Source of the DNA: an uncultured Schlesneria sp. | GTDB lineage: Bacteria > Planctomycetota > Planctomycetia > Planctomycetales > Planctomycetaceae | NCBI GenBank assembly: GCA_903840265.1 | Contig: CAIMFH010000113.1 | Coordinates: forward strand, 1-64,000 | Reading direction: 5' to 3' | Length of the DNA: 64,000 nt | Shown here: positions 1-64,000 of the stretch, in pieces | Layout: the number at the start of each line of letters is the position of its first letter | Numbering within the stretch: position 1 is the first letter of the stretch | The notes under the pieces: generated by a model | The model's input: the letters and a program-made list of their open reading frames with translations, nothing else | What the model was told of the DNA's origin: nothing | The model's database searches: none | Position numbers and translations under genes: made by a program

Positions 1-71
1 TGTTCCCGGACGGCTGCGATCGCAACCTTCGCCTTGAAACTCACACTGTGAGACTTTCGCTTCCCTGGCAT
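1..71 (-). CDS. IS3-family transposase OrfA, N-terminal fragment
   Basis: Only 23 codons are in the window; the gene runs off the left edge. The start ATG is at 71-69 with an upstream GAAGGGAA ribosome-binding site. The peptide begins MPGKRKSHSVSFKAKVAIAA, which matches the common start of IS3-type OrfA proteins (basic residues, then an FKAKVALEA-like helix that opens the helix-turn-helix domain). In the family, OrfA binds the terminal repeats and is joined to the DDE catalytic OrfB by frameshifting. The frame is too short for a finer subgroup assignment. Confidence 0.7.
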   Translation of the reverse strand, partial: MPGKRKSHSVSFKAKVAIAAVRE

Positions 72-136
72 GCTTTCCCTTCAAAATGGAACCTCGGAAA
101 TACTACCTTATTTCCTGGTCCAGTTTTTGGGGTCCA
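1..136 (-). mobile_element. IS3-family insertion sequence, terminal part
   Basis: One end of an insertion sequence that continues beyond the left edge. Read on the minus strand from 136, it starts TGGACCCCAAAAACTGGACC, which resembles the TGG-ACC type terminal repeats of IS3-family elements. A transposase reading frame begins 65 bases further in. The boundary at 136/137 is inferred from where the glgC coding similarity stops and the terminal repeat starts. The other end, the second transposase frame and the target duplication lie outside the window. Confidence 0.75.
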
Positions 137-921
137 TCGTAATCCAACGTGCCCACATCGCGCCAATAAGATGTGTGACCGGTATTCTTGTCTCGGAACG
201 GATAAGCCCTGATCAAGTGCGTGTCGATCAGCGAAGGAATGATATTCTTACCGAAATCGTGAGCACTCTTCGGATCGGACGCATCGGCAATCAAGCGATC
301 GAAAAGGAAGTTCGTGTTGAACACGTAGACGCCCATCGACCCCAGACAGCGAGTCGGATCGCCCGGCATCGGTTTCGGATGCTCTGGCTTCTCCTGAAAC
401 TCGATCACCCGGTTATTCTCATCGATCTGCATGACACCGAATTGCGTCCCCTCTTCCAGAGTGCAAGGAAGGCAAGCCACTGTCGCAACGGCACCGGAAT
501 CGATGTGGTCCTTGATCAGTTCGGCGTAATCCATCTTGTAGATGTGATCGCCCGACAGGATCAGCAGGTAGTCGCTCTGACACTTTTCAATCGAGTAGAT
601 GTTCTGGTAGACGGCGTCGGCCGTTCCCTTATACCAGTCTTCGTGCAACCGCTGCTGCGGCGGCAGGACATCGATAAATTCGTCGAGTTCTCGACAGAGG
701 AAGCGCCAGCCAAGATTCATGTGACGGTCGAGACTGACCGCCTTGTATTGCGTCAGGACCAATACCTTTCGCAGGCCACTATTGATGCAGTTCGAAAGTG
801 TGAAGTCGATGATCCGGTAGGCACCGCCAAAAGGGACGGCCGGCTTCGCTCGATCGCGCGTGAGCGGTTCCAGGCGCGTTCCTTTTCCTCCTGCCAGAAT
901 CAATGCCAACACGCTTCGCAT
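103..921 (-). pseudogene. glgC: glucose-1-phosphate adenylyltransferase, truncated by IS insertion
   Basis: ADP-glucose pyrophosphorylase makes ADP-glucose from glucose-1-phosphate and ATP for glycogen synthesis. The nucleotidyltransferase half is well preserved: LILAGGKGTRLEPLT near the start, the AKPAVPFGG stretch, WYKGTADAVYQN, LSGDHIYKMDY and YWRDVGTLD. Family members are about 400-430 residues and end in a left-handed beta-helix domain that carries allosteric and oligomer contacts. Here only about 261 native codons remain. The last 11 residues and the stop codon come from the IS end at 136. The catalytic domain might still be translated, but normal regulated activity is unlikely. The missing 3' part may lie beyond the IS, outside the window. 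Confidence 0.85.
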
Positions 922-1055
922 CTCAATCTCCTTTGCAGTAATCGGTCACCGGCCCACCAAGGCACGGTGATTTATACGTTGCCCGATGGAAAGTGAAGCT
1001 GTCGATCGCGGGCGTAGCATCGGCGAAGTCCTCATACTTGGCCGCGAGCGGAATA

Positions 1056-2513
1056 TTACTCTGCAACCGCTCTCAGCAACTTCAGCATCGATTCCCTCAC
1101 TTTCGGCTCCGCATCGGCCGCGAGATAACTGGAACGAGCCCGCCATGTCTCATATCCCCCCAGCCGATGTTGTTCGGGCGGAGGAAGGTAGCCGTTATAC
1201 CCATTCGCCAGTTCAATCGTGAACGTCCGCGACAACGGACTATCCTTTTTGACAGCCAAGCCTGTTTCAGTAAAGGTCTCACAAGGACTGGACACAATCC
1301 CCAGAGATCCAATCCGGATCGCCTGCAGACGAACTTTCACCGTAGCCGGATACTTCGCCAGTAACGTCGTTTCACGAGCGTAAATCAGCGGCATCCCTTT
1401 CAGCGATCGATCACTGGTCTCGCTCAGCATCTTGTTCGCTCGCTCAAGATCTTCGGCGGACGGGACTCGCACGCCGAGTTCAAGTTCCGCGTCCTGCACT
1501 TTCAACGGAACTGAGTCCAAGTACTGAATCTCGCCAAGAACCTTCGACACCGCTTGAACGATCGTTTCCGCAACCACACCCATTTGCTCGTACGGTTCGC
1601 GCTTTGAGCCAACCTTCAGGCTGAAATTGACGTTATTCACGTCGCCACTTGTTCCGTTGGACATCATGCCGACAAACGATGGCGCAGCGTTGCCCGCTTG
1701 AACCTGCCGAGCCATCCGCGTCGCAAACTCGCCAAAATAATCTGCTGACACAACTGCCCCCGAAACACCTCCAACGTAGTGCAACGAATAATTCGCCAAT
1801 AGCGACAACGGCCGTCCTTCACGAGTCTGAACCGACAAGATGCTGACCTGCGGATCAACCGCTCCCACGGGACGATCAACCAGTGGATTGCTGTAGCCGG
1901 GATTCATCTTCACGCGATCCGTGCGACCGCCGAATGGGTCTTCGAAGGTTTCTCCTTCCTTGGCCACCCATCTGCGATTAAAAAGTTGCGACGGTTCATC
2001 AACCGTTCCCCAGCCAATCCGCGCCGGCACTCGTTGACAGTAAGCAAGTTCGATTCCCTCCGCGATCCGCGTGATCAGGAACTGCGAGTATTTCTGATCA
2101 GGGTCGCTCTGAAACACGCCAGTGACCGTGGGACACGAATGTGCGTGTGTCGCCGAGATCAGAATGTTGGCGGCCGGAATCCCCGTCTTCGCCGCGGCCT
2201 GTTGTCGTGCGGCGTCGATCAATTCACGAGGAATCATGCAACTGTCGCAGACCACGATGGCTAGCGACGTGTCACCGTTCGCCAGCACCAGACAGCGGGC
2301 ATGCAGGCGATCATGAGCTCCGGTCGCTTGCACGTCGGCCATATTCCCATTGACGGAAATCGGGAAGTCCAGCGGGGTGATATCCTGAGCAACGGCCCCC
2401 GCCTGCAATGCCTGACCCGTATCGGCCCCCAGAACATCACCGGAGAGACGGCCGGCAATCAACAGAATTGTTCCGATGCGAAGCAGCATCCGTCGGACAT
2501 TAAGGGTCTCCAT
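1056..2513 (-). CDS. neutral/alkaline non-lysosomal ceramidase-like secreted protein
   Basis: A 485-residue exported protein. An N-terminal signal segment (RMLLRIGTILLIAGRL, about residues 8-23) is followed by features of the neutral ceramidase N-terminal domain: AGAVAQDITPLDFPISVNG, DRLHARCLVLANGDTSLAIVV, the metal-binding-type motif SATHAHSCP and LLANYSLHYVGG. True neutral ceramidases hydrolyse ceramide to sphingosine and fatty acid and are about 650 residues or more. This shorter form matches the many planctomycete proteins annotated only by that domain, so the substrate is unknown. The ATG at 2513 has GAGGGTG seven bases upstream. It stands alone on the minus strand. Confidence 0.75.
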   Translation of the reverse strand: METLNVRRMLLRIGTILLIAGRLSGDVLGADTGQALQAGAVAQDITPLDFPISVNGNMADVQATGAHDRLHARCLVLANGDTSLAIVVCDSCMIPRELIDAARQQAAAKTGIPAANILISATHAHSCPTVTGVFQSDPDQKYSQFLITRIAEGIELAYCQRVPARIGWGTVDEPSQLFNRRWVAKEGETFEDPFGGRTDRVKMNPGYSNPLVDRPVGAVDPQVSILSVQTREGRPLSLLANYSLHYVGGVSGAVVSADYFGEFATRMARQVQAGNAAPSFVGMMSNGTSGDVNNVNFSLKVGSKREPYEQMGVVAETIVQAVSKVLGEIQYLDSVPLKVQDAELELGVRVPSAEDLERANKMLSETSDRSLKGMPLIYARETTLLAKYPATVKVRLQAIRIGSLGIVSSPCETFTETGLAVKKDSPLSRTFTIELANGYNGYLPPPEQHRLGGYETWRARSSYLAADAEPKVRESMLKLLRAVAE

Positions 2514-2797
2514 GCAATCACCCTCGAACCAAAAGTGCCGTTTCTCTGACCCGACAATATTTTAGAACAGACAGTCTGCCTGAGCGGATTCGGTCCGGCA
2601 ACCGTCGCACCCCGTGAGTGGGACGGTTCGCCCGAGAATTACCCGAAACATGCGAATTGACGGGAATCTCGCCACGATTCGACCGCTAGATTGGTGAATC
2701 ATCCGGCTATGCCTTGCGAGCACCCCGTCTCTTCAGAAACAATCGTCGAATGGACAACATCTGTGATGCGGCGTCACTCGCTGGAAATGGTACTGCT

Positions 2798-3430
2798 ATG
2801 CAATCTGCTCGATCAGGACTCTGGACTTCGCTGGCGGTGACTGCACTGGCCCTGCTTGGCTGCGGTACGCCCGCTGCTCCCACGGTGAAGAAAGATCCCA
2901 TTGGGACCAACTCCGTCGACAAGACTACGCCTGTTGCCGAAGCAAGCGACACCCTCGAACTGAAGGAACTCAGTTGGGATCAATTGCAGGAAGTCGTCGC
3001 CCGCCACAAGGGCAAAGTCGTTGTCGTCGACATCTGGTCCACGTCGTGCGAACCCTGCCTGCGCGAGTTTCCTCACCTAGTCGCATTGCAGCAGCGGCAT
3101 CCTGACGACGTGGTCTGCATTTCATTCGATTGCGACTACATCGGCGCGAAAAACAAGGCGGTCGGCTACTACCGGGAACGCGTGCTCAAGCAACTCACCA
3201 GCCAGCATGCCGAGAAGCTGATCAATGGCATGTCCACCCTCGCCGCGGACGAATTGTTCCAGCAACTTGATATCGATTCAATTCCCGCGGTCTACGTATA
3301 CGATCGAACGGGCAAGCTTTCTAAGCGATTTGATAACCGCACGCCCGCCAGCGATTCCGAAGAAGGCATCTCCTACGAGAAACAGATTGATCCCCTCGTG
3401 GCCGACCTGGTCAAGGCGGACAACATCTGA
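2798..3430 (+). CDS. TlpA-like thioredoxin-fold lipoprotein
   Basis: A 210-residue lipoprotein with a thioredoxin-like domain. The start MQSARSGLWTS gives a clean lipoprotein signal ending LALLGC (lipidated Cys22); an upstream TTG at 2714 is possible but would bury the signal. The redox motif CEPC (Cys84 and Cys87) lies in WSTSCEPCLREFPHL, after the strand KVVVVDIW, which is the TlpA/ResA arrangement. Family members reduce or exchange disulfides in the envelope, for example in cytochrome maturation; the partner here is unknown. The stop codon overlaps the ATG of the following rRNA methyltransferase gene (TGATG), so the two are translationally coupled. Confidence 0.8.
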   Translation: MQSARSGLWTSLAVTALALLGCGTPAAPTVKKDPIGTNSVDKTTPVAEASDTLELKELSWDQLQEVVARHKGKVVVVDIWSTSCEPCLREFPHLVALQQRHPDDVVCISFDCDYIGAKNKAVGYYRERVLKQLTSQHAEKLINGMSTLAADELFQQLDIDSIPAVYVYDRTGKLSKRFDNRTPASDSEEGISYEKQIDPLVADLVKADNI

Positions 3431-4218
3431 TGGTCGATTCGTCCAGGCGCAGCCGTCAGGTGATGAGCAACCACAATCGTTGCTGGATCTGGGGCCGCCA
3501 CGTCGTGTTAGAAACTCTCCAGGCGGGTCGCTGGCCTATTCTGGAATTGCTCGTTGGTGAGCAAATGGAAGAACGACTGCTCGCGGATTCGATTCGCCTC
3601 GCCGAACGTGCCGACGTACCGCTGAATGTCGTCAGCGAAGCCATGCTGACCAAGTCCTGTCGAACGGCCGAACACCAGGGGTTTGCCGCCCGCATGGCAC
3701 CGTTCCCCTATCTGACTCCTTCTCAATTCAGCAGCGGTCTGCCCGACAATCCCGTCATCGCCATCCTCGATCGCCTGCAGGATCCGTTCAACTTTGGGGC
3801 CATCATCCGCTGCGCGTCGACCTTGGGAGTCGACGGCATCGTCGTCAGCGACCGCGAACAAGTTGAGATCAACAGTCAGGTCGCTCGGAGTTCGGTTGGC
3901 GCGGTCAACTACCTGCCGATCGCGCAAGCTTCAGACTTGGTGGCGGCCGTCGATCAGTTTCATGATCGCGGATGCCAGATCATCGGCGGTACTGAAAAGG
4001 CCGATCGACCGCTGTATCAAGCAGACTTCCGCCGTCCCTCCGTGCTGATCATCGGCAACGAAGGACGAGGAATTCGTCCAGAATTATTGGGGCGTTGCGA
4101 CGTCTCTGTCAGTATTCCGATGAGCGGCCAGATCGGTTCGCTCAATGCCGCGGTCGCCGCGGGAATTATGTTTTATGAAATGCGCCGGCAGCGCAGCCTG
4201 CCGCCAGTCTCAAGGTAA
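3430..4218 (+). CDS. TrmH/SpoU family RNA 2'-O-methyltransferase (RlmB-like)
   Basis: A 262-residue SPOUT-fold methyltransferase that uses S-adenosylmethionine to methylate a ribose 2'-OH. An N-terminal substrate-binding segment (GRHVVLETLQAGRWPILELL) resembles RlmB, which modifies G2251 of 23S rRNA. The three knot motifs are all present: LDRLQDPFNFGAIIRCA, VLIIGNEGRGIRPELL and IPMSGQIGSLNAAVAAG. The start at 3430 overlaps the tlpA-like stop; an internal ATG at 3463 is an alternative. A second TrmH-family gene follows after 4 bases. Exact target base is not proven by sequence alone. Confidence 0.85.
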   Translation: MVDSSRRSRQVMSNHNRCWIWGRHVVLETLQAGRWPILELLVGEQMEERLLADSIRLAERADVPLNVVSEAMLTKSCRTAEHQGFAARMAPFPYLTPSQFSSGLPDNPVIAILDRLQDPFNFGAIIRCASTLGVDGIVVSDREQVEINSQVARSSVGAVNYLPIAQASDLVAAVDQFHDRGCQIIGGTEKADRPLYQADFRRPSVLIIGNEGRGIRPELLGRCDVSVSIPMSGQIGSLNAAVAAGIMFYEMRRQRSLPPVSR

Positions 4219-4222
4219 CTTC

Positions 4223-4957
4223 ATGTCGTTGGTGCTTCGCAATCCGCATAGTGTTCTTGCTGCGTTACAGACTCGGCCAGAAGATGTCTTCGAAATTCGG
4301 CTCGCCCCGGGCACCCCTTCGCCCAAATGGTCCGAAGTTGCTGAGCTGGCACGTCAACACGAGATTCCGATTCGCACGAATCTGGCGGTGGAAAAACGTC
4401 CTGCGGGAGCAGCGAAAACGGAACGAGTGGGTGCGGCTGTCGCGTTGGTTCGCGAACGCCCTGATGGCCTGGTCGATCAATTGTTCGCCGGTGATCCCTC
4501 AGAGTTACAGGGACTATGGTTGGCGCTCGAACAACTGCAGGATCCGCATAACGTTGGCGCGATCTTTCGGACGGCGGCGTTCTTCGGGGTTAATGGGATC
4601 GTCCTGACTCGCGACCGATCCGCGCCGCTTTCCGCGACCGTCTACGATGTTGCCTCAGGCGGATTGGAATACGTCCCGTTTGCGATTGTGCCAAGCCTCA
4701 GTCGTGCGATCACACTGGCTCGTGAAGCGGGTGTTGCGGTCATCGGAACGTCAGAACGTGCGGAACGCAACATCGACGATGTCCCCGTCGATCGACCACG
4801 CCTATTGATCTTCGGCAACGAAGAACACGGACTGCGGCGAGTGACTACCGAAAGCTGCGACGAACTTGTTTCCTTGCCGCCGCTGGGACCGATTCAATCC
4901 CTCAATGTGTCGGTGGCGGCCGGGGTCTGCATGTCTAAGCTCGCCAAATCCTCTTGA
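4223..4957 (+). CDS. TrmH/SpoU family RNA 2'-O-methyltransferase, second paralogue
   Basis: A 244-residue SPOUT methyltransferase directly downstream of another member. It carries LEQLQDPHNVGAIFRTA, LLIFGNEEHGLRRV and LPPLGPIQSLNVSVAAG, the three conserved motifs of the knot that bind S-adenosylmethionine. The chosen ATG at 4223 begins MSLVLRNPHSVLAAL, matching the usual substrate-domain start; an upstream start at 4145 would overlap the previous gene by 74 bases. The two proteins differ widely outside the motifs, so they probably modify different RNA positions rather than being a recent duplication. Confidence 0.82.
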   Translation: MSLVLRNPHSVLAALQTRPEDVFEIRLAPGTPSPKWSEVAELARQHEIPIRTNLAVEKRPAGAAKTERVGAAVALVRERPDGLVDQLFAGDPSELQGLWLALEQLQDPHNVGAIFRTAAFFGVNGIVLTRDRSAPLSATVYDVASGGLEYVPFAIVPSLSRAITLAREAGVAVIGTSERAERNIDDVPVDRPRLLIFGNEEHGLRRVTTESCDELVSLPPLGPIQSLNVSVAAGVCMSKLAKSS

Positions 4958-4982
4958 TTCGGTGCTTCGATATACGAGAGAT

Positions 4983-5014
4983 GTGCCACTGGTTGGCCGC
5001 TTCGGACAACCAGT
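4983..5014 (+). repeat. hairpin repeat, GTGCCACTGG family, copy 1
   Basis: GTGCCACTGG at 4983-4992 opens a hairpin whose arms ACTGGTTG (4988-4995) and CAACCAGT (5007-5014) are fully complementary; CCG and CGG inside the loop can extend it. It sits between the convergent methyltransferase and eutC genes and could also help end transcription. It shares its opening decamer and CCAGT close with the two copies between eutC and eutB. Confidence 0.6.
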
Positions 5015-5109
5015 CCCGATGGCACTTGACCCATAACGGTAATCTCTTCGACCCGCGGCCATAGACTCATTGAAAGTCAGTGACACACCCCAACACGCGG
5101 TAAACTTTG

Positions 5110-5871
5110 CTATTCAAGGATCGGCGGATTCGACGCAGACAGCAATCGCTCGTCCTTCAAATTGATGCCGCTGATTCGGCGATGTCGGGCCGCATTCAGT
5201 AAATAGTGCAGCGCCATGACTGCGGCCGCGGGCGGCAGTCCATTGGGACGAATGTTGGAAATACAGTTGCGATCCGCATCGGTTCGCCCCGTTCTCGGAC
5301 CGTAGACAAAATAAGCCCCCAGGCTATCGGGCGATCCCAACCCAGGTCGCTCCCCCAACAAAATCAGCGAGATCGCACTCTTCAGCCTCTCCCCCACTTC
5401 GTCCTGAATCGCGACACGCGAGAACGGAATAATCACCACGGGAGCAATACTCCAGCCTTCGCCCTTCAATAGCGACACGAGCTTCGTCACAACTTCACCC
5501 GCGTGAACCGCCGCGTGCGACGAGAGTCCGTCCGAAACGATGAGGCATAGGTCTCGCGCCGGACCATTCAACGATGCCAGCGCATCTCGCGATTGCGAAT
5601 TCAAGCGCCGCCCCAGATCGGGACGGCGCAGGTATTCTTCGCGGCTGCTTGCATCACTATTCAACGAGATTGTTTCGAAGCCGGCCGAACTCAATTGCTC
5701 GATCAGGGGGTCTGCATCAAATGACGCCAGCACGGCGTCCCGCGCCCGAGCTTGCGACAAACCGAAGTCGAGCAACTCGCGTGTCGGTAGACTTCCACCG
5801 GCGCGGCCCAGCGCAATTCTCGCTGCGGTCAGCGACTTGAAGTCATGCCAGGGATCAGCAGGTTTGCTCAT
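5110..5871 (-). CDS. eutC: ethanolamine ammonia-lyase small subunit
   Basis: The light chain of adenosylcobalamin-dependent ethanolamine ammonia-lyase, which splits ethanolamine into acetaldehyde and ammonia. The 253 residues span the family's usual core. Recognisable parts are TAARIALGRAGGSLPTRELLDF near the start, DLCLIVSDGLSSHAAVHAG, LLGERPGLGSPDSLGAYFVY and the conserved RNCISNIRPNGLP. It lies downstream of eutB on the same strand, with 269 bases between that hold two hairpin repeats. No microcompartment shell gene, reactivase (eutA) or ethanolamine permease is in the window, which fits the short eutBC-type arrangement. Confidence 0.93.
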   Translation of the reverse strand: MSKPADPWHDFKSLTAARIALGRAGGSLPTRELLDFGLSQARARDAVLASFDADPLIEQLSSAGFETISLNSDASSREEYLRRPDLGRRLNSQSRDALASLNGPARDLCLIVSDGLSSHAAVHAGEVVTKLVSLLKGEGWSIAPVVIIPFSRVAIQDEVGERLKSAISLILLGERPGLGSPDSLGAYFVYGPRTGRTDADRNCISNIRPNGLPPAAAVMALHYLLNAARHRRISGINLKDERLLSASNPPILE

Positions 5872-5937
5872 TGGATTCGATTCTCAGTGATCACTAAATG
5901 ACGGTGCGAAATAATGCTCGTTTTGGATTTCAGATTG

Positions 5938-5974
5938 GGTGCCACTGGTGGCAGCTCTGGGCCACCAGTGTCTC
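5938..5974 (+). repeat. hairpin repeat, GTGCCACTGG family, copy 2
   Basis: A hairpin with arms CACTGGTGGC (5943-5952) and GCCACCAGTG (5961-5970) and an 8-base loop, framed by GGGTGC and TCT. It lies in the eutC-eutB gap. Copy 3 at 6061-6097 is the same element in inverse orientation, with a different but still self-complementary stem. Confidence 0.7.
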
Positions 5975-6060
5975 CGCGTTGCTGCAATCGCTTTGATCGG
6001 GTGACGCGCGTGTGCAACATGCTCGTCACCAGGCCTTGTTTACTCTTCGACACATCGGCC

Positions 6061-6097
6061 AGACACTGGCGACGCAAAGCCGTCGCCAGTGGCACCC
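6061..6097 (-). repeat. hairpin repeat, GTGCCACTGG family, copy 3
   Basis: A perfect 11-base stem, CACTGGCGACG (6064-6074) with CGTCGCCAGTG (6081-6091), and a 6-base loop. Read on the minus strand it begins GGGTGCCACTGG and ends CCAGTGTCT, exactly like copy 2 read on the plus strand, so the two form an inverted pair. Confidence 0.7.
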
Positions 6098-6140
6098 GAA
6101 ATGATGCTTCTCGCAAGCAGAATCGCCTACGCTCATTTAG

Positions 6141-7511
6141 CTACTGCAGCAAGCGGTGCCCACGCGACACGGGCTTCAATCGCAATTGCGCATCAATGAT
6201 TCCATTTCTCAACAGCCACTCCTCAAACTCGGGGGCCGGTCGCAGGCCCAATGTTTGACGCAAATAGTGGCTGTCATGAAACGACGTTGATTGATAGTTC
6301 AGCATGATATCATCGGCACCCGGCACGCCCATGATGAAGTTGCAACCTGCCATTCCGAGCAACGACAGCAACGTGTCCATGTCATCCTGATCGGCTTCCG
6401 AATGGTTCGTGTAGCAAACATCACAGCCCATAGGGACACCGAGCACCTTCGCACAGAAATGGTCTTCCAGCCCGGCGCGAATGATCTGCTTTCCATCGTA
6501 CAGATACTCTGGCCCAATGAACCCGACGACACTATTGACCAGCAGTGGCTTGAAGTGACGAGCCACCGCGTAGGCCCTGGCCTCCAGCGTTTGCTGGTCA
6601 ACACCACAGTTCGCTGCGGCCGAGAGGCACGATCCCTGACCGGTCTCAAAATACATCACGTTGTCGCCGACAGTACCTCGACGAAGCGTCAACGCTGCCT
6701 CTTGAGCTTCCGCCAATAGTTTCAGATTGATGCCAAAGGACTTGTTTGCCCCCTCCGTTCCCGCGATCGATTGAAACACCAGATCGACCGGTGCCCCGCG
6801 CTCCATCGCACGCAGCGATGTTGTGACGTGTGCCAGAACGCACGACTGCGTTGGAATCGCAAATCGCTCGATCAAGTCTCCGATCAGTTGGATCAGCCGG
6901 ATCGTGTTGTCGACGTTGTCAGTGGCGGGATTCACACCGATCACGGCATCGCCGCAGGCATAGCACAGGCCATCCAGGATCGACGCCGCAATCCCGGCCG
7001 GATCATCGGTCGGATGATTCGGCTGGATTCGCACGGCCAGACGCCCCGACAGGCCCAGCGTATTGCGAAACTTCGAAGTCACCTGACATTTGCTGGCGAC
7101 CAGAATCAGATCCTGGTTTCGCATGATCTTGCTGACGGCAGCCACCATTTCGGGCGTCAGCCCCGGTGCCATAGCGGTCAGTCGATTGGTGTCGGTCCCA
7201 TAGTCGAGTAGCCACTCTCGTAGCTCACCGACAGTCAATGACTGAACGGGCTCAAACGCGGCCAGTGAATGGGTATCACAGATCAGGCGAGTCACCTCAT
7301 CCGAGTCGTAAGGAATGATTGGCTCGTTCAAGAACGTCTGCAAGGGAACATCAGCCAGGACAAACCGCGCCGCCATCCTCTCTTCGTCGCAAGTCGCTGC
7401 GAGTCCCGCCAGTTCATCGCCCGAACGACGAGGACTCGCCTTCGACAGCACTGTGGCCATGTCGTCGAAAACGAACGTGCGTGCGCCAAATGTCTGGCAG
7501 TATCTTGTCAT
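6141..7511 (-). CDS. eutB: ethanolamine ammonia-lyase large subunit
   Basis: The catalytic heavy chain of the B12-dependent lyase (456 residues, close to the usual 450-465). Diagnostic stretches include SPRRSGDELAGLAA near the start, GDAVIGVNPATDNVDNTIRL, GPEYLYDGKQIIRAGLEDHF, CDVCYTNHSEADQDDMDTLL, and GVPGADDIMLNYQSTSFHD. The ATG at 7511 (MTRYCQTFGARTFVF) aligns with known EutB starts; the frame is open to 7595 but adds no family-like sequence. No cobalamin riboswitch could be recognised in the 270 bases upstream. eutC follows on the same strand. Confidence 0.94.
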   Translation of the reverse strand: MTRYCQTFGARTFVFDDMATVLSKASPRRSGDELAGLAATCDEERMAARFVLADVPLQTFLNEPIIPYDSDEVTRLICDTHSLAAFEPVQSLTVGELREWLLDYGTDTNRLTAMAPGLTPEMVAAVSKIMRNQDLILVASKCQVTSKFRNTLGLSGRLAVRIQPNHPTDDPAGIAASILDGLCYACGDAVIGVNPATDNVDNTIRLIQLIGDLIERFAIPTQSCVLAHVTTSLRAMERGAPVDLVFQSIAGTEGANKSFGINLKLLAEAQEAALTLRRGTVGDNVMYFETGQGSCLSAAANCGVDQQTLEARAYAVARHFKPLLVNSVVGFIGPEYLYDGKQIIRAGLEDHFCAKVLGVPMGCDVCYTNHSEADQDDMDTLLSLLGMAGCNFIMGVPGADDIMLNYQSTSFHDSHYLRQTLGLRPAPEFEEWLLRNGIIDAQLRLKPVSRGHRLLQ

Positions 7512-7784
7512 AAACTCGCCACTGCATCGAAACTGGAGGTCACAGGCAATCCTGAATCCAGCGACGAATAGAGCATGCCAGTCACGGGTCTTCAATGGAA
7601 AGTCGCGGTATGCTTCCTTTCAGGGGTCGCGGGCGTTGTCGTTTAACCGCGTGAGCATCGCTCCGCGCGTTGCCAGCAATCGGCGTCAACTGTCATCGAG
7701 CCGCACACAGGGCCACGTCAATCTGCTAATTCGGCGAGTCGCCGGGCAAATCGGGAACCAGCACCAACTTCGAGGGGGATACCA

Positions 7785-8948
7785 ATGTTTGGAATCAGAC
7801 ATGCGATCCTGTTTTCCGCCTCTTTGTGCGACCGAGGGCCGGCGTTGCGCCACCTGATTCGCCGACCGTCTCTAGCCTTTTCCGTCTGCTGCCTGTGGGT
7901 CTTAGTGGCGACGAGTATTGCTTCCTCCGCGGACTTACCGTTCATTCGCGTGGCAGAAGACAAACAAGGTTTTGTCACGGCGTTGGGAAAGCGATTTGTT
8001 CCTTGGGGTGTCAACTACGACCATGACGATCGCGGACGACTGCTGGAGGACTACTGGCAACAAGAGTGGCCGCTGGTCGAACAGCACTTTGCAGAGATCA
8101 AGCAACTCAAAGCGAATGTCGTACGCATCCACCTGCAATTCGGCAAATTCATGGAGAGTCCCACCAAGCCCAATCGCGAAGCCCACATGCAGCTGACCCG
8201 ACTGCTGGCACTAGCCGAACGAACAGGACTCTATCTCGATCTCACGGGATTGGGGTGCTATCACAAACAAGACGTCCCCGCCTGGTACGACGAGCTGACC
8301 GAGCAGGAGCGGTGGGATGCCCAATCAGTGTTCTGGCAATCGATCGCCGAGACCTGCCAGACCAGTCCCGCTATCTTCTGCTATGATCTGATGAATGAAC
8401 CCGTGGTCCCGGGCGGAAAACGCAACCAGCATGATTGGCTGGGTCCAGCCTTTGGCGGCAAACACTTCGTTCAATGCATCTCGCTGGACCAGCGCGATCG
8501 GCCCCGACCCGACATCGCCATGGGTTGGCTGAAACAACTCACCGGTGCCATCCGAAAGGTTGATGATCGCCACCTTATCACCGTGGGGCTCGTCGATTGG
8601 AGTCTCGATCGACCAGGCCTCACCTCCGGATTTGTACCCAGCAAAGTGATTGAACATGTCGATTTTCTGTGCGTTCACCTCTATCCCGAATCAGGCAAGC
8701 TGAAGGAAGCCGCAGAAACTTTGGCAGGGTTTGCGGTTGGCAAACCCGTCATCGTCGAAGAAACATTCCCTTTGAAATGCTCGACCGCAGAACTGGCGAC
8801 ATTCATCAAAGACTCGGGAATGACTTCCTGCGGCTGGATCAGTTTTTATTGGGGAAAACCCGTTCGCGAGTTGCGCAAATCTGCCGAAATCCGTGATGCG
8901 ATCTTGCTGCAATGGCTTGAGAAATTCACCGAACTGGCCCCGCAATAG
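7785..8948 (+). CDS. secreted glycoside hydrolase, GH5-like (cellulase fold)
   Basis: A 387-residue exported protein with a (beta/alpha)8 barrel of the GH5/clan A type. It has a long n-region and a hydrophobic signal segment (about residues 30-48, ending ATSIASSA). The probable acid/base glutamate is Glu205 in CYDLMNEPVVPG, and the nucleophile is Glu325 or 326 in KPVIVEETFP at the end of a late strand. VPWGVNYDHDD and NVVRIHLQF match early barrel strands. The substrate (beta-glucan, mannan or another) cannot be told. The start ATG has GAGGGGG nearby. It is monocistronic. Confidence 0.75.
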   Translation: MFGIRHAILFSASLCDRGPALRHLIRRPSLAFSVCCLWVLVATSIASSADLPFIRVAEDKQGFVTALGKRFVPWGVNYDHDDRGRLLEDYWQQEWPLVEQHFAEIKQLKANVVRIHLQFGKFMESPTKPNREAHMQLTRLLALAERTGLYLDLTGLGCYHKQDVPAWYDELTEQERWDAQSVFWQSIAETCQTSPAIFCYDLMNEPVVPGGKRNQHDWLGPAFGGKHFVQCISLDQRDRPRPDIAMGWLKQLTGAIRKVDDRHLITVGLVDWSLDRPGLTSGFVPSKVIEHVDFLCVHLYPESGKLKEAAETLAGFAVGKPVIVEETFPLKCSTAELATFIKDSGMTSCGWISFYWGKPVRELRKSAEIRDAILLQWLEKFTELAPQ

Positions 8949-9182
8949 GGTTCCGTGGAGTTCGAAATCATGTTTCGCCACCCCGATCATAAATTTACCA
9001 ATGACAAATGATTGTACAAAATCGCAGTTATTGATCTAATCCGCGCTATACAAATTTGCTCATCATGAAGTAACCAGCTCTGGTTTCAGTCCTTTCATCC
9101 AGATTTGCCTCTGTCGTCCCACTTTTTATCCCGTGCGGTGTGCACGGGTGGTTCTATTGGGTCTTTTCAGATAGGGGTTACC

Positions 9183-10136
9183 ATGCGACGAGTTCGCGCG
9201 AGGCGTCTTGGTTTCACGTTGATCGAACTGCTGGTCGTGATTGCGATCATCGCGGTTCTAATCGCACTTCTCTTACCGGCAGTCCAGCAGGCCCGAGAAG
9301 CGGCCCGTAGAACCCAGTGCAAGAACAATCTGAAGCAGTTTGGCCTGTCGATGCACAACTATCACGACACGTTTAACCGGTTTCCCTGCTCGATCAATCC
9401 GGGCAATTTCGGTAACCCGGTAGGTGTTGGCGCGATGGTGCATTTACTCCCGTACATTGATCAGGCACCTCTCTATAACTCGATCAATTTCGTGTCCGCA
9501 ACCACGTGGCAGGCGCCAGTGGGTACCACAGCGGCAGTCGGAAGCCGATACTTTGAAATAGCGCCCCCTGGGTTCCGCTGCCCAAGCGATACTTCATCCC
9601 CATATTATCCTGGAACGAATGGCATCCAGGGAAATTGGGCGACTGCAAGCTACGGTCTTTCGGGCGGCGCTCAGCGGGAAGACGGAAACGGGTGCGCGTC
9701 TTATTATGGAAATCCTTTTGGCACTGGTCCAACGGCCCATGGTGACAGTCGAGATCCAAATGCGATTTCGGGGATGTTCAGCCGATACGGATTTTCCGCA
9801 GCGATCAAAGATGTCACGGACGGCACATCAAATACGATTTTGATGGGCGAGTGCCGAGCAGAATGTAGCGATCACCAAAGGCACGGTTGGGCAAACACCA
9901 ACGCCAACTGGTTGTTCACCACGGCGCCGCTGAATTACCAGACTTGCCTCAACGGCTCAGGGTGCAGTTCAAATAGCAACTGGCAAACGTCGCAGGGCTT
10001 CAAGTCGCGGCACGTTGGCGGGGCTCACGTTCTGCTCTGCGATGGCTCCGTCCGTTTTGTCAGCGAAAATATCGACTACAACAACTATCAGCGGCTCGGG
10101 GATCGTCACGACAACCAGGTGGTCACCGAATTCTGA
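9183..10136 (+). CDS. DUF1559 pseudopilin-like protein (H-X9-DG)
   Basis: A 317-residue protein typical of planctomycetes, which carry dozens to hundreds of paralogues. The N-terminus [20 protein letters not shown] is a type IV prepilin/pseudopilin signal cleaved after Gly, with the conserved Glu at mature position 5. [18 protein letters not shown] follows, as in nearly all DUF1559 proteins. The C-terminus has [16 protein letters not shown], the H-X9-DG signature. The ATG at 9183 follows AGGGGT. The biological role of the family is unknown; cell-surface or secretion-related assembly is the usual inference. A small lipoprotein gene follows, as is common for this family. Confidence 0.93.
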
Positions 10137-10168
10137 TTCTTGGCGCAGTTTGCTTCTCGTTTGAACGG

Positions 10169-10193
10169 GCCCACGCGAGTTCTTCGCGTGGGC
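10169..10193 (+). terminator. hairpin after DUF1559 gene
   Basis: GCCCACGCG (10169-10177) pairs with CGCGTGGGC (10185-10193) around a 7-base loop, 33 bases after the stop codon. No long T run follows, so it may be an attenuating or RNA-stabilising hairpin between this gene and the next lipoprotein gene rather than a strong intrinsic terminator. Confidence 0.5.
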
Positions 10194-10233
10194 GTGTCCT
10201 GTCTCTAAGTCGCCAAAGCTGGAAATCGCAAAC

Positions 10234-10713
10234 ATGGTGTATCAATCGGCGTACGCGCCGCAACTGGTCTTGTGCTTACTCGTCGCCGCAAACGGGCTGG
10301 TCGGTTGTTCAAAGGGACCGACCCGACCGAAAGTGGTTCCTGTTTCAGGCAGCATCAAATTCAAGGGCGCACCGTTGCCTAATGCGACCGTGACATTCTT
10401 ACCAGAAGGAAGTTCGCCCCGAAATCCGTTTGGCACGACTGACGCCAGCGGCAACTTCAAACTGACAAGTTATGACACCGATGACGGTGCCGTTCCTGGC
10501 GACTACGTTGTCGTAATCGTCGCCGGAGTGGCCGCGGATGGCAAAAAGCCAGAAGAACGAACCGCACAGGACATGATTAACATGGGGCCTGGCGGAAAAA
10601 TTCCAAACCAGACAGTCGTTCCCGAGAAGTACAAGGAACGAAAGACATCTGGATTGAAACGCAGCGTCGTTGCAGGAGATGCTAACGTCTTCAATATCGA
10701 TCTTGCCGAGTAA
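10234..10713 (+). CDS. transthyretin-like (carboxypeptidase regulatory-like) lipoprotein
   Basis: A 159-residue lipoprotein with signal LVLCLLVAANGLVGC and lipidated Cys25. The body matches the short beta-sandwich seen in many planctomycete lipoproteins: VSGSIKFKGAPLPNATVTFLP, then DASGNFKLTSY and GAVPGDYVVVIVAG. This fold is related to prealbumin-like and carboxypeptidase regulatory domains. Genes of this type commonly sit directly after DUF1559 genes, as here, which suggests a joint role at the cell surface, but no function is established. A hairpin separates the two genes. Confidence 0.82.
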   Translation: MVYQSAYAPQLVLCLLVAANGLVGCSKGPTRPKVVPVSGSIKFKGAPLPNATVTFLPEGSSPRNPFGTTDASGNFKLTSYDTDDGAVPGDYVVVIVAGVAADGKKPEERTAQDMINMGPGGKIPNQTVVPEKYKERKTSGLKRSVVAGDANVFNIDLAE

Positions 10714-10737
10714 CTCTCGTTCTAATTTCTGAAAGAT

Positions 10738-10762
10738 ACCAGCAGGGCAAACCCCTGCTGGT
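10738..10762. terminator. bidirectional terminator-like hairpin
   Basis: ACCAGCAGGG (10738-10747) pairs perfectly with CCCTGCTGGT (10753-10762) around CAAAC. It lies between the convergent ends of the lipoprotein gene (stop at 10713) and the EF-hand gene (stop at 10768). The 3' side has only a short TTTA run, so efficiency is uncertain. Confidence 0.6.
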
Positions 10763-10767
10763 CCCCT

Positions 10768-12696
10768 TTAATAATCACCACTGATCACGATCAGCCGCTT
10801 GCCGTCGGGGGTCCAGCAGGCATCCGTGTTGTTGCGACCGAGGTCTTGCCCTTTCACTAATGTCGGGGCGGCATCCTTGTTCGGATTGAATTCATAAAGT
10901 TGTGTGAATCCACGCTCAGCGCAAAACATGGCGTAGATCACTCGGTCTTCCTTCGGATGCCAGGCGAAGTCGGCGTTCACCGCAATTTTGCCTAGGTGAT
11001 GAACTTTCAGATCGGATTTGTTCCCATCGGTATACACGGTAGCCACAAGCTGCGTCCCATCTGCTTTCGCGGCTTTGAAGCAGATGCGTTCCCCGTTGGG
11101 TGACCATGCCATATTCCAGAAAATCTGTTGGTATCCAAACTCGGACCCATTGAGAATGATGTCCGTCATCTCGCTGCTGAAGTCATAGGTCTTTAGGGCT
11201 GTCCCCTCGACAAACGCAAACTTCGTTCCATCTGGCGACAACTGAGCGCCCCAACCAACGCCGATTTGTTGGTCGTCATCACCGGAGACATGGACAAGCC
11301 ACGATCCAAACACAGGTGTTGATCGCGAACAGGCGAGCTTTTTCCCGTCTTGCGACCAGCTTGGCATCATTCCGGAAGTGATCTCTTCGGGCTCGCCCCC
11401 ATCGAGCTTCATCACACAAATGGCAGATGCTCCCTGCTGCTGGTTCGCCCACGAATCAAACGCGAGAAGTTCGCCATCGGGAGAGACCGCGGGTGATCCA
11501 CACGCGGCATGTCCGGTATACTTGAACAGCGACTTCCAACCGGTTCCGTCGGCGCTCATCACGAAAAACTCGTCGTTAACCTTACGCTTATAGGAAAACT
11601 CTTCCGGATCCAGACTGCCACTCTCGTTTTGATCCAGACGCAGAAAATAGGTCGCTCGCAGCAGCGGAAACAGCATCGGATCGAATCGGAATTCACCGAA
11701 CGACAAGATCCCATCGCCGTTGGGGTCACTCAGTGCTGTCTGCCACGGCAGGACCATGTTGGCAGGCATCGTCAGTCGATATTCGGCTAGAGAAAGCTTG
11801 CCATCCAGATTCAAATCAAAGGCCGGGAAGACGCTATCGCGGATCGGTTGCTTCCAGTCCGGAGTTCCCGCCAGCAACTCTTTGGGATCGACGAACGCAT
11901 CCAGATTGATATCCATCTGCCGGAATTCCATGACCGGATCGTTCACACCGCGCCAGGGAACCAGGCACCATTCATCGAAGGACAGATTACCACTTTTGTC
12001 GACATCGACCTTCTCAAATTCGTCTGCCACAGTCTTGGGATCGCCGTACGATCGCTCGACAAATTCAGTCCTGTCCAGCATGTCGTTCTTATCCAGATCA
12101 ACAAACAGGTAGAGCATGTAATTGACGACGCGTCCTGTTGGCAAACGAAGCAGTTTTCCGTCATGACGCCGGATGCCAAACTGGATCTCCAGAAATCGCC
12201 GCGCTTCGTCTCGAGACACTTTTCCATTGCCGTCGGGATCGATTTCACTGTCGTTCGGCTGGAAGCTATACTTTTGAAATCGCTGCGTGAGTGCCGCTGC
12301 CAGCGCGTGAGCGTCAACTTCCACTGTAGGGTTCTCGTGCCAGTTCGCCAGCGATTTATCCAATGCCGTCATCACTTGGCCGACCAGAATCTGCATCGGG
12401 TCTGGCAGAGGCCCGCGGACTTCCGCCGCGGTCGCTGGAGGGACAGCCCAGAATTCTTGAACGCTCAGAGTCCCATCAGCGTTCAGATCGAATAGCTGAA
12501 AGTCGCGTTTGGCGATCTCGACAGGCCCCCGATCAACCAGGAATTCATCCTGCGACAAACGTCCGTCGCGGTTCCCATCCGCATTGGCATACTCTTTCAT
12601 CACCGATTCGGGCACCGGCGGTTCCGCTGCAGTGGCGGTCCACACCGAGAAAATCAGAACCAGGAACATGCTGAGAGATGTCGTTGTGGGAGACAC
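10768..12696 (-). CDS. exported protein with nine EF-hand loops and a TolB-like propeller
   Basis: A large exported protein (642 residues from the GTG at 12696, which has AGGGGAA upstream; an ATG at 12669 is also possible). A short signal segment MFLVLIFSVWTATAA is followed by nine 12-residue calcium-loop motifs, among them DGNRDGRLSQDE, DLNADGTLSVQE, DPDGNGKVSRDE, DVDKSGNLSFDE, DLNLDGKLSLAE and DPNGDGILSFGE. The C-terminal 230 residues carry TolB/WD40-like propeller repeats (SPAVSPDGELLAFDS, MPSWSQDGKKLACSRS, DACWTPDGKRLIVIS). Calcium binding is likely; the partner recognised by the propeller is unknown. Confidence 0.8.
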   Translation of the reverse strand: MSPTTTSLSMFLVLIFSVWTATAAEPPVPESVMKEYANADGNRDGRLSQDEFLVDRGPVEIAKRDFQLFDLNADGTLSVQEFWAVPPATAAEVRGPLPDPMQILVGQVMTALDKSLANWHENPTVEVDAHALAAALTQRFQKYSFQPNDSEIDPDGNGKVSRDEARRFLEIQFGIRRHDGKLLRLPTGRVVNYMLYLFVDLDKNDMLDRTEFVERSYGDPKTVADEFEKVDVDKSGNLSFDEWCLVPWRGVNDPVMEFRQMDINLDAFVDPKELLAGTPDWKQPIRDSVFPAFDLNLDGKLSLAEYRLTMPANMVLPWQTALSDPNGDGILSFGEFRFDPMLFPLLRATYFLRLDQNESGSLDPEEFSYKRKVNDEFFVMSADGTGWKSLFKYTGHAACGSPAVSPDGELLAFDSWANQQQGASAICVMKLDGGEPEEITSGMMPSWSQDGKKLACSRSTPVFGSWLVHVSGDDDQQIGVGWGAQLSPDGTKFAFVEGTALKTYDFSSEMTDIILNGSEFGYQQIFWNMAWSPNGERICFKAAKADGTQLVATVYTDGNKSDLKVHHLGKIAVNADFAWHPKEDRVIYAMFCAERGFTQLYEFNPNKDAAPTLVKGQDLGRNNTDACWTPDGKRLIVISGDY

Positions 12697-13174
12697 GGCT
12701 TCCCCTATTTGATCTTGCTGCGGACACCTGTGCGCCCCGAGACGTAACGTCTCGACTTCGACAGTACCGCAAACACGGCAGCCAGAACAGGTCTTCCTTT
12801 CGAGTGATTTCTCAATCAACAGGATCCATTCACAGGCGCACTATGGCTCACCGAATACTGGTAGGGCGAATTCGTGGTCTCTCCTCTCGCCCCTGACTTC
12901 TGCTTCTTCCATAGTTGACCATCTCTGCCGCCCCTTGCGTGCCTTTGCGATTTCCTTTTCCCACTCACAATCCGTGGGGAGAAATCTGCGAGAAAATGAA
13001 CCAAATGCCTGATTTCACGGATAGGCGCGCGCACAAGATTATGGCACAAGAGAGCCACAATCGGGATGCCAGTCAGCCCTCATCGTTTGAGGCTTGGCCA
13101 ACGCGAAATCGCCTGAGTTTGAAGCTCACCGGGCGGGATTGTTCTTTCACAATTGAACGCCGATCATCAGCGAC

Positions 13175-13205
13175 TTTGGAGTGCGGTGTCTCGATACCGC
13201 TTTGG
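13175..13205 (+). repeat. CTTTGG-flanked hairpin repeat
   Basis: CTTTGGAGTGCGGT at 13174-13187 and ACCGCTTTGG at 13196-13205 form a hairpin: GCGGT (13183-13187) pairs with ACCGC (13196-13200), and both sides carry TTTGG as a direct flank. It looks like a member of a dispersed short repeat family. Confidence 0.45.
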
Positions 13206-13280
13206 CTCTAATCGCCAGAAACCTCACTACGCAGCCTCTCCCTTCTTTGTCAAAAGAGGGTGGCCAATTATGGTATAGTG

Positions 13281-13569
13281 AGGTTGTGTCGCCAGCCGGG
13301 AGGTTGTGTCAGGCAGCCCATTGTAAGGGTAACTCCGCACTGAGTACTCCATACTGCGTACCTTCCGACCCACCCCCTCAATCCCTCACTTCTTAGTTGT
13401 GTCACGCAGCCACCCCCACCATCCTGCCTTTCTTTGCGTCTCCGCGCCTTTGCGACTTCGCGTTAAAAACACCGCCACGCGCAAACAGCCTCCGATGCCG
13501 CAAAGTGATTTCACATCTGCCCCAGCCCCTTCGACTCACGCCACCCGGGGAGGTTGTGTCATGCAGAGA
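13281..13569 (+). repeat. AGGTTGTGTC direct repeats
   Basis: AGGTTGTGTC occurs at 13281-13290, 13301-13310 and 13551-13560, and the related AGTTGTGTCACGCAGCC begins at 13395. Copies at 13298 and 13548 share a longer unit, GGGAGGTTGTGTCA(G/T)GCAG. Spacing is irregular (20, about 94 and 156 bases), so this is not a CRISPR-like array. Confidence 0.55.
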
Positions 13570-13824
13570 CGCCGCGAATGACCGCGCGCTGCCGACTGCC
13601 CGCCATTAGCCCCCTCGACCTCCCGACGCGATCTTTACGAAACCGTAACATTTCGTTACCACTCCCTCAGAAACAGAGGCGACGCCTGACGCGATCCCTC
13701 ATGTCAGCTCAAAACACGGCGGGCGAATCGCAGCCTGATTTGAGCGCTCCCGATCCGACATCCGTCGAAATGGATCACCGCGCGCACGCGCTGGTCGATC
13801 CACGAAGTTCAGCCAAGGGACCAC

Positions 13825-15351
13825 ATGAGCCGATCAAGCCTGGCAATCAAATGCACCCTCCTATTAGTGCTCATGAGCTGTTCGTTGTCTGCGGAAACGT
13901 GGGCCGTCAAACCGAATGTCAGCCGAGAACATCGGCTGGCCCCGGAACTTGACCTCTTGCGACGGGGCAACTGTCGGTTCAAGGGGATGGGGCGAAATGG
14001 GAAAGGGGTCTTCGCTGTCCCCTCAGACAAGACGAACATTGTTCGCAGCATGGCCATCAATGTTGATGCGAACCTCCCTGAAACCACGACGAAATCGCGG
14101 CGATTGCTGATCAGTTACGCAGACGGTGGCAGCAAGCCGCTGGCCGAGACTTTGCAGGCCGCCAATTTGCGACTCGTGGAAGACTACAGTCGTGGCTCAT
14201 TCATGCTCGTCGAACCCGATGGCGATGTGACAACGGCTACCGTCGATGCGTTGATGAACGATGACGCCGTCGTCCACGCCGCTCCCGATTACGTGGTCTC
14301 CACAACACCGAATGGACAGCCCCAGATCGTGCAGGTTTCGGCCACGGCAATCGCTCCCAACGATCCGTTCTTCAACCAGTTGTGGGGGATGCAGAACATC
14401 AAGGCGACGCAGGTCTGGCAGTCGTTTCGAGATACTCCCAACATCGTTGTGGCGGTGCTGGACACGGGCGTCGATTACAGCCACCCGGACCTGAAAGCCA
14501 ACATGTGGTTCAAGAATGGCCGGTATGGATACGACTTCTACGACAATGACAGCGACCCCATGGACGAAGAGAGCCATGGAACTCACTGTGCTGGCACGAT
14601 CGCCGGAGTGGGCAACAACGGCGTCGGAGTGGTTGGGGTCACCTGGAAGGCCCAGATCATGGCCATGCGATTCATGGGGCCTGATGGATCGGGTTCCACA
14701 TCGGACGCCGTGAAGTGCATCGACTGGGCGGTTGCCAACGGAGCACACATTCTCTCCAACAGTTGGGCTGGTCCCGACACCTCTCGCGAACTGGGCGAGG
14801 CGGTCACTCGTGCTGAACAAAAAGGTGTGCTGTTCATCGCTGCCGCAGGCAATTCGGCAGGAAACGGCAACAACAACGACACCGCTCCGTATTATCCCGC
14901 GTCCTTGCCCAACGCCAACATCATCTCGGTCGCGGCGATCGACCCGAACAACGCTCGAGGCTCTTTTAGTCATTACGGCCAGCGGTCCGTCGACATCGGT
15001 GCTCCCGGCGTTGGCATCATCAGCACCGTGATCAAAGGTCAATACGCGAAGCTCGACGGAACATCGATGGCCGCTCCGCATGTGGCAGGTGCCGCGGCCC
15101 TGGTCTGGGGGCGAATGTATGCGTCGCCGGCTCAGGATCGAACGCAAATGACGACCGTCCGCGATCTGATCTACGCGAACGCTCGTCCTGTCCCGGCACT
15201 AAAGTCATTCTGGGGCTACACGGCACCAGCACGCATCCCAGGCGGGGTGCTCGATCTCTCGTTCCTCGCCCAGTCCTCGGGCGATCCCCCCACGCCACCG
15301 AAAAAGCTGGTCGAGTTTCGGATGAAGGTCGATCCGAGTAAGCTGCGATAA
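13825..15351 (+). CDS. subtilisin-like serine protease (S8), secreted
   Basis: A 508-residue secreted protease. After the signal segment (LAIKCTLLLVLMSCSLSA) comes a propeptide of about 150 residues with an inhibitor I9-like region (LLISYADGG through DYVV). The catalytic triad is complete: Asp213 in VAVLDTGVDYSHPD, His251 in SHGTHCAGTIAG, Ser414 in DGTSMAAPHVAG; the oxyanion Asn343 is in AAAGNSAG. The overall layout matches extracellular subtilases. The start follows AAGGGA. A small secreted protein gene follows after 43 bases and may be cotranscribed. Confidence 0.92.
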   Translation: MSRSSLAIKCTLLLVLMSCSLSAETWAVKPNVSREHRLAPELDLLRRGNCRFKGMGRNGKGVFAVPSDKTNIVRSMAINVDANLPETTTKSRRLLISYADGGSKPLAETLQAANLRLVEDYSRGSFMLVEPDGDVTTATVDALMNDDAVVHAAPDYVVSTTPNGQPQIVQVSATAIAPNDPFFNQLWGMQNIKATQVWQSFRDTPNIVVAVLDTGVDYSHPDLKANMWFKNGRYGYDFYDNDSDPMDEESHGTHCAGTIAGVGNNGVGVVGVTWKAQIMAMRFMGPDGSGSTSDAVKCIDWAVANGAHILSNSWAGPDTSRELGEAVTRAEQKGVLFIAAAGNSAGNGNNNDTAPYYPASLPNANIISVAAIDPNNARGSFSHYGQRSVDIGAPGVGIISTVIKGQYAKLDGTSMAAPHVAGAAALVWGRMYASPAQDRTQMTTVRDLIYANARPVPALKSFWGYTAPARIPGGVLDLSFLAQSSGDPPTPPKKLVEFRMKVDPSKLR

Positions 15352-15394
15352 GAGTCGCATCCCCTTTTGCGACAATCACAATCTGGAGGTTCAC

Positions 15395-16000
15395 ATGCTG
15401 CGATTTTTCGTGGCGATGGCAGTGGCATCGTCATCTCTCGTCCTCGCGGCCGAACCGACTACGCCCGCACCCGAAATCAAAGTGGAGTGCTACGGCGTCA
15501 TCAGAGACGGCGTCGTTGCCATCGGCGGCGAGACCACCGGCACCACGATCCATTTTGGCAAGATGATTTGGGATCTCAGCCTGAACGATGACGCCAAGCG
15601 TGCGTTTGCCAAGGAACACTCCAAGCAGCGAGTGACGGTGACGGGTTCGCTCAAACGAGTCGCCGGGACGCAGATTCCCGTTCGCTGGGTGGTCGACGTC
15701 GACCAGTTCTCGATCCCCAAAGAGACCCCCGGCAAGGGGAGTGTCCTCGTAACAGCAACAGGCAAGCTTCGCACCGCTGAAGGATCAGGCGACGAATCCG
15801 CCATGTTCATTGAGACGAAAGGGATCAACTGGCCCTTGGACTTCTCGAAACAACCGCCGCTCGAAGCCGCCGCTCAGAAGCTGCTGCAGAAGAACGTCGT
15901 CGTTCGCGGTGAGTTTGAAAAGACCGATACCGCACGACCATCGCAGTTGTTGATTCACGTCAACGCACTCGAGGTCGCAGCCGAGACTCGACAGAAGTAG
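15395..16000 (+). CDS. secreted protein of unknown function
   Basis: A 201-residue protein with a typical signal peptide (MLRFFVAMAVASSSLVLAA) and a strong ribosome-binding site GGAGG seven bases before the ATG. The mature part contains two similar beta-rich segments, each with a phrase like RVTVTGSLKRV and VVVRGEFEKT, near HVNALEV and VVDVDQF. This suggests two tandem small beta-barrel (OB-like) units; that is inference. It lies 43 bases after the subtilisin gene and its stop is 6 bases from the convergent lipoprotein gene. No family was recognised. Confidence 0.7.
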   Translation: MLRFFVAMAVASSSLVLAAEPTTPAPEIKVECYGVIRDGVVAIGGETTGTTIHFGKMIWDLSLNDDAKRAFAKEHSKQRVTVTGSLKRVAGTQIPVRWVVDVDQFSIPKETPGKGSVLVTATGKLRTAEGSGDESAMFIETKGINWPLDFSKQPPLEAAAQKLLQKNVVVRGEFEKTDTARPSQLLIHVNALEVAAETRQK

Positions 16001-16006
16001 CCACGG

Positions 16007-17182
16007 CTACTCTTCGAACCACTCACGCTTGCTCGGAGCCGTGCTGTGCTTGATCGGCTCGCTATCGCGTACCGCACGTTTGATTGGAACTTCAGCGGGG
16101 TCCTCTGAGTCCTCGAATGTGAGCTGAGCCCGACCACTTTCATCATCGGCGGTGAGGTCTTCGGCCGGTTCGGTGTAAGGTGTATCCGAGCGACGAGAAT
16201 GAAACTCGTCGATATTGTCGACAACTCGCTTAATGCCGGGATCAAAGCCTCCCCCGGGACCATTAGGTTGTCCAAGATCAACGACCTGCGTGCCACGCAT
16301 CGTCGGCATGTCCCAGATCTGGGATGGGATGGAAGCGGGGTTGATCTCAACCTCACCCATGTTCATCACCAGCGACATCTGATTCTGAGGCCAATCCAAC
16401 TTCACACGGTGAGGCAGCACCGCACCGCTGGCCTTATCGCGACGAAAGTCGTCCAGCCGAGCCACCGCAATCTTCTGGCCGCGACTATCCTGAATGCAAT
16501 GTTCGGTGATGACACCGTGCACCAGGTCCACCACCATAACCTTTTGCAAAGGCTGGCCGTGCGCGGTCAACAAGGGTTGCACCAGCCGAGCACGTTGACC
16601 TGTGGGGTCAATCTGCATGGTCAGACCCTCAGTCTCGATTGGTGCCACGCCCAGAGCTTGCATCAGCCATTGAGGTTCGAAAGGAATTCCCAGTTGCTGC
16701 CGCGCGACATCGATCTGTTCGTGCCGGCAGAAGACGTAGGACGGTTCCATACGCTTGGCCCAGATCCAGAACACGTCACTATTACTGCCCATGTCGACTT
16801 CGTGGCCGGCCAATGAGTTCACCAACATCCGCAGGTGCTGCCCCTCTTCGACTACCAGCGAACCCGAAAGCCCCGGCATATTGTTCGCGCGAATTTGAAC
16901 TTTGTGCGCCTGCCAGGAATGCAGCTTGTCGACGTTGCGGTTCAAATGATCAACGACTTCTTCAAGTTGAGGATCCTCCGAAAAGCGAGGTCGCGGGACA
17001 GCGGCCAAGTGATTGGGCTGCCGCAGACGGAAACTAGCACAGCCGACAAGCCCAGTGCAGCCAATCAGCGGTGCGGACCCGACAAGCACCAGGCAGGCGG
17101 AACGCAGTACTGCTCGGCGTGCGGTGCCGACCATCGCCCATACGCTTCTGTTCGATATGGTATGGGCTGGCATCAATTCCAC
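16007..17182 (-). CDS. lipoprotein with LolA/LolB-like domain
   Basis: A 391-residue putative lipoprotein. The N-terminal segment AVLRSACLVLVGSAPLIGC gives a lipobox (Cys about 42), with a second VGC shortly after. The body (HLNRNVDKLHSWQAHKVQIRA, GLSGSLVVEEGQHLRMLV, DVFWIWAKR) follows the pattern of LolA/LolB/DUF4292-type lipid-carrier folds: half-barrel strands with a hydrophobic face. This points to a role in lipoprotein or lipid handling at the outer membrane, but is inference. The C-terminal 80 residues are acidic and low-complexity. It overlaps the upstream gene by 10 bases. Confidence 0.65.
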   Translation of the reverse strand: MELMPAHTISNRSVWAMVGTARRAVLRSACLVLVGSAPLIGCTGLVGCASFRLRQPNHLAAVPRPRFSEDPQLEEVVDHLNRNVDKLHSWQAHKVQIRANNMPGLSGSLVVEEGQHLRMLVNSLAGHEVDMGSNSDVFWIWAKRMEPSYVFCRHEQIDVARQQLGIPFEPQWLMQALGVAPIETEGLTMQIDPTGQRARLVQPLLTAHGQPLQKVMVVDLVHGVITEHCIQDSRGQKIAVARLDDFRRDKASGAVLPHRVKLDWPQNQMSLVMNMGEVEINPASIPSQIWDMPTMRGTQVVDLGQPNGPGGGFDPGIKRVVDNIDEFHSRRSDTPYTEPAEDLTADDESGRAQLTFEDSEDPAEVPIKRAVRDSEPIKHSTAPSKREWFEE

Positions 17183-17661
17183 TCCGTCGCAAGATGAACC
17201 TTCAACTCGGCCTGAATCTGACGTGTGACCGTTTCAGGAAGTTGCAGATCCTGTACTTCGTAGGTTCCCTCGCCGCGAACGCCGCTTAATTCCAGCACCC
17301 CGCCGCAATCGTCAGGGCGTGAACCGTCTAATCGCAACTTGCGATGCTGCAGCAGCAAGAGGGCCAGCACATAGCGCCGCCGTTCATACTCGGGATTCAT
17401 CTCTTCGGAAAGTTGTTCGAAGTAGCGAAAGGCGGTGTCCGGATCGAGCCGCTGCTCGCGGGGATCGTTGCCGGCGGGAACGACCGTCTTCCAATATCCA
17501 AGATGTCCTTCAGGCGGACCTTGCCAGGCTTCATCGGAATAGTCGAATCGCGTCATGACCCCATTTTTTTCAATCAACACCGAGTGGCAAACGGTGCCTG
17601 GCGAGAGCGGCTTGCCCGTCGTTGCGCATGTTTTGCTCGGTGGTTTGAAGTGGTAATCCAT
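17173..17661 (-). CDS. small cytoplasmic protein of unknown function
   Basis: A 162-residue protein from the ATG at 17661 (MDYHFKPPSKTCATTGKPL); the frame remains open to 17790 without convincing extra sequence. The start CATTGKPLSPGTVCHSVL has a two-cysteine pattern reminiscent of a small zinc-binding element. A middle helix-rich region (DTAFRYFEQLSEEMNPEYERRRYVLALLLL) follows. No signal peptide or membrane segment. Its stop overlaps the start of the LolA-like lipoprotein gene by 10 bases, which implies coupled translation and perhaps a related role. No known family was recognised. Confidence 0.6.
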   Translation of the reverse strand: MDYHFKPPSKTCATTGKPLSPGTVCHSVLIEKNGVMTRFDYSDEAWQGPPEGHLGYWKTVVPAGNDPREQRLDPDTAFRYFEQLSEEMNPEYERRRYVLALLLLQHRKLRLDGSRPDDCGGVLELSGVRGEGTYEVQDLQLPETVTRQIQAELKVHLATEWN

Positions 17662-17873
17662 CAGCGCCGACGGTCCCTTTGTTCTCAATACATTTTGTTC
17701 ACTCGAAGCGGTGCCTTGTAATTCACGCGCTAAATACTGACAAGGTGAGATTCTCCCCTTGGCAGCGGGCCGCACATCGATTACTTTCACCGCCTCGTGT
17801 CAGTGGCGCAATGGAATTGCAATGCCCTGACGCGACTTCCGGCGGCAGACTTAGAGAAGGCAAGGAGGCCCTC

Positions 17874-18449
17874 ATGAGCTTCGGAAATTCATCGCGCGAT
17901 CAGTACAATCAACCACGTTGCGACGTGCAGATCCGCTGGATGATTCGGCGTGACATGCCCGAAGTACTCGAGATCGAGCGGAAAAGCTTCGAATTCTCGT
18001 GGACTGAAGAGGACTTCCTCTGTTGCCTGCGCCAGCGCAATTGCATCGGCATGGTTGCTGAACGACAGGAACGCATCGCCGGGTTTATGATTTATGAGTT
18101 GCTGAAATCACAGCTTCACGTGCTCAACTTCGCTGTCGCTCCGTGGGCACGCCGTCAGAACGTGGGCACGCAGATGATCGAGAAGCTGGTCAATAAATTG
18201 TCGCAGCAGCGACGCCAGGAAATCTGCCTCGAAGTCCGTGAGACAAATCTGGCCGCTCAACTCTTCTTCCGTAAGCAAGGCCTGCAAGCTCATAGCGTCT
18301 TGCGCGGCCATTACGAAGATACGGAAGAGGATGCCTATGTAATGCGGTATCAATTGTACGCCAGCGACGAAGTCATCCTCCCCTTTGTCCCTCGCAATCG
18401 CATCGCCGATGTCGAGCAGGACAATGATTCGGATGCTGAAGCAGCCTGA
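17874..18449 (+). CDS. rimI: RimI-like ribosomal protein N-acetyltransferase (GNAT)
   Basis: A 191-residue GNAT acetyltransferase. The order of motifs matches RimI, which acetylates the N-terminal alanine of ribosomal protein S18: IRWMIRRDMPEVLEIERKSF, WTEEDFLCCLRQRN, LNFAVAPWARRQNVGTQMIEKL (acetyl-CoA binding loop, with R-x-x-x-G changed to RRQNVGT) and LEVRETNLAAQLFFRKQGL. The start is fixed by AAGGAGG seven bases before the ATG. The last 30 residues are an acidic tail not seen in E. coli RimI. The target is by analogy only. Confidence 0.78.
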   Translation: MSFGNSSRDQYNQPRCDVQIRWMIRRDMPEVLEIERKSFEFSWTEEDFLCCLRQRNCIGMVAERQERIAGFMIYELLKSQLHVLNFAVAPWARRQNVGTQMIEKLVNKLSQQRRQEICLEVRETNLAAQLFFRKQGLQAHSVLRGHYEDTEEDAYVMRYQLYASDEVILPFVPRNRIADVEQDNDSDAEAA

Positions 18450-18508
18450 TTGATTGTTCCGCGGACGCTCCTCATACTTCGGCCCAACATTGGTTTGGCT
18501 CAAGCAGG

Positions 18509-19039
18509 ATGGGATCGTTGATGGAAGTCGATCAAGAAGATGCTGTCACTCAATTCCTGGAGCTGGCGCGCTCCTGCCAGGACCGGAACCTGACCGCGAC
18601 CGGGGTCATTGAAGAGGTGGTGCGTTTCTATCGCAATGTCCGCATTGCCGGAGCTGATGTCGAAGACGATGGCGACATGCTGCTATTCCAATGGGGAGGC
18701 GGCGAGCATCTGGTTCTTTCTGAGCCGACCGACTTTCGGAGGTCCGAAAACGCGGACTATGAATTTGACGGGCTCGAAGCTCAATATCTGGACTTCACTC
18801 GTCAGGTTTTTGTCGCAGGTGCTGATGACGACGAAGACTTTGACGAGTCTGCGATTCAGATGAGCATCACACTGATCTATGGACCTGCGGACGGCAAAGA
18901 GCAATCAGGCAACGTCTGGATTGCTTCCCCGCCCCGTGTGGACCACGACTTAAAGAAGCACGCGGCGGCACCACTCGTTGCTCAATTGATCAACATGCCG
19001 CCGTCGCGGATCATCGCGACCGTGGATGTGTGTGGATAA
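18509..19039 (+). CDS. acidic protein of unknown function
   Basis: A 176-residue soluble, strongly acidic protein (MEVDQEDAVTQFLELARSCQ..., with runs such as GADDDEDFDES). No signal peptide, membrane segment or known motif. The frame begins at an ATG at 18509, with a second ATG at 18521; either could be used, and AGCAGG lies just upstream of the first. It follows the rimI-like gene on the same strand after 59 bases and is probably cotranscribed. The coding-like composition and absence of stops support it being real. Confidence 0.6.
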   Translation: MGSLMEVDQEDAVTQFLELARSCQDRNLTATGVIEEVVRFYRNVRIAGADVEDDGDMLLFQWGGGEHLVLSEPTDFRRSENADYEFDGLEAQYLDFTRQVFVAGADDDEDFDESAIQMSITLIYGPADGKEQSGNVWIASPPRVDHDLKKHAAAPLVAQLINMPPSRIIATVDVCG

Positions 19040-19073
19040 TCTCGATCGTCTGTTTGATATCCGAGACGTGGGA

Positions 19074-20633
19074 TCAGATGGTCGCTGCCCTAAAGACGTG
19101 CGCGGGCATTGTTCGCACTTCTTTCATGATCGGACGGAAAGACATCTGGCCGATGACATCACGCTCGATGTTGATCCCGGGTGCGACTTCGATCAGTTCC
19201 AAGCCTTCGCTGCGCAGGCGAAAGACAGCTCGTTCGGTGACAAATAGTACGTCCTGATTGCGCTGCCGTGCAGTGTTCCCACTGAACGAGACTTGTTCGA
19301 CGTGCTCGACGAATTTTCGAATCCGGCCCTCGCGGCAGATTGAGAGACCACTTGACTGAATCTCGACCTTCAACCCGTCCGAGGTGAACGTGCCGCAGAA
19401 TACCAAGCGGCGAGCGTTCTGACTGATGTTTATGAATCCGCCGACACCGGCCAGTCGAGGTCCGAAGCGCGAGACATTCACGTTGCCGTGCTGATCCACT
19501 TCCGCTGCGCCAAGAGCGGCGAAGTCCAGGCCGCCCCCGTCGTAGAAATCGAACTGCGATGGCTGATCGATGATCGCTTCGGGATGCACAGCGGCTCCAA
19601 AGCTGAGCCCGCCGGCAGGCATCCCGCCGATCGGACCGCTTTCAACAGTGAGAGTGACCGACTCCAACAGGTTTCGTTCGGAGGCGATCCTGGCGATTCC
19701 CTCAGGCATGCCGATCCCAAGGTTAGCGATGGCACCGAGGGCAAGTTCATCGCAGGCTCGGGCAGCGATGATCCGGCGTTCGTCCAAGGGCATCGGCGGC
19801 AGATACGTGGCCGGATCGTGCATGGTTTGCGGCGAGTAATAAGCCGCGTTGTCCACTTCGGCGAACGTCTGATCGTGCTCTCCTGCTTCGGCGACGACGA
19901 TTCGATCGACCAGGATGCCAGGAACGCGCACGCGGTTTGGCACCGCGGGTTCGTTCAACAGGCGTTTAACCTGCGCGAGCACTTTGCCACCGCAGTTCCG
20001 AACCGCTTGTGCGATGGGAAGCAGTTCACCCAGGACTGCCTCTTCATCCATCACCAGGTTGCCAAACGGATCGGCCGCGGTGGCGCGGATCAAGCCGATG
20101 TGAATGGGGAACGATTTGTAGAAGAGCCACGTCTTGCCCGACAATTCGATGCGTTCGATCAGGTCTTCGGGCGAGACATCGTTCATCCGACCGCCCCGTT
20201 CGAGCGGATCGATAAACGTTCCCAAGCCGACATGGGTGATGCAACCGGGGCGTCCCGCCGCGATATCGCGCAGCAAGTGGCAGATCACTCCTTGGGGAAA
20301 GCAATAGGCTTCGATCTTGTTTTCAAGAGCCAGCTTGCCGATCTTGGGAAGCAAGCCCCAATGGCCGCCGATGACCCTCCGCAGCAGACCTTCATAGCCC
20401 AGGTGATTGAGGCCTCGCAGCTTTCCATCACCCTGACCGGCAGCATAGACCAGTGTCAAATCGCGAGGATGAGCATCGCGTATAAATCGTCGCTCGAGCG
20501 CCGCACTCAACCCTTCGGCGTGTGCTGCCCCGACAAAACCGCCACTGACGACCGTATCGCCGTCGCGAACCAGTGCGACGGCCTCATCCGCCGTCGTCAA
20601 TAGTGTTGCCAACCGTCCACGACTCATCGACAA
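19074..20633 (-). CDS. acetate/propionate CoA-transferase (family I, fused subunits)
   Basis: A 519-residue class I CoA-transferase in which the two subunit domains are fused, as in YdiF and propionate CoA-transferase. It moves CoA between acyl-CoA and a free carboxylic acid. The first domain contains DGDTVVSGGFVGAAHAEGL; the second contains LGIGMPEGIARIA and the active-site segment LTVESGPIGGMPAGG, where the Glu forms the covalent glutamyl-CoA intermediate. NVNVSRFG and GGFINISQNARRLVFCGTF also match. The next gene downstream in transcription does not follow; a FabG-like reductase gene lies just upstream on the same strand (51 bases), suggesting a shared short acyl-CoA pathway. Confidence 0.88.
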   Translation of the reverse strand: MSMSRGRLATLLTTADEAVALVRDGDTVVSGGFVGAAHAEGLSAALERRFIRDAHPRDLTLVYAAGQGDGKLRGLNHLGYEGLLRRVIGGHWGLLPKIGKLALENKIEAYCFPQGVICHLLRDIAAGRPGCITHVGLGTFIDPLERGGRMNDVSPEDLIERIELSGKTWLFYKSFPIHIGLIRATAADPFGNLVMDEEAVLGELLPIAQAVRNCGGKVLAQVKRLLNEPAVPNRVRVPGILVDRIVVAEAGEHDQTFAEVDNAAYYSPQTMHDPATYLPPMPLDERRIIAARACDELALGAIANLGIGMPEGIARIASERNLLESVTLTVESGPIGGMPAGGLSFGAAVHPEAIIDQPSQFDFYDGGGLDFAALGAAEVDQHGNVNVSRFGPRLAGVGGFINISQNARRLVFCGTFTSDGLKVEIQSSGLSICREGRIRKFVEHVEQVSFSGNTARQRNQDVLFVTERAVFRLRSEGLELIEVAPGINIERDVIGQMSFRPIMKEVRTMPAHVFRAATI

Positions 20634-20684
20634 GGCCCTTGCGACTTTGCTCAGTATTCACGACCGACTGTGGTTGCTCGGCAG

Positions 20685-21437
20685 CTAGCCCAACCATCCA
20701 CCGTTGACGTGCAGGGTCTGCCCGGTCATGTAGCTGGCGAGATCGCTGCAGAGAAACAGAATGACGTTCGAGATCTCTTCCGGCTCGCCGAATCGTCCGA
20801 GAGGAATCTGGGCGATCATTCCGGCTCGTACTTCTTCAGGGATTGTCTTCCCCATTTCTGTTAAGACCACGCCGGGGGCGACCGCATTGACCGTGATCTT
20901 GCGACGAGCCAACTCTTTGCTCAGGACTTTCGTGATGGCTATCACACCCGCTTTGGCAGCGGAGTAGTTCACTTGGCCGTAGAAACCCACGACTGCGGAA
21001 ATCGATGCCATGTTGACGATGCGTCCCCCTTCGGCCAGTCGGTCCGCGACCGCACGGCAGATCTGGAAGACGCCTGTCAGGTTGGTGTCGATCACACTCT
21101 GCCATTCTTGATCAGACATCTTCTTGAGGGTTCGGTCGCGGATAATGGCGGCATTATTCACCACGATATCCAGCTTGCCGAAGCGCTGAATCGCGGCATC
21201 GATCATCTGATTGATCTGAGTCACTTCGCGCACATCGGCCGCGATCGCCACGGCTCGTTCACCGAGTGACGCGACGGCTTCTTCGGCGAGTTGCCGATTG
21301 GTGCCGAACGAATCGTCGAAATAGTTGATCACCACATTGGCACCCGCCGCATGCAGCGTGGTGGCGGTACATTTTCCCAAGCCCTGTCCTGCGCCTGTCA
21401 CCAGCGCCGTTTTTCCCGTCAGATCGATGGTGGTCAT
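20685..21437 (-). CDS. FabG-like short-chain dehydrogenase/reductase
   Basis: A 250-residue classical SDR. It shows the cofactor motif TGAGQGLGK, the NNAA motif (VVNNAAIIRDRTLKKM), the catalytic Ser in MASISAVVGFYGQ and the YSAAKAG Tyr-x-x-x-Lys pair, plus the C-terminal FLCSDLASYMTGQTLHVNGG typical of 3-oxoacyl-ACP reductases. The ATG at 21437 has AAAAGGAACC upstream; the longer frame to 21500 is unlikely. It precedes the CoA-transferase gene, so a role in beta-hydroxyacyl/acetoacetyl-CoA turnover (for example a PHB-like route) is plausible, rather than the main fatty-acid enzyme. Confidence 0.88.
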   Translation of the reverse strand: MTTIDLTGKTALVTGAGQGLGKCTATTLHAAGANVVINYFDDSFGTNRQLAEEAVASLGERAVAIAADVREVTQINQMIDAAIQRFGKLDIVVNNAAIIRDRTLKKMSDQEWQSVIDTNLTGVFQICRAVADRLAEGGRIVNMASISAVVGFYGQVNYSAAKAGVIAITKVLSKELARRKITVNAVAPGVVLTEMGKTIPEEVRAGMIAQIPLGRFGEPEEISNVILFLCSDLASYMTGQTLHVNGGWLG

Positions 21438-21548
21438 CTTGGTTGGTTCCTTTTGAAGTGGTTGAAGGATCACGACACCACAAGCGACGCCGATTTGCAA
21501 CGGCTCAGCGACAAGTCTATGCTCGCACCGGAGCCAGACTGACCATTC

Positions 21549-22757
21549 ATGACAGGTAGCGGTATGAAGTCTCTCGTTGAAACTGCGGAACCGCCTGCGC
21601 GATTGGTGTCGCTGGATGCCTATCGCGGGTTCGTGATGATCTGCCTGGCTGCGAATGGCTTTGGTCTACTCGACACATCGAAGAACTTCCCGGACAGTTC
21701 GATCTGGAAAGCGATCGGGCATCAGTTCGATCACGTTCCGTGGCTCGGTGGCGTGTTCTGGGACCTGATCCAGCCGTCCTTCATGTTCATGGTGGGCGTG
21801 TCGCTGCCGTATTCCTATTCGCGTCGTCGAGAGAAGGGGGATTCGTGGGGACAATGCCTGATCCATGCGATCATCAGGTCGGTGGTGTTGATCCTGTTAG
21901 GAATCTTTCTTTCTTCCGCCTGGTCGAAGGAAACAAACTTCACGTTCATGAATGTGCTCACGCAGATTGGCTTGGGCTATACGTTCCTGTTCTTGCTGTG
22001 GAATCGCGGTCTGGTCCTGCAGATTCTGGCAGCGATCGTAATCCTAGTCGGCTATTGGGCGTGGTTCGCAGTGACTCCAGTTGCACCTGCTGATTTTGAC
22101 TATGTGAAGGTTGGATTGCCGGAGAATTGGGACCATCTGACGGGGTTTGCAGCTCACTGGCAGAAGTGCGCGAATCCGGCTGCGACGTTTGATCAGTGGT
22201 TTCTGAATCTCTTTCCTCGTTCCGAGCCGTTTGTATTCAACAAAGGAGGCTATCAGACGCTGAACTTTGTGCCATCGCTGGTCACGATGTTATTCGGATT
22301 GATGACAGGAGAGTTCATCCGAAAATCGGCAAGTCGACAGAAGACACTTTTGGTCCTGACGATCTTTGGATTTGGACTGTTGACCGTCGGCTGCTTGCTG
22401 CATGCATTCGGCTTCTGTCCACTGGTCAAACGGATCTGGACACCGAGTTGGACTCTGTACAGCACAGGGCTGACGTTGCTGATGCTGGCCACGTTCTATT
22501 GGGCGATTGACGTGCTTGGCTGGCGAACGATCGCATTCCCGTTGACGGTGGCCGGGATGAATTCTATCGCGTTGTATATCATGTCGCAGTTGATGCGAAA
22601 CTCGACGGCCGATGCACTGGAACGGCATTTCGGATCGGGTGTCTTCAAGGTCTTTGGTGATGCCTATGTCCCACTGGTGAAAGCGAATCTGGTTCTCTTG
22701 GTGTTCTGGCTATTCGTCTGGTGGCTGTATCGGCAACGGATCTTTTTCCGGATCTGA
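21549..22757 (+). CDS. HGSNAT/DUF5009-like membrane acyltransferase
   Basis: A 402-residue multi-pass membrane protein. RLVSLDAYRGFVMICLAANG near the start and the FMFMVGVSLPYSY segment match the bacterial relatives of heparan-alpha-glucosaminide N-acetyltransferase (DUF5009/NagX type), which have about ten membrane helices and move an acetyl group across the membrane. The C-terminal helices end with LVFWLFVWWLYRQRIFFRI. The substrate is probably a sugar or cell-wall glycan; this is by family analogy. ATGs at 21549 and 21564 are both usable. It is divergent from the SDR gene, with 111 bases between. Confidence 0.78.
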   Translation: MTGSGMKSLVETAEPPARLVSLDAYRGFVMICLAANGFGLLDTSKNFPDSSIWKAIGHQFDHVPWLGGVFWDLIQPSFMFMVGVSLPYSYSRRREKGDSWGQCLIHAIIRSVVLILLGIFLSSAWSKETNFTFMNVLTQIGLGYTFLFLLWNRGLVLQILAAIVILVGYWAWFAVTPVAPADFDYVKVGLPENWDHLTGFAAHWQKCANPAATFDQWFLNLFPRSEPFVFNKGGYQTLNFVPSLVTMLFGLMTGEFIRKSASRQKTLLVLTIFGFGLLTVGCLLHAFGFCPLVKRIWTPSWTLYSTGLTLLMLATFYWAIDVLGWRTIAFPLTVAGMNSIALYIMSQLMRNSTADALERHFGSGVFKVFGDAYVPLVKANLVLLVFWLFVWWLYRQRIFFRI

Positions 22758-22820
22758 GCAGAACAGTTCACGGCCTGAATGCTGTCGCTGCGCTCGGCAG
22801 GCCCTTCAGCGATTCGCTGG

Positions 22821-22840
22821 ATTCCCGCCTGTGCGGGAAT
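22821..22840. repeat. short inverted repeat, ATTCCCGC/GCGGGAAT
   Basis: Perfect 8-base arms around CTGT, between two convergent genes. The arms resemble dispersed repeats of the ATTCCC-N8-GGGAAT type seen in many bacterial genomes (for example Neisseria dRS3), and could also serve as a bidirectional terminator stem. Confidence 0.6.
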
Positions 22841-22854
22841 GACGGAAAGAGAAT

Positions 22855-23502
22855 TCAGCGAACGCGAATGAACTTTTTATAGTGATCGGGCGTGTACCAG
22901 ATATCGCCGTCGCGGCCGACGATCACGCGCTGCGGGCCGGGGCCACCGCTATTTGGTGTGGGATGCACGTACTCTTTGTAGTAGCCCGATGGTTTTGCGG
23001 GGAGGCGTCGCTCGCGATTTTGAAAAGTTGTCCCGTCGTTGCGATGTGACGCTTGGCCGCCCCGTTCGATCCTTGCCAGCGTCGGTCCGAGATCGACCGT
23101 CCCTTCAAAGACCACGCGGCCATTCAGGTCGCGAATGGTCTGATTCTCAATTAGGGTCTTTGCACGAGATTCGCGACTGGCAAGTTCATCCGGTTCCTTG
23201 GCGACCTCGGCGTCAATTGGTCGGTGTCCCGGACGGATCGCAGGAAGGTTCTCCTGGGTCACGGGGCGAGTTGACGGTTGTCTTTCGGGTGTACCGGGCT
23301 TAATGACAGGATATTCATCGCCCGATAATGGTTTTTCAGGTGACGGGTGCGAGATCGTGGGGCCATCGGGCACCACCGGCACGGGAGTGCGAGTCTGCCA
23401 ATACGAGACCACAATCACGACGGCAAAGATGGCGATAATCAACCACGGGGGAAATTTCCCCAATTGCGGTGGCGTTTGTGAATCGCGTGAGTAGTTCGAC
23501 AT
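22855..23502 (-). CDS. membrane-anchored guanyl-specific ribonuclease (RNase Sa/T1-like)
   Basis: A 215-residue protein from the ATG at 23502 (GAGGAAG upstream). Residues 19-34 form one membrane segment (PWLIIAIFAVVIVVSY), followed by a Pro-rich linker to about residue 100 and a C-terminal microbial ribonuclease domain. The domain carries all three catalytic positions of RNase Sa: Glu164 in FQNRERRLP, Arg192 in PQRVIVG and His207 in TPDHYKKF, plus the GYYKEYVHPTPN stretch. This family cleaves single-stranded RNA after guanosine. With a single N-terminal anchor, the enzyme most likely faces the periplasm. No barstar-like inhibitor gene is adjacent. Confidence 0.8.
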   Translation of the reverse strand: MSNYSRDSQTPPQLGKFPPWLIIAIFAVVIVVSYWQTRTPVPVVPDGPTISHPSPEKPLSGDEYPVIKPGTPERQPSTRPVTQENLPAIRPGHRPIDAEVAKEPDELASRESRAKTLIENQTIRDLNGRVVFEGTVDLGPTLARIERGGQASHRNDGTTFQNRERRLPAKPSGYYKEYVHPTPNSGGPGPQRVIVGRDGDIWYTPDHYKKFIRVR

Positions 23503-23851
23503 CAAGCTTCCTCAGTTTGCCAACTTACTCAGCAAGGCTCGCAGGTACGGTTCAATCAGGGTTCCCAAGCATCATCCAGTGCGACGCGAATGGCGTCGAG
23601 GGGAGAATCGTTTTGGCGAGCCGGAATCAATTGAGGCAACTGGCCGGTCACGCATTCCATTGCATGGTCGCCGGAATCCCACCTGGACCGGCTTTTGTAG
23701 CATAAGTGAACGGCTATGTCTGCTTGTTTTGACGGGGAATAGCTCGGCAGACAGGCAGACCGTTCACAATGAAAGGTCCTCGCGTTACAACGGTGGCCCC
23801 GATTCGAAATCGGAGTCTGAAGTTTTGCTCTGACCCTCTGCGAATGAGTTG
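23503..23851. other. intergenic region between RNase and COG2509 genes
   Basis: About 350 bases between divergent genes. No gene, RNA structure or repeat could be supported. It presumably holds the promoters for both flanking genes. Confidence 0.5.
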
Positions 23852-25462
23852 ATGTCGCTACGTATTTCTAATCTACAATTGTCCGTGCTGGTTCCTGAAT
23901 CGGAACTGCCGAAGCACCTTGCGCAACGTCTTGGAGTTTCTCCGGACTTACTGACGCGCTGGCGGGTGCTGAAGAAGAGCCTGGATGCGCGATCTCATTC
24001 CGATCTGAAGTACGTTTACACCAGCCTGGTGGACCTGCCGGACGACGTGTTGAAAACGGAGGCCGTTCAGAAGCGTTTGAAAGATGGTGTTCAGCAGTTC
24101 GCTCCGCCCGTGTTTGACGATCCCACGGTTGGCGGGACGCCATTGGAGCACCGACCTGTCGTGATTGGCTCGGGACCGGCCGGATTGCTGGCGGGGTATT
24201 ACCTGGCGTGGAAGGGATACCGCCCGCTGATCCTGGAGCGCGGGCCTGCCGTTAAGGAGCGTGTCCCTGCCGTTCGTGATTTCGATCGTGGCGGCAAGTT
24301 TGATCGTGAGAACAATTACCTGTTCGGCGAAGGGGGGGCGGGATGCTTCAGCGATGGAAAGCTAACCTGTCGACTGGAAGGACCTGATGTCGAATGGGTG
24401 CTGGAACGATTCGTGGAATGTGGTGGCCGGTCTTCGATCGTCTACGAAAATCGCCCACACCTCGGTAGTAACAAGCTGCCGATGATCTGCCGCAACTTTC
24501 GGCGCAAGATCGAGGCTCTGGGGGGTGAGTATCGGTTCAACTGCCGGATGGACGGCTTCGATATTCGCGACGGGCGTGTCTGCGGAGTTCATACCTCCAG
24601 CGGATATCTCGCCACGAATCACGCGGTCTTGGCGATTGGACATAGTGCTCGTGACACCTATGAGATGCTGCATGAACTTGGTGTCCCATTACAGCAGAAG
24701 GCGTTTCAGTTAGGGTTGCGGATTGAGCAACCTCAGTCCCAGATCAATGGGCACAAGTATGGTCGCCCGGAATATTTGTCGCTGTTGGGTGCTGCAGACT
24801 ACACACTGACGGCCCGCGGTGAGAAGGATGTGTTTACGTTTTGTATGTGTGCGGGTGGGATCATTATCCCGAGCATCAGCGAACCGGAAATGTTCTGCTC
24901 AAATGGAATGAGCAATTCGCGTCATGATACGCCGTTCGCAAACAGCGGTGTGATGGTCACATTGGAACCGTCCGAGTTTGGGGGTCCGCATCCACTTGCA
25001 GGGATGTACCTGCAACAGAAATATGAAGCGGAAGCGTTCCGAATCGGTAGCGGCAACTATCTTTGTCCGATTCAAAGTGCGCAGGATTTTCTGAAACAGC
25101 GGACTCCGAATCCGGCGACAAAGCTCGACTGTTCCTACGAGCGAGGCGTTATTCCAGCGAATTTGGATCGAGTGCTTCCGCCCATTGTCGCGAATGCGAT
25201 TCGGAAGAGTCTGCCTTTGATGGATCAGAAGCTGCGCGGCGACTTCCTGAAGCATGCGATTCTGGTTGGGCCTGAAATGCGAGGCAGTTCGCCGATTCGT
25301 ATCGATCGCGATCTCACGACGCGCGAGTGTCCCAATATCGCCGGGCTGTATCCCGTGGGGGAAGGGGCTGGCTATGCCGGTGGAATCGTCAGTGCCGCAG
25401 TGGATGGTTTGCGTAGTGCCAGAACTATAGTCAGCCGGTTCGCGCCGCTTGGTGTGAGCTGA
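23852..25462 (+). CDS. FAD-dependent oxidoreductase, COG2509 type
   Basis: A 536-residue flavoprotein of the uncharacterised FAD-dependent dehydrogenase group. An N-terminal all-helical/substrate segment (RISNLQLSVLVPESEL, then LLTRWRVLKKSLDARS) precedes the FAD site VVIGSGPAGLLAGYYLAWKG. The group's hallmark NNYLFGEGGAGCFSDGKLTCR follows, and the C-terminal FAD segment is GLYPVGEGAGYAGGIVSAAVDG. The substrate is unknown in all species. The ATG at 23852 is preferred over a TTG at 23849. Possibly redox maintenance; no operon partner. Confidence 0.88.
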   Translation: MSLRISNLQLSVLVPESELPKHLAQRLGVSPDLLTRWRVLKKSLDARSHSDLKYVYTSLVDLPDDVLKTEAVQKRLKDGVQQFAPPVFDDPTVGGTPLEHRPVVIGSGPAGLLAGYYLAWKGYRPLILERGPAVKERVPAVRDFDRGGKFDRENNYLFGEGGAGCFSDGKLTCRLEGPDVEWVLERFVECGGRSSIVYENRPHLGSNKLPMICRNFRRKIEALGGEYRFNCRMDGFDIRDGRVCGVHTSSGYLATNHAVLAIGHSARDTYEMLHELGVPLQQKAFQLGLRIEQPQSQINGHKYGRPEYLSLLGAADYTLTARGEKDVFTFCMCAGGIIIPSISEPEMFCSNGMSNSRHDTPFANSGVMVTLEPSEFGGPHPLAGMYLQQKYEAEAFRIGSGNYLCPIQSAQDFLKQRTPNPATKLDCSYERGVIPANLDRVLPPIVANAIRKSLPLMDQKLRGDFLKHAILVGPEMRGSSPIRIDRDLTTRECPNIAGLYPVGEGAGYAGGIVSAAVDGLRSARTIVSRFAPLGVS

Positions 25463-25556
25463 ATCGGGGAAGTCCTGTGCCGCGCAGAGGTGCTATATCG
25501 ACGGGACTTAGGGGACGAATGGGACTGATGTGACCCAGAGAGACGATCGCTACTGT

Positions 25557-26480
25557 TTATGACAGTCGTGTGACATGCCATGTGACCAATGGCAGGGCTT
25601 TCCACAACACGTAGGCAACCGGACCGGCATAAAGCACGCTATCGATCAGGTCGAGCAAGCCGCCGAAGCCAGGTAGCAACCTGGCCGAGTCCTTTTTGCC
25701 GACATCACGCTTGATCAAGGATTCGCTGAGGTCGCCGATCAGGCCGGTGACTCCGAGGATTAAGCCGTAGACGGATGAGCTCAACCAGTCGGGTGGTGTC
25801 CAATGTTCCCCTTTCGGTGCGAATAACGGGGTCGCGAAGTACAACCACAGGACGGCACTGATCGCCGAGCCGACCAAGGCACCGACGCCACCGGCCCACG
25901 TCTTGCCCGGCGACAGCAACGGTACCATTTTGCGTTTGCCGAACAGTCGCCCAAAGAAGTACGCGCCAACGTCACCCCCTTTGGTGACGACCAGAAGCGA
26001 ACCAAGCACCAGGTATCCCGCGTCCGCTCCAGCCACCCAGCGGAGTTGCGAGACAACCCCGAGGAGGACGCCGATGTAACTGACAATCAGTAGCTCTGCT
26101 CCCAGTGTTTCCATGCTCGCGCCAGGTTCGCGATAGCGGTAGGTCGCCAGCAGGAACATGGCCAGGACGGTCAGCGAATACGCCAGCATGACCTGAGCAA
26201 GGGTATTGTCATCGGAAGGGATGCGGATCGGCATGTGTCCGAATCGTCCCCACCACGCGGCGCCGGCGACCATGACACACGACGCACAGACGATGACACG
26301 GTTCGGTGTGAACGAGCGAGTCCAGAGCAGATCGACCATTTCGTTGGCACCGCGCAGTGCCAAAGCGATGACGAGGACAAGTAGCACTGGTGCCGATTCA
26401 CCCAGTCGTGCGTCTAACCAGAACAGCCCGAAGAAGGCCGGAATCAGCACAGCGGAGACAGCAAGACGCCAACGGAGCAT
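25557..26480 (-). CDS. cdsA: phosphatidate cytidylyltransferase
   Basis: A 307-residue integral membrane enzyme that makes CDP-diacylglycerol from phosphatidic acid and CTP for phospholipid synthesis. The C-terminal signature is present as ESLIKRDVGKKDSARLLPG then FGGLLDLIDS, close to the S-x(2)-KR-x(4)-KD-x(5)-PGHGG-x(2)-DR-x-D pattern; HGG is FGG and the second Asp/Arg pair is changed to DLID, common in this phylum. The start MLRWRLAVSAVLIP at 26480 resembles CdsA N-termini; a TTG at 26525 is possible. It follows uppS closely (71 bases from the chosen start, 26 from the TTG), a frequent bacterial arrangement. Confidence 0.87.
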   Translation of the reverse strand: MLRWRLAVSAVLIPAFFGLFWLDARLGESAPVLLVLVIALALRGANEMVDLLWTRSFTPNRVIVCASCVMVAGAAWWGRFGHMPIRIPSDDNTLAQVMLAYSLTVLAMFLLATYRYREPGASMETLGAELLIVSYIGVLLGVVSQLRWVAGADAGYLVLGSLLVVTKGGDVGAYFFGRLFGKRKMVPLLSPGKTWAGGVGALVGSAISAVLWLYFATPLFAPKGEHWTPPDWLSSSVYGLILGVTGLIGDLSESLIKRDVGKKDSARLLPGFGGLLDLIDSVLYAGPVAYVLWKALPLVTWHVTRLS

Positions 26481-26550
26481 GGTGAGAAGTTGTTTACGAT
26501 CTTGATTTTCAGACGCGGCCCACAATTACCTGCCTATTGATACCGGACTT

Positions 26551-27396
26551 CTAGCTGGATAAGCCACCGAAACGACGGTCTCTGGCAGCAAAATCTTGAA
26601 ATGCCTGGTGCAGATCTTCGACGCCAAATTCGGGCCAGCAGCGTTCGGTGACCCAAAGTTCGGCATAACTGATCTGCCAGAGCAGGTAATTACTGATCCG
26701 CATCTCGCCAGCGGTCCGAATGACCAGATCCGGGTCAGACATGCCGGCCGTGTACAAATGGCTGGCATAGACCTCTTCGGTGATCTCTTCTGGTTTGAGT
26801 CGACCGGCAGCGACTTCGTCGGCAATGGCGCGGGCGGCATCGACAAGTTCGCCCCGGCTGCCGTAGTTGACGGCCAGACACAGCCGCATTCCGGTATTGT
26901 CGCGGCTGACATCACAGGTTCGAGCGATTTCATTCAGAACACCGTCACCCAGCCCCTGGCGACGACCGATCACGGCGAACTGCAAGTTTTGGCGAATGAT
27001 CTCGGCCCGCTCTTCGATCAAATATTGCTCAAGCAATTGCATGAGCAGCTTGAGTTCCAGCGGAGGCCGCTTCCAGTTTTCGCTACTGAAGCAATAGAGC
27101 GTAAGTTGTTCGAGGCCCAGGCGCGAGCACTGCTCGACAATCGTGCGGACGGTCGAAACACCGCGACGGTGGCCTTCGATACGTGGTAATCCACGCGATT
27201 GCGCCCACCGTCCGTTGCCATCCATGATGATGGCGACGTGCCGTGGCAGGCGATCCGCTCGAAGACCAAGGGCCAAGACCTGTTCTGCCGTGAAGGGATC
27301 ATCAGCCGATCGACGCGGCGGATTGGTCGGTTGGTGTCCACTCCGAATCAGCGCGGCATCTTCAGCGGCCGTTGTTGAATTCGGAGTCGACTCCAT
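26551..27396 (-). CDS. uppS: isoprenyl transferase (undecaprenyl diphosphate synthase)
   Basis: A 281-residue cis-prenyltransferase that adds isopentenyl units to farnesyl diphosphate to build the C55 carrier lipid for cell-wall and glycan synthesis. Key motifs: HVAIIMDGNGRWAQSRG with the catalytic Asp, GHRRGV, LTLYCFSSENWKRP, and DPDLVIRTAGEMRISNYLLW with the C-terminal YAELWVTERCWPEF. A 40-residue non-conserved extension lies before the catalytic domain. The ATG at 27396 has TGAGG upstream; another ATG is at 27408. cdsA follows and a csrA-like gene precedes it on the same strand. Confidence 0.93.
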   Translation of the reverse strand: MESTPNSTTAAEDAALIRSGHQPTNPPRRSADDPFTAEQVLALGLRADRLPRHVAIIMDGNGRWAQSRGLPRIEGHRRGVSTVRTIVEQCSRLGLEQLTLYCFSSENWKRPPLELKLLMQLLEQYLIEERAEIIRQNLQFAVIGRRQGLGDGVLNEIARTCDVSRDNTGMRLCLAVNYGSRGELVDAARAIADEVAAGRLKPEEITEEVYASHLYTAGMSDPDLVIRTAGEMRISNYLLWQISYAELWVTERCWPEFGVEDLHQAFQDFAARDRRFGGLSS

Positions 27397-27447
27397 TTGC
27401 GGCCTCATCCCGACGGATCGTGCCAGGCGCTGTTCGCGACGGCAGGA

Positions 27448-27711
27448 TCAGGCCATCGGGATCAAACGCGAATCTTCATCTTCAAACGTGAAATCATCGT
27501 CGAACGCATTGCAACTGGAACTGGCTGCAAAATCAATGTCGCAGTCGTTGTCGTCGGAAGAAAGATACAAGACTTCTTCGCGATAGGAAGGCGAGGCATC
27601 GGGATCGATGATCGCCAATCGCACGCAGTCACCCTGGACTTCCAGGACATTGACCTGCACGGTCTGGCCAATCACTAAACCCTCTTCGATACCACGCGTA
27701 TAGACTCGCAT
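27448..27711 (-). CDS. CsrA-like translational regulator with acidic C-terminal tail
   Basis: An 87-residue protein whose first 50 residues align with CsrA: TR at 5-6, GL-VIG (11-15), VNVLEVQG (20-27), VRLAI (30-34) and YREEV (43-47). Arg44, the key RNA-contacting residue of E. coli CsrA, is at the same position. Leu4, also important, is Tyr and Arg7 is Gly. Residues 52-81 form a tail rich in Asp/Glu, with DDNDCDID and FDDDFTFEDED. CsrA normally binds GGA motifs in mRNA leaders; changes in the first strand and the acidic tail may weaken or regulate that. The start has GAGGG seven bases upstream. It precedes uppS by about 50 bases. Confidence 0.75.
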   Translation of the reverse strand: MRVYTRGIEEGLVIGQTVQVNVLEVQGDCVRLAIIDPDASPSYREEVLYLSSDDNDCDIDFAASSSCNAFDDDFTFEDEDSRLIPMA

Positions 27712-28120
27712 CGCGCGCCCTCAATGACTTTGTTCGATCAGATGTGCTTCGACTACTCGGAGTCGATCATGGGGCGACATTCTGCCGAGCAACCATAACG
27801 AGAGCAAGTAGAAAAATGTGACTTCGTGAAACTGAGAAACGAGAGACTTGCATCTCTTGACAGAATGGGTCCGCGCATGACATCAGCATCCTTCAACTTG
27901 ATGTCGACAAGCGTATCGAAAATGCGTCAGCATGTCGGCGAAGAATGAACATTATGAGACAACAGGCGATGTTCATGTCACACTCAGTCAACGTCATCGA
28001 GATGATATCAATCAAGTGATCGTGATGTTCGACGGCCATCGCGGCCGGATCATCAAGAGATTCAGAATCGCCTGTTTTTAAGCCTTATTTTTATTTCATG
28101 AAGATATGAGGGAGTTCGCA
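27712..28120. other. intergenic region between csrA-like and dehydrogenase genes
   Basis: About 410 AT-richer bases between divergent genes. No credible gene or clear RNA fold could be supported. It must contain the upstream signals of both neighbours, including the csrA-like gene. Confidence 0.45.
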
Positions 28121-29122
28121 ATGAAGCTTGTGATTCATCCTGCAGTCGATCAATCGCGATTGACGCGCATTCAAAACGAGGTCCCGTCGATCCATGTTGT
28201 GAATGCCAATAACGTGGATGAAGGGACACGAGAGATCGTCGATGCAGATGCTTTCTTCGGTAAGTTGACTTTGCCGTTGTTGTCGTGCGCGACGAAGCTG
28301 CGCTGGGTTCAATCACCAACAGCAAGTCTGGAACATTATTTATTTCCAGAACTTGTCGCGCATCCTTGTCTGCTGAGCAACATGCGTGGATTGTTTTCTG
28401 ATGTCATTGCCGATCACGTCATGGGGTTCGTGTTGTGCTTTGCCAGAAACCTTCATGTTTATTTCAGACAGCAGCAGGTTGGCCAATGGTCTCCCGTGGG
28501 AGACCGTGGTTATGTCACCGACTTTGTCAGCGCGCCCGGCACGGTCTCTGGAATGGATCGCGCACATCAGCATCTTTCCGATTGCTCTCTGGGTGTCGTT
28601 GGCGTCGGGCATATCGGCGCTGAGATCCTGCGTCGCGCTCACGCCTTTGGAATGAAGCTGAGGGGGATTGATCCCGTCCATCGCAGTGTTCCCGGCGTCC
28701 TCGATAATGTCTGGCCCGTGGAGCGACTTGGCGAACTGCTGGCGGAAAGCGATTACGTTGTGATCGCTGCGCCCCATACGCCCGAGACAGAAAAGCTGTT
28801 CAATCGACGAGTGATTCAGCAGATGAAGTCGACGGGAATTCTGATCAACATCGGTCGCGGGGCGATTGTGCACCTGACGGATCTGGTTGCAGCGCTTCAA
28901 GCGAAGGAGATCGCTGGGGCGGCGCTGGATGTTTGCGAAGTAGAACCGCTACCGCCGGCGCATCCGTTATGGGCCATGCCGAACGTCATCATTACGCCCC
29001 ATGTCGCTGCGGCGTCGACGCACATTGCGGAACGACATCTGGAAACGCTGCTGGAGAATCTTCGACGCTTCGCAAATGGCCAGCCGCCAGCGACTTTGGT
29101 CGACAAGCACAAATGGTATTGA
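28121..29122 (+). CDS. D-2-hydroxyacid dehydrogenase family protein
   Basis: A 333-residue NAD(P)-dependent 2-hydroxyacid dehydrogenase. The Rossmann motif is LGVVGVGHIGAEILRRA, and the three catalytic residues are in place: Arg in ILINIGRGAIV, Glu in DVCEVEPLPPAHPLW, His in VIITPHVAAAS. The N-terminal catalytic subdomain (KLVIHPAVDQSRL) is divergent. This family reduces 2-keto acids or acts on phosphoglycerate-like substrates; the substrate is not predictable here. The ATG at 28121 has GAGGGAG upstream and is preferred over 28106. Monocistronic. Confidence 0.87.
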   Translation: MKLVIHPAVDQSRLTRIQNEVPSIHVVNANNVDEGTREIVDADAFFGKLTLPLLSCATKLRWVQSPTASLEHYLFPELVAHPCLLSNMRGLFSDVIADHVMGFVLCFARNLHVYFRQQQVGQWSPVGDRGYVTDFVSAPGTVSGMDRAHQHLSDCSLGVVGVGHIGAEILRRAHAFGMKLRGIDPVHRSVPGVLDNVWPVERLGELLAESDYVVIAAPHTPETEKLFNRRVIQQMKSTGILINIGRGAIVHLTDLVAALQAKEIAGAALDVCEVEPLPPAHPLWAMPNVIITPHVAAASTHIAERHLETLLENLRRFANGQPPATLVDKHKWY

Positions 29123-29298
29123 TGCATCGCTGTTTCGTGATGGTGGCGTTCTAACCGTTGCAGGCGGAATCGTCTCGCACAGGCAGGATGTTTTACGCAG
29201 ACGGCAGGGTTTCGCTAAGCAGCCGATTCCCGAGTCGCCGATAGTTCTCACTGCAAACTCCAAGGATGAATTACGCCTCTTGATGTGCTGCTGTGACT

Positions 29299-29748
29299 AT
29301 GAATACTGCCATGATGGTCACCCGTGTTTCGCTGTTGTTGGTCGTGACTGGGCTGTTCGCCGGCATGTGGTCGGCGGACAGCCCGGACCTGCGATCGCCT
29401 GCTGAAAAGCAACTTGCGCGTCGCGATTCGACGCCGCGGCTGCTGCTTCAGGCCGCCAAGTCATCGCCGAACGTGGTCAGAACCGTTTCACTGTCCGACC
29501 AGCTGCCATCGATTCCCCTCCCACCGGAGATTGAAGCGGGAACCTATTTGGTCGTTGACCAGACGGGGGCGACTCAGCGGCTGACGATTGAAGCCCGCAA
29601 CACCACTGCGTCAACCAACTTTGTCGCCATCGATCAATACACGGTGCGACAAGGTGATCAGCGTTGGCACTTTATTCGGTTGGACGCGGTGTTGGACCGG
29701 AAGGTGGCCCAGCCGACGCCGCCAGCGCGTGGGGGAGACCTGCGGTAA
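29299..29748 (+). CDS. small secreted protein of unknown function
   Basis: A 149-residue protein with a signal-like N-terminus (MMVTRVSLLLVVTGLFAGMWS) and a mature domain that ends KVAQPTPPARGGDLR. A phrase IEAGTYLVVDQTGATQRLTIE suggests a short beta-rich domain. No family recognised. The last 77 bases overlap the 3' end of the convergent epimerase-like gene, so the two messages are partly complementary. A GTG at 29293 is an alternative start. Confidence 0.6.
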   Translation: MNTAMMVTRVSLLLVVTGLFAGMWSADSPDLRSPAEKQLARRDSTPRLLLQAAKSSPNVVRTVSLSDQLPSIPLPPEIEAGTYLVVDQTGATQRLTIEARNTTASTNFVAIDQYTVRQGDQRWHFIRLDAVLDRKVAQPTPPARGGDLR

Positions 29749-30577
29749 TCGTTGGGAACTTCAGTGCCACCTGCAGTTCTTCTCGCAGACGTTTGTTGCG
29801 GCATCTTTTGTTGATGCCCCCTGATCCGCGACTCGGGCTGCTACCTGGATCGAAACGAGGCGGCGGAGCCCCGACCAGTGAGGCGAGCAAGCCGTAGTAG
29901 TCGGCTCGCGAGATTGGCCGATCGTCGCTGACGAGGTAGGTCTGGTTGGGACTGCCATGGAGTTCGCAGGCGATCACGGCCGCCGCTGCATCGTCGACGT
30001 GAATCAGATTCAGCCATTCGGTGCCGCTACCAGATAGTGTTTCGCCTGATTGAAGAGTCTCGATTCGAGACAGCAGTCTTTCGGGGCCGTAAATACCAGA
30101 TAGTCGCAGGACGTTTGCCTGCGCGACGTTGGCGCGATCGGGAGACGCCGACATCAGCCAGCGTTCTGTCTCCAGGCAACTGACGCCGCCTGGTTGAACG
30201 GGGAGGCAATCCGAAGTTTCATCGACCCATTCGCCGGCGGATTGTCCGTAGACGCTGCTGCTGGAGATGTAAACCAGACGGTCCGCATTGGCAACTCGCG
30301 CGAGCACGTGCTGCAAGCCGGTGAGTTGGACCTGCTGGCGAGATCGGCCCGAGGCCTTCTCGTACCCGACCGCGAACAGGATGGTCTCGACGGCAGGCAA
30401 GTCGGGCAGCGATGCCAGGTCACAGAGATCGCCGATGATCGGGTTGATTCCACGACGGGAGAGTTCGGTCGCTCGCTCCGAGGATCGAGTCAGCGCATGC
30501 ACCTGATGTCCCTGTGCGATCCAAATGTCTGCAACTCGGCCACCCAAGTAACCGCAACCAATGATGAGCTTTTGCAT
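29672..30577 (-). CDS. NAD-dependent epimerase/SDR-like protein (YeeZ type)
   Basis: A 301-residue extended-SDR-like protein. The N-terminus KLIIGCGYLGGRVADIW is the cofactor loop of the YeeZ/NAD-binding Rossmann group (CGYLG), and VYISSSSVYGQSAGEWVDE carries the Ser/Tyr region seen in nucleotide-sugar epimerases. HVDDAAAAVIACEL and YLVSDDRPISRADYY match the C-terminal substrate lobe. The final 20 residues are Pro-rich and look like read-through across the end of the opposite gene. Likely a nucleoside-diphosphate-sugar epimerase relative; substrate unknown. Confidence 0.78.
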   Translation of the reverse strand: MQKLIIGCGYLGGRVADIWIAQGHQVHALTRSSERATELSRRGINPIIGDLCDLASLPDLPAVETILFAVGYEKASGRSRQQVQLTGLQHVLARVANADRLVYISSSSVYGQSAGEWVDETSDCLPVQPGGVSCLETERWLMSASPDRANVAQANVLRLSGIYGPERLLSRIETLQSGETLSGSGTEWLNLIHVDDAAAAVIACELHGSPNQTYLVSDDRPISRADYYGLLASLVGAPPPRFDPGSSPSRGSGGINKRCRNKRLREELQVALKFPTITAGLPHALAASAGPPSGPTPRPTE

Positions 30578-30598
30578 TGGGCTCTCAAACTAAGTGAC

Positions 30599-31081
30599 TT
30601 ATCTTTTGATGGTCGGAGCCAGAAATACTGGCGATGACAGCACCCGTGTCAGGAAAGCTGACACTTCCGGAACCAGGTCATCGCCGCCGACCTGTCGCAA
30701 GACGATGAAATCGCCTGCTGCCAGCAAGGTATGAAGCCAGCGAATCTTGTCGAGTACCTGCCCTTGAAACTTGGTGAGCAGGTCGCCGGTCAGGTCGTGT
30801 CGAAGCAACGCCGTTTCTGTGGTGGATCGTTCGCGACGCAACTGTGCAACCGCATCACCCTGCGTCCGATAGAGCAATCCTTCGACATATCCCCGGCGAA
30901 AACGGCCGACCTCATCGAATTGATACATCATGTCCTGACCAAAATAGATCGATAGCCAACCGACTGCTCGAAACCCAATCACGAGCTTGTCCGATTCCGT
31001 GTTCGGTTTGATTTCGAGTCGCCGGATCAGGGCGACCGCTTCCGCCAGCAGATCCTCGCGGTCACCTTCATTTGTTGCCAT
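30599..31081 (-). CDS. protein of unknown function
   Basis: A 160-residue soluble protein, mostly helical (LLAEAVALIRRLEIK, DAVAQLRRERSTTETALLRHDL, LDKIRWLHTLLAAG). It has no signal peptide and no recognised motif. It is probably cotranscribed with the epimerase-like gene 21 bases downstream on the same strand. The coding frame is long and free of stops where the opposite strand has none of note, which supports a real gene. Confidence 0.6.
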   Translation of the reverse strand: MATNEGDREDLLAEAVALIRRLEIKPNTESDKLVIGFRAVGWLSIYFGQDMMYQFDEVGRFRRGYVEGLLYRTQGDAVAQLRRERSTTETALLRHDLTGDLLTKFQGQVLDKIRWLHTLLAAGDFIVLRQVGGDDLVPEVSAFLTRVLSSPVFLAPTIKR

Positions 31082-31172
31082 ATCTCGATAGGAACTCCCG
31101 AAATTGATCGAAAAATGAAGGGAACCGGCCTCGTGTCATTCTAGAAATCACCGGACGGTATGATATGCTTCC

Positions 31173-31229
31173 GACAGCACTTTTCGGAAATCGGCTCGAT
31201 CTGGTCTCTCCTCAATAGGAAGTGCTGTC
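31173..31229. repeat. 10-base inverted repeat between divergent genes
   Basis: GACAGCACTT (31173-31182) and AAGTGCTGTC (31220-31229) are perfect complements 37 bases apart. It lies in the 234-base gap between a minus-strand gene (start 31081) and the M24-like gene (start 31316). It could be a hairpin, two operator half-sites or a repeat remnant; the sequence does not decide. Confidence 0.5.
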
Positions 31230-31315
31230 ATTTCTGGACATCCTGTCACTCGCCAATAAGATTAAGGCTGCTGGTTCGAGCAGCTCACAATTCTACGTCG
31301 CCCCTATGACCTACC

Positions 31316-32491
31316 ATGAGATCTCGCATGAGCACCACGACGGTTGACTTGTCAGATCCGATGTCCTCAGCAGAATTCGCGGCAGTGGATGCCGACCGAC
31401 TGGGTGAAATTGCTGCTCGCCATCAACGCCTGGCCGAATTCCTGCGTCAAGAGGACTTCGCGGCGGTGCTGCTGCAGCAACCGTCAAACTTTACCTGGTT
31501 CACGGCGGGCGGATCGAACGAACGTGGTGGAGCGACGGGAACCACGGGTTCGCTGTTCGTGACCACGGAAGCTCGCGTGATCGCCTGTACCAATGTGGAC
31601 ACGCCTCAGTTCTTCGAGGCAGAGGTCTGCAACATGGGCTTCCAACTGAAGGAGCGTCCCTGGACGGAGCCGCGCTCGGTGATGTTGTCGGATCTGTGTC
31701 GAGGCCGCCGCGTCGCGAGTGATTCGGGATTCCCCGGGACGACTGACGTTTCGCTACGACTTCCGGGACTGCGTTTGCCATTGTCGGAATACGAAAAGAC
31801 CCGAATTCGAACTGCGGCGAAGTTACTGACACATGCCGTCGAAGCGACCGCGCGCGGGATGACCAAGGGACGGACGGAAGCCGAAATCGCAGGGGAAGTG
31901 TCTCACCGGTTGTTCAAGCATGGGGTTCACCCGGAACGCATCCAAGTCCTAGGTGACGGGCGGGGCTCGCGGTTTCGGCGGTGGAACTTTGATGATTCGC
32001 CAGTGCAGCATTACTGCACGATCTCGGCGGTCGGGCGCTACTGCGGGATGTATGTGGGAGCGGCTCGAACGGTATCGATCGGGCATCCTCCGGATTCGTT
32101 GCTGAAGGCCTTTCAGCCCGCGGCGCTGATCGCTGCGACGGGGATCTACTTCTCACAACCAGAATGGGAACTGTTCGAAGTCTGGAATCGCGTTCATCGT
32201 CTGTATGAGAAATCGGGCGTGGAATCGGAATGGCGACTGGCGGATCAGGCTGAGGTCGTGGAATACGAGTTTGGTGCCGTGCCATTGATGCCGAACAGCG
32301 AATTTCGCCTCACTGCAGGAACGCCATTGTTCTGGCATCCTTCCGTTGGTCCCGCGCTGATGGGTGACACCGTCATGGTGTGCGAACGCGGAATTGAGGT
32401 ATTAACGGCATCATCGGAATGGCCGCTTATTCCGGTTCTAGTGAAGGGAACGACTGTGGATATCCCGGCAATCCTTGTCGTGAATGCATGA
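31316..32491 (+). CDS. M24 peptidase-fold protein, probably catalytically inactive
   Basis: A 391-residue protein with creatinase-like N-domain (RLAEFLRQEDFAAVLLQQ, PSNFTWFTAGGSN) and a pita-bread C-domain. In active M24 enzymes two Asp, a His and two Glu bind two metals. Here the region that should hold the Asp pair reads SAVGRYCGMYVGAARTVSIG, with neither Asp, and the later GH/HE motifs are not recognisable. A Glu remains in MVCERGIEVLT. It is therefore likely a non-peptidase member used for substrate binding or another reaction. ATGs at 31316 and 31328 are both usable. Confidence 0.65.
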   Translation: MRSRMSTTTVDLSDPMSSAEFAAVDADRLGEIAARHQRLAEFLRQEDFAAVLLQQPSNFTWFTAGGSNERGGATGTTGSLFVTTEARVIACTNVDTPQFFEAEVCNMGFQLKERPWTEPRSVMLSDLCRGRRVASDSGFPGTTDVSLRLPGLRLPLSEYEKTRIRTAAKLLTHAVEATARGMTKGRTEAEIAGEVSHRLFKHGVHPERIQVLGDGRGSRFRRWNFDDSPVQHYCTISAVGRYCGMYVGAARTVSIGHPPDSLLKAFQPAALIAATGIYFSQPEWELFEVWNRVHRLYEKSGVESEWRLADQAEVVEYEFGAVPLMPNSEFRLTAGTPLFWHPSVGPALMGDTVMVCERGIEVLTASSEWPLIPVLVKGTTVDIPAILVVNA

Positions 32492-32611
32492 TAGGAAATC
32501 TGCGAAAAACTTGATGATTTTTCGCCGCATGATGCCAATTTGCATCGTAGGCTTCTCCCAACAGACTGCGACAACCCCTGTCGCAACGGATACACAGCCT
32601 GGGAGGTGGCA

Positions 32612-33151
32612 ATGATGCGTCTGACAGTAGCCGATTTGATGACTCAGCGACCCGTGATGGTGTCGCCCCAATGCTCAGCGGATACCGCATTGGAAGTGAT
32701 TTCGCGACACGGCGTCAGCGAAATTTACGTCGCCGACAAACAAGGACGTTTGCTGGGCGTGGTGCCCGACTTCGAACTGCTGAAAGCCGAATTGAGCGGC
32801 GAAGCAGAGGGAGCCACAGTCGAGCAGTTGATGAGTCGCAGCATTCCGGTATTCTCGCCGCAGTCGGATGCCGCCGAAGTGGCGCGTCTGTTTCGCGACG
32901 GTCGCTATAGCCAGTTTCCAGTGGTCAACGCCGGCCGATTGGTGGGCGTGATCACTCGACAGGATGTCATTCGACTGATGGCTGTACTGCGACGGATCGA
33001 TTCGCCAGCAACCACGCGAGACGGAAACAAAGTGAAGGCCCCGAAGATTCTGACCACGAAAAATCGTGCTCGTCTTTCCAAGCCGACCGTCGCAGTTGCT
33101 ACACCGGCCAAGAAGCCGACGCGCCGCGTGACGGCACGGTCGCGCGGCTAG
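32612..33151 (+). CDS. two-CBS-domain protein with basic C-terminal tail
   Basis: A 179-residue protein with two CBS motifs: VADLMTQRPVMVSPQ...GRLLGVVPDFELLKAEL and VEQLMSRSIPVFSPQ...GRLVGVITRQDVIRLM. A tandem pair like this binds adenine nucleotides (AMP, ATP or SAM) as a regulatory sensor. The last 35 residues (KAPKILTTKNRARLSKPTV and onward) are very Lys/Arg/Ala/Pro rich and may bind nucleic acid or another acidic partner. The start has GGAGG seven bases upstream. It stands alone. Confidence 0.85.
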   Translation: MMRLTVADLMTQRPVMVSPQCSADTALEVISRHGVSEIYVADKQGRLLGVVPDFELLKAELSGEAEGATVEQLMSRSIPVFSPQSDAAEVARLFRDGRYSQFPVVNAGRLVGVITRQDVIRLMAVLRRIDSPATTRDGNKVKAPKILTTKNRARLSKPTVAVATPAKKPTRRVTARSRG

Positions 33152-33258
33152 TGCGTGTGCACTTACGTGTCGCGTTGTAACACGGGTTAGACTACGCGGG
33201 TTTCTGCTCGCGGGACGCCACAGTGAGGTGGGATGCGATCTAAGACGATGCCGACCGT

Positions 33259-33699
33259 TTACGACTTGATCTCGAAGATCGCCTCGACTTCGACAGCAGC
33301 TCCCGTCGGAAGCTGCGCGAAGCCGAGGGCGCTGCGAGCATGATATCCGTCGGTCGTTTTCCCGAAGATCTCGTGCAGCAAGTCGGAAGCGCCGTTGATC
33401 ACCAGATGCTGGTCCGTGAACTCCAAGGTGGAGTTCACGCAGCCCAGCAACTTAATAACCTTCAGGCCGTCCAGAGTGCCATGCGCGTTGACGACTGAGC
33501 GCAGGATTTTCACGACACACTCGCGTGCGGCCTGATAGCCCTGTTCGACGGTCATTCCGGATCCGAGCTTGCCTTTCATGTCGCTGACATGGCCGGAAGT
33601 CATCAGGAGATTGCCGGTTCGGATACAGAGATTCAGATACCCGGGTTCGAGTTTGGCAAACGTCAGCCCGAGTTGTTCAGCCTTCTGTTGCGGGGTCAT
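33259..33699 (-). CDS. RidA/YjgF family protein
   Basis: A 146-residue RidA-family protein. Members form trimers and many hydrolyse reactive enamine/imine intermediates from PLP enzymes. The C-terminal block YHARSALGFAQLPTGAAVEVEAIFEI holds the conserved Arg that binds the substrate carboxylate; LLMTSGHVSD and GYQAARECVVKIL match the rest of the fold. The N-terminus LGLTFAKLEPGYLNLCI is of the longer planctomycete/YjgH-like type, so a divergent RidA subfamily is possible. A hairpin-rich segment separates it from the SMP-30 gene upstream of it in transcription. Confidence 0.9.
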   Translation of the reverse strand: MTPQQKAEQLGLTFAKLEPGYLNLCIRTGNLLMTSGHVSDMKGKLGSGMTVEQGYQAARECVVKILRSVVNAHGTLDGLKVIKLLGCVNSTLEFTDQHLVINGASDLLHEIFGKTTDGYHARSALGFAQLPTGAAVEVEAIFEIKS

Positions 33700-33755
33700 G
33701 ATCTTTCCTTCTTAGCTTCGATAGTACTAAGGACAGGTCGGCTAATTGTTTCTTA

Positions 33756-33805
33756 GCGAAGCGGAGCTTCGAAGACTGGCGTTCCCAAGCTGGAGCTTAG
33801 GAACG
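33756..33805. repeat. two adjacent hairpin repeats
   Basis: CGAAGC (33757-33762) pairs with GCTTCG (33766-33771). Next, CGTTCCCAAGCT (33780-33791) pairs with AGCTTAGGAACG (33794-33805) with one mismatch. It lies just after the SMP-30 gene's stop on the minus strand and may act as a terminator or be a dispersed repeat pair. Confidence 0.55.
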
Positions 33806-33823
33806 AGAACAATTATTAGGCCA

Positions 33824-34711
33824 TCACTTCGCGCCCTGCCAGCGCTTCCACGCCAAGCCGGGTTTGTCGACGCGAAACTGCACCAGTCGCGTATGTTCGA
33901 CTTCAGTGACATAGACGGTCCGTCCGTCGGGGCCGCCAAAGCACAGGTTGCTGGGTTGCTTGCCGAGGACGTCGATTTCGTGGAGCTCTTTGGCGTCGGG
34001 ACTGAGGACGACAACCGTTCCCTTCCCATACCGAGTGATGTAGAGGTTTCCTGCGACATCACATCGCATTCCGTCGAAGCCATGATCGGGGAACTCTTTG
34101 AATAGACGCTTATTCGCGAGTGTTCCGTCGTCCTTAATGTCGAAAACCCAGACGTTTCGTTGTGCGGACTCGTTGACGTAGAGCAGCTTTCCATCGGGAC
34201 TGACTTCGATGCCGTTCGTCGTCCCCATGTCGTCAGCGACTTTGGTGACTTTGCCGGCGGTATCAATTTTCCAGATCTGGCCTGAGTTCTGCGGCCAGGC
34301 CGGGTCACTTGCGTACAGCGTTTCGTTCGGCGCGATGGCCAGATCGTTCGGCTGAGCCATCGAATCTTCGTGGGCGAAGACTTCGATTTTCTTGGTCTTC
34401 ATATCGATGCGAAGGACGTTGTGTTCGACGTAGTCCGCCACATACATCCGTCCCTGTTTGTCAAACACGATGCCGTTGCCTGTGCTCTTTCCTGGCAATG
34501 TGACGAAGACTTCCCCCTTGCCGTCCGGAGCGATCTTGCCAATCGTCTGATCCTTGGCAAAGTTCACGGCGTAGATCGATCCGTCCTTACCGCATTGTGG
34601 ACCTTCGATTCCAGCGGTGAACTGTCCTGGTTGTGTGAGTGGCTTGGCGACAAACAAGCCTTCGTCAGCCTGAGCCAGCAACGAACCAAGCAGGACGGTG
34701 GCAATCAGCAT
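33824..34711 (-). CDS. SMP-30/gluconolactonase-like secreted protein
   Basis: A 295-residue exported six-bladed propeller protein. The start at 34711 gives the signal MLIATVLLGSLLAQA; AAGG lies eight bases upstream. Propeller blade motifs include GIVFDKQGRMYVADYVEHN, PNDLAIAPNETLYASDP, GIEVSPDGKLLYVNESAQRN and MRCDVAGNLYITRYGKG. SMP-30/LRE proteins include lactonases with one bound metal ion held by Glu, Asn and Asp. The enzyme substrate is not evident. It lies downstream of the phyH-like gene on the same strand, 80 bases apart, probably one operon. Confidence 0.85.
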   Translation of the reverse strand: MLIATVLLGSLLAQADEGLFVAKPLTQPGQFTAGIEGPQCGKDGSIYAVNFAKDQTIGKIAPDGKGEVFVTLPGKSTGNGIVFDKQGRMYVADYVEHNVLRIDMKTKKIEVFAHEDSMAQPNDLAIAPNETLYASDPAWPQNSGQIWKIDTAGKVTKVADDMGTTNGIEVSPDGKLLYVNESAQRNVWVFDIKDDGTLANKRLFKEFPDHGFDGMRCDVAGNLYITRYGKGTVVVLSPDAKELHEIDVLGKQPSNLCFGGPDGRTVYVTEVEHTRLVQFRVDKPGLAWKRWQGAK

Positions 34712-34791
34712 GGTGACAACCTTCGTAGCGGCGATAAGGTGAATTGTTCGCGAATTGGAAAAGGAGTTGATACACGGGTTAACGTGGCAAT

Positions 34792-35496
34792 TCAACCAGC
34801 CCACTGGAAGCCGCCGGGCAAATCGTCGGCGGCGTATTCGACATGCACCACACGGCGATGCGCGGGCGACAGGCAGGCGGAGGACGCATGCAGCAACAAA
34901 GGTCGCATCAGCATCACGTCGCCTGCTTGGACCGAGACCGCAACTTCAGTGACGCGATCGATCCAGTTCCGGATCTCTGCTGGCTCCAGGCGTCCCGCAA
35001 GATGCGAACCTGGTATGACACGCAAGGCACCATGATCCGCACCGGCGTCATCCAGATGAATTCGCAGTGTCAACAGATTTTCCGAGAGCGAAACCGGCGG
35101 CAGTGCGTGAACGATGCCATCTTGGACCGGGCGCATTTCGAATCCTGCAACCTCGCGGCGCTCTTTCACGGTGATCGTCACGTCCTGATGCCACGGAACC
35201 AGCCAATTTGCGGAGGGTGTCTTGTCGAAGAAGACCCCTTTGACCGCTCGGGCCGACTCGCCCAAGACGGAGCGTGCTAAATCCGTAAATGGCGTACGGT
35301 CGACGATTTCACGCAGTGCTGGCACGACACTCAACAGGTGGCGGACTCCATAGGGTGACTTCCCCCGTCGTTTTAATTGTGACTGCTCTGGGGAATGGAA
35401 GCACAAGCTCTGCAGTTTTGCGACAAGTGTCGTCGGCACGACCCCTCGCGCCACAACGTATCCATCACGATTCAAAGTTGCAGCCAGATCGGTCAT
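34792..35496 (-). CDS. phytanoyl-CoA dioxygenase family protein
   Basis: A 234-residue Fe(II)/2-oxoglutarate oxygenase of the PhyH family. The first two iron ligands are in VPWHQDVTITV (His and Asp), the distal His is in LLLHASS, and the Arg that binds 2-oxoglutarate is probably in PAHRRVVHVEY. LRVIPGSHLAGRL matches the conserved PGSH motif of the family. Members hydroxylate diverse small molecules, so the substrate is unknown. Its ATG overlaps the stop of the upstream sulfatase-like gene by 4 bases (ATGA), which means tightly coupled translation. Confidence 0.87.
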   Translation of the reverse strand: MTDLAATLNRDGYVVARGVVPTTLVAKLQSLCFHSPEQSQLKRRGKSPYGVRHLLSVVPALREIVDRTPFTDLARSVLGESARAVKGVFFDKTPSANWLVPWHQDVTITVKERREVAGFEMRPVQDGIVHALPPVSLSENLLTLRIHLDDAGADHGALRVIPGSHLAGRLEPAEIRNWIDRVTEVAVSVQAGDVMLMRPLLLHASSACLSPAHRRVVHVEYAADDLPGGFQWAG

Positions 35497-37667
35497 GGCA
35501 ACCTAATTTGTTCAAACGGGAGTATCGGTACTGGGGCCGATGGTCCAATGAAGCACTCCGCCAACTTCAATTCTCCGTCGCGATCGTTGATCTCGAAGAT
35601 TCGAACCGTATTTATTCCGTCATGAAAGCTTGACTCAGGCAGCATGCATCTCCAGTAGTTGTGGAGATACTCGGGGCGGCAGGTTTGCGTCGTTCCCCAG
35701 ATGACATCGTTGATTGCGACGGCAAAGCGAATGGGTTCAGTGGCACCGGATGCCACAATCTTCGCTTCCGGATAAGTGGGGACGACTTGCCCGCGATTGA
35801 ACGCGACTTCACTCGCAAAATTGATCGGCTGAATCTCGATTGTCGACTTGCTCGCGATCTGAAGCTGACCGAGATTTTGCCCGATCAGTTCCGAGTGCGG
35901 ACCGATTTTGAAGATGCGAAGCGGATCTTCGCCAGTGCCGAACATTGCCAGTTGTTCACCCAGTACTTCATATCTCCCATCGAATGACGCATCGACTTCA
36001 AATGTTCGATTGTCATCGTAGAAAAACTTCTTTGGTCGCTCTGAGAAATCCGAAACCACCGACTGTCCATGCAGCGCGACCGGCGATTTCAACTGGATAA
36101 CATCAAGGATTGTGGGAAGGATGTCTGTGGTTTCAACATTTAAGTCGACTATGTCGCCATCCTTCTGTCCGGGGAGTTTAATGAACAGCGGGACGTTCAT
36201 GATTTCTGCCAGTGATTTGTCGGTTGGTTCGCGACCGGAGATCCCGGGACGAAACGAGACTCCATGATCGGCCGTCACGATCAACAGACAGCGGTCGTAC
36301 AGATCCAGGCTTCGCAGGCGTTGCAACAACTGGCCGATCAGCAAGTCGGTATAGCCGGTTTGCAGTAAGTGTTGTTGCTGAGCCTGTCGGACCAGGAATT
36401 CGTCGGTTGTCCATCTTTCGGACAGGGGGCCTTCCGTTCCCCATTCCTGGCGCAGACCCTGATCATTACCATATCGAACTCCGGACGGCAGGTAGTTCCA
36501 CGGAAAATGCGGCAGCGCAAAGTGTCCGAACCATATATTTGGTTTATCGGTTGTGGTCAGGCAATCGAGAAAGTGCTCGAACTGGATGTCTCGGCGGATA
36601 TCCCAACTGTACCGGATGAGCCCCTGAAGCTGCTGGCGGTCTGCACCGTTGATATGATCCAACCCGAACCAGGTGCGCGGGACATGAGGCGTTTCCAACG
36701 GCACATCTGGCGGAATGAGATCGTGTAAGAAGACGGCTCCCACCGTATAGGTGAGATTGATCCATTGCGTCCACGGATTTGGCTGCACCCGATCGCGAGA
36801 GAAATCCGGAGGACATTCGACTGTGAAAGGTTCAAAGGAAGTGAGTTGATAGCGATCGGTGGCTTGTAACAATGTGAACAAATTCGGTGGGTGTTCTCCA
36901 AGTGCCGAGAGCCTGCCGGAAAGAATGGCCGGCACCGCGCGGTTGGTCCGCGGATGGACCGAACTACAGTTTCGATACCAGGTTGATGAGTTGGCCAATT
37001 CCGCGAAATTGGGATAGCGATCTGGATCAACGTGTCGCTTCGCATCCATCAAGCTGGTGCCACTGAAACAGTCAAACACCACTATCACAATCGGGACAGG
37101 GTTGCCGACGGAAAGCTTCTCGGAGATGACTGGTCGGACTGCCGCCTGGTAGTAACCCAAAATCAGCGATGCGGGAGCCAACAACGAACCAAAGGCGGCG
37201 ACCGTCATTACCGATCGTAGCCAAGACCAATATTGGTAACGATTCGACATTGTGGCACCCGCTGCGAGTCCACCCAGTAAGATGAGCCAGCCAAATCCGC
37301 CACTCAGAGACCGATGACTGAAGGTACCAAGTACAATCACGAGTGTTGATGTGGCGATGAGTCCGTGGAGGGCAGCCATTCCAAGTCGAGGGCCGTGGCG
37401 TCGGCAAAAGGCGATCGCTGACAGCAGGGCCAGTGGAACTAGAATCGACCAAATCATCACGAAGACGACGACGCTGATCCCATCCAGTGAGATGAGATAC
37501 GGGGTTCGTTGTTGCAGTCGGCCGTACATTGGCATCGCGACGGCGACCGCAAATGCCGCATATCCGTGAAGGATCCAGTCCCAATTCCCAGTGGATTCGG
37601 TCGCCTGAGAGCTTCGGCTGGCCGCATTGGCAGTTTGCGGTGAGTTTTGATTCTGCGTTGAATGCAT
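35493..37667 (-). CDS. membrane-bound sulfatase/phosphoglycerol-transferase-like protein
   Basis: A 724-residue protein with about five N-terminal membrane helices (about residues 25-170) and a periplasmic alkaline-phosphatase-superfamily domain. IVIVVFDCFSGTSLMDAK provides the first metal-binding Asp, SVHPRTNRAVPAILSG the probable Thr nucleophile, and RCLLIVTADHGVSF the Asp-His metal pair. This is the layout of LTA-synthase/OpgB-type enzymes that move head groups onto glycans or lipids. The start at 37667 (MHSTQNQNS) is chosen; the frame opens at 37805. The stop overlaps the phyH-like gene. Confidence 0.8.
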   Translation of the reverse strand: MHSTQNQNSPQTANAASRSSQATESTGNWDWILHGYAAFAVAVAMPMYGRLQQRTPYLISLDGISVVVFVMIWSILVPLALLSAIAFCRRHGPRLGMAALHGLIATSTLVIVLGTFSHRSLSGGFGWLILLGGLAAGATMSNRYQYWSWLRSVMTVAAFGSLLAPASLILGYYQAAVRPVISEKLSVGNPVPIVIVVFDCFSGTSLMDAKRHVDPDRYPNFAELANSSTWYRNCSSVHPRTNRAVPAILSGRLSALGEHPPNLFTLLQATDRYQLTSFEPFTVECPPDFSRDRVQPNPWTQWINLTYTVGAVFLHDLIPPDVPLETPHVPRTWFGLDHINGADRQQLQGLIRYSWDIRRDIQFEHFLDCLTTTDKPNIWFGHFALPHFPWNYLPSGVRYGNDQGLRQEWGTEGPLSERWTTDEFLVRQAQQQHLLQTGYTDLLIGQLLQRLRSLDLYDRCLLIVTADHGVSFRPGISGREPTDKSLAEIMNVPLFIKLPGQKDGDIVDLNVETTDILPTILDVIQLKSPVALHGQSVVSDFSERPKKFFYDDNRTFEVDASFDGRYEVLGEQLAMFGTGEDPLRIFKIGPHSELIGQNLGQLQIASKSTIEIQPINFASEVAFNRGQVVPTYPEAKIVASGATEPIRFAVAINDVIWGTTQTCRPEYLHNYWRCMLPESSFHDGINTVRIFEINDRDGELKLAECFIGPSAPVPILPFEQIRLP

Positions 37668-37888
37668 TGCGTATTTACCACGACTTACGAAGCGACCCGC
37701 CATTCGCACAATAGCTGGCTTGTGCGAGTTCCGGTAGCAACTTGAGGGCTGCTCAGGTCTTATCTGCGGCGATCCTGTGGCCATCGGCCTTCCCCGTGCC
37801 GCCACTTGGATTTAGAATGGCGGGACCGTGGACCGGCTTGTTCATCAAGTGCGGTAACTGCAATTTGCTGACAGACGGAGCTGACACC

Positions 37889-40450
37889 ATGAAAATACTT
37901 GCAACGTCCCGCCTGCTTGCGCTCGTCGCGGTGGGATTGATTCTGGTTGGATGCGCTGCCCGACAGGGGGGCGCCGTCGAAGATGCCAAGGGAACCGCGA
38001 AACCGAAAGGCAAGGCCAACCGGTTAGCTCGCGAAACCAGCCCTTACCTGCTGCTACACGCACACAACCCGGTCGACTGGTACGCCTGGGGGCCCGAGGC
38101 CCTGGAGAAAGCTCGCAAAGAAGGGAAAATGATTTTCCTTTCCGTGGGCTATAGCAGTTGCTACTGGTGCCACGTCATGGAACGCAAGGTCTTCATGAAC
38201 GAAGCCATTGCGAAGACATTGAACGAGAACTTTGTCTGCATCAAGGTTGATCGCGAAGAGCGACCCGACATTGACGATGTCTACATGACAGCGTTGCAAG
38301 TGTACTATCAGGCGATCGGTGCCCCGGCGAGTGGCGGCTGGCCGCTGTCGATGTTCTTGACTCCGGAAGGAAAGCCGCTGGCCGGAGGGACGTACTTCCC
38401 TCCAGAAGACACGGACGGAGCCACAGGCTTCCCGACCGTTCTCGAGCGTCTGATCGATCTCTGGGCTAACAAGAAGGAGCAGATGGAGGGAAATGCCGAG
38501 ATCCTGGCGAGTGAAACTCGACGCGTGATGCGACCCAAGATGTCGTTGAAGCCTGTCGATGCGAGCCTGGCCCTGGTTCAGAAATCCTTCGATTCCGTGG
38601 TCAGTAGTGTGGATCCCGATTTCGGCGGCGTCGACTTCAACCCGCAGCGAACCAAGGGCCCCAAGTTCCCGACCCCCGCCAAGCTGTTGTTCGTGCAAGA
38701 GATGCTTAAGCGTCAACCCAACGCGGAGGCCGCGCAGCTACTTGACCTGACATTGATGCAAATGGCCTGTGGCGGAATCCGCGATCATGTCGGTGGTGGA
38801 TTCCATCGCTATTCGGTGGATCGACAATGGCAGGTTCCGCACTTCGAAAAGATGCTGTACGACCAGGCTCAACTGGTTGATGTCTATGTCGGTGCCTACG
38901 CGGCGACTCAAAACAAGCTGTACAAGCAGGTCGCCGAAGAGATCCTGCAGTTTGTCGAACGTGAGCTGACATCGAACGACGGCGGCTTCTACTCTGCTCT
39001 GGACGCCGAAACAAACGGGATTGAAGGAGAGGTCTACGTCTGGGAGTCACGCGATATCGACAAGATCCTGGGCGATGCGGCCCCCGCGTTCAAAGAGACA
39101 TACCATGTCAAAGAGCTCTCTGACTTCGAACACGGCAATGTCTTAAGGCTTTCTCCAAAGAAATTGCCTGGTCCCGCTAGCGATATCGCGATTGGCAGCA
39201 CCTCTCAGTCAGATGAATTTGCCGCGTCTCGGCAAAAACTGTTGCTCGTCCGCAATCAGCGACCCAAGTTGTTGCGCGACGAGAAAATCCTGGTCGGCTG
39301 GAACGGGCTGATGATTGGTGCGTTTGCTCGAGCAGGCGCGTCACTCCAACAACCGGAGTTCACCCGGACCGCAGAAAAGGCGGCCCTGTTTGTGATGGGC
39401 AACCTTCGCGATCAGCAAGGCCGCTTGTTACACACCTACACAGCGGGCCAGTCGCGGCTGAATGCTTACTTGGATGACTACGCGTTCGTCATCGACGGGT
39501 TGCTGGCACTTCACGATGCGACGACTGATGTGAAATGGCTGCGAGCCGCGAAGCAGTTGCAAGACGATCAATTAAAGTTGTTCCGCGACGAAGCGGGTGG
39601 GGCGTTCTTCTTCACTTCTCACGATCACGAAGAATTACTGGCGAGGACCAAGAACTGTTACGACGGAGTGCTGCCCGCAGGCAACAGCGTCAGTGCGCGC
39701 AATCTCACCAAGTTAGCGAAGCTGACGGGTGAGAAGCGGTATCAGGACGAGGCCAGAACGATCGCCGATTTCTTCGCGTCCAATCTGGACCAGAATCCAC
39801 GCGGGTTGACCGTGTTGGCACTGGCGATCGCGGAGATGCTGCCCGCTGAGGAGTCGAAAGGACAATCTGCCGTTCCCGTTCCCAAAACGGTGGCACAGGC
39901 TGGTGGCAAGACCCCACCAACTGGCGATTCGCCATTGATTCAGGCATCGAATCAAAAGGAAGAGGCACCCAAGAAAGACGAGAACGTTAAAGCCCAGGCG
40001 TTTTTGTCAGTCGACAAGCTACCTGCCGGTAGTTCATGCCAGGTCGTCGTCGTCTTGAATATCGCCAAGGGATGGCACGTGAATGCGAATCCACCGATGC
40101 CTGACTATTTGATTCCCGTCAAAGTGAATTGGAAGTCCAAGAACAAGGTCCAACTTGTTGATGTGAAGTATCCGAAAGGGACCGCTTTCCGATTTAAGGG
40201 CTCCGACGAAGATGCGTTCGTCCATGAAGGGGAAGTTCACATTCGCGGAACTCTGGAAATCCCCAAAGAAGCTGGCGGCTTGACTGAAGATATGGAGATC
40301 ACTGTCAATTACCAGGTCTGCAACGAGGATGGATGTTTGCCACCCAAGAATATCAAACTCACTGCCAAGCTCCCGATTGCGAAGCACGGCGAGACAGTGA
40401 AACCGATCAACGGGAAGCTCTTCAACGCCAAAATCGACGCGAGTCGATAG
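37889..40450 (+). CDS. DUF255 thioredoxin lipoprotein fused to DsbD N-domain
   Basis: An 853-residue lipoprotein. The start ATG at 37889 (GGAG upstream) gives a lipobox LVGC with Cys22. Residues about 45-200 are a DUF255/SPATA20-type thioredoxin domain ([21 protein letters not shown], catalytic CYWC at 91-94). The middle 400 residues follow the YyaL-type all-helical domain ([39 protein letters not shown]). The last 130 match the DsbD alpha domain ([20 protein letters not shown] ... [13 protein letters not shown]), which normally passes electrons to periplasmic partners. Fusion of the two suggests a thiol-redox relay. Confidence 0.88.
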
Positions 40451-40627
40451 GCCGACCTTGTTACATTTCTGTGAATACCTGAAATCGGCATTTGGATTGC
40501 TTCCAAGACCTTCCGATGTGGGTAGTGCGCACGTCCTTCGCGCCGAGTGGACTGTTTTGGCGTCCTCGCCCAACACTCGGTGAAAACGACGACAGCTCTT
40601 TTAGGCCTCGATTGAAGGGATGACGTC

Positions 40628-42109
40628 ATGGATTCAGCATCGCAATACAAAGAGGGTGCGCTCGTCAAAACAAAGATTGTGGCGACGGTTGGCCCCGCTT
40701 CTGGCTCGCGCGAGAAGTTGGCCGAACTACTCAGCGCCGGTGTCGATGTTGTCCGCTTAAACTTTGCGCACGGCAACTACGAATGGTTCGCGCAAATCGT
40801 CGAGTGGATCCGGTCGTTGTCGCAAGAAATCGGCCGGCCGATCGGAATTCTGGGCGACCTGTCCGGTCCGAAAATTCGATTGGGGATGTTGCCCGATGAA
40901 GGGGTGCGTCTGCGTCACGGGACGACGGTTGAATTCGTTCGCGCCTCGATGGACGCTCGCACGGACATGATTCCGCCCCAATTGACCTGTACTTATGAAC
41001 CGCTGATCGATGATCTGCGCCCCAATGATCGCGTCTTGCTGGCCGACGGCACGGTTTCCTTGCGAGTAATGGAACAGAATGCCACGGCTGGTCGAGTCCT
41101 GTGTGAGGTCTTGCAGCCCGGTTTGATTCGCAGTCGCCAAGGAGTCAACCTGCCCGGCGTCGCGCTGAGTACCCCTAGCTTGACGGACAAAGACCGCCTC
41201 GACCTGCAATGGGCCTTGGATCACGGAATCGACTACATCGGCCTGAGTTTCGTGCGCCGCGTTGATGACCTGAAACTGCTGCGTCAAGTAATCAGTCAAC
41301 ACCCGACGAAAACGCCGCCGTGGATCGTGGCCAAGATCGAGAAGGCAGAGGCGATCGCCGACCTGGAGGCCATTATTGCGGAAGCGGATGCCGTGATGGT
41401 CGCTCGCGGCGACCTGGGTGTCGAAACAGACATTTATCGAGTCCCCGGTCTGCAGAAGCGAATCATCCGCCTGTGTAATGAGCATCGCACGCCTGTGATT
41501 ACGGCAACGCAGATGCTGGACTCGATGCAGAAGAACGAATTGCCGACTCGAGCCGAAGCGAGCGACGTCTTTAATGCGGTGCTCGACGGAACCGATGCTG
41601 TCATGCTGTCTGGCGAAACGGCCGCGGGCGATTATCCCGTCGAAGCGGTGGCGATGATGAGTCGTATCGTTCGAGAAGCAGAACGACTGCTCGAACCACG
41701 ACTGACTCCGACAGACCCCCGCAGTTTGCCTCGCAACCGGGCCACTGCCATCACCGAAGCCGTGACTCACGGGGCAGCCACCGCCGCCAGTCACCTGGGT
41801 GCCGACGTGATCGTCGCTGCGACGGCGGGTGGCAAAACCGCCATGGCGATCTCGAAGCAGCGTCCCCACGTGCCAATTATCGCTCTGACCGACCGCCCCG
41901 AAGTGGCTCGCCGGATGTGCCTGTTTTGGGGTGTCGTCCCCGTCGAAACAGCGGCTGTCGCCTGGGCACCGAAGGAATTGCTGGCGTTCGTGACTAAGCT
42001 GGGGCGCGAGCAGAATCTGCTCGATTCCGGCAGCAAGCTCGTTCTGGTCGGCAGCACCGACTGGACGCTGGAATGGCACGACATGATGCTGGTCCACGTC
42101 GTGTTATAG
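40628..42109 (+). CDS. pyk: pyruvate kinase
   Basis: A 493-residue glycolytic enzyme that transfers phosphate from phosphoenolpyruvate to ADP. Conserved blocks are KTKIVATVGPASGSREKL, VVRLNFAHGNYEWF, GDLSGPKIRLG, IVAKIEKAEA, VMVARGDLGVE and the substrate-binding TATQMLDSMQKNELPTRAE, with SGETAAGDYP after it. The C-terminal domain is complete. FAHG at the K+-binding site replaces the usual FSHG. The length is normal for the family. It is monocistronic. Confidence 0.95.
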   Translation: MDSASQYKEGALVKTKIVATVGPASGSREKLAELLSAGVDVVRLNFAHGNYEWFAQIVEWIRSLSQEIGRPIGILGDLSGPKIRLGMLPDEGVRLRHGTTVEFVRASMDARTDMIPPQLTCTYEPLIDDLRPNDRVLLADGTVSLRVMEQNATAGRVLCEVLQPGLIRSRQGVNLPGVALSTPSLTDKDRLDLQWALDHGIDYIGLSFVRRVDDLKLLRQVISQHPTKTPPWIVAKIEKAEAIADLEAIIAEADAVMVARGDLGVETDIYRVPGLQKRIIRLCNEHRTPVITATQMLDSMQKNELPTRAEASDVFNAVLDGTDAVMLSGETAAGDYPVEAVAMMSRIVREAERLLEPRLTPTDPRSLPRNRATAITEAVTHGAATAASHLGADVIVAATAGGKTAMAISKQRPHVPIIALTDRPEVARRMCLFWGVVPVETAAVAWAPKELLAFVTKLGREQNLLDSGSKLVLVGSTDWTLEWHDMMLVHVVL

Positions 42110-42265
42110 GTTACTCTCCCGCAAGCTGATCAAAGCGCATCTTGTCCAAGAGACTGGACGCATCTAAAGTGCCAGATGAAACCCTTCGTGCACTCGAAGA
42201 TTTCGAGTGTATGCTTGTTTCGGTTTCAAGACATGATTGGCAATCTTTGGAAGGTGGGTGAGATC

Positions 42266-42985
42266 ATGGCTCAATTCAAGCGAGCTTCCTGGATCGCGGT
42301 GCTTGGGTGCTTTGTCGCAGGGATGATGGGGCAGGCGGCGTTTGCTCACGGCGGGGGACATGGTGGCGGAGGAGGGCATGGTGGTGGTGGCCATAGCGGT
42401 GGCGGGCACATGGGAGGGGGCCACACGGGTGGCGGATACCACCATGGCGGGGGAGGCTACGGCGGCGGTGGTTATTATGGCGGAGGCGGCTATTACGGTG
42501 GTGGGTACGGACTGGGTTATGGTTTAGGTTATGGCAACTACGGTTACGGTGGTGGCTACGGCTACAACTCGCCTTACTGGTACAACCGACAAGGGTACTA
42601 CAGCCCGCAGGTTCAAGGTTATCCAGCCTACGCAACGCAGCAGTACACGGTTTCACCGGCGTCGAACGTGCCTGCACCTGATGGTGGCACGGTAGTGCTG
42701 TTCGTGGCTGCTGATGCCCCGACTGGCATTCAGTACACGTTGAATGGTCAGCCGTTCACTCTGAAACCTGGTGAATCGCAGCAATTTGTCAATGACCGTC
42801 AGTGGACGATCGAATTTCCGCCGACGAGTAACGCACAGATGGCGTTGCGTTATACGCTGGTGTCGGCTCGCTACAAGTTCAAAGGTTCTGGCACTGGAAT
42901 GGGACTGTTTCAGACTCAAGACGATGTGCCTTCTGCGACCACGGCGGCACCTGCCGCTCCTGTGCCGAATCCTCCTGCGAGCTGA
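42266..42985 (+). CDS. secreted Gly/His/Tyr-rich protein
   Basis: A 239-residue exported protein. A signal peptide (WIAVLGCFVAGMMGQAAFA) precedes about 100 residues of GGGH, GGGY and GYG repeats, followed by a proline/threonine-poor globular domain of about 110 residues (QYTVSPASNVPAPDGG, AQMALRYTLVSARYKFKG). Such repeats are typical of proteins at the cell surface or spore/wall-like matrix, and the repeated His could bind metals. The ATG at 42266 has GGTGGGTGAG upstream. No family could be named for the C-terminal domain. Confidence 0.75.
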   Translation: MAQFKRASWIAVLGCFVAGMMGQAAFAHGGGHGGGGGHGGGGHSGGGHMGGGHTGGGYHHGGGGYGGGGYYGGGGYYGGGYGLGYGLGYGNYGYGGGYGYNSPYWYNRQGYYSPQVQGYPAYATQQYTVSPASNVPAPDGGTVVLFVAADAPTGIQYTLNGQPFTLKPGESQQFVNDRQWTIEFPPTSNAQMALRYTLVSARYKFKGSGTGMGLFQTQDDVPSATTAAPAAPVPNPPAS

Positions 42986-43030
42986 AAACATCGTTCGCAA
43001 GACTGCTCGTTGGAGACTCTAGTCCGGGAC

Positions 43031-43061
43031 GTGGCCGTGGGCAGATCGAAGACACGGCCAC
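43031..43061. terminator. terminator-like hairpin between convergent genes
   Basis: GTGGCCGTG (43031-43039) pairs with CACGGCCAC (43053-43061) around a 13-base loop. It lies between the ends of the Gly-rich gene (42985) and the acyltransferase gene (43140). A TTTT run is found 26 bases further on the plus strand, so termination is possible but not certain. Confidence 0.5.
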
Positions 43062-43139
43062 CCCGAGGACGGTGAGTCCGTGGCACCCTCTTTTCGTGCC
43101 GCGAACTCGCAAGGTCGAGTGACGAGCAACTTAAGTGAC

Positions 43140-44444
43140 TTAACCAGCCTTCTTCCGATCAACGGAGGGCTGAAGGGGCAGTACGGCGAGGATTGGCTGT
43201 GGAGAGAGCGGGATTGGACCGCTAAGTTGAGGCCCCTTAACTCGACTCTGGCCGTTCAAAAATTCGCCCAGCCATCGGTTGCGCACGAAGACCTGATAGC
43301 TGGCAAGTGACAGAGTCATTGTGACTACGAACACAATCGCATATTTCCCAACTGTCACAACGGGGAGTTGCACGATCGCAATCTGCGTCAAAACGACCAA
43401 CGGAAGATGAATGAGATAGACCCAGAAGGAGGCTTCCGCAAAATAGCGCGTGACCTTGGTATCGAGCTGAAGATTCAAGAACACAGCCAGCAAGCCGAAG
43501 GTTGTCACCCAGGCGAAGAGGGAGAGCAGGCCTGCCAGCAGGAGCCGGTTCTCGCCGGTTGGATGCGGACTCAGGTGCTCGCGAATCAATGGGAGTGTGA
43601 CGCTGAAAATCAGGCCGCTGAGCACGAGGTAGGACCACCCGTAGCGTGCGTGCAAGTGCAGCTTGGTGCGATGCCGGTAGATGCAGGCGCCGACGAAGAA
43701 GTAAATCCAGTAGTAGGCGAGCTTCGACACAACCGGTAAGAATGTCTGGTAAAATCCGAGTACGATCCGAGGGTCATAGTACAGGATCATCGCACACGGA
43801 ATTGTTGGCAACAGCGGCTTCCACACTGATCCCAAGATTGCGTCGACGCAACAGACAAAACGCGGGTCTCGAATCGGTCCACTGCAATCTGCCGATCTAA
43901 GTCGCTTTCGCAGCCAGCTAATCCCGCACAGCCCCAGACAATAAACGTAAAGGTACTGGAGAAACCAGAGATGGCTGTTGCCCCACAGATCATTCCAAAT
44001 TTCTGCAGGAAATCCGAGTTGAAGCACCTGAGAAGGGGTCAAGATCCCGTCGCCAATCCAGCCCAGGGTCCAGATGAGCAGGCAGACCGGGAGGATGACG
44101 ACTCCTACCGCGAGTTGTGTCAGCAGCAGCCTTTTTGTCCGGCCGACCAGAAATTTCCGCTTCCCGCGAGAACTGAGAAGGCCTTGGGAAAAGAAGCCCC
44201 CCATCACGAAGAAGAGCGGCATGATGAAACATTCGGCACACCAGACAACGGCGTCGACCGTCATCGAGGGATCAGTATCTCGCGCTGGCCAAACGAGGTG
44301 AGGAAAGGGATTCACCATGTAAGGGATGCCAGCATGAAGCAAGACGACCAGGAATGCTGCGAGGCCTCGCAACGTATCCCAGCCCAGCAATCGCGCCAGC
44401 GGACAGCTTTTTTCAACCGGCGCGGCGGGCATTGCAAATTGCAT
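43140..44444 (-). CDS. acyltransferase 3 family membrane protein
   Basis: A 434-residue multi-pass protein of the acyltransferase 3 family, which adds acyl groups to sugars, glucans or antibiotics. LGWDTLRGLAAFLVVLLHAG supplies the conserved Arg and the active-site His in the first helix, and FIMPLFFVMGGFF fits the next. About ten hydrophobic segments follow. MdoC/OpgC, which succinylates osmoregulated glucans, is a relative, but the acceptor is unknown. ATGs at 44444 and 44432 are both possible. Confidence 0.85.
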   Translation of the reverse strand: MQFAMPAAPVEKSCPLARLLGWDTLRGLAAFLVVLLHAGIPYMVNPFPHLVWPARDTDPSMTVDAVVWCAECFIMPLFFVMGGFFSQGLLSSRGKRKFLVGRTKRLLLTQLAVGVVILPVCLLIWTLGWIGDGILTPSQVLQLGFPAEIWNDLWGNSHLWFLQYLYVYCLGLCGISWLRKRLRSADCSGPIRDPRFVCCVDAILGSVWKPLLPTIPCAMILYYDPRIVLGFYQTFLPVVSKLAYYWIYFFVGACIYRHRTKLHLHARYGWSYLVLSGLIFSVTLPLIREHLSPHPTGENRLLLAGLLSLFAWVTTFGLLAVFLNLQLDTKVTRYFAEASFWVYLIHLPLVVLTQIAIVQLPVVTVGKYAIVFVVTMTLSLASYQVFVRNRWLGEFLNGQSRVKGPQLSGPIPLSPQPILAVLPLQPSVDRKKAG

Positions 44445-44637
44445 CGCAGCCTCCGCTGCCTCGGCGAGAAGTGAAAAGCGACCAAATCATTTGTGTCGGC
44501 TCACTCAGACGCTTCGGCAAAGAGGGGCTTCAGACTTCAATCGTTTTTGATGGGTCGTTTCCTTCGAACTTCTGCGTCCCGCAGGGTTTAACATCGGTGG
44601 TCTACAATTCGGGATGTAACGCCATCCCAACTTTGAT

Positions 44638-45549
44638 TCACGAGTGACTGAGTACCAATCCCGTCTCTGTGATTTCGAACGGCACGATCCCGTCGTCGCA
44701 GGCGCTGCCCCGATGTTTTGCGACATGCAGGGCTCGCCGCATCTTCAAGCCGTCGCGAACTTTGCCCATCAGAATGATGGTATTCGCGTTCGACAGTTCG
44801 TCGCCGCTTTCGATTGGCCGACAGAGCAGTTCGTCCAGTAACACTTCATGCGAGGTGTACAGCAACAGCGTCGCAATCTGACGGTGATCGTAGATGTGGT
44901 TCTGCACCGCAGCCTCGTTGGCCCGGAAGTTGATGCGGAACAAATCGCGCGCGACCCAATCCGCATCCTTGTGCAAAATCTGGTGATAGATGTAGTCGAA
45001 AACATGGAACTGAAACGAATCACTGGCCCGCTCGGTCGGCTCGACCCCGTCAATCACACAGCGACGGACGCCATGCACGAAATTTCCGTAGAAAAAGGCG
45101 ATTGCCTGGTCCAGCTTTCGGTTCAGCTCGATCTTCCACTCTTGCCATTGGTCGTGGCCAAGATCCTGAATCGAGACACGTCGGCCTGATCGTTCGAAGA
45201 TATGAAAGTAGTCCGAGCGTATCCGCTCCAGATTCCAGATATCGTCAGGTGCATACGGTTCATCGATCTGACGCTGCTTCATGTTCCAATCAAACATTCG
45301 GCGGGCGTATTCAACGTGGTTCTGCCCATCACCGCGGGATGTCATGTCGAAGACAATCCCGGTTTGGCCTTCCTGTGTTTTTCCGGCGGCGGCGAACTGC
45401 AGGCCAAGCTGAGTCTTGCCGATGCCGGTGGCTCCCATGACCACAGTCAGCGTGCCCGGCAACAGGCCTCCTCCCAGCATGCGATCCAGTTCCGCGATTC
45501 CCGTAGAGACTCGGGCAAAGGCAGGCTTGTTTTCAACGGTCGGGTTCAT
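44638..45549 (-). CDS. RecA-superfamily ATPase (KaiC/RAD55-like)
   Basis: A 303-residue single-domain P-loop ATPase. [33 protein letters not shown] is typical for KaiC/RadA/RAD55-type proteins, with the Walker A GATGIGKT. The Walker B position is in [18 protein letters not shown]. Members of this group use ATP to remodel or signal through protein or DNA partners. The ATG at 45549 overlaps the end of an upstream lipoprotein gene by 17 bases, so the two are translated together; this pairing of a cytoplasmic ATPase with a lipoprotein is unexplained. Confidence 0.8.
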
Positions 45550-46441
45550 TCGGCGGCGATTCCTCAAGAGACTGGCTGATCTTTTCCAACAGAGGCTCGA
45601 AGTCTTGCTGATGTTCGGCGAATTCCGGTCTTTCGCTCAGCGTTTTCAGTTTCGCTCGCACGTCTTCGCGAGCTTTTGTCGGAAGCACTTTGACAAGAGA
45701 GGGAAGAGTCTTATCCAGATATTCCAGCAGTCGAGTTTGAGTTTCCGGTTTCAGCTTCTTGGTTGCGAGTGCCTGAGTCATCAAGCCCTGCAATACGGGG
45801 CCCAGACCCGCTGTCAGCTGCTTCAGTCCTTTGACGCGAACCGCGTACGTGGGATCTTTCTGATCCAGCGTTGGAAGCACTTCGTCGGACAGGTCTTTCA
45901 GGACAACCGCAATGCGAAGGGTCAGCCCAAGGATCTCAGTCGTCTCATCGCTGGCCGCTTTCTGATCGATCGCAGCGGCACCATAGAGTTTTCCGATAGA
46001 CGCTGCGGCGTGCAGGTACTGCAGTGCGAAGCCAGTCCGAACACTGACCGGCCACGACTTCTTTCTGATCGAATCCAGGTTCTCATCGCTGGTGATTCGC
46101 GCGAAGACTTTGCCAGAATTGTCGCTTTTAAAGCGGGGCAATTCCCGGGGATCGCGCTTCGCAATTTCCGCCAGCGCTTTCGCGGCGCGAGACATATCCG
46201 CGCTACTCCAGGGACGGTCGCACTTGGGAAGCCCAAGCTTGACGTACTGATCGGTGGTCAGCGATCGATCTTCTAAATCTTCCGTCAGCGCTTCCTGCGG
46301 ATGATCGTCACGCAATGGACCACCCTTTGGTTTCGCATTGTTGGATAGCAACTCGTCTTTTGGCGGTGCGGTGCTCGATGTTTGTTCGCAACCGACGTTC
46401 AACGAAAATAGACCGAGGACGATCCAGGTTCTCCACAACAT
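45533..46441 (-). CDS. lipoprotein of unknown function, helical
   Basis: A 302-residue lipoprotein ([17 protein letters not shown], lipidated Cys18). The start is fixed by a perfect AAGGAGG four bases before the ATG at 46441. The body is helix-rich ([62 protein letters not shown]), with no cysteines or known motif. Its last 17 bases overlap the RecA-like ATPase gene. No family recognised. Confidence 0.72.
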
Positions 46442-46509
46442 GGTGCCTCCTTGCCTTTCGTCTGTGTTGGCGACTTGTCGAGCGTCAATACGACAACATG
46501 TTTTTCGAA

Positions 46510-47625
46510 TCAGATCGTGATGAACCGATCGCGAGCGATGACATCCCACATCTCGACGACACGCCCCCCTTCGATCACATACGCCTGCTTGTGAAGAGCC
46601 GAAGTTGGGCACACATGCTTGGGAATTGCCAGCAGTTCGTCACCCGGCTTGTATCGATCGGCGAGTGGTGTTTGCAGGACGATGTGCTCTTCGTTGTGCA
46701 GCACCTGCTCAGCATTCGGCAGGTCCGGAAAGACGACTCGTTGTCCTTTCGGTGGATCCGACGCCACCGATTTGTTTCCTAAATCGCAGGTGACTCGATC
46801 TGGTGCCGGGCGGCTGATGACCCGAGTCAGCATCAACACAGCTGGCTCAAAATCCATGTCGGGGAAAGCCGCCCCATATCCCGAATCGTGGAAGACACAT
46901 GTCCCCGGAGCCAGTTCGATGGCCGGGTCTGACATTTTTGCGAAGACAGGGAATGAGCCAGTTCCACCGCAAACGATACGAGGGACCGGCCAACCGCGGC
47001 GGACAAATTCATCACGCAGTTTGGCCGCCCCATTCCAGCCCGCCATCACGGCAGCAGTCCGTTCGGTAAGGTCGGTCTGGTGGTTGTGACCGTCATAGAG
47101 ATGAAAGCCCCCTGGTTGCAGTCCAGGAGCGTCTACGATCTGTTGGTAGAGTTCCGTCGCCTGGGGCCCGGGCAGCACTCCGGTCCGATGCAGACCCGGG
47201 TCGATGTCGAGCAACACCTGGATCGAAGTTCCCGCCGCGACCATGGCGTCGCTCAATTCGGCAATCATCTGCGAATCGTCTGCGGTGACGGACAGAGCCA
47301 CATCGGGGTATTTCTTTAAGAACTTGACGGCGCGACCGATGTTGGGTCCGACAAGATTGTAGGCGAGGAAAATATCCTTCACACCGCAGTCGGCGAGCAT
47401 TTCGGCTTCGGCGAACGTGGCACACTTGTGCTTGGTGATTCCCAATGCCAGTTCAAGCCTGGTCACGGCGGGCATCTTGTGCGTTTTGCAGTGGGGTCGC
47501 AGACGATTCACGTTGCCTGCCATCGCGATCATCTTTCGCAGATTGCGATCCACGACTTCGCGATACACGAGCATGGCGGGTGAAAGAATATTGGCCGTGT
47601 CAACCAGCGCGTATTTCGAATCCAT
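46510..47625 (-). CDS. D-threonine aldolase/DSD1-like PLP enzyme
   Basis: A 371-residue fold-type III PLP enzyme (alanine racemase N-terminal barrel). LRPHCKTHKMPAVTRL contains the lysine that binds PLP. The C-terminal HVCPTSALHKQAYVIEGG supplies the metal-binding His and Cys typical of the D-threonine aldolase/D-serine dehydratase group, which need a divalent metal. GGTGSFPVFAKM and FHDSGYGAAFPDMDF also match. Reaction: cleavage of D-threonine or dehydration of D-serine; which one is not determined. The start at 47625 (MDSKYALVD) is preferred to 47673. Monocistronic. Confidence 0.87.
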   Translation of the reverse strand: MDSKYALVDTANILSPAMLVYREVVDRNLRKMIAMAGNVNRLRPHCKTHKMPAVTRLELALGITKHKCATFAEAEMLADCGVKDIFLAYNLVGPNIGRAVKFLKKYPDVALSVTADDSQMIAELSDAMVAAGTSIQVLLDIDPGLHRTGVLPGPQATELYQQIVDAPGLQPGGFHLYDGHNHQTDLTERTAAVMAGWNGAAKLRDEFVRRGWPVPRIVCGGTGSFPVFAKMSDPAIELAPGTCVFHDSGYGAAFPDMDFEPAVLMLTRVISRPAPDRVTCDLGNKSVASDPPKGQRVVFPDLPNAEQVLHNEEHIVLQTPLADRYKPGDELLAIPKHVCPTSALHKQAYVIEGGRVVEMWDVIARDRFITI

Positions 47626-48073
47626 GGTACTCGCAATGAACAAGAGAAGAGACACTGATTTCGCGAGTGGCAATTCTACTTGCTACGGCCTCGGTGTCAC
47701 ACTGTCGGTAAAGAGTTATCCACGGCAGAGCGGTTTTTCCGCTCCCCGTTGTTCCAAGCGTTTTTCGTGGGCTGAATTTTGGAACCAGTCGATTCGGATT
47801 CCCATTCCAACTGCAGAGTCGTCGTCGATACTCCCGATGATTGATCGGCGGAAACTGCCGATTCGCAGGGTTCAGTGTCAGTTTCGGGACTTTGTTATTC
47901 TGTATAACAGAGGTAACGAACCTGCGAACTCAGGCGAAATCCGAAGACTTCGTCGTGCGCTGCGGCATTGCCACTCCATACAGTCGATATTTTCGGAACA
48001 AGCCGTTACTCGTAACGTACATCTTCGGGATAGTAACCGCAGGGGCGATCGTGCCCTGCAGGATTAGAGCGTT
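47626..48073. other. intergenic region with nested dyads
   Basis: About 450 bases between divergent genes, with no credible gene. Near the plus-strand gene it has three dyads: TGTTAT/ATAACA (47893-47909), CGTTAC/GTAACG (48004-48017) and GCAGGG/CCCTGC (48039-48059). They resemble operator and leader elements, with the last just upstream of the ribosome-binding site. Confidence 0.5.
47893..47909 (+). promoter_or_regulatory. dyad TGTTAT-N5-ATAACA
   Basis: Perfect 6-base arms around TCTGT, 165 bases before the start of the plus-strand hydrolase-like gene. Its size and AT-richness suit a transcription-factor site. No regulator can be assigned. Confidence 0.35.
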
Positions 48074-48832
48074 ATGTTTGGATTCTCTTGTCGCCTGATC
48101 GTCTGCAGTTGGCTGATCATTAGCGCGGTCGCGACTGCGCAAGACGGACGACCCGAAGTGGTCCTGATCCGCGGAGGTGCCGGCTACTGGCCTGGCGTCT
48201 CCGCGCTCTCCCAAGAGCTTTCGGATCATGGTTTCTCACCACGCGTGATCATGGGGGTCACTCATTCGATCCATGCGCGGTCGATTGCGGACCAATACCT
48301 TGCTGGCCAGCGATCTGGCCCCGTGACAATCATCGGTTATAGCTCTGGAGCAGATTACGCCTGCCGGATGAGTCGACTGCTTGGTGAACGCGGGGTTCCC
48401 GTATCGACGTTGGTGCTGATTGAATCGACACTTGGTACCGCCGTGCCAAACAATGTCGATTATTGCGTCAATATCTACGAATCGCGTCCCGCGACGGATT
48501 GGATCCCGGCGTTCCGTGGCGTTCCCGTTCAAGCCACTAATTCTCAGACTAACTTGCTCAACCTGGACTCACGTGCCAATGGCGATTTGCAGTGGATGAC
48601 GGAGTACAACCACTTCACAGTGGTCAGCAATTCGCAGTCGCATGTCATGCTCAGAAATCTGCTTCAGCTTCGCCAGTCTCAGCAGTCACAGCCAGCTTCC
48701 AGCGAAAGTCTGTTGCCGCCACCTCCAGCGCCGGAATCCGTCGTGCCTCAGACGGCGCTCTCAACGAGCTATCAAACAGCTCCCAAAGGCAGATTGCGGA
48801 CGCTATTTCATCCGTCGCAGACCGCCTATTGA
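48074..48832 (+). CDS. secreted alpha/beta-hydrolase-like protein
   Basis: A 252-residue exported protein. The signal segment CRLIVCSWLIISAVATA is followed by EVVLIRGGAGYWPGVSAL (oxyanion-type loop) and GPVTIIGYSSGADYACRM, where Ser in GYSSGA is the probable nucleophile of an alpha/beta-hydrolase. A conserved His-type residue may be HFTVVSNSQSH. The last 45 residues are Gln/Ser/Pro-rich and likely a flexible tail. AGGATTAGAG precedes the ATG. Substrate unknown; esterase or lipase-like activity is only inferred. Confidence 0.68.
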   Translation: MFGFSCRLIVCSWLIISAVATAQDGRPEVVLIRGGAGYWPGVSALSQELSDHGFSPRVIMGVTHSIHARSIADQYLAGQRSGPVTIIGYSSGADYACRMSRLLGERGVPVSTLVLIESTLGTAVPNNVDYCVNIYESRPATDWIPAFRGVPVQATNSQTNLLNLDSRANGDLQWMTEYNHFTVVSNSQSHVMLRNLLQLRQSQQSQPASSESLLPPPPAPESVVPQTALSTSYQTAPKGRLRTLFHPSQTAY

Positions 48833-49079
48833 TGAGGCCGCCGATCGCCATGCCAACTTCCGCGTCTCTTTCATTATGGTGGATCTGTCGAGACTGACTG
48901 GACTGAATCTGTCTTCCGGGCAATGCTGAGTGACTGTTACGGCAAGTGACCAAACGGCCCTACCGTCGTCCAGAGTTCCTCAATCTTCGATTGCTATCTT
49001 TCGCCTGACAGTTGTGACGAGACGCAGCACTATCCAGGGCGACCAATGTGAATAGGTCCCTTGCGGACGGAGAGACTTG

Positions 49080-50477
49080 ATGACGACTCGACATTCCGAT
49101 GCCTTGGTAGTTTTTGGTGTCACCGGCGATCTCGCTCACAAGATGATCTTTCCGGCCCTGTATGCGATGGTCAAACGAGACAAGCTGAAATGTCCCATCA
49201 TTGGAGTCGCAGCGCCAGACTGGAGTTTGGCGGACCTGAAGCAGCGTGTGAAAGACAGTCTTGAGCAAGCGGGTGGGATCGACAACAAGCGAGCCTTTCA
49301 CGATCTGGTGTCGCTATTGGTCTACGTGAGCGGTGACTACAACGATCCCGCGACCTTCACGAAGATCAAAGAGACGCTTGGGACGGCTCGACACCCGGCG
49401 CACTACCTCGCGATTCCACCTTCGCTCTTTCCAACGGTCATCACAGGACTCGGTGCCGCCGGTTTGGCGAAGGGAGCCCGTGTCATCGTGGAAAAGCCGT
49501 TCGGTCGCGACCTGGCCTCGGCTCGTGAGTTGAACAAGGTGGCTCATGCTGTGTTCCCGGAAGATTCGATCTATCGCATCGATCACTTCCTCGGGAAAGA
49601 AGCGATCATGAACATTCTCTACTTCCGCTTCGCCAATTCCTTTTTCGAGCCAATCTGGAACCGGAATTACGTGGCTAGCGTGCAAATCACCTTGTCCGAA
49701 GACTTCGGGGTCAAGAATCGCGGGGCTTTTTACGAATCTGCGGGCTGTCTGCGCGATGTGGTTCAGAACCATCTGTTCCAGGTCGTGGCGCTGTTGGCAA
49801 TGGAGCCGCCCGCCGTGAGGGAGTATGGAGCGGTCCACGTCGAGAAAGCCAAGGTCTTTCTGGCGATGCGACCGTTGCAGCCAGATGATCTTGTTCGAGG
49901 CCAGTATGCGGGCTATCGAAAAGAGCCGGAGGTGGCGAAGAATTCCGATGTCGAAACCTTCTGCGCACTGCGGCTATTCATCGATTCCTGGCGCTGGAAG
50001 GGCGTTCCGTGGTACTTGCGATCGGGCAAATGCCTGCCCGAAAACGCGCACGAGGTCATTGTCGAACTGAAGCCGCCTCCGCAGGATCTCTTTGAAGACT
50101 CGGCGCCGGCGACCAGTCGAGCGAACTACTTGCGATTTCGCCTCGCACCGAACTCGGCGATCGCGATCGCGGCCCGCGTGAAGCGAAAAGGAAAACAGTT
50201 CGTCGGTGATCAGGAAGAAATGTACATGGTCGAAGAACAGAGTGGCGAGGATTCGCCCTATGAACGGCTGCTCAGTGACGCGATGGCCGGAGACGACGCC
50301 CTGTTTACGCGTGAGGATGCTGTCGAAGCGGCTTGGGCAGTCGTCGAGCCGGTTCTGCAGTCCCCCCATCCCTGCCGTCCCTACCGACGGGGAACATGGG
50401 GACCAAAAGAAGCAGACGATCTGATTGCAGCAGACGGTACCTGGCACAACCCAAAGCTGTCAGATCTCCCGACGTGA
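49080..50477 (+). CDS. zwf: glucose-6-phosphate 1-dehydrogenase
   Basis: A 465-residue enzyme that oxidises glucose-6-phosphate to 6-phosphogluconolactone with NADP+ (first step of the oxidative pentose phosphate route). VVFGVTGDLAHKMIFPALY is the cofactor site, VIVEKPFGRDLASA and YRIDHFLGKEAIMN the substrate and catalytic motif (His in RIDHFLGK), and SWRWKGVPWYLRSGK the conserved C-domain block. The ATG at 49080 has GGAGAG upstream. It stands alone, with the aldo/keto reductase 107 bases downstream. Confidence 0.95.
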   Translation: MTTRHSDALVVFGVTGDLAHKMIFPALYAMVKRDKLKCPIIGVAAPDWSLADLKQRVKDSLEQAGGIDNKRAFHDLVSLLVYVSGDYNDPATFTKIKETLGTARHPAHYLAIPPSLFPTVITGLGAAGLAKGARVIVEKPFGRDLASARELNKVAHAVFPEDSIYRIDHFLGKEAIMNILYFRFANSFFEPIWNRNYVASVQITLSEDFGVKNRGAFYESAGCLRDVVQNHLFQVVALLAMEPPAVREYGAVHVEKAKVFLAMRPLQPDDLVRGQYAGYRKEPEVAKNSDVETFCALRLFIDSWRWKGVPWYLRSGKCLPENAHEVIVELKPPPQDLFEDSAPATSRANYLRFRLAPNSAIAIAARVKRKGKQFVGDQEEMYMVEEQSGEDSPYERLLSDAMAGDDALFTREDAVEAAWAVVEPVLQSPHPCRPYRRGTWGPKEADDLIAADGTWHNPKLSDLPT

Positions 50478-50584
50478 CTGCTCGCGCTCACTTTGTTTCG
50501 GTCCTAGACACGAAGGACGATGCGAGTTATCAAGATCGCCGTCTAGAATAGCATCAGGCAGAATCACTGGAGCGGACTCGATCC

Positions 50585-51556
50585 ATGAAATACCGTCGGT
50601 TGGGACGAACAAATTGGCAAGTGAGCGACGTTGGCTATGGCATGTGGGGGATGGCTGGCTGGACCGGCTCGGATCTCGATGAAGTGAATCGAGCTCTGCA
50701 TCGCTCCGTCGCCCTCGGCTGCAACTTTTTCGACACCGCGTGGGGATACGGGGCTGGTAAAAGCGAATCAATCCTTGGTGAACTTGTCCGCGATTTTCCG
50801 GATCAGAAGCTCTACACTGCGACCAAGATTCCGCCGAAGAATTTCAAATGGCCCAGTCGCCGTGAGTATTCCGTGGAGGACTGCTTTCCACCGGAGCATG
50901 TTGAAGAATACCTCACTGCCAGCTTGAAAAACGCCGGGTTGCCTTCGTTCGACCTGATGCAACTTCACACGTGGGAAGATAGCTGGCTGAACGACGACCG
51001 CTGGTATCACAAGCTGAGCGATCTTAAGTCGCAAGGTTTATTTCACGCCATCGGGATTAGCTTGAACCGTTGGGAGCCATGGAACGGCGTGGCCGCAGTG
51101 AAGAGCGGGCTGATTGATTGCGTGCAGGTCATCTACAACATCTTCGATCAGAACCCCCAGGACGAACTCTTCCCGGCATGCCAACAGCACGACGTGGGAG
51201 TGATTGCACGCGTTCCATTCGACGAAGGAACGCTGACGGGAACATTGACGAAGTCTTCAAAGTGGCCAGCCAGCGATTGGCGCAGCAGTTACTTCGTGCC
51301 AGAGAATTTGAACGCCAGTGTGGACCGGGCGGAAGCGCTGCGGCCACTCATTCCAAATGGAATGGCCATGGCCGAGATGGCGTTGCGGTTTTCTCTTTCC
51401 GACCCAGGCGTGGGGACTGTGATTCCCGGCATGCGATCTGTGCGAAATGTCGAGGCCAACATGGCTGCCAGTGATGCCGGTCCATTGACGACAGGATTAC
51501 TTGAGGAACTTGCACACCATCGCTGGGAGCGCCAGCCCACCGAGTGGTCCCAATAG
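50585..51556 (+). CDS. aldo/keto reductase
   Basis: A 323-residue NADPH-dependent aldo/keto reductase ((beta/alpha)8 barrel). The catalytic tetrad can be placed: Asp and Tyr in FFDTAWGYGAGKSE, Lys in YTATKIPPK, His in MQLHTWED. The C-terminal GVGTVIPGMRSVRNVEANM is the phosphate-binding end for NADP(H). The substrate is unknown; the MRRLGR/W-G-M-A-G start is like the YajO/YhdN group. It lies just after zwf, which makes NADPH, but a functional link is only suggested by position. Confidence 0.9.
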   Translation: MKYRRLGRTNWQVSDVGYGMWGMAGWTGSDLDEVNRALHRSVALGCNFFDTAWGYGAGKSESILGELVRDFPDQKLYTATKIPPKNFKWPSRREYSVEDCFPPEHVEEYLTASLKNAGLPSFDLMQLHTWEDSWLNDDRWYHKLSDLKSQGLFHAIGISLNRWEPWNGVAAVKSGLIDCVQVIYNIFDQNPQDELFPACQQHDVGVIARVPFDEGTLTGTLTKSSKWPASDWRSSYFVPENLNASVDRAEALRPLIPNGMAMAEMALRFSLSDPGVGTVIPGMRSVRNVEANMAASDAGPLTTGLLEELAHHRWERQPTEWSQ

Positions 51557-51590
51557 CGAGTGCATGCCCCTTTGCAGAGTACGGCCTGAT

Positions 51591-52472
51591 TTATTGTGGC
51601 GAATTCGACGAGGTGATAGGCGCGGCTTGGATACCGGCGCCTTGATTGGGATCTTCGAAATCAGCAACCGAGTAATTGAGACCCCACTCTGAGGCCTGCC
51701 GCTGGTACTCTGCGCACTTTGCGAAGTTGTGCCATAAATAGTAAGGCGATCGTTCGCAACGGTCGGTTCCCATCAACGTCCACAGCGCATAGCCCGATCG
51801 GTGATCTGGCATCGGATGCGCTTCCCGCCAACGTTCTGCACGCGGGCAATTGTGCCTTTCCAATCGACGGGCAAATTCGTGAAGGTAACCTTCAACGAGC
51901 ATTTCTCGTGGGCGACGAATCGATCCCCAGAGATCTTCGACAATCTCTGCGCATCCCCATTTGGCCACGGCAAGTCCGATGCATTCCGTGCGAAATCCGA
52001 AATTGAATGACGTCGTATAGCTGCAGAAAGTGGCATACTGAGATTCTAAGGCGAGCGCCCGCAGGCTCGTTGCCCAGTCTGTCAGGAAAAGCCAACGCCG
52101 CGAAAACTTGACGAGAATATCCAATCCCGTTGACTGAGCCCACGCAAGTCCCCCCACAAACGCCGTGAGATCCCCGACGTAAGGAGGCTGCCGAGTGCTA
52201 TTGCTTTCAAAGTCACAGCCATAAGACTTGCACAGAGAGGCAATCCGATCAGCTTGAAGACTTCCATCATCATGGACAAGCAGCGGGATGTCTGGATAAA
52301 GTCGGCGGCGCGCCTCCAACTGAAGGTGGATGTACGGTAACGCCGCGAATGTCCCGATCACCACTCCAATTCGAGGTGCAGCCGCGAAGAGGCTCTCTGG
52401 CGTCGGAGGACACCGCATCGCTTCGCCGTGATTCCAGTGCTGAATTATTTCGACAGAATTATCCGGTTTCAT
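51591..52472 (-). CDS. GT-A-like glycosyltransferase or related protein
   Basis: A 293-residue soluble protein beginning near RIGVVIGTFAALPYIHLQLE, which is the nucleotide-sugar binding start of GT-A-fold glycosyltransferases, followed by LYPDIPLLVHDDGS (a DD/DG-type pair). A later MLVEGYLHEFARRLERHN is unusual. No membrane segments. The donor and acceptor are unknown, and a non-glycosyltransferase nucleotide-binding role cannot be excluded. The ATG at 52472 (MKPDNSVEI) is chosen over 52565. Confidence 0.6.
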   Translation of the reverse strand: MKPDNSVEIIQHWNHGEAMRCPPTPESLFAAAPRIGVVIGTFAALPYIHLQLEARRRLYPDIPLLVHDDGSLQADRIASLCKSYGCDFESNSTRQPPYVGDLTAFVGGLAWAQSTGLDILVKFSRRWLFLTDWATSLRALALESQYATFCSYTTSFNFGFRTECIGLAVAKWGCAEIVEDLWGSIRRPREMLVEGYLHEFARRLERHNCPRAERWREAHPMPDHRSGYALWTLMGTDRCERSPYYLWHNFAKCAEYQRQASEWGLNYSVADFEDPNQGAGIQAAPITSSNSPQ

Positions 52473-52660
52473 TCTTGCCCGCTTCCGAGACACCCAATGC
52501 AGTTGAGAAGGAAGCCTAATCGAATTGCGGATGTGGGGCCAGCAAGCGGGCACCGACTCGCGCATTGACTATCAACGGAACGCTGACGACACGGACATCA
52601 GGACCGTTGGCGAAGAATGGACTGCCTGGATGAAAGAGCAAGTTCCGACTCATCCAGCGA

Positions 52661-53389
52661 TCAGTTTCCGCTTCGGATCAGATCGGGATGCTTAGTTCGC
52701 ACCTGCATCGCCTTTGGTATTGAATGGCTTTGGATGTAGGGCACATACGGATTCTTGCGTGCGAAGTCCTGATGATAGTCTTCTGCGGGATAAAATTCTT
52801 TTAGTGGTTCCAGCTTGGTGACGATCCGTTTCTTGTGGACTTTTTTCGCATCCAATTCGGCAATCTTGGCTTCGGCCAGTTTCTTCTGTTCGTCGTCCGC
52901 GAAGAAGATCGCAGATCGATATTGGCGACCGATGTCACCTTCACCTTGCCGATTCAACTGAGTCGGATCGTGTGCATCGAAGAACACAGCCAGCAGGTCT
53001 TCATACGAGACTTTGTTCGGATCGTAGGTCACACGGATCGCTTCTGCATGGGCGGTTGTTCCGAGGTGAACTCGGTCGTAATTCGCCGTGGCCTTGGTTC
53101 CGCCACAGTAGCCACTCTCGACATCGACGACGCCGGCCACCTGCTCAAATGCAAACTCGGTACACCAGAAGCATCCGCCAGCGAATACCGCAGTCTCGGT
53201 TTTCCCTTCTTCAGAATCGGCGATTCCCGGTACGGCAACCGGAGTTGCGGCCTTGCCCGGTTGCCCGACGGGAGTTCGAGTTCCAGCTTTGGGAGCTTTG
53301 ATCTCTGCCGCCATGATCAACGAGAAGCCAACGATACCTGCTCCAAGTGCCACTATCGCCAGGACAGCCAGTACAGCTACTCGCATCAT
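52661..53389 (-). CDS. msrA: exported peptide-methionine (S)-S-oxide reductase
   Basis: A 242-residue MsrA that reduces methionine-S-sulfoxide in oxidised proteins. The catalytic motif is VFAGGCFWCTEFAF, with the nucleophilic Cys in GCFWC, and VESGYCGG, YDPNKVSYEDLLAVFFDAHDP and YRSAIFFADDEQKK match the rest of the domain. An N-terminal membrane segment (AVLAVLAIVALGAGIVGF) and a 60-residue Pro-rich linker place it outside the cytoplasm. The ATG at 53389 is preferred over the TTG at 53398. No MsrB gene is adjacent. Confidence 0.92.
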   Translation of the reverse strand: MMRVAVLAVLAIVALGAGIVGFSLIMAAEIKAPKAGTRTPVGQPGKAATPVAVPGIADSEEGKTETAVFAGGCFWCTEFAFEQVAGVVDVESGYCGGTKATANYDRVHLGTTAHAEAIRVTYDPNKVSYEDLLAVFFDAHDPTQLNRQGEGDIGRQYRSAIFFADDEQKKLAEAKIAELDAKKVHKKRIVTKLEPLKEFYPAEDYHQDFARKNPYVPYIQSHSIPKAMQVRTKHPDLIRSGN

Positions 53390-53546
53390 AGATTCCAACG
53401 AATGAAAGGCGGTTTTGCCGGAGCGGACTCATCGCCGCGCTCCCCGGAACTTTAACGTTGTGCCCTGACACTGTCAAATTTTGGACAGAGTGCGTGAAGT
53501 GAACGAACGTACGAACTTGGATTATTCGCAGGAATTCATCAAACGC

Positions 53547-54005
53547 TCAGGGACTGGAAAAGGCATTCGGCACCACCGATTTGAATTCGATCAGGACTTC
53601 TCTAAAAGTCGTGGTGCCGATATTTTTTGCGCTGTGGGTGATCGGCACGGAAGGATAACCCGGTCGATCCGCGACGATGTGATCACCTTCGACGCGGAAG
53701 GCAACGGCTCCGCCGGACTCCAGTTCGACCGTGTCAAGCAGTTCTCCCTTCGCGCCAAAAACTTCCAGAGTCGCCCCCGCCAAGATGCGAACGACATAGT
53801 CGAGCTTGTGAGTGTGAGTGGCGCCTCGCTCACCCGGTTCCAGATCGAGATGCCAGACAATGACGCGATCGTTTTCGAAAACTTTCTGCGTTCCAACTCC
53901 TGCCATGAGATCGTCCTTTGTAGTCAGTCTGGGAAGGGCACTATTTAACGCGATTTTCTGAAGAATCGTTTTTTCGTCCATTGGCCGTCGAGAGGCTTCA
54001 TTCAC
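53547..54005 (-). CDS. cupin-domain protein
   Basis: A 152-residue single-cupin protein. RVIVWHLDLEPGERGATHTHKLDY holds the first cupin motif with two His for metal binding, and GGAVAFRVEGDHIV covers the second. LIEFKSVVPNAFSSP closes the fold. Such small cupins bind a metal and have varied roles (isomerases, sugar or hydroxyacid sensing). Function unknown. ATGs at 54005 and 53981 are possible. It is 42 bases after the next small membrane protein gene on the same strand. Confidence 0.83.
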   Translation of the reverse strand: MNEASRRPMDEKTILQKIALNSALPRLTTKDDLMAGVGTQKVFENDRVIVWHLDLEPGERGATHTHKLDYVVRILAGATLEVFGAKGELLDTVELESGGAVAFRVEGDHIVADRPGYPSVPITHSAKNIGTTTFREVLIEFKSVVPNAFSSP

Positions 54006-54046
54006 TGTCGATCATGGATTCATTGATTGTTGACGAATTGCGGCAC

Positions 54047-54442
54047 CTAACCAACGCGCGGGCATCCACAGTGCGGGCACGCCTGCGCGTTCTTGGAAAC
54101 GACTCCCTGACAGTCGGCACAGTTGGTTAGACCGAACTCTTTCGCATCTTCCGGACCAGCTGAGACAGTAACTCCGTCACAACAGTTGTCCAATTTTTCA
54201 ATCAGTGACCGCCAATCGGGAATCCAACGATCTTGGCTCCGCTCCTCGAGGATCCGAAAGGCGACCACGATAAAAAAGGCGATGAACACGATCACCATCT
54301 CGTTGATCGCGACACCCCAGGCCGCGATGGCGCCCGCCGAAATGAGATAACTCCACATGGCAATCTTCAACGTCGATCGATCTTGCGTCCTGATTGCGTT
54401 GAGCAGAAACGCTTCGTGCGGCGTCAGTAAAGGTCGTGCCAT
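54047..54442 (-). CDS. small membrane protein with zinc ribbon
   Basis: A 131-residue protein with two membrane segments (IAMWSYLISAGAIAAWGVAI and VIVFIAFFIVVAFRIL, about residues 27-62) and a C-terminal four-cysteine zinc ribbon: CADCQGVVSKNAQACPHCGC. Proteins of this type often assist envelope or secretion complexes, but no family was identified. It is one of several small membrane genes on the same strand. Confidence 0.65.
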   Translation of the reverse strand: MARPLLTPHEAFLLNAIRTQDRSTLKIAMWSYLISAGAIAAWGVAINEMVIVFIAFFIVVAFRILEERSQDRWIPDWRSLIEKLDNCCDGVTVSAGPEDAKEFGLTNCADCQGVVSKNAQACPHCGCPRVG

Positions 54443-54643
54443 GGGTGCGTCTCGCAGTGATATCGGTCACGCGAGATGTTGACACATTCGATAAGCATCA
54501 GCAACAGCCGCTTAAGCGTCCAAGCCAGTGACCTACCAGATGGAATTGTAGCCTTGATCAGTCAGCCTGAAATAAAACGCCGCGACACTGACACATCGTT
54601 GAAGACGGTCGTATCGCGGCGTTCAGTCGCTGATGGAGGTACG

Positions 54644-54931
54644 CTAGCGGGCAAGATCGCCTGGATCGCGGACCACACCACGTTCTTGCTCGTAGTATCG
54701 TCGTTCGTGGTGATAGGCCAGACCGAGAAAAGCGACTCCGATCCCTACGATTGAACCTATCAGTAGCACGATGAGAATCACAAGCAGCGATGGTAGACCA
54801 TAGAGTTGATGACTATTCGGATTGAGGACGTCCGGGCCATAAGCCTGGAATCTTAATCCATATCCAATTGCCGTCAGGCCCAAGCCGATTAGGCCGCCGG
54901 CGGTGATAATCGCTCCACAAAGTGCTCGCAT
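54644..54931 (-). CDS. small two-helix membrane protein
   Basis: A 95-residue protein with two membrane helices (ALCGAIITAGGLIGLGLTAIG and SLLVILIVLLIGSIVGIGVA) and a basic/acidic tail HHERRYYEQERGVVRDPGD. The start is MRALCGAI at 54931 with AGAGGAG upstream. No family recognised. It belongs to the run of small envelope genes preceding the M48 protease gene on the same strand. Confidence 0.6.
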   Translation of the reverse strand: MRALCGAIITAGGLIGLGLTAIGYGLRFQAYGPDVLNPNSHQLYGLPSLLVILIVLLIGSIVGIGVAFLGLAYHHERRYYEQERGVVRDPGDLAR

Positions 54932-54998
54932 TGATCGCTCCTCTTTGGTATGCAATACCTCCGCAACTGCAGAGAGATCTACACACGGGAAATAAGAA

Positions 54999-55160
54999 TC
55001 ACTGACCGACCAAACGAAGGCACCCGCTGAACACCAGCAAGATCCCAGCCATTATCATCAGGATGCTGCTGCAACCGCACCCCAGCCATGGGCCTCGCGG
55101 TCCTTGTGGCTGATAGAACCCGCCACTGCCAAACAACGGTCCACCTGGTCCCAAGCTCAT
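54999..55160 (-). CDS. 53-residue membrane microprotein
   Basis: A short frame (MSLGPGGPLFGSGGFYQPQG ... stop at 54999) with a Gly/Pro-rich start and a single helix SSILMIMAGILLVFSGCLRL. AAGGCGG sits seven bases before the ATG. It lies in the gap between the M48 protease gene and the two-helix membrane protein gene, same strand. The intact frame, ribosome-binding site and hydrophobic helix support a real gene, but it is short enough for chance to be possible. Confidence 0.45.
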   Translation of the reverse strand: MSLGPGGPLFGSGGFYQPQGPRGPWLGCGCSSILMIMAGILLVFSGCLRLVGQ

Positions 55161-55207
55161 AATTTCCGCCTTTCATTGGAGGTTTGTCTCACGACTATTG
55201 ATTATTC

Positions 55208-55972
55208 TCAGGGCTTCGCAATACGCCCGGCCCCGAAGGCCGCCTTCCCGGCCTTCGCATCTCGCACCCATGCCTGCATATTGGCGTAGCGACGAGCATC
55301 ATTCGGATGGTCTGATAGGAATTCCGGCAGCCGAATTCCGTGCTGCGAGGCGGTCCCCATTAGTTCCCAGAAGGCGAGTGCCTCGTCCGGGTCGTATCCT
55401 GCAAAAGTCATCAGAAACAGACCGATGTGATCGGCCTCGGATTCCTGATCGCGATTGTAAGCGAGCCTTTTCAGTGGGTTGCGAATCAGTTGATCGGTGG
55501 CAATGCGTTCGCTGGCATGGTGAGCGATCGCGTGTGAGACTTCGTGGGCGATGACAGTGGCCAACTGATCATCGTTACGAACGAAGTCAATCAGACCAGA
55601 GAAAACGACGATCTTTCCTCCCGGCAGACAGAACGCATTGACGCGATCATCTTGAATGACGGCGTATTCCCATTCGAACTGATAGTCGGCAACTCGCAGA
55701 TTGATCTCACGCTGTAACGGTTTGATTGCAATCGCCTTGGCAATGCGCTCGCTGACTCGACGAACCTTCTCAACCTGGGCTCCTTCTCGAACGACTCGTT
55801 CCTGCTTCAGGACTTCGCCGAACGCCTGCCGCCCAATCTCCAGTTCGTCTCTTGGTCGCAGCGCAAGCACCTGCGGTCGCTTACCGGGACCAGTCCCCTC
55901 TTGTTCAAAGCGACAACCCGCACAAATAACAATCGCCTGCAGCGCGAAGAGAAGAATTTTACAGCGTTGCAC
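55208..55972 (-). CDS. M48-family metalloprotease, putative lipoprotein
   Basis: A 254-residue zinc protease. The GTG at 55972 has AGAGGAGACC just upstream and gives an N-terminal segment ILLFALQAIVICAGC with a lipobox Cys. Catalytic HEVSH lies in LATVIAHEVSHAIAHHASE, and the third ligand Glu in DQESEADHIGLFLM. LPGGKIVVFSGLIDFV and the pattern overall match LoiP/BepA-type envelope proteases that degrade misassembled outer-membrane proteins. Upstream (in transcription) is non-coding; downstream are the small membrane protein genes, so it probably heads their operon. Confidence 0.85.
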   Translation of the reverse strand: MQRCKILLFALQAIVICAGCRFEQEGTGPGKRPQVLALRPRDELEIGRQAFGEVLKQERVVREGAQVEKVRRVSERIAKAIAIKPLQREINLRVADYQFEWEYAVIQDDRVNAFCLPGGKIVVFSGLIDFVRNDDQLATVIAHEVSHAIAHHASERIATDQLIRNPLKRLAYNRDQESEADHIGLFLMTFAGYDPDEALAFWELMGTASQHGIRLPEFLSDHPNDARRYANMQAWVRDAKAGKAAFGAGRIAKP

Positions 55973-56651
55973 TTGGTCTCCTCTCGCGTCCAGATTACGC
56001 AATCGTCCTACACTTGGCAGGTCTTCGTGAACGGAGAACTGACAACTATTTGATCTGTCGGTCTGTGCAAGGCATTGCGCATGCCGGACTGCGAGCGACG
56101 GCCACTTTTCTCAGGGCCATGTCCGTTGCAGGGCAATGACATCAGGCTGGAATGAGCGCCGCGAGCGTCCGTGTTAATGCAAGCGTTGCACGAGTAAGGA
56201 TCTACGTCCGAAGTGGACGGTGGCTGTATCGCCAGCGGTGCAAATCCGTGGATCCGATTAATTGCCTTTGAACGCTGGTGCGATTGCTGTAGCAGGTACG
56301 TAATCGACCGCCTTGATCGATCTGCATCCTGCTATCGTCCCGCCTTGAGTAAACGAACATCTTCATCGAGATTCTCCTTCTTCACACGAAGCTCGTTGAA
56401 TTGCCGCACTTCGGTCCACCTTATTGCGCTATGCAGGAGGGCGCAGCCGCGAGTCGTCGCTACCCGAAGTTCGGGATTGAACGAACAATCCGCAAGTCGT
56501 TTGCTAAAAAGTGGTTTTCGTTCGGATCACACTGAGAAGTTATTGACCTGATTAGAAATGATTCACAGACTTCCTCCTATCGCGTCTGTCCACGATGAGA
56601 TGGATTCAGATTCGCGACCACCGCCCTTTTCGAAGCCAATGTGAGACTAGT
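55973..56651. other. 680-base intergenic region
   Basis: Between divergent M48 and aquaporin genes. The minus strand holds an uninterrupted frame of 64 sense codons (56526 down to 56332) without a plausible start. Nothing else could be supported. It may be a relic or a repeat that happens to be open in this frame. Confidence 0.45.
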
Positions 56652-57296
56652 ATGCTCGTCCGAAAACTGCTGACCGAAGCGATTGGGACATTCTTTTTCG
56701 TGCTCACGATCGGATGTACAGTCATCCTTTCGGCGGACTCGGGCAAAGGAATCATTCCACCACTGGCAATCGGTTCGGCGTTGATGGTGATGATTTTTGC
56801 AGGCGGTCATATTTCGGGGGGCCACTACAACCCCGCGGTGACGCTGGCCGTCGCAATCCGAGGTCGCCATCCTAAATCGGAAGTGATCCCGTACTGGATT
56901 GCTCAGATCTTGGGGGCGGTTCTTGCAAGTGGTATCGCGATCTACCTGACCGGTGGAGTCGCCAAATCGGCGAGTCCCCCTGCAGACATTGGCAAGGCGC
57001 TCGTCGCTGAGTTTCTGTTTACCTTTGCCTTGGCGTATGTCGTCCTGAACGTTGCCACGGCGAAGGCCACAGCGGGCAATTCGTTTTACGGTTTGGCGAT
57101 TGGCTTCACCGTGCTGATCGGCGCATTTTCTGTCGGCTCGATTTCCGGTGGTGCTTTTAATCCCGCAGTCGCGATCGGTGCCAGCGTGATGGGCTTGATC
57201 CACATGCCCTCCGTCTGGATCCATATTGTCGCCGACCTGGCCGGAGGATTTGTTGCCGGTCTGGCATTTCTATTCCTCAATCCAGACGACAAATAA
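56652..57296 (+). CDS. aquaporin-family (MIP) channel, atypical filter
   Basis: A 214-residue six-helix membrane channel. EAIGTFFFVLTIGC starts helix 1. Both half-helix motifs are present: GGHYNPAVTLAV and GGAFNPAVAIGASV. In most aquaporins the second NPA is followed by the selectivity-filter Arg (NPAR); here it is Val, so the pore may pass a solute other than water alone. The ATG at 56652 is the first in a family-like position. Substrate unknown. Confidence 0.85.
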   Translation: MLVRKLLTEAIGTFFFVLTIGCTVILSADSGKGIIPPLAIGSALMVMIFAGGHISGGHYNPAVTLAVAIRGRHPKSEVIPYWIAQILGAVLASGIAIYLTGGVAKSASPPADIGKALVAEFLFTFALAYVVLNVATAKATAGNSFYGLAIGFTVLIGAFSVGSISGGAFNPAVAIGASVMGLIHMPSVWIHIVADLAGGFVAGLAFLFLNPDDK

Positions 57297-57350
57297 CCCT
57301 GTGTTCTTCGTCAATCACGTAGTGGAATAAAAGGGCAATGAGACCAACGG

Positions 57351-58484
57351 TCATCCTGTTGCTGCGAGTTCCAGCAAGATATTGGTCAGAGTGTGGCAGA
57401 TCACCAGCGGCCAGATACGAGGATAGACCGCAAACACCGAGCCGAGAACCAATCCGAAAAACAACGCATTGACCAGGCCCTCGGTTCCTTGATAGCAGTG
57501 ATAACTCGCGAATAGGACGGAAGAGATCACGACACTGAGCCAAGGCCGGTGAATGAGGTGACGCAATCGTGTGATCAAATAGGATCGCATAATGACCTCT
57601 TCGGAGAGTGCCGAACTGACATACATGATCGTCATCAGAAAGAAATCAAAGGAAGTCACCGGTAGCCCGGAAGCAACCTCTGTGGGCATCAATTCCTGTG
57701 TGATTGCTAACTGCAGAACGCTTGCGAAATACCAGGTCACGATCATGAGAATCAGACCAAGGACCACATCCGGAACGCGCGGCGCGCCAAATCCAAAGTC
57801 GCGCCAACGTTCCCCGCTGCGGTGGATGATATAGAGCGTGGCAAAGGTGGATGAGAGGGAATGGCCAAATCTCTGAGTTGCCGTCACCCAGTAAGGATCG
57901 GCTGGAGAATAATCGTAAGGGAGAAGTGAGGTCACGAGGTGCGGCACGAAGCCGATGCACATGACCGCCGACAGTTCGAACCACACCTCTTGCCTCGGCA
58001 AAATCGGATTGTCGGAAATAGTGGGAAGGAGCCCCTCGTTTGACGAGGCGTTCTGCGATTGGGTCTTTTGATCTACGTCACCTTGCGGGGCGGTCAACTC
58101 TAAATTGCGGACGATCAGTGATGCCCCTTCAATCTGGCCTTCACCGTAGCTCCAACCGCAGGCAGGGCAGGCGGAGTTATCGTCCATCATGGCACCGCAC
58201 GCGAGGCATATCACAGAGTCTTCGCTTGTCGAACGACCCGGTAGTGCCACACGGTCAGTATGACTCGCCAACAGAATTCGGGCGCGCTCCGCGTCTTGTC
58301 GCTTGACCATCAGTCGAGGCGATGTCGCCCAGCCCATCGCTGTTTCACCAACGATCCCTTGGAGAGTCTCGTTCGAGATTGAAACGGCAATCCCTTCACG
58401 CTCCATCAACAGGCGAATGGCATGTGCTTCGGGTAGATTTCTGGCTCGGTAGATTTCGTCGATGTGGACAGAAGGTTCCGCCAT
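57351..58484 (-). CDS. CPBP intramembrane protease with DUF2007 and zinc ribbon
   Basis: A 377-residue protein with three parts: an N-terminal DUF2007-type domain (IDEIYRARNLPEAHAIRLLM, residues 8-70), a four-cysteine ribbon CLACGAMMDDNSACPACGW (residues 93-111), and a CPBP/CAAX-like membrane protease. The catalytic EEVIMR (in ALSEEVIMRSYL), the His in FASYHC and the His in ICHTLTN are all present. Family members cleave within the membrane or modify prenylated/processed peptides. Substrate unknown; the joined ribbon suggests a recruited partner. Confidence 0.87.
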   Translation of the reverse strand: MAEPSVHIDEIYRARNLPEAHAIRLLMEREGIAVSISNETLQGIVGETAMGWATSPRLMVKRQDAERARILLASHTDRVALPGRSTSEDSVICLACGAMMDDNSACPACGWSYGEGQIEGASLIVRNLELTAPQGDVDQKTQSQNASSNEGLLPTISDNPILPRQEVWFELSAVMCIGFVPHLVTSLLPYDYSPADPYWVTATQRFGHSLSSTFATLYIIHRSGERWRDFGFGAPRVPDVVLGLILMIVTWYFASVLQLAITQELMPTEVASGLPVTSFDFFLMTIMYVSSALSEEVIMRSYLITRLRHLIHRPWLSVVISSVLFASYHCYQGTEGLVNALFFGLVLGSVFAVYPRIWPLVICHTLTNILLELAATG

Positions 58485-58769
58485 AGAAATCTCACTATTT
58501 TGAATAGCATTGCAGTCCCGCCACAGAGTACACGAAGGATGTTGCTGATGCGAAGCCGCGACTTACCCATGCTGATGTCAGCAAATCCATTCTGCAGTGC
58601 GACACGCTGACTGGAATCGACGGCAACGATCCTTGCTGCTGAATGGCCAGTCGAGATATTGTGCAGGTGTCGTATCGTCGCTGACGAGCAGACGGCCCAG
58701 ATTCGTAGGCAATCATTACCTCGCACTATGCGACTTCGTCACTGACGAAGGATGGCGGAGTCACTTCGG

Positions 58770-59390
58770 ATGCAGATTGATCCCGCGCGTCATAGCAATG
58801 CGGACAATTATAAACTGATCACGAATCTCGTGATTCCGCGTCCGATCGCCTGGGTAACCAGCTTAAATGACAAGGGACTTGTCAATCTCGCCCCGTTCAG
58901 CTTCTTTAATGCTATGGGGAGCGATCCGCTGTATATCGTCATTGGGATTGGCAACCGTGACGAAGGGGAACCCAAAGACACGGCCAGAAATATTCAGGCG
59001 AACGGTGACTTCGTAGTCAATTTGGTGACCGAGGATCTGCTGGAGGCGATGAATATTTCGGCTGCCGATTTTCCCGCCGACGAGAGCGAATTGACTGCGG
59101 CCAAATTGCACGCGGTCCCTTCGACTCTCGTAAAGGCACCGCGATTGTCCGCGGCGCAGGCGAGCCTGGAGTGCAAGCTATTTCAATCCCAGCCGATCGG
59201 GGCCAACACGCTGATGATTGGCGAGGTTGTGATGTTTCATGTTGCTGATCACCTGGTCGGTCCGCGGTTGCACGTTAACAATTTCGCTCCGATTGGTCGA
59301 CTCGGTTCTCCGTCGGTCTATTGTCGTACTACCGATCGATTCGAACTGCCGCGGATAACTTACGCACAGTGGAAGCAGGCCGACAGGTGA
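58770..59390 (+). CDS. flavin reductase-like (FMN-binding split barrel) protein
   Basis: A 206-residue protein of the flavin-reductase-like domain family. IPRPIAWVTSLNDKGLVNLAPFSFFN is the FMN-binding core, and KDTARNIQANGDFVVNLVTED completes it. GEVVMFHVADHLVG matches the dimer strand. Members use or bind FMN as oxygenase partners or stand-alone enzymes; no partner is nearby. The ATG at 58770 (MQIDPARHSN) is preferred to 58752, with GGAG nine bases upstream. Confidence 0.87.
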   Translation: MQIDPARHSNADNYKLITNLVIPRPIAWVTSLNDKGLVNLAPFSFFNAMGSDPLYIVIGIGNRDEGEPKDTARNIQANGDFVVNLVTEDLLEAMNISAADFPADESELTAAKLHAVPSTLVKAPRLSAAQASLECKLFQSQPIGANTLMIGEVVMFHVADHLVGPRLHVNNFAPIGRLGSPSVYCRTTDRFELPRITYAQWKQADR

Positions 59391-59444
59391 CGACACAACG
59401 CTGCGCATTTGATCTGGCATGAGTGGACGGCCCACTCAAACAGG

Positions 59445-59684
59445 TCACTCATCAACCGGATGCTTCGCGATACCGTATGTCTGGTTATAGGGTGCATCGC
59501 TGTCGAGAGTTTCCTCCTCCAACGAACCTGCATCGCCGGTGTGCTCGATCATTCGGGTCCGTTCGCCTCTAAATTTTTCGACCGGTGCTCCCTCTTCATG
59601 AGCGTCTACATCTGGCTTATTCGCGGAATGTGGTTTCTTCGCGGGGCCGGCTGTTGTTTTCGAAGCTGTTGATTTCTTAGCCAT
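59445..59684 (-). CDS. small charged protein of unknown function
   Basis: A 79-residue soluble protein with a Lys/Ala/Thr-rich start (MAKKSTASKTTAGPAKK) followed by an acidic body (DVDAHEEGAPVEKF, LEEETLDSDAPYNQTYG). GAGGTG lies eight bases before the ATG. The layout resembles small basic-tail proteins that bind nucleic acid, but nothing diagnostic was found. Confidence 0.55.
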   Translation of the reverse strand: MAKKSTASKTTAGPAKKPHSANKPDVDAHEEGAPVEKFRGERTRMIEHTGDAGSLEEETLDSDAPYNQTYGIAKHPVDE

Positions 59685-60077
59685 TTTTGTACACCTCTCT
59701 AGAGTATGCCGTCAGGTCCATGTCACGGATCTCCTGGGATGAGGGCAACTCTTGTGCCCCACAACTTCATGAAGAAGAGACCGCAGCGGTGCCACGGTCA
59801 TGAAACAAGCACGGTGGTCAAACGCTGACCTGCCAGTCATGCATTGCTACGCTGACCTATCGGTGAAATCAGTGCCTTAGCTGATCACGGGTGGTACCAT
59901 CCGCCGATATCCGTGACATGGTTGTTCCATTGAACGCGATGGCCTGCCACATCATTCCAGAGTGACTATTCTGGTGACTCGCGTCATTGACGAGCGTATG
60001 CGGTTGAGTCAGAGTTTCGTGAGTCATCTCCTGTTTGGCTGTCATCCTCGATTCAAACATCGTACGAGGTCGTTGCC
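59685..60077. other. intergenic region
   Basis: About 390 bases between divergent genes. A 63-codon frame on the minus strand (59869-60060) has no family-like content or convincing start. No other feature could be supported. Confidence 0.45.
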
Positions 60078-60824
60078 GTGGACCTGCTGAAGCTGCTCGA
60101 ATGGGATACGAAGTTCTTCGGCTTTCCGGTCGCTAAGATCTTGAATGTTCAAGCGCGACCGGAAGAACTCAGGGAGGCGGTATCGCAACTGCGTTCGCAG
60201 CAGATCCCGTTGGCGTACTGGTTCGCCGACAAACCATCTGCTGAGACGCATTCCCAGGTTGTCGAATTGGGAGGTGCTCTCGTTGACGAGAAGCTGACGT
60301 TTGTGGCACGCCTGGATAGCCTGCCCGAGCAACCGTCGGTACCGCTGTCAGTCGTCGAGCCTTATCGCGAGGAGATGCCTTTATCCGATCTGAAACAACT
60401 TGCCGTGGAGAGCGGCGTCTATTCGCGCTTTGTTGTTGATACCAGATTTCCTCAAGCGGCCGCGCGGGCCATGTTCGAGGAGTGGATCATCCGTTCGGTC
60501 AATAAAGCTGTAGCGGACGAAGTATTGGTGATCCGGCAAGGATCAAGTATCGTCGGAATGGTGAGCATCGCGACAAAAGGAGACCGTGGCAGCATCGGCC
60601 TGCTGGCGGTGGCGGAACGATGTCGGGGACGGCAATTTGGACAGGCTCTCGTCGTTGCGGCGCAGAATTGGTGTCGCGATCGTTCGTTCCAGGAAATGCA
60701 GGTCGTCACGCAACAAGCCAATGTCGCCGCCCAGCGCTTGTACTTCAAATGCGGCTTTCAGTTGGAACGGATGGAAGCGTGCTATCACATCTGGTCAACG
60801 AGCGGCATCGTGCCAGCGCGATGA
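60078..60824 (+). CDS. wecD: WecD/RffC-like acetyltransferase (GNAT)
   Basis: A 248-residue GNAT enzyme. The N-terminus LLEWDTKFFGFPVAKI is the hallmark of WecD (RffC), which acetylates dTDP-4-amino-4,6-dideoxy-D-galactose for enterobacterial common antigen and similar glycans. The acetyl-CoA part is VAERCRGRQFGQALVVAA, then LYFKCGFQLERMEACYHIW. The start is a GTG at 60078 with GAGG nine bases upstream. The 3' end overlaps the convergent membrane protein gene by 30 bases; wecE lies at the right edge, so both steps of the pathway are near. Confidence 0.8.
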   Translation: MDLLKLLEWDTKFFGFPVAKILNVQARPEELREAVSQLRSQQIPLAYWFADKPSAETHSQVVELGGALVDEKLTFVARLDSLPEQPSVPLSVVEPYREEMPLSDLKQLAVESGVYSRFVVDTRFPQAAARAMFEEWIIRSVNKAVADEVLVIRQGSSIVGMVSIATKGDRGSIGLLAVAERCRGRQFGQALVVAAQNWCRDRSFQEMQVVTQQANVAAQRLYFKCGFQLERMEACYHIWSTSGIVPAR

Positions 60825-62717
60825 AACCACTGTGGGTTTGTCAGTCGGCACGGGTTGATTGGCATCCAACTTGACCGGCTTAAAGAGGCCAAATTCGCCT
60901 CCGTCAAAGTGATGGTCCCAAGTCACATCGGTACCATAATGCTCGCGAATGTACGTTCGATAGTACGCCAGTTCCGTTCCTTTACCGAGCAGATAGACGT
61001 TGGGATTGTCGAAGAGGGACTGGGGCAGATCCCGGATTCCAAACTGTGCTTTTACGGCGTCGTTAATGGGCGACTGTTGCGGCCAGCCCAGCGTCAACAG
61101 ATGAATACGTCGAAGAACTTGGTTCGATTCCAATGGAAGAATCGATTCGTAGGGGAAGCTGGCACCCCAGCAAACAAACAGATCGGACTCCAAAGGATCG
61201 ACTCTCGCCAGGTCTGTGTGCAGTTGACGATTGGCGCGGACGGCTGTCCTGGAATCTCGATGCGCCTTGTACTGACCCACACACAAGCCGAGGACAGCAA
61301 TCGAGCAAAAGGCTCCGCTGATGAACCCCTGAAAATGGGTTCCGTGCCATCGAGCGTTGCGTGGTTCGTTCAGTAGGCGATCTGTCGACGATGTCAGTTC
61401 GGCCTCTTCATCTGACGACGAGTCGCAATAACGCATCAAGTACAGCGTGTAGAGCGCCTGAAAGGCGATCAGGGGGTAGTAGACACGACCGGGTGGGTTC
61501 TTCAAGAACATCAATGCACAAATAAAGGCATCCAACGACAGCGTCAGCACCACGAAATGGCGGATCGCGAATTGCCGATCACGAGCCCACCAGACTTGCA
61601 GCAGGATCAGTGCCCAGATCGGCCAGAGCCGCACGTTGCTGAGGATTTCATGCCACCAGTGCTGCATTTTCTGCAGACTGACGGCTTCTCGTGCCCATGG
61701 AAAACCTTCGACAATCGCCTGCAGGTTCTTGCGACCGAATACTTGTGGGTCATCGAAATAGCACATGCGGATCATGTCGTGATCGTTCGCACTCCATTGG
61801 ACGCTGTCGAACACGGGTTTCGTTTCTGTGGTATACCGAGTCCAGCAGTAGTCATTGAACTTCACCCGGTACGGATTGAAGGCCAGATACGCCTGCCAGG
61901 CGGGATCTCTGGAGTAGTAATATTGGTGTGCCGCTTGCATTCCGAACGCCCCGACCTGGGTCAAGACTGCTGCCACCAGTGCCGTACGCCATATGCGTTG
62001 GACAGGCGCGGTCGCTCGATCCTGCAGCCAGATCAAGATCGTCACTGGGATCGCGCTGATCGCCACCGCTCCGATGTACGAATCAAAGCGCACCATCGAC
62101 CCGAGAATCATGAGTGCCACGCCGGTGCCAAGCAACTTCAACCCGCTTTGACGCTGTCCGTCGCGGCGTAGTGCAAGTCCGTTCAAGACCAGGAAGATCC
62201 CGCACTCGGTTGCCCAAACAGCAGTACTGGTGAATTGAAGGCGCGACATCAGTTGCACGCCCACCGAGCCAAACAAGACGAGGAAACAGAAGACGGCAGC
62301 GCGGCTGTAACGCCACTTCAACAGGCAATAGAGGACGGCCACCTGGCAGAGATAATGAATTCCCACCAAGTAGGCACCATACCAGGGAATCCAAGGAAGT
62401 TGGGTGTAAAGTTGCTTCAGGATCAGCCCGATGGCAAAGCTGCTGAACACTAAGTGCTCGTCTGGCTGAGTGGACGCACCCGTCCCAGAGACAATCATAC
62501 TCATCACAACATCGTCGTTCGTTTCGAACGCCGGCGCATGAACGGTTAGCGACACCACAAACAGGAGCGCCATCCAGGCCATCGACGCGAGCAATGGGCG
62601 GCGAATCGTCCAACGCTCGAGTTTCTCGCCCACGGACTGCATTGATCTCAGGAAGGCGTCTCCCTGCGATGCAGCCGAGACGCTCGTCGGCACTCCAGGA
62701 GTGAGATCGTCATTCAT
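60795..62717 (-). CDS. polytopic membrane protein, possible glycan-modification factor
   Basis: A 640-residue membrane protein with about ten to twelve hydrophobic segments (for example MAWMALLFVVSLTVHAPAF, VFCFLVLFGSVGVQLMS, ALMILGSMVRFDSYIGAVAI) and a C-terminal non-membrane domain. The overall form is like GT-C transferases or glucosyl-transfer (Gtr) partners, but no catalytic motif was identified. Its start overlaps the stop of the GT2 gene by 8 bases, so the two are translated together. Probable role in surface glycan synthesis by context only. Confidence 0.7.
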   Translation of the reverse strand: MNDDLTPGVPTSVSAASQGDAFLRSMQSVGEKLERWTIRRPLLASMAWMALLFVVSLTVHAPAFETNDDVVMSMIVSGTGASTQPDEHLVFSSFAIGLILKQLYTQLPWIPWYGAYLVGIHYLCQVAVLYCLLKWRYSRAAVFCFLVLFGSVGVQLMSRLQFTSTAVWATECGIFLVLNGLALRRDGQRQSGLKLLGTGVALMILGSMVRFDSYIGAVAISAIPVTILIWLQDRATAPVQRIWRTALVAAVLTQVGAFGMQAAHQYYYSRDPAWQAYLAFNPYRVKFNDYCWTRYTTETKPVFDSVQWSANDHDMIRMCYFDDPQVFGRKNLQAIVEGFPWAREAVSLQKMQHWWHEILSNVRLWPIWALILLQVWWARDRQFAIRHFVVLTLSLDAFICALMFLKNPPGRVYYPLIAFQALYTLYLMRYCDSSSDEEAELTSSTDRLLNEPRNARWHGTHFQGFISGAFCSIAVLGLCVGQYKAHRDSRTAVRANRQLHTDLARVDPLESDLFVCWGASFPYESILPLESNQVLRRIHLLTLGWPQQSPINDAVKAQFGIRDLPQSLFDNPNVYLLGKGTELAYYRTYIREHYGTDVTWDHHFDGGEFGLFKPVKLDANQPVPTDKPTVVSSRWHDAAR

Positions 62718-63720
62718 GACAGGAAGCCTTCTGCTCAGTGGTCAATCGATCGAGGATCTGTCGTTCGTGGTATTGAGGTTTGCCATTCAGATGCAGATGC
62801 ATGCGGCCCAGGTATTCCCCAAAAACTCCCAAAGCCAGCAATTGCACACCGCCCACAATGAGCACGACCGTTGAGACTCCCATCGGTCCTGAACTCTCTT
62901 TGCCCAATAGAAGCAAGCCGACGCAAATCGCTCCCAGTCCGAGTCCCAGCAAGAGAACGGCGACACCCAAAAATGAGACAACCTGCAGCGGGATCAAGGA
63001 AAAGCTCGTGAACAGATTGATGGACAGAGTCACCAACTTGCTGATTGAATAGGTCGATTGGCCAACCGATCGCGGATGATGTGCCACCATGACGGAGCCA
63101 ATGCGCTGCGTATTCCAAGCCAGCAGGCCGTCGAGGAAAATGTAGGACTGTTCGCAATTGCGGATCGAGTCAAGTAGTGATCGCCGGATCACGCGGAAGG
63201 AAGTCACCGTGGCTTGCGTCCGGAAGACTCTTTGATAAAAAGTGTTAACAACCAGCGAACCCAGATTGCGAAACGAACTATGTTTCTTGTCGGCATAGTT
63301 CCCATACACCAGATCGCGATCGGACTTTTCGATTTCCTCGAGCAGCCGCGAGATCTCTTCCGGGGGGTTCTGCAAATCGTCATCCATGGTGACGATAAAT
63401 TCGCCTTTGGTATGTCGGAAGCCACACATCAAGGCATTGTGCTGGCCGCTATTGCGCATCAACTGAATCGCGACGACCCGATCAGGATAACGTCGCTGCA
63501 GCAATTCCAGTTTCGACCACGACCCGTCAGGGCTGCCGTCTTCCACGAGGATAATTTCGTAGGAGCGACCAATGGCGTCCAGACTGGGAATCAATCGCTC
63601 GAACAATAACTCGAGTGTGGCTTCTGAACGATAGACCGGGATCACCACCGAGAGGGCACACTTATCGATGACTTCAGCGTGCCGACGATCATTGTCGTCA
63701 CAAAGGCATTGCTGATTCAT
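62710..63720 (-). CDS. GT2 polyprenyl-phosphate glycosyltransferase (DPM1/GtrB-like)
   Basis: A 336-residue enzyme with a cytoplasmic GT2 domain (LSVVIPVYRSEATLELL, EDGSPDGSWS, TMDDDLQNPPEEI with the Asp-rich donor site) and two C-terminal membrane helices (VVSFLGVAVLLLGLGLGAICV, VVLIVGGVQLLALGVFGEYL). Enzymes of this type move a sugar from a nucleotide to polyprenyl phosphate. GEYLGRMHLHLNGKPQY near the end matches the GtrB/ArnC group. The start at 63720 follows AAGGGA by ten bases; an ATG at 63747 is possible. The next gene upstream is wecE. Confidence 0.9.
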   Translation of the reverse strand: MNQQCLCDDNDRRHAEVIDKCALSVVIPVYRSEATLELLFERLIPSLDAIGRSYEIILVEDGSPDGSWSKLELLQRRYPDRVVAIQLMRNSGQHNALMCGFRHTKGEFIVTMDDDLQNPPEEISRLLEEIEKSDRDLVYGNYADKKHSSFRNLGSLVVNTFYQRVFRTQATVTSFRVIRRSLLDSIRNCEQSYIFLDGLLAWNTQRIGSVMVAHHPRSVGQSTYSISKLVTLSINLFTSFSLIPLQVVSFLGVAVLLLGLGLGAICVGLLLLGKESSGPMGVSTVVLIVGGVQLLALGVFGEYLGRMHLHLNGKPQYHERQILDRLTTEQKASCHE

Positions 63721-63754
63721 CGTGACATCGTCCCTTCCGACTTCCATGATCGAA

Positions 63755-64000
63755 TCAGGCTGCACGCTTGATGACGTGAGGACGGACGCGTGTGGGATTG
63801 GCGACCGCGGGGAAATAGTCGTGCAACACATCGACAACGCGATCCTGATCTGAAACGGTCATATCGCAGTAAAGTGGCAATCGAATCAGTCGTGCATGCA
63901 ATTCTTCGGTGACAGGAAGGTCTCCCGCCGAATAGCCAAACTTCTGGCCCATCGGTGACGTGTGCAGAGGCACGTAGTGAAAAGTTGCGCCGATACCATT
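63755..64000 (-). CDS. wecE: dTDP-4-amino-4,6-dideoxygalactose transaminase, C-terminal part
   Basis: Only the last 81 residues are in the window; the gene continues past the right edge. NGIGATFHYVPLHTSPMGQ and LPVTEELHARLIRLPLYCDM match the C-terminal block of WecE-type PLP sugar aminotransferases. These use glutamate to convert dTDP-4-keto-6-deoxyglucose to dTDP-4-amino-4,6-dideoxygalactose, the substrate of WecD. The catalytic Lys is outside the window. A GT2 gene follows 35 bases after the stop. Confidence 0.85.
   Translation of the reverse strand, partial: NGIGATFHYVPLHTSPMGQKFGYSAGDLPVTEELHARLIRLPLYCDMTVSDQDRVVDVLHDYFPAVANPTRVRPHVIKRAA

Follow-up and report, generated by a model that had tools for sequence, protein, structure and literature searches.

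Predicted CsrA-fold paralogues with a replaced RNA-reading face, mostly encoded upstream of uppS, in one planctomycete family

The CsrA/RsmA/RsmE proteins (PF02599; TIGR00202) are the closest described relatives of the protein considered here. The described antagonists of CsrA, FliW and CesT, are not CsrA-fold proteins. According to the parts of the structural and mutational papers cited in this paragraph, R6 and E46 form an inter-subunit salt bridge in CsrA (PMC3791407, PMC6692469), several RsmE complexes show Arg44 stacked on the A(N)GGA adenine (PMC4005645), and the GGA is read mostly via backbone groups (PMC3791407). The residues ranked top by mutagenesis are R44, V42, L2, I47, V40, L4, R6 and R7 in E. 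coli CsrA, and L2, A36, R44, E46, R6, L4 and I42 in C. jejuni CsrA (PMC6692469). In RsmN, the R62A exchange, which is equivalent to a change at R44, lowers RNA binding more than 1000-fold, yet the variant still restored swarming in an rsmA mutant (PMC3791407), and R44 may therefore be less absolute a requirement than is often said.

A divergent member of this family is encoded in the window, that is, the whole stretch of 64,000 nucleotides analysed here, which derives from an uncultured Schlesneria sp. (contig CAIMFH010000113.1). The features of the locus, in coordinates of the window, are as follows.

27448..27711, minus strand: CsrA-like protein of 87 amino acids, with a predicted CsrA-fold core (residues 1-48) and an acidic tail (residues 49-87); PF02599, 36.4 bits
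26551..27408, minus strand: uppS, undecaprenyl diphosphate synthase; PF01255, 259 bits; TIGR00055 above cut-off
25557..26525, minus strand: cdsA-like phosphatidate cytidylyltransferase, third gene of a putative operon; PF01148, 154 bits
28106..29122, plus strand: D-2-hydroxyacid dehydrogenase, a divergent and conserved neighbour; PF02826, 175 bits
27779..27807, minus strand: predicted promoter, with TTGCTC as -35 box, CAGAAT as -10 box and a 17-nt spacer; boxes shared by the Schlesneria orthologues
27712..27778, minus strand: predicted 5' leader, the 67 nt that separate the -10 box and the ATG, including a Shine-Dalgarno-like GAGGG; the transcription start is putative

The order of the genes is as an initial annotation of this DNA had given it, with the CsrA-like gene ahead of co-directional uppS and cdsA. 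The divergent dehydrogenase is probably not part of the function of the CsrA-like gene. Elsewhere in the window, two adjacent and slightly overlapping frames on the plus strand (3430-4218 and 4145-4957) encode what we take, from their translations, to be two SpoU/TrmH-type RNA methyltransferase look-alikes.

The core of the protein matches PF02599 over residues 3-48, above the Pfam gathering cut-off of 27 bits, and R44 is present, in agreement with the earlier view that the CsrA core is recognisable and Arg44 kept. The NCBIfam equivalog cut-offs for CsrA are failed by the protein (TIGR00202, 37.1 vs 70.1; NF002469, 36.5 vs 73); of eight canonical-type CsrA paralogues of this genome that were tested, four pass. 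About 48 residues of the core can be aligned to solved CsrA chains. An AlphaFold model built with 15 sequences is weak (pLDDT 62, pTM 0.43) and serves as support for the fold only; in this low-confidence model no C-terminal alpha-helix follows beta5, and when it is used as a Foldseek query CsrA chains rank top, with weak E-values of 0.09-0.28. By its domain score the protein is of the CsrA fold, but neither the functional cut-off nor the contact residues mark it as CsrA. Its core is under purifying selection, with dN of 0.06-0.09 vs dS of 0.49-0.88 when species of the Schlesneria subclade that includes the window are compared, near twins excepted.

The protein carries R2, Y4, R6, G7, R31, D36, S40, S42, Y43, R44 and E46, where canonical CsrA has L at position 2, A at 36, V or I at 40 and 42, and usually H at 43. 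The replacements of Leu4 by Tyr and Arg7 by Gly, from which an altered RNA-binding strand had been proposed, are both confirmed, and R2, D36, S40, S42 and Y43 add to the alteration. Among the eight residues ranked top in E. coli CsrA, five are replaced in the window protein (V42S, L2R, V40S, L4Y and R7G), V stands for I47, and R44 and R6 are kept. G7 alone is nothing special, because it is also found in two canonical-type paralogues of the same genome. The canonical-type paralogues L148-L150 of this genome, which stand outside the position counts, keep L2, L4, R6 and R44; on reading by eye, positions 36 and 43 of L149 are V and L, respectively.

The same face is changed throughout the subfamily to which the protein belongs, as seen when 66 distinct members are compared with a canonical set of 19, made up of E. 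coli CsrA and 18 sequences from these genomes. L2 is kept in 1/66 members vs 19/19 canonical sequences, L4 in 5/66 vs 19/19 and A36 in 1/66 vs 19/19; V or I stands at position 40 in 3/66 vs 18/19 and at position 42 in 1/66 vs 19/19; and position 43 is Y in 65 of the 66 members and H in 14 of the 19 canonical sequences. These changed positions are RNA contacts in the RsmN structure, as described in part of PMC3791407. In addition, the net charge of the first 46 residues has a median of -4 (-9 to 1) in the subfamily vs +1 (-1 to 3) in the canonical set. The key change of the subfamily is in the RNA-reading face and not in the tail, and its members have lost most of the side chains with which canonical CsrA holds the GG of GGA.

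Position 44 is R in 43 members, W in 20, Y in two and Q in one, so that 23 are non-R (L101, which carries a loop insert, is read as W and non-R in these final counts). By genus, R is found in 14, W in 16, Y in one and Q in one, one genus having both W and Y, and the tree requires a minimum of six switches between R and another residue. All 15 Schlesneria proteins, that of the window included, have R44. R6 and E46 are each kept in 57/66 members, and both together in 49/66, the pair being incomplete in 17. Within Schlesneria R6 is present in 13/15; the proteins L047 and L048 (genomes G008 and G007), whose start codons were set to the ATG that matches the other orthologues, begin with MQCLLSL and have lost R6, L2 and R7 with E46 kept, so that the pair is not universal.

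Orthologues are found in all 14 other Schlesneria genomes searched, with 98-50% identity over the reported stretches and each directly upstream of uppS; because the gene is kept in 15/15 genomes of the genus and is in each followed by uppS, a chance ORF or a pseudogene is excluded. Beyond the genus, members of the CsrA-like subfamily were read in 67 genomes of 31 genera, all of one planctomycete family; these are the genomes whose loci were fetched, mostly the top scorers of a profile search rather than a random draw. Loci L096 and L099 (canonical on reading), L103 (cut by a contig end) and duplicate loci of the same genome were left out before counting, and one identical sequence was removed before the residue, tree and charge counts, which leaves 66. 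A profile of the relatives matches 79 of the 170 genomes of the order (one family) at 69 bits or more, a number that includes genomes whose loci were not read, and at least three members that were read (G007, G041, G047) score below 69 bits. In a class sample of 248 genomes, 37 profile matches at E ≤1e-17 all lie in the window's family, at least one of them (G017) being canonical on reading; the true member of G007 is missed at this threshold, and weak members may exist outside the family.

In 52/67 genomes, from 19 of the 31 genera, uppS lies directly downstream of the CsrA-like gene, and in 14 of the 67 it does not adjoin the gene although downstream sequence is available. The divergent dehydrogenase is found upstream in 43/67, and neither neighbour is present in the fetched stretch of five genomes. 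A tree built on residues 1-52 places all 66 distinct members on one side of a single branch and 22 canonical sequences on the other, with an SH-aLRT of 93, a value that is good but not decisive given the few columns. The window gene is best described as the Schlesneria member of a putatively old subfamily of CsrA-like paralogues in one planctomycete family. No uppS-linked or planctomycete CsrA variant was found among titles and abstract openings of the open-licence literature, and the paper on essential genes of Planctopirus limnophila does not mention csrA in its main text, as a term search shows (PMC10632474).

The window protein has company in its cell. A canonical CsrA, for which the initial annotation had suggested a search, is indeed encoded in the genome, where 12 PF02599 loci are found, the window gene scoring lowest and the 11 others being of canonical type; across the order, each of 170 genomes, incomplete ones included, has 3-17 CsrA-domain loci. 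FliW was found neither in the window's own genome nor in any of 150 family genomes, with B. subtilis and T. maritima positive as controls, and was set aside as a partner. The order thus combines a large CsrA expansion with no detected copy of the known protein antagonist FliW.

The leader of the gene is constrained as sequence in Schlesneria, where it is 65-70 nt long. The exact promoter pattern TTGCTCT-N15/16-GCAGAAT has a single match in the 7.5-Mb assembly, and a looser pattern of similar kind is found at 45/67 loci. With gaps skipped, leader identity is 91-100% vs 24-88% at fourfold sites among eight Schlesneria of one subclade, and 82-88% vs 52-66% in the window's subclade, near twins aside; identities that skip gaps flatter non-coding DNA, and by them the stretch of 100 nt beyond the promoter also scores 66-97%. 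When gaps are counted, mean identity is 92% in the 70 nt preceding the CsrA-like gene vs 78, 67, 51 and 48% for four other genes of the locus, which is the fairer control although it covers these four genes only, the 78% stretch lying inside the uppS coding sequence. A leader model, built from 11 of these leaders and applied to at most 150 candidates per genome, gives one match per genome in 14/15 Schlesneria, always at the CsrA-like gene; in the family it matches 12 of 150 genomes, one match being weak and outside Schlesneria. As the matches are almost confined to Schlesneria, a target in the leader cannot be general to the subfamily.

The leader may be controlled by a bound protein or RNA. 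Several more specific ideas were tried and dropped: the leader is no multi-copy RNA family, given the single match per genome in 14 of the 15 genus genomes, and two candidate helices, a local hairpin and a long-range pairing to the Shine-Dalgarno sequence, seemed to show compensatory changes on inspection by eye, but their covariation scores were reached by 160/500 and 496/500 shuffles. The sole favourable hint, from the test with 160/500, is the number of pairs changed on both sides, which is four vs 2.5 in shuffles (32/500 as high). Hairpin stem lengths in single leaders are not clearly above those of dinucleotide shuffles made by an approximate routine, and Rfam gives no match at E ≤1 for loci L039, L043 and L009 (the latter two being the window's own locus) and none at the gathering threshold across the window. 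GGA is absent from the leaders of the window and three others of its subclade, and occurs once in each of the nine leaders of the other Schlesneria subclade, with A(N)GGA in only one; the latter leaders could be a target of ordinary CsrA. In one Schlesneria subclade (L039-L048), a further promoter-like stretch (CTTGCCC, about 18 nt, CACAAT) is seen by eye in the gap between the CsrA-like gene and uppS, and uppS may therefore also be transcribed alone.

The window protein is probably not a standard GGA-reading CsrA, and its job in the cell probably differs from that of CsrA. As a fuller mechanism, we propose, with less confidence and as a tentative reading, a dimeric CsrA-fold regulator of altered specificity that would act on another RNA, possibly its own leader. 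The proteins of the subfamily would still form a CsrA-type dimer, R6 presumably pairing with E46 here as well, and GGA sites would not be read in the standard way; another RNA would instead be held by the stacking of Y43 and of R, W or Y in position 44. A dimer with a new ligand is suggested because the dimer pair is retained and the RNA face replaced, and RNA binding of altered specificity is the first choice because 65/66 members have one of R, W and Y at position 44 and the leader is constrained; W or Y at this position could replace the adenine stacking of R44 by stacking on another base. The first candidate target would be the leader itself, through which the expression of the unit of CsrA-like gene, uppS and cdsA, and with it perhaps the adjoining genes for membrane and cell-wall lipids, could be controlled, and in Schlesneria the acidic tail would serve for tuning specific to that lineage. 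The changed side chains need not abolish GGA binding, since GGA is read through the backbone and R6, R31 and R44 are kept in the window protein, and a negatively charged core is poor for RNA binding.

The strongest rival, to which we give limited credence, is mixed-dimer antagonism, in which the protein would pair with canonical CsrA subunits and so titrate Csr activity in cells where FliW was not found. Each RNA site is made of beta1 from one subunit and beta5 from the other, so that in such dimers the sites would be damaged and two-site binding lost. The kept R6 and E46 beside the changed RNA face, the 12 CsrA loci of the genome and 3-17 across the order, and the 0/150 result for FliW all fit this reading; moreover, in the parts of the papers cited, a two-hybrid assay shows that Rsm paralogues can form heterodimers, the H43A and R44A exchanges weaken binding by RsmQ (PMC9928087), and tests have been made on CsrA dimers that carry R44A in a single subunit (PMC7652899). 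However, the R44 of all 15 Schlesneria proteins means that beta5 could still serve a site, and the link to uppS is left unexplained. A bolder version is to be held more loosely, as rather improbable: a chromosomal, family-wide CsrA-fold paralogue without GGA reading would act as a mixed-dimer brake on the canonical CsrAs in place of FliW, and the constrained leader would tie this brake to undecaprenyl and phospholipid synthesis through uppS and cdsA. Also unlikely, if slightly less so, is an ordinary CsrA whose contacts have drifted and which binds GGA more weakly to regulate few mRNAs. The window protein passes the Pfam cut-off and retains R44, R31 and R6, GGA recognition is largely a matter of the backbone in the part of PMC3791407 that treats it, half of the eight canonical-type paralogues tested miss the NCBIfam cut-offs too, and GGA stands in 9/9 leaders of the other Schlesneria subclade; but the joint replacement of L2, L4, A36, V40 and V42 with Y43 in 65/66 speaks for re-specialisation rather than drift, and R44 is lost in 23/66, a loss set against the more than 1000-fold weakening by R62A in RsmN (PMC3791407, in part).

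Two further alternatives turn on the C-terminus. The tail of the window protein after residue 46 has 41 residues, of which 12 are acidic and one is Arg (net -11), in line with the roughly 12 acidic residues first counted, and it had been proposed to fold back as a mask of the RNA site or a mimic of RNA. The last 13 residues are identical in 4/15 Schlesneria, which would suit such a role, and yet tails across the subfamily range from 9 to 42 residues and from +1 to -13 in net charge: outside Schlesneria shorter tails are frequent and members of four genera have just 9-10 residues after position 46, and in Schlesneria 14 of 15 tails carry -4 to -13, that of G010 being +1. The tail also evolves faster than the core (in the window's subclade, dN of 0.21-0.38 for the tail vs 0.06-0.09 for the core, near twins left out), most of it, residues 55-67 and 72-87, lies under pLDDT 50 in the AlphaFold model, and the RNA site supposedly masked is itself changed; three canonical-type CsrAs of the host have tails of net -5. 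Because length and charge vary, evolution is faster than in the core and pLDDT is low, the tail is unlikely to be a mechanism common to the subfamily, whose shared feature is the RNA face of the core, and the masking idea is the least credible of the readings weighed here. Scarcely more credible is a protein-binding adaptor that would keep the dimer scaffold and take a protein partner on the old RNA face or on an ELQL-like or acidic C-terminus. An ELQL-like motif near the C-terminus is found in 28/66 members vs 0/22 canonical sequences, the core charge is negative, and CesT covers the RNA pockets of CsrA (PMC7652899, in part); against this, the motif was not found in Schlesneria members. A coupling of the tail to R44, with ELQL-like ends in 18/23 non-R44 vs 10/43 R44 members, was rejected, as the association is not significant in a tree-based test that takes relatedness into account.

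The altered-specificity regulator thus remains the preferred, if tentative, reading, and either a self-regulating or an antagonist role, both raised by the initial annotation, is possible for the window protein. By that annotation's own standard, its reading would fall if all close relatives shared the same residues, bound GGA normally and had a tail of no effect; of these, the shared residues are seen in the relatives of the window's Schlesneria subclade. What gives the subfamily its interest is that the GGA-reading surface, strongly conserved in the canonical set, is replaced as a set across 31 genera and that the essential arginine has become tryptophan in members of 16 genera, while the dimer pair (49/66) and the place beside uppS (52/67) are largely kept. 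Its members offer natural variants with which to ask what the CsrA scaffold does besides GGA binding.

Compared with CsrA/RsmA/RsmE, the window protein is alike in its alignable core, in R6/E46 and in R44, and differs in the replacement of L2, L4, A36, V40, V42 and H43, in missing the equivalog cut-offs, in its acidic core, and in a setting of uppS and cdsA in which FliW was not found. RsmN/RsmF of Pseudomonas aeruginosa is likewise a divergent chromosomal paralogue beside canonical ones, but it has an inserted helix of about 16 residues between strands 2 and 3 and keeps its contact residues (PMC3791407, in part); no RsmN-type insert is seen between these strands in the alignment of the window protein. 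The plasmid-borne homologue RsmQ, too, adds a CsrA-type protein to a cell that has several others, and it provides the precedent for mixed dimers; unlike the window protein, it keeps the VHRE/D site and binds GGA, as far as the part of PMC9928087 cited here goes. In its candidate role of limiting CsrA, the window protein would resemble the antagonists FliW and CesT, and it could be one way in which planctomycetes that have 3-17 CsrA loci, and in which FliW was not detected, hold their CsrAs in check; unlike FliW and CesT, this candidate antagonist would itself be of the CsrA fold.
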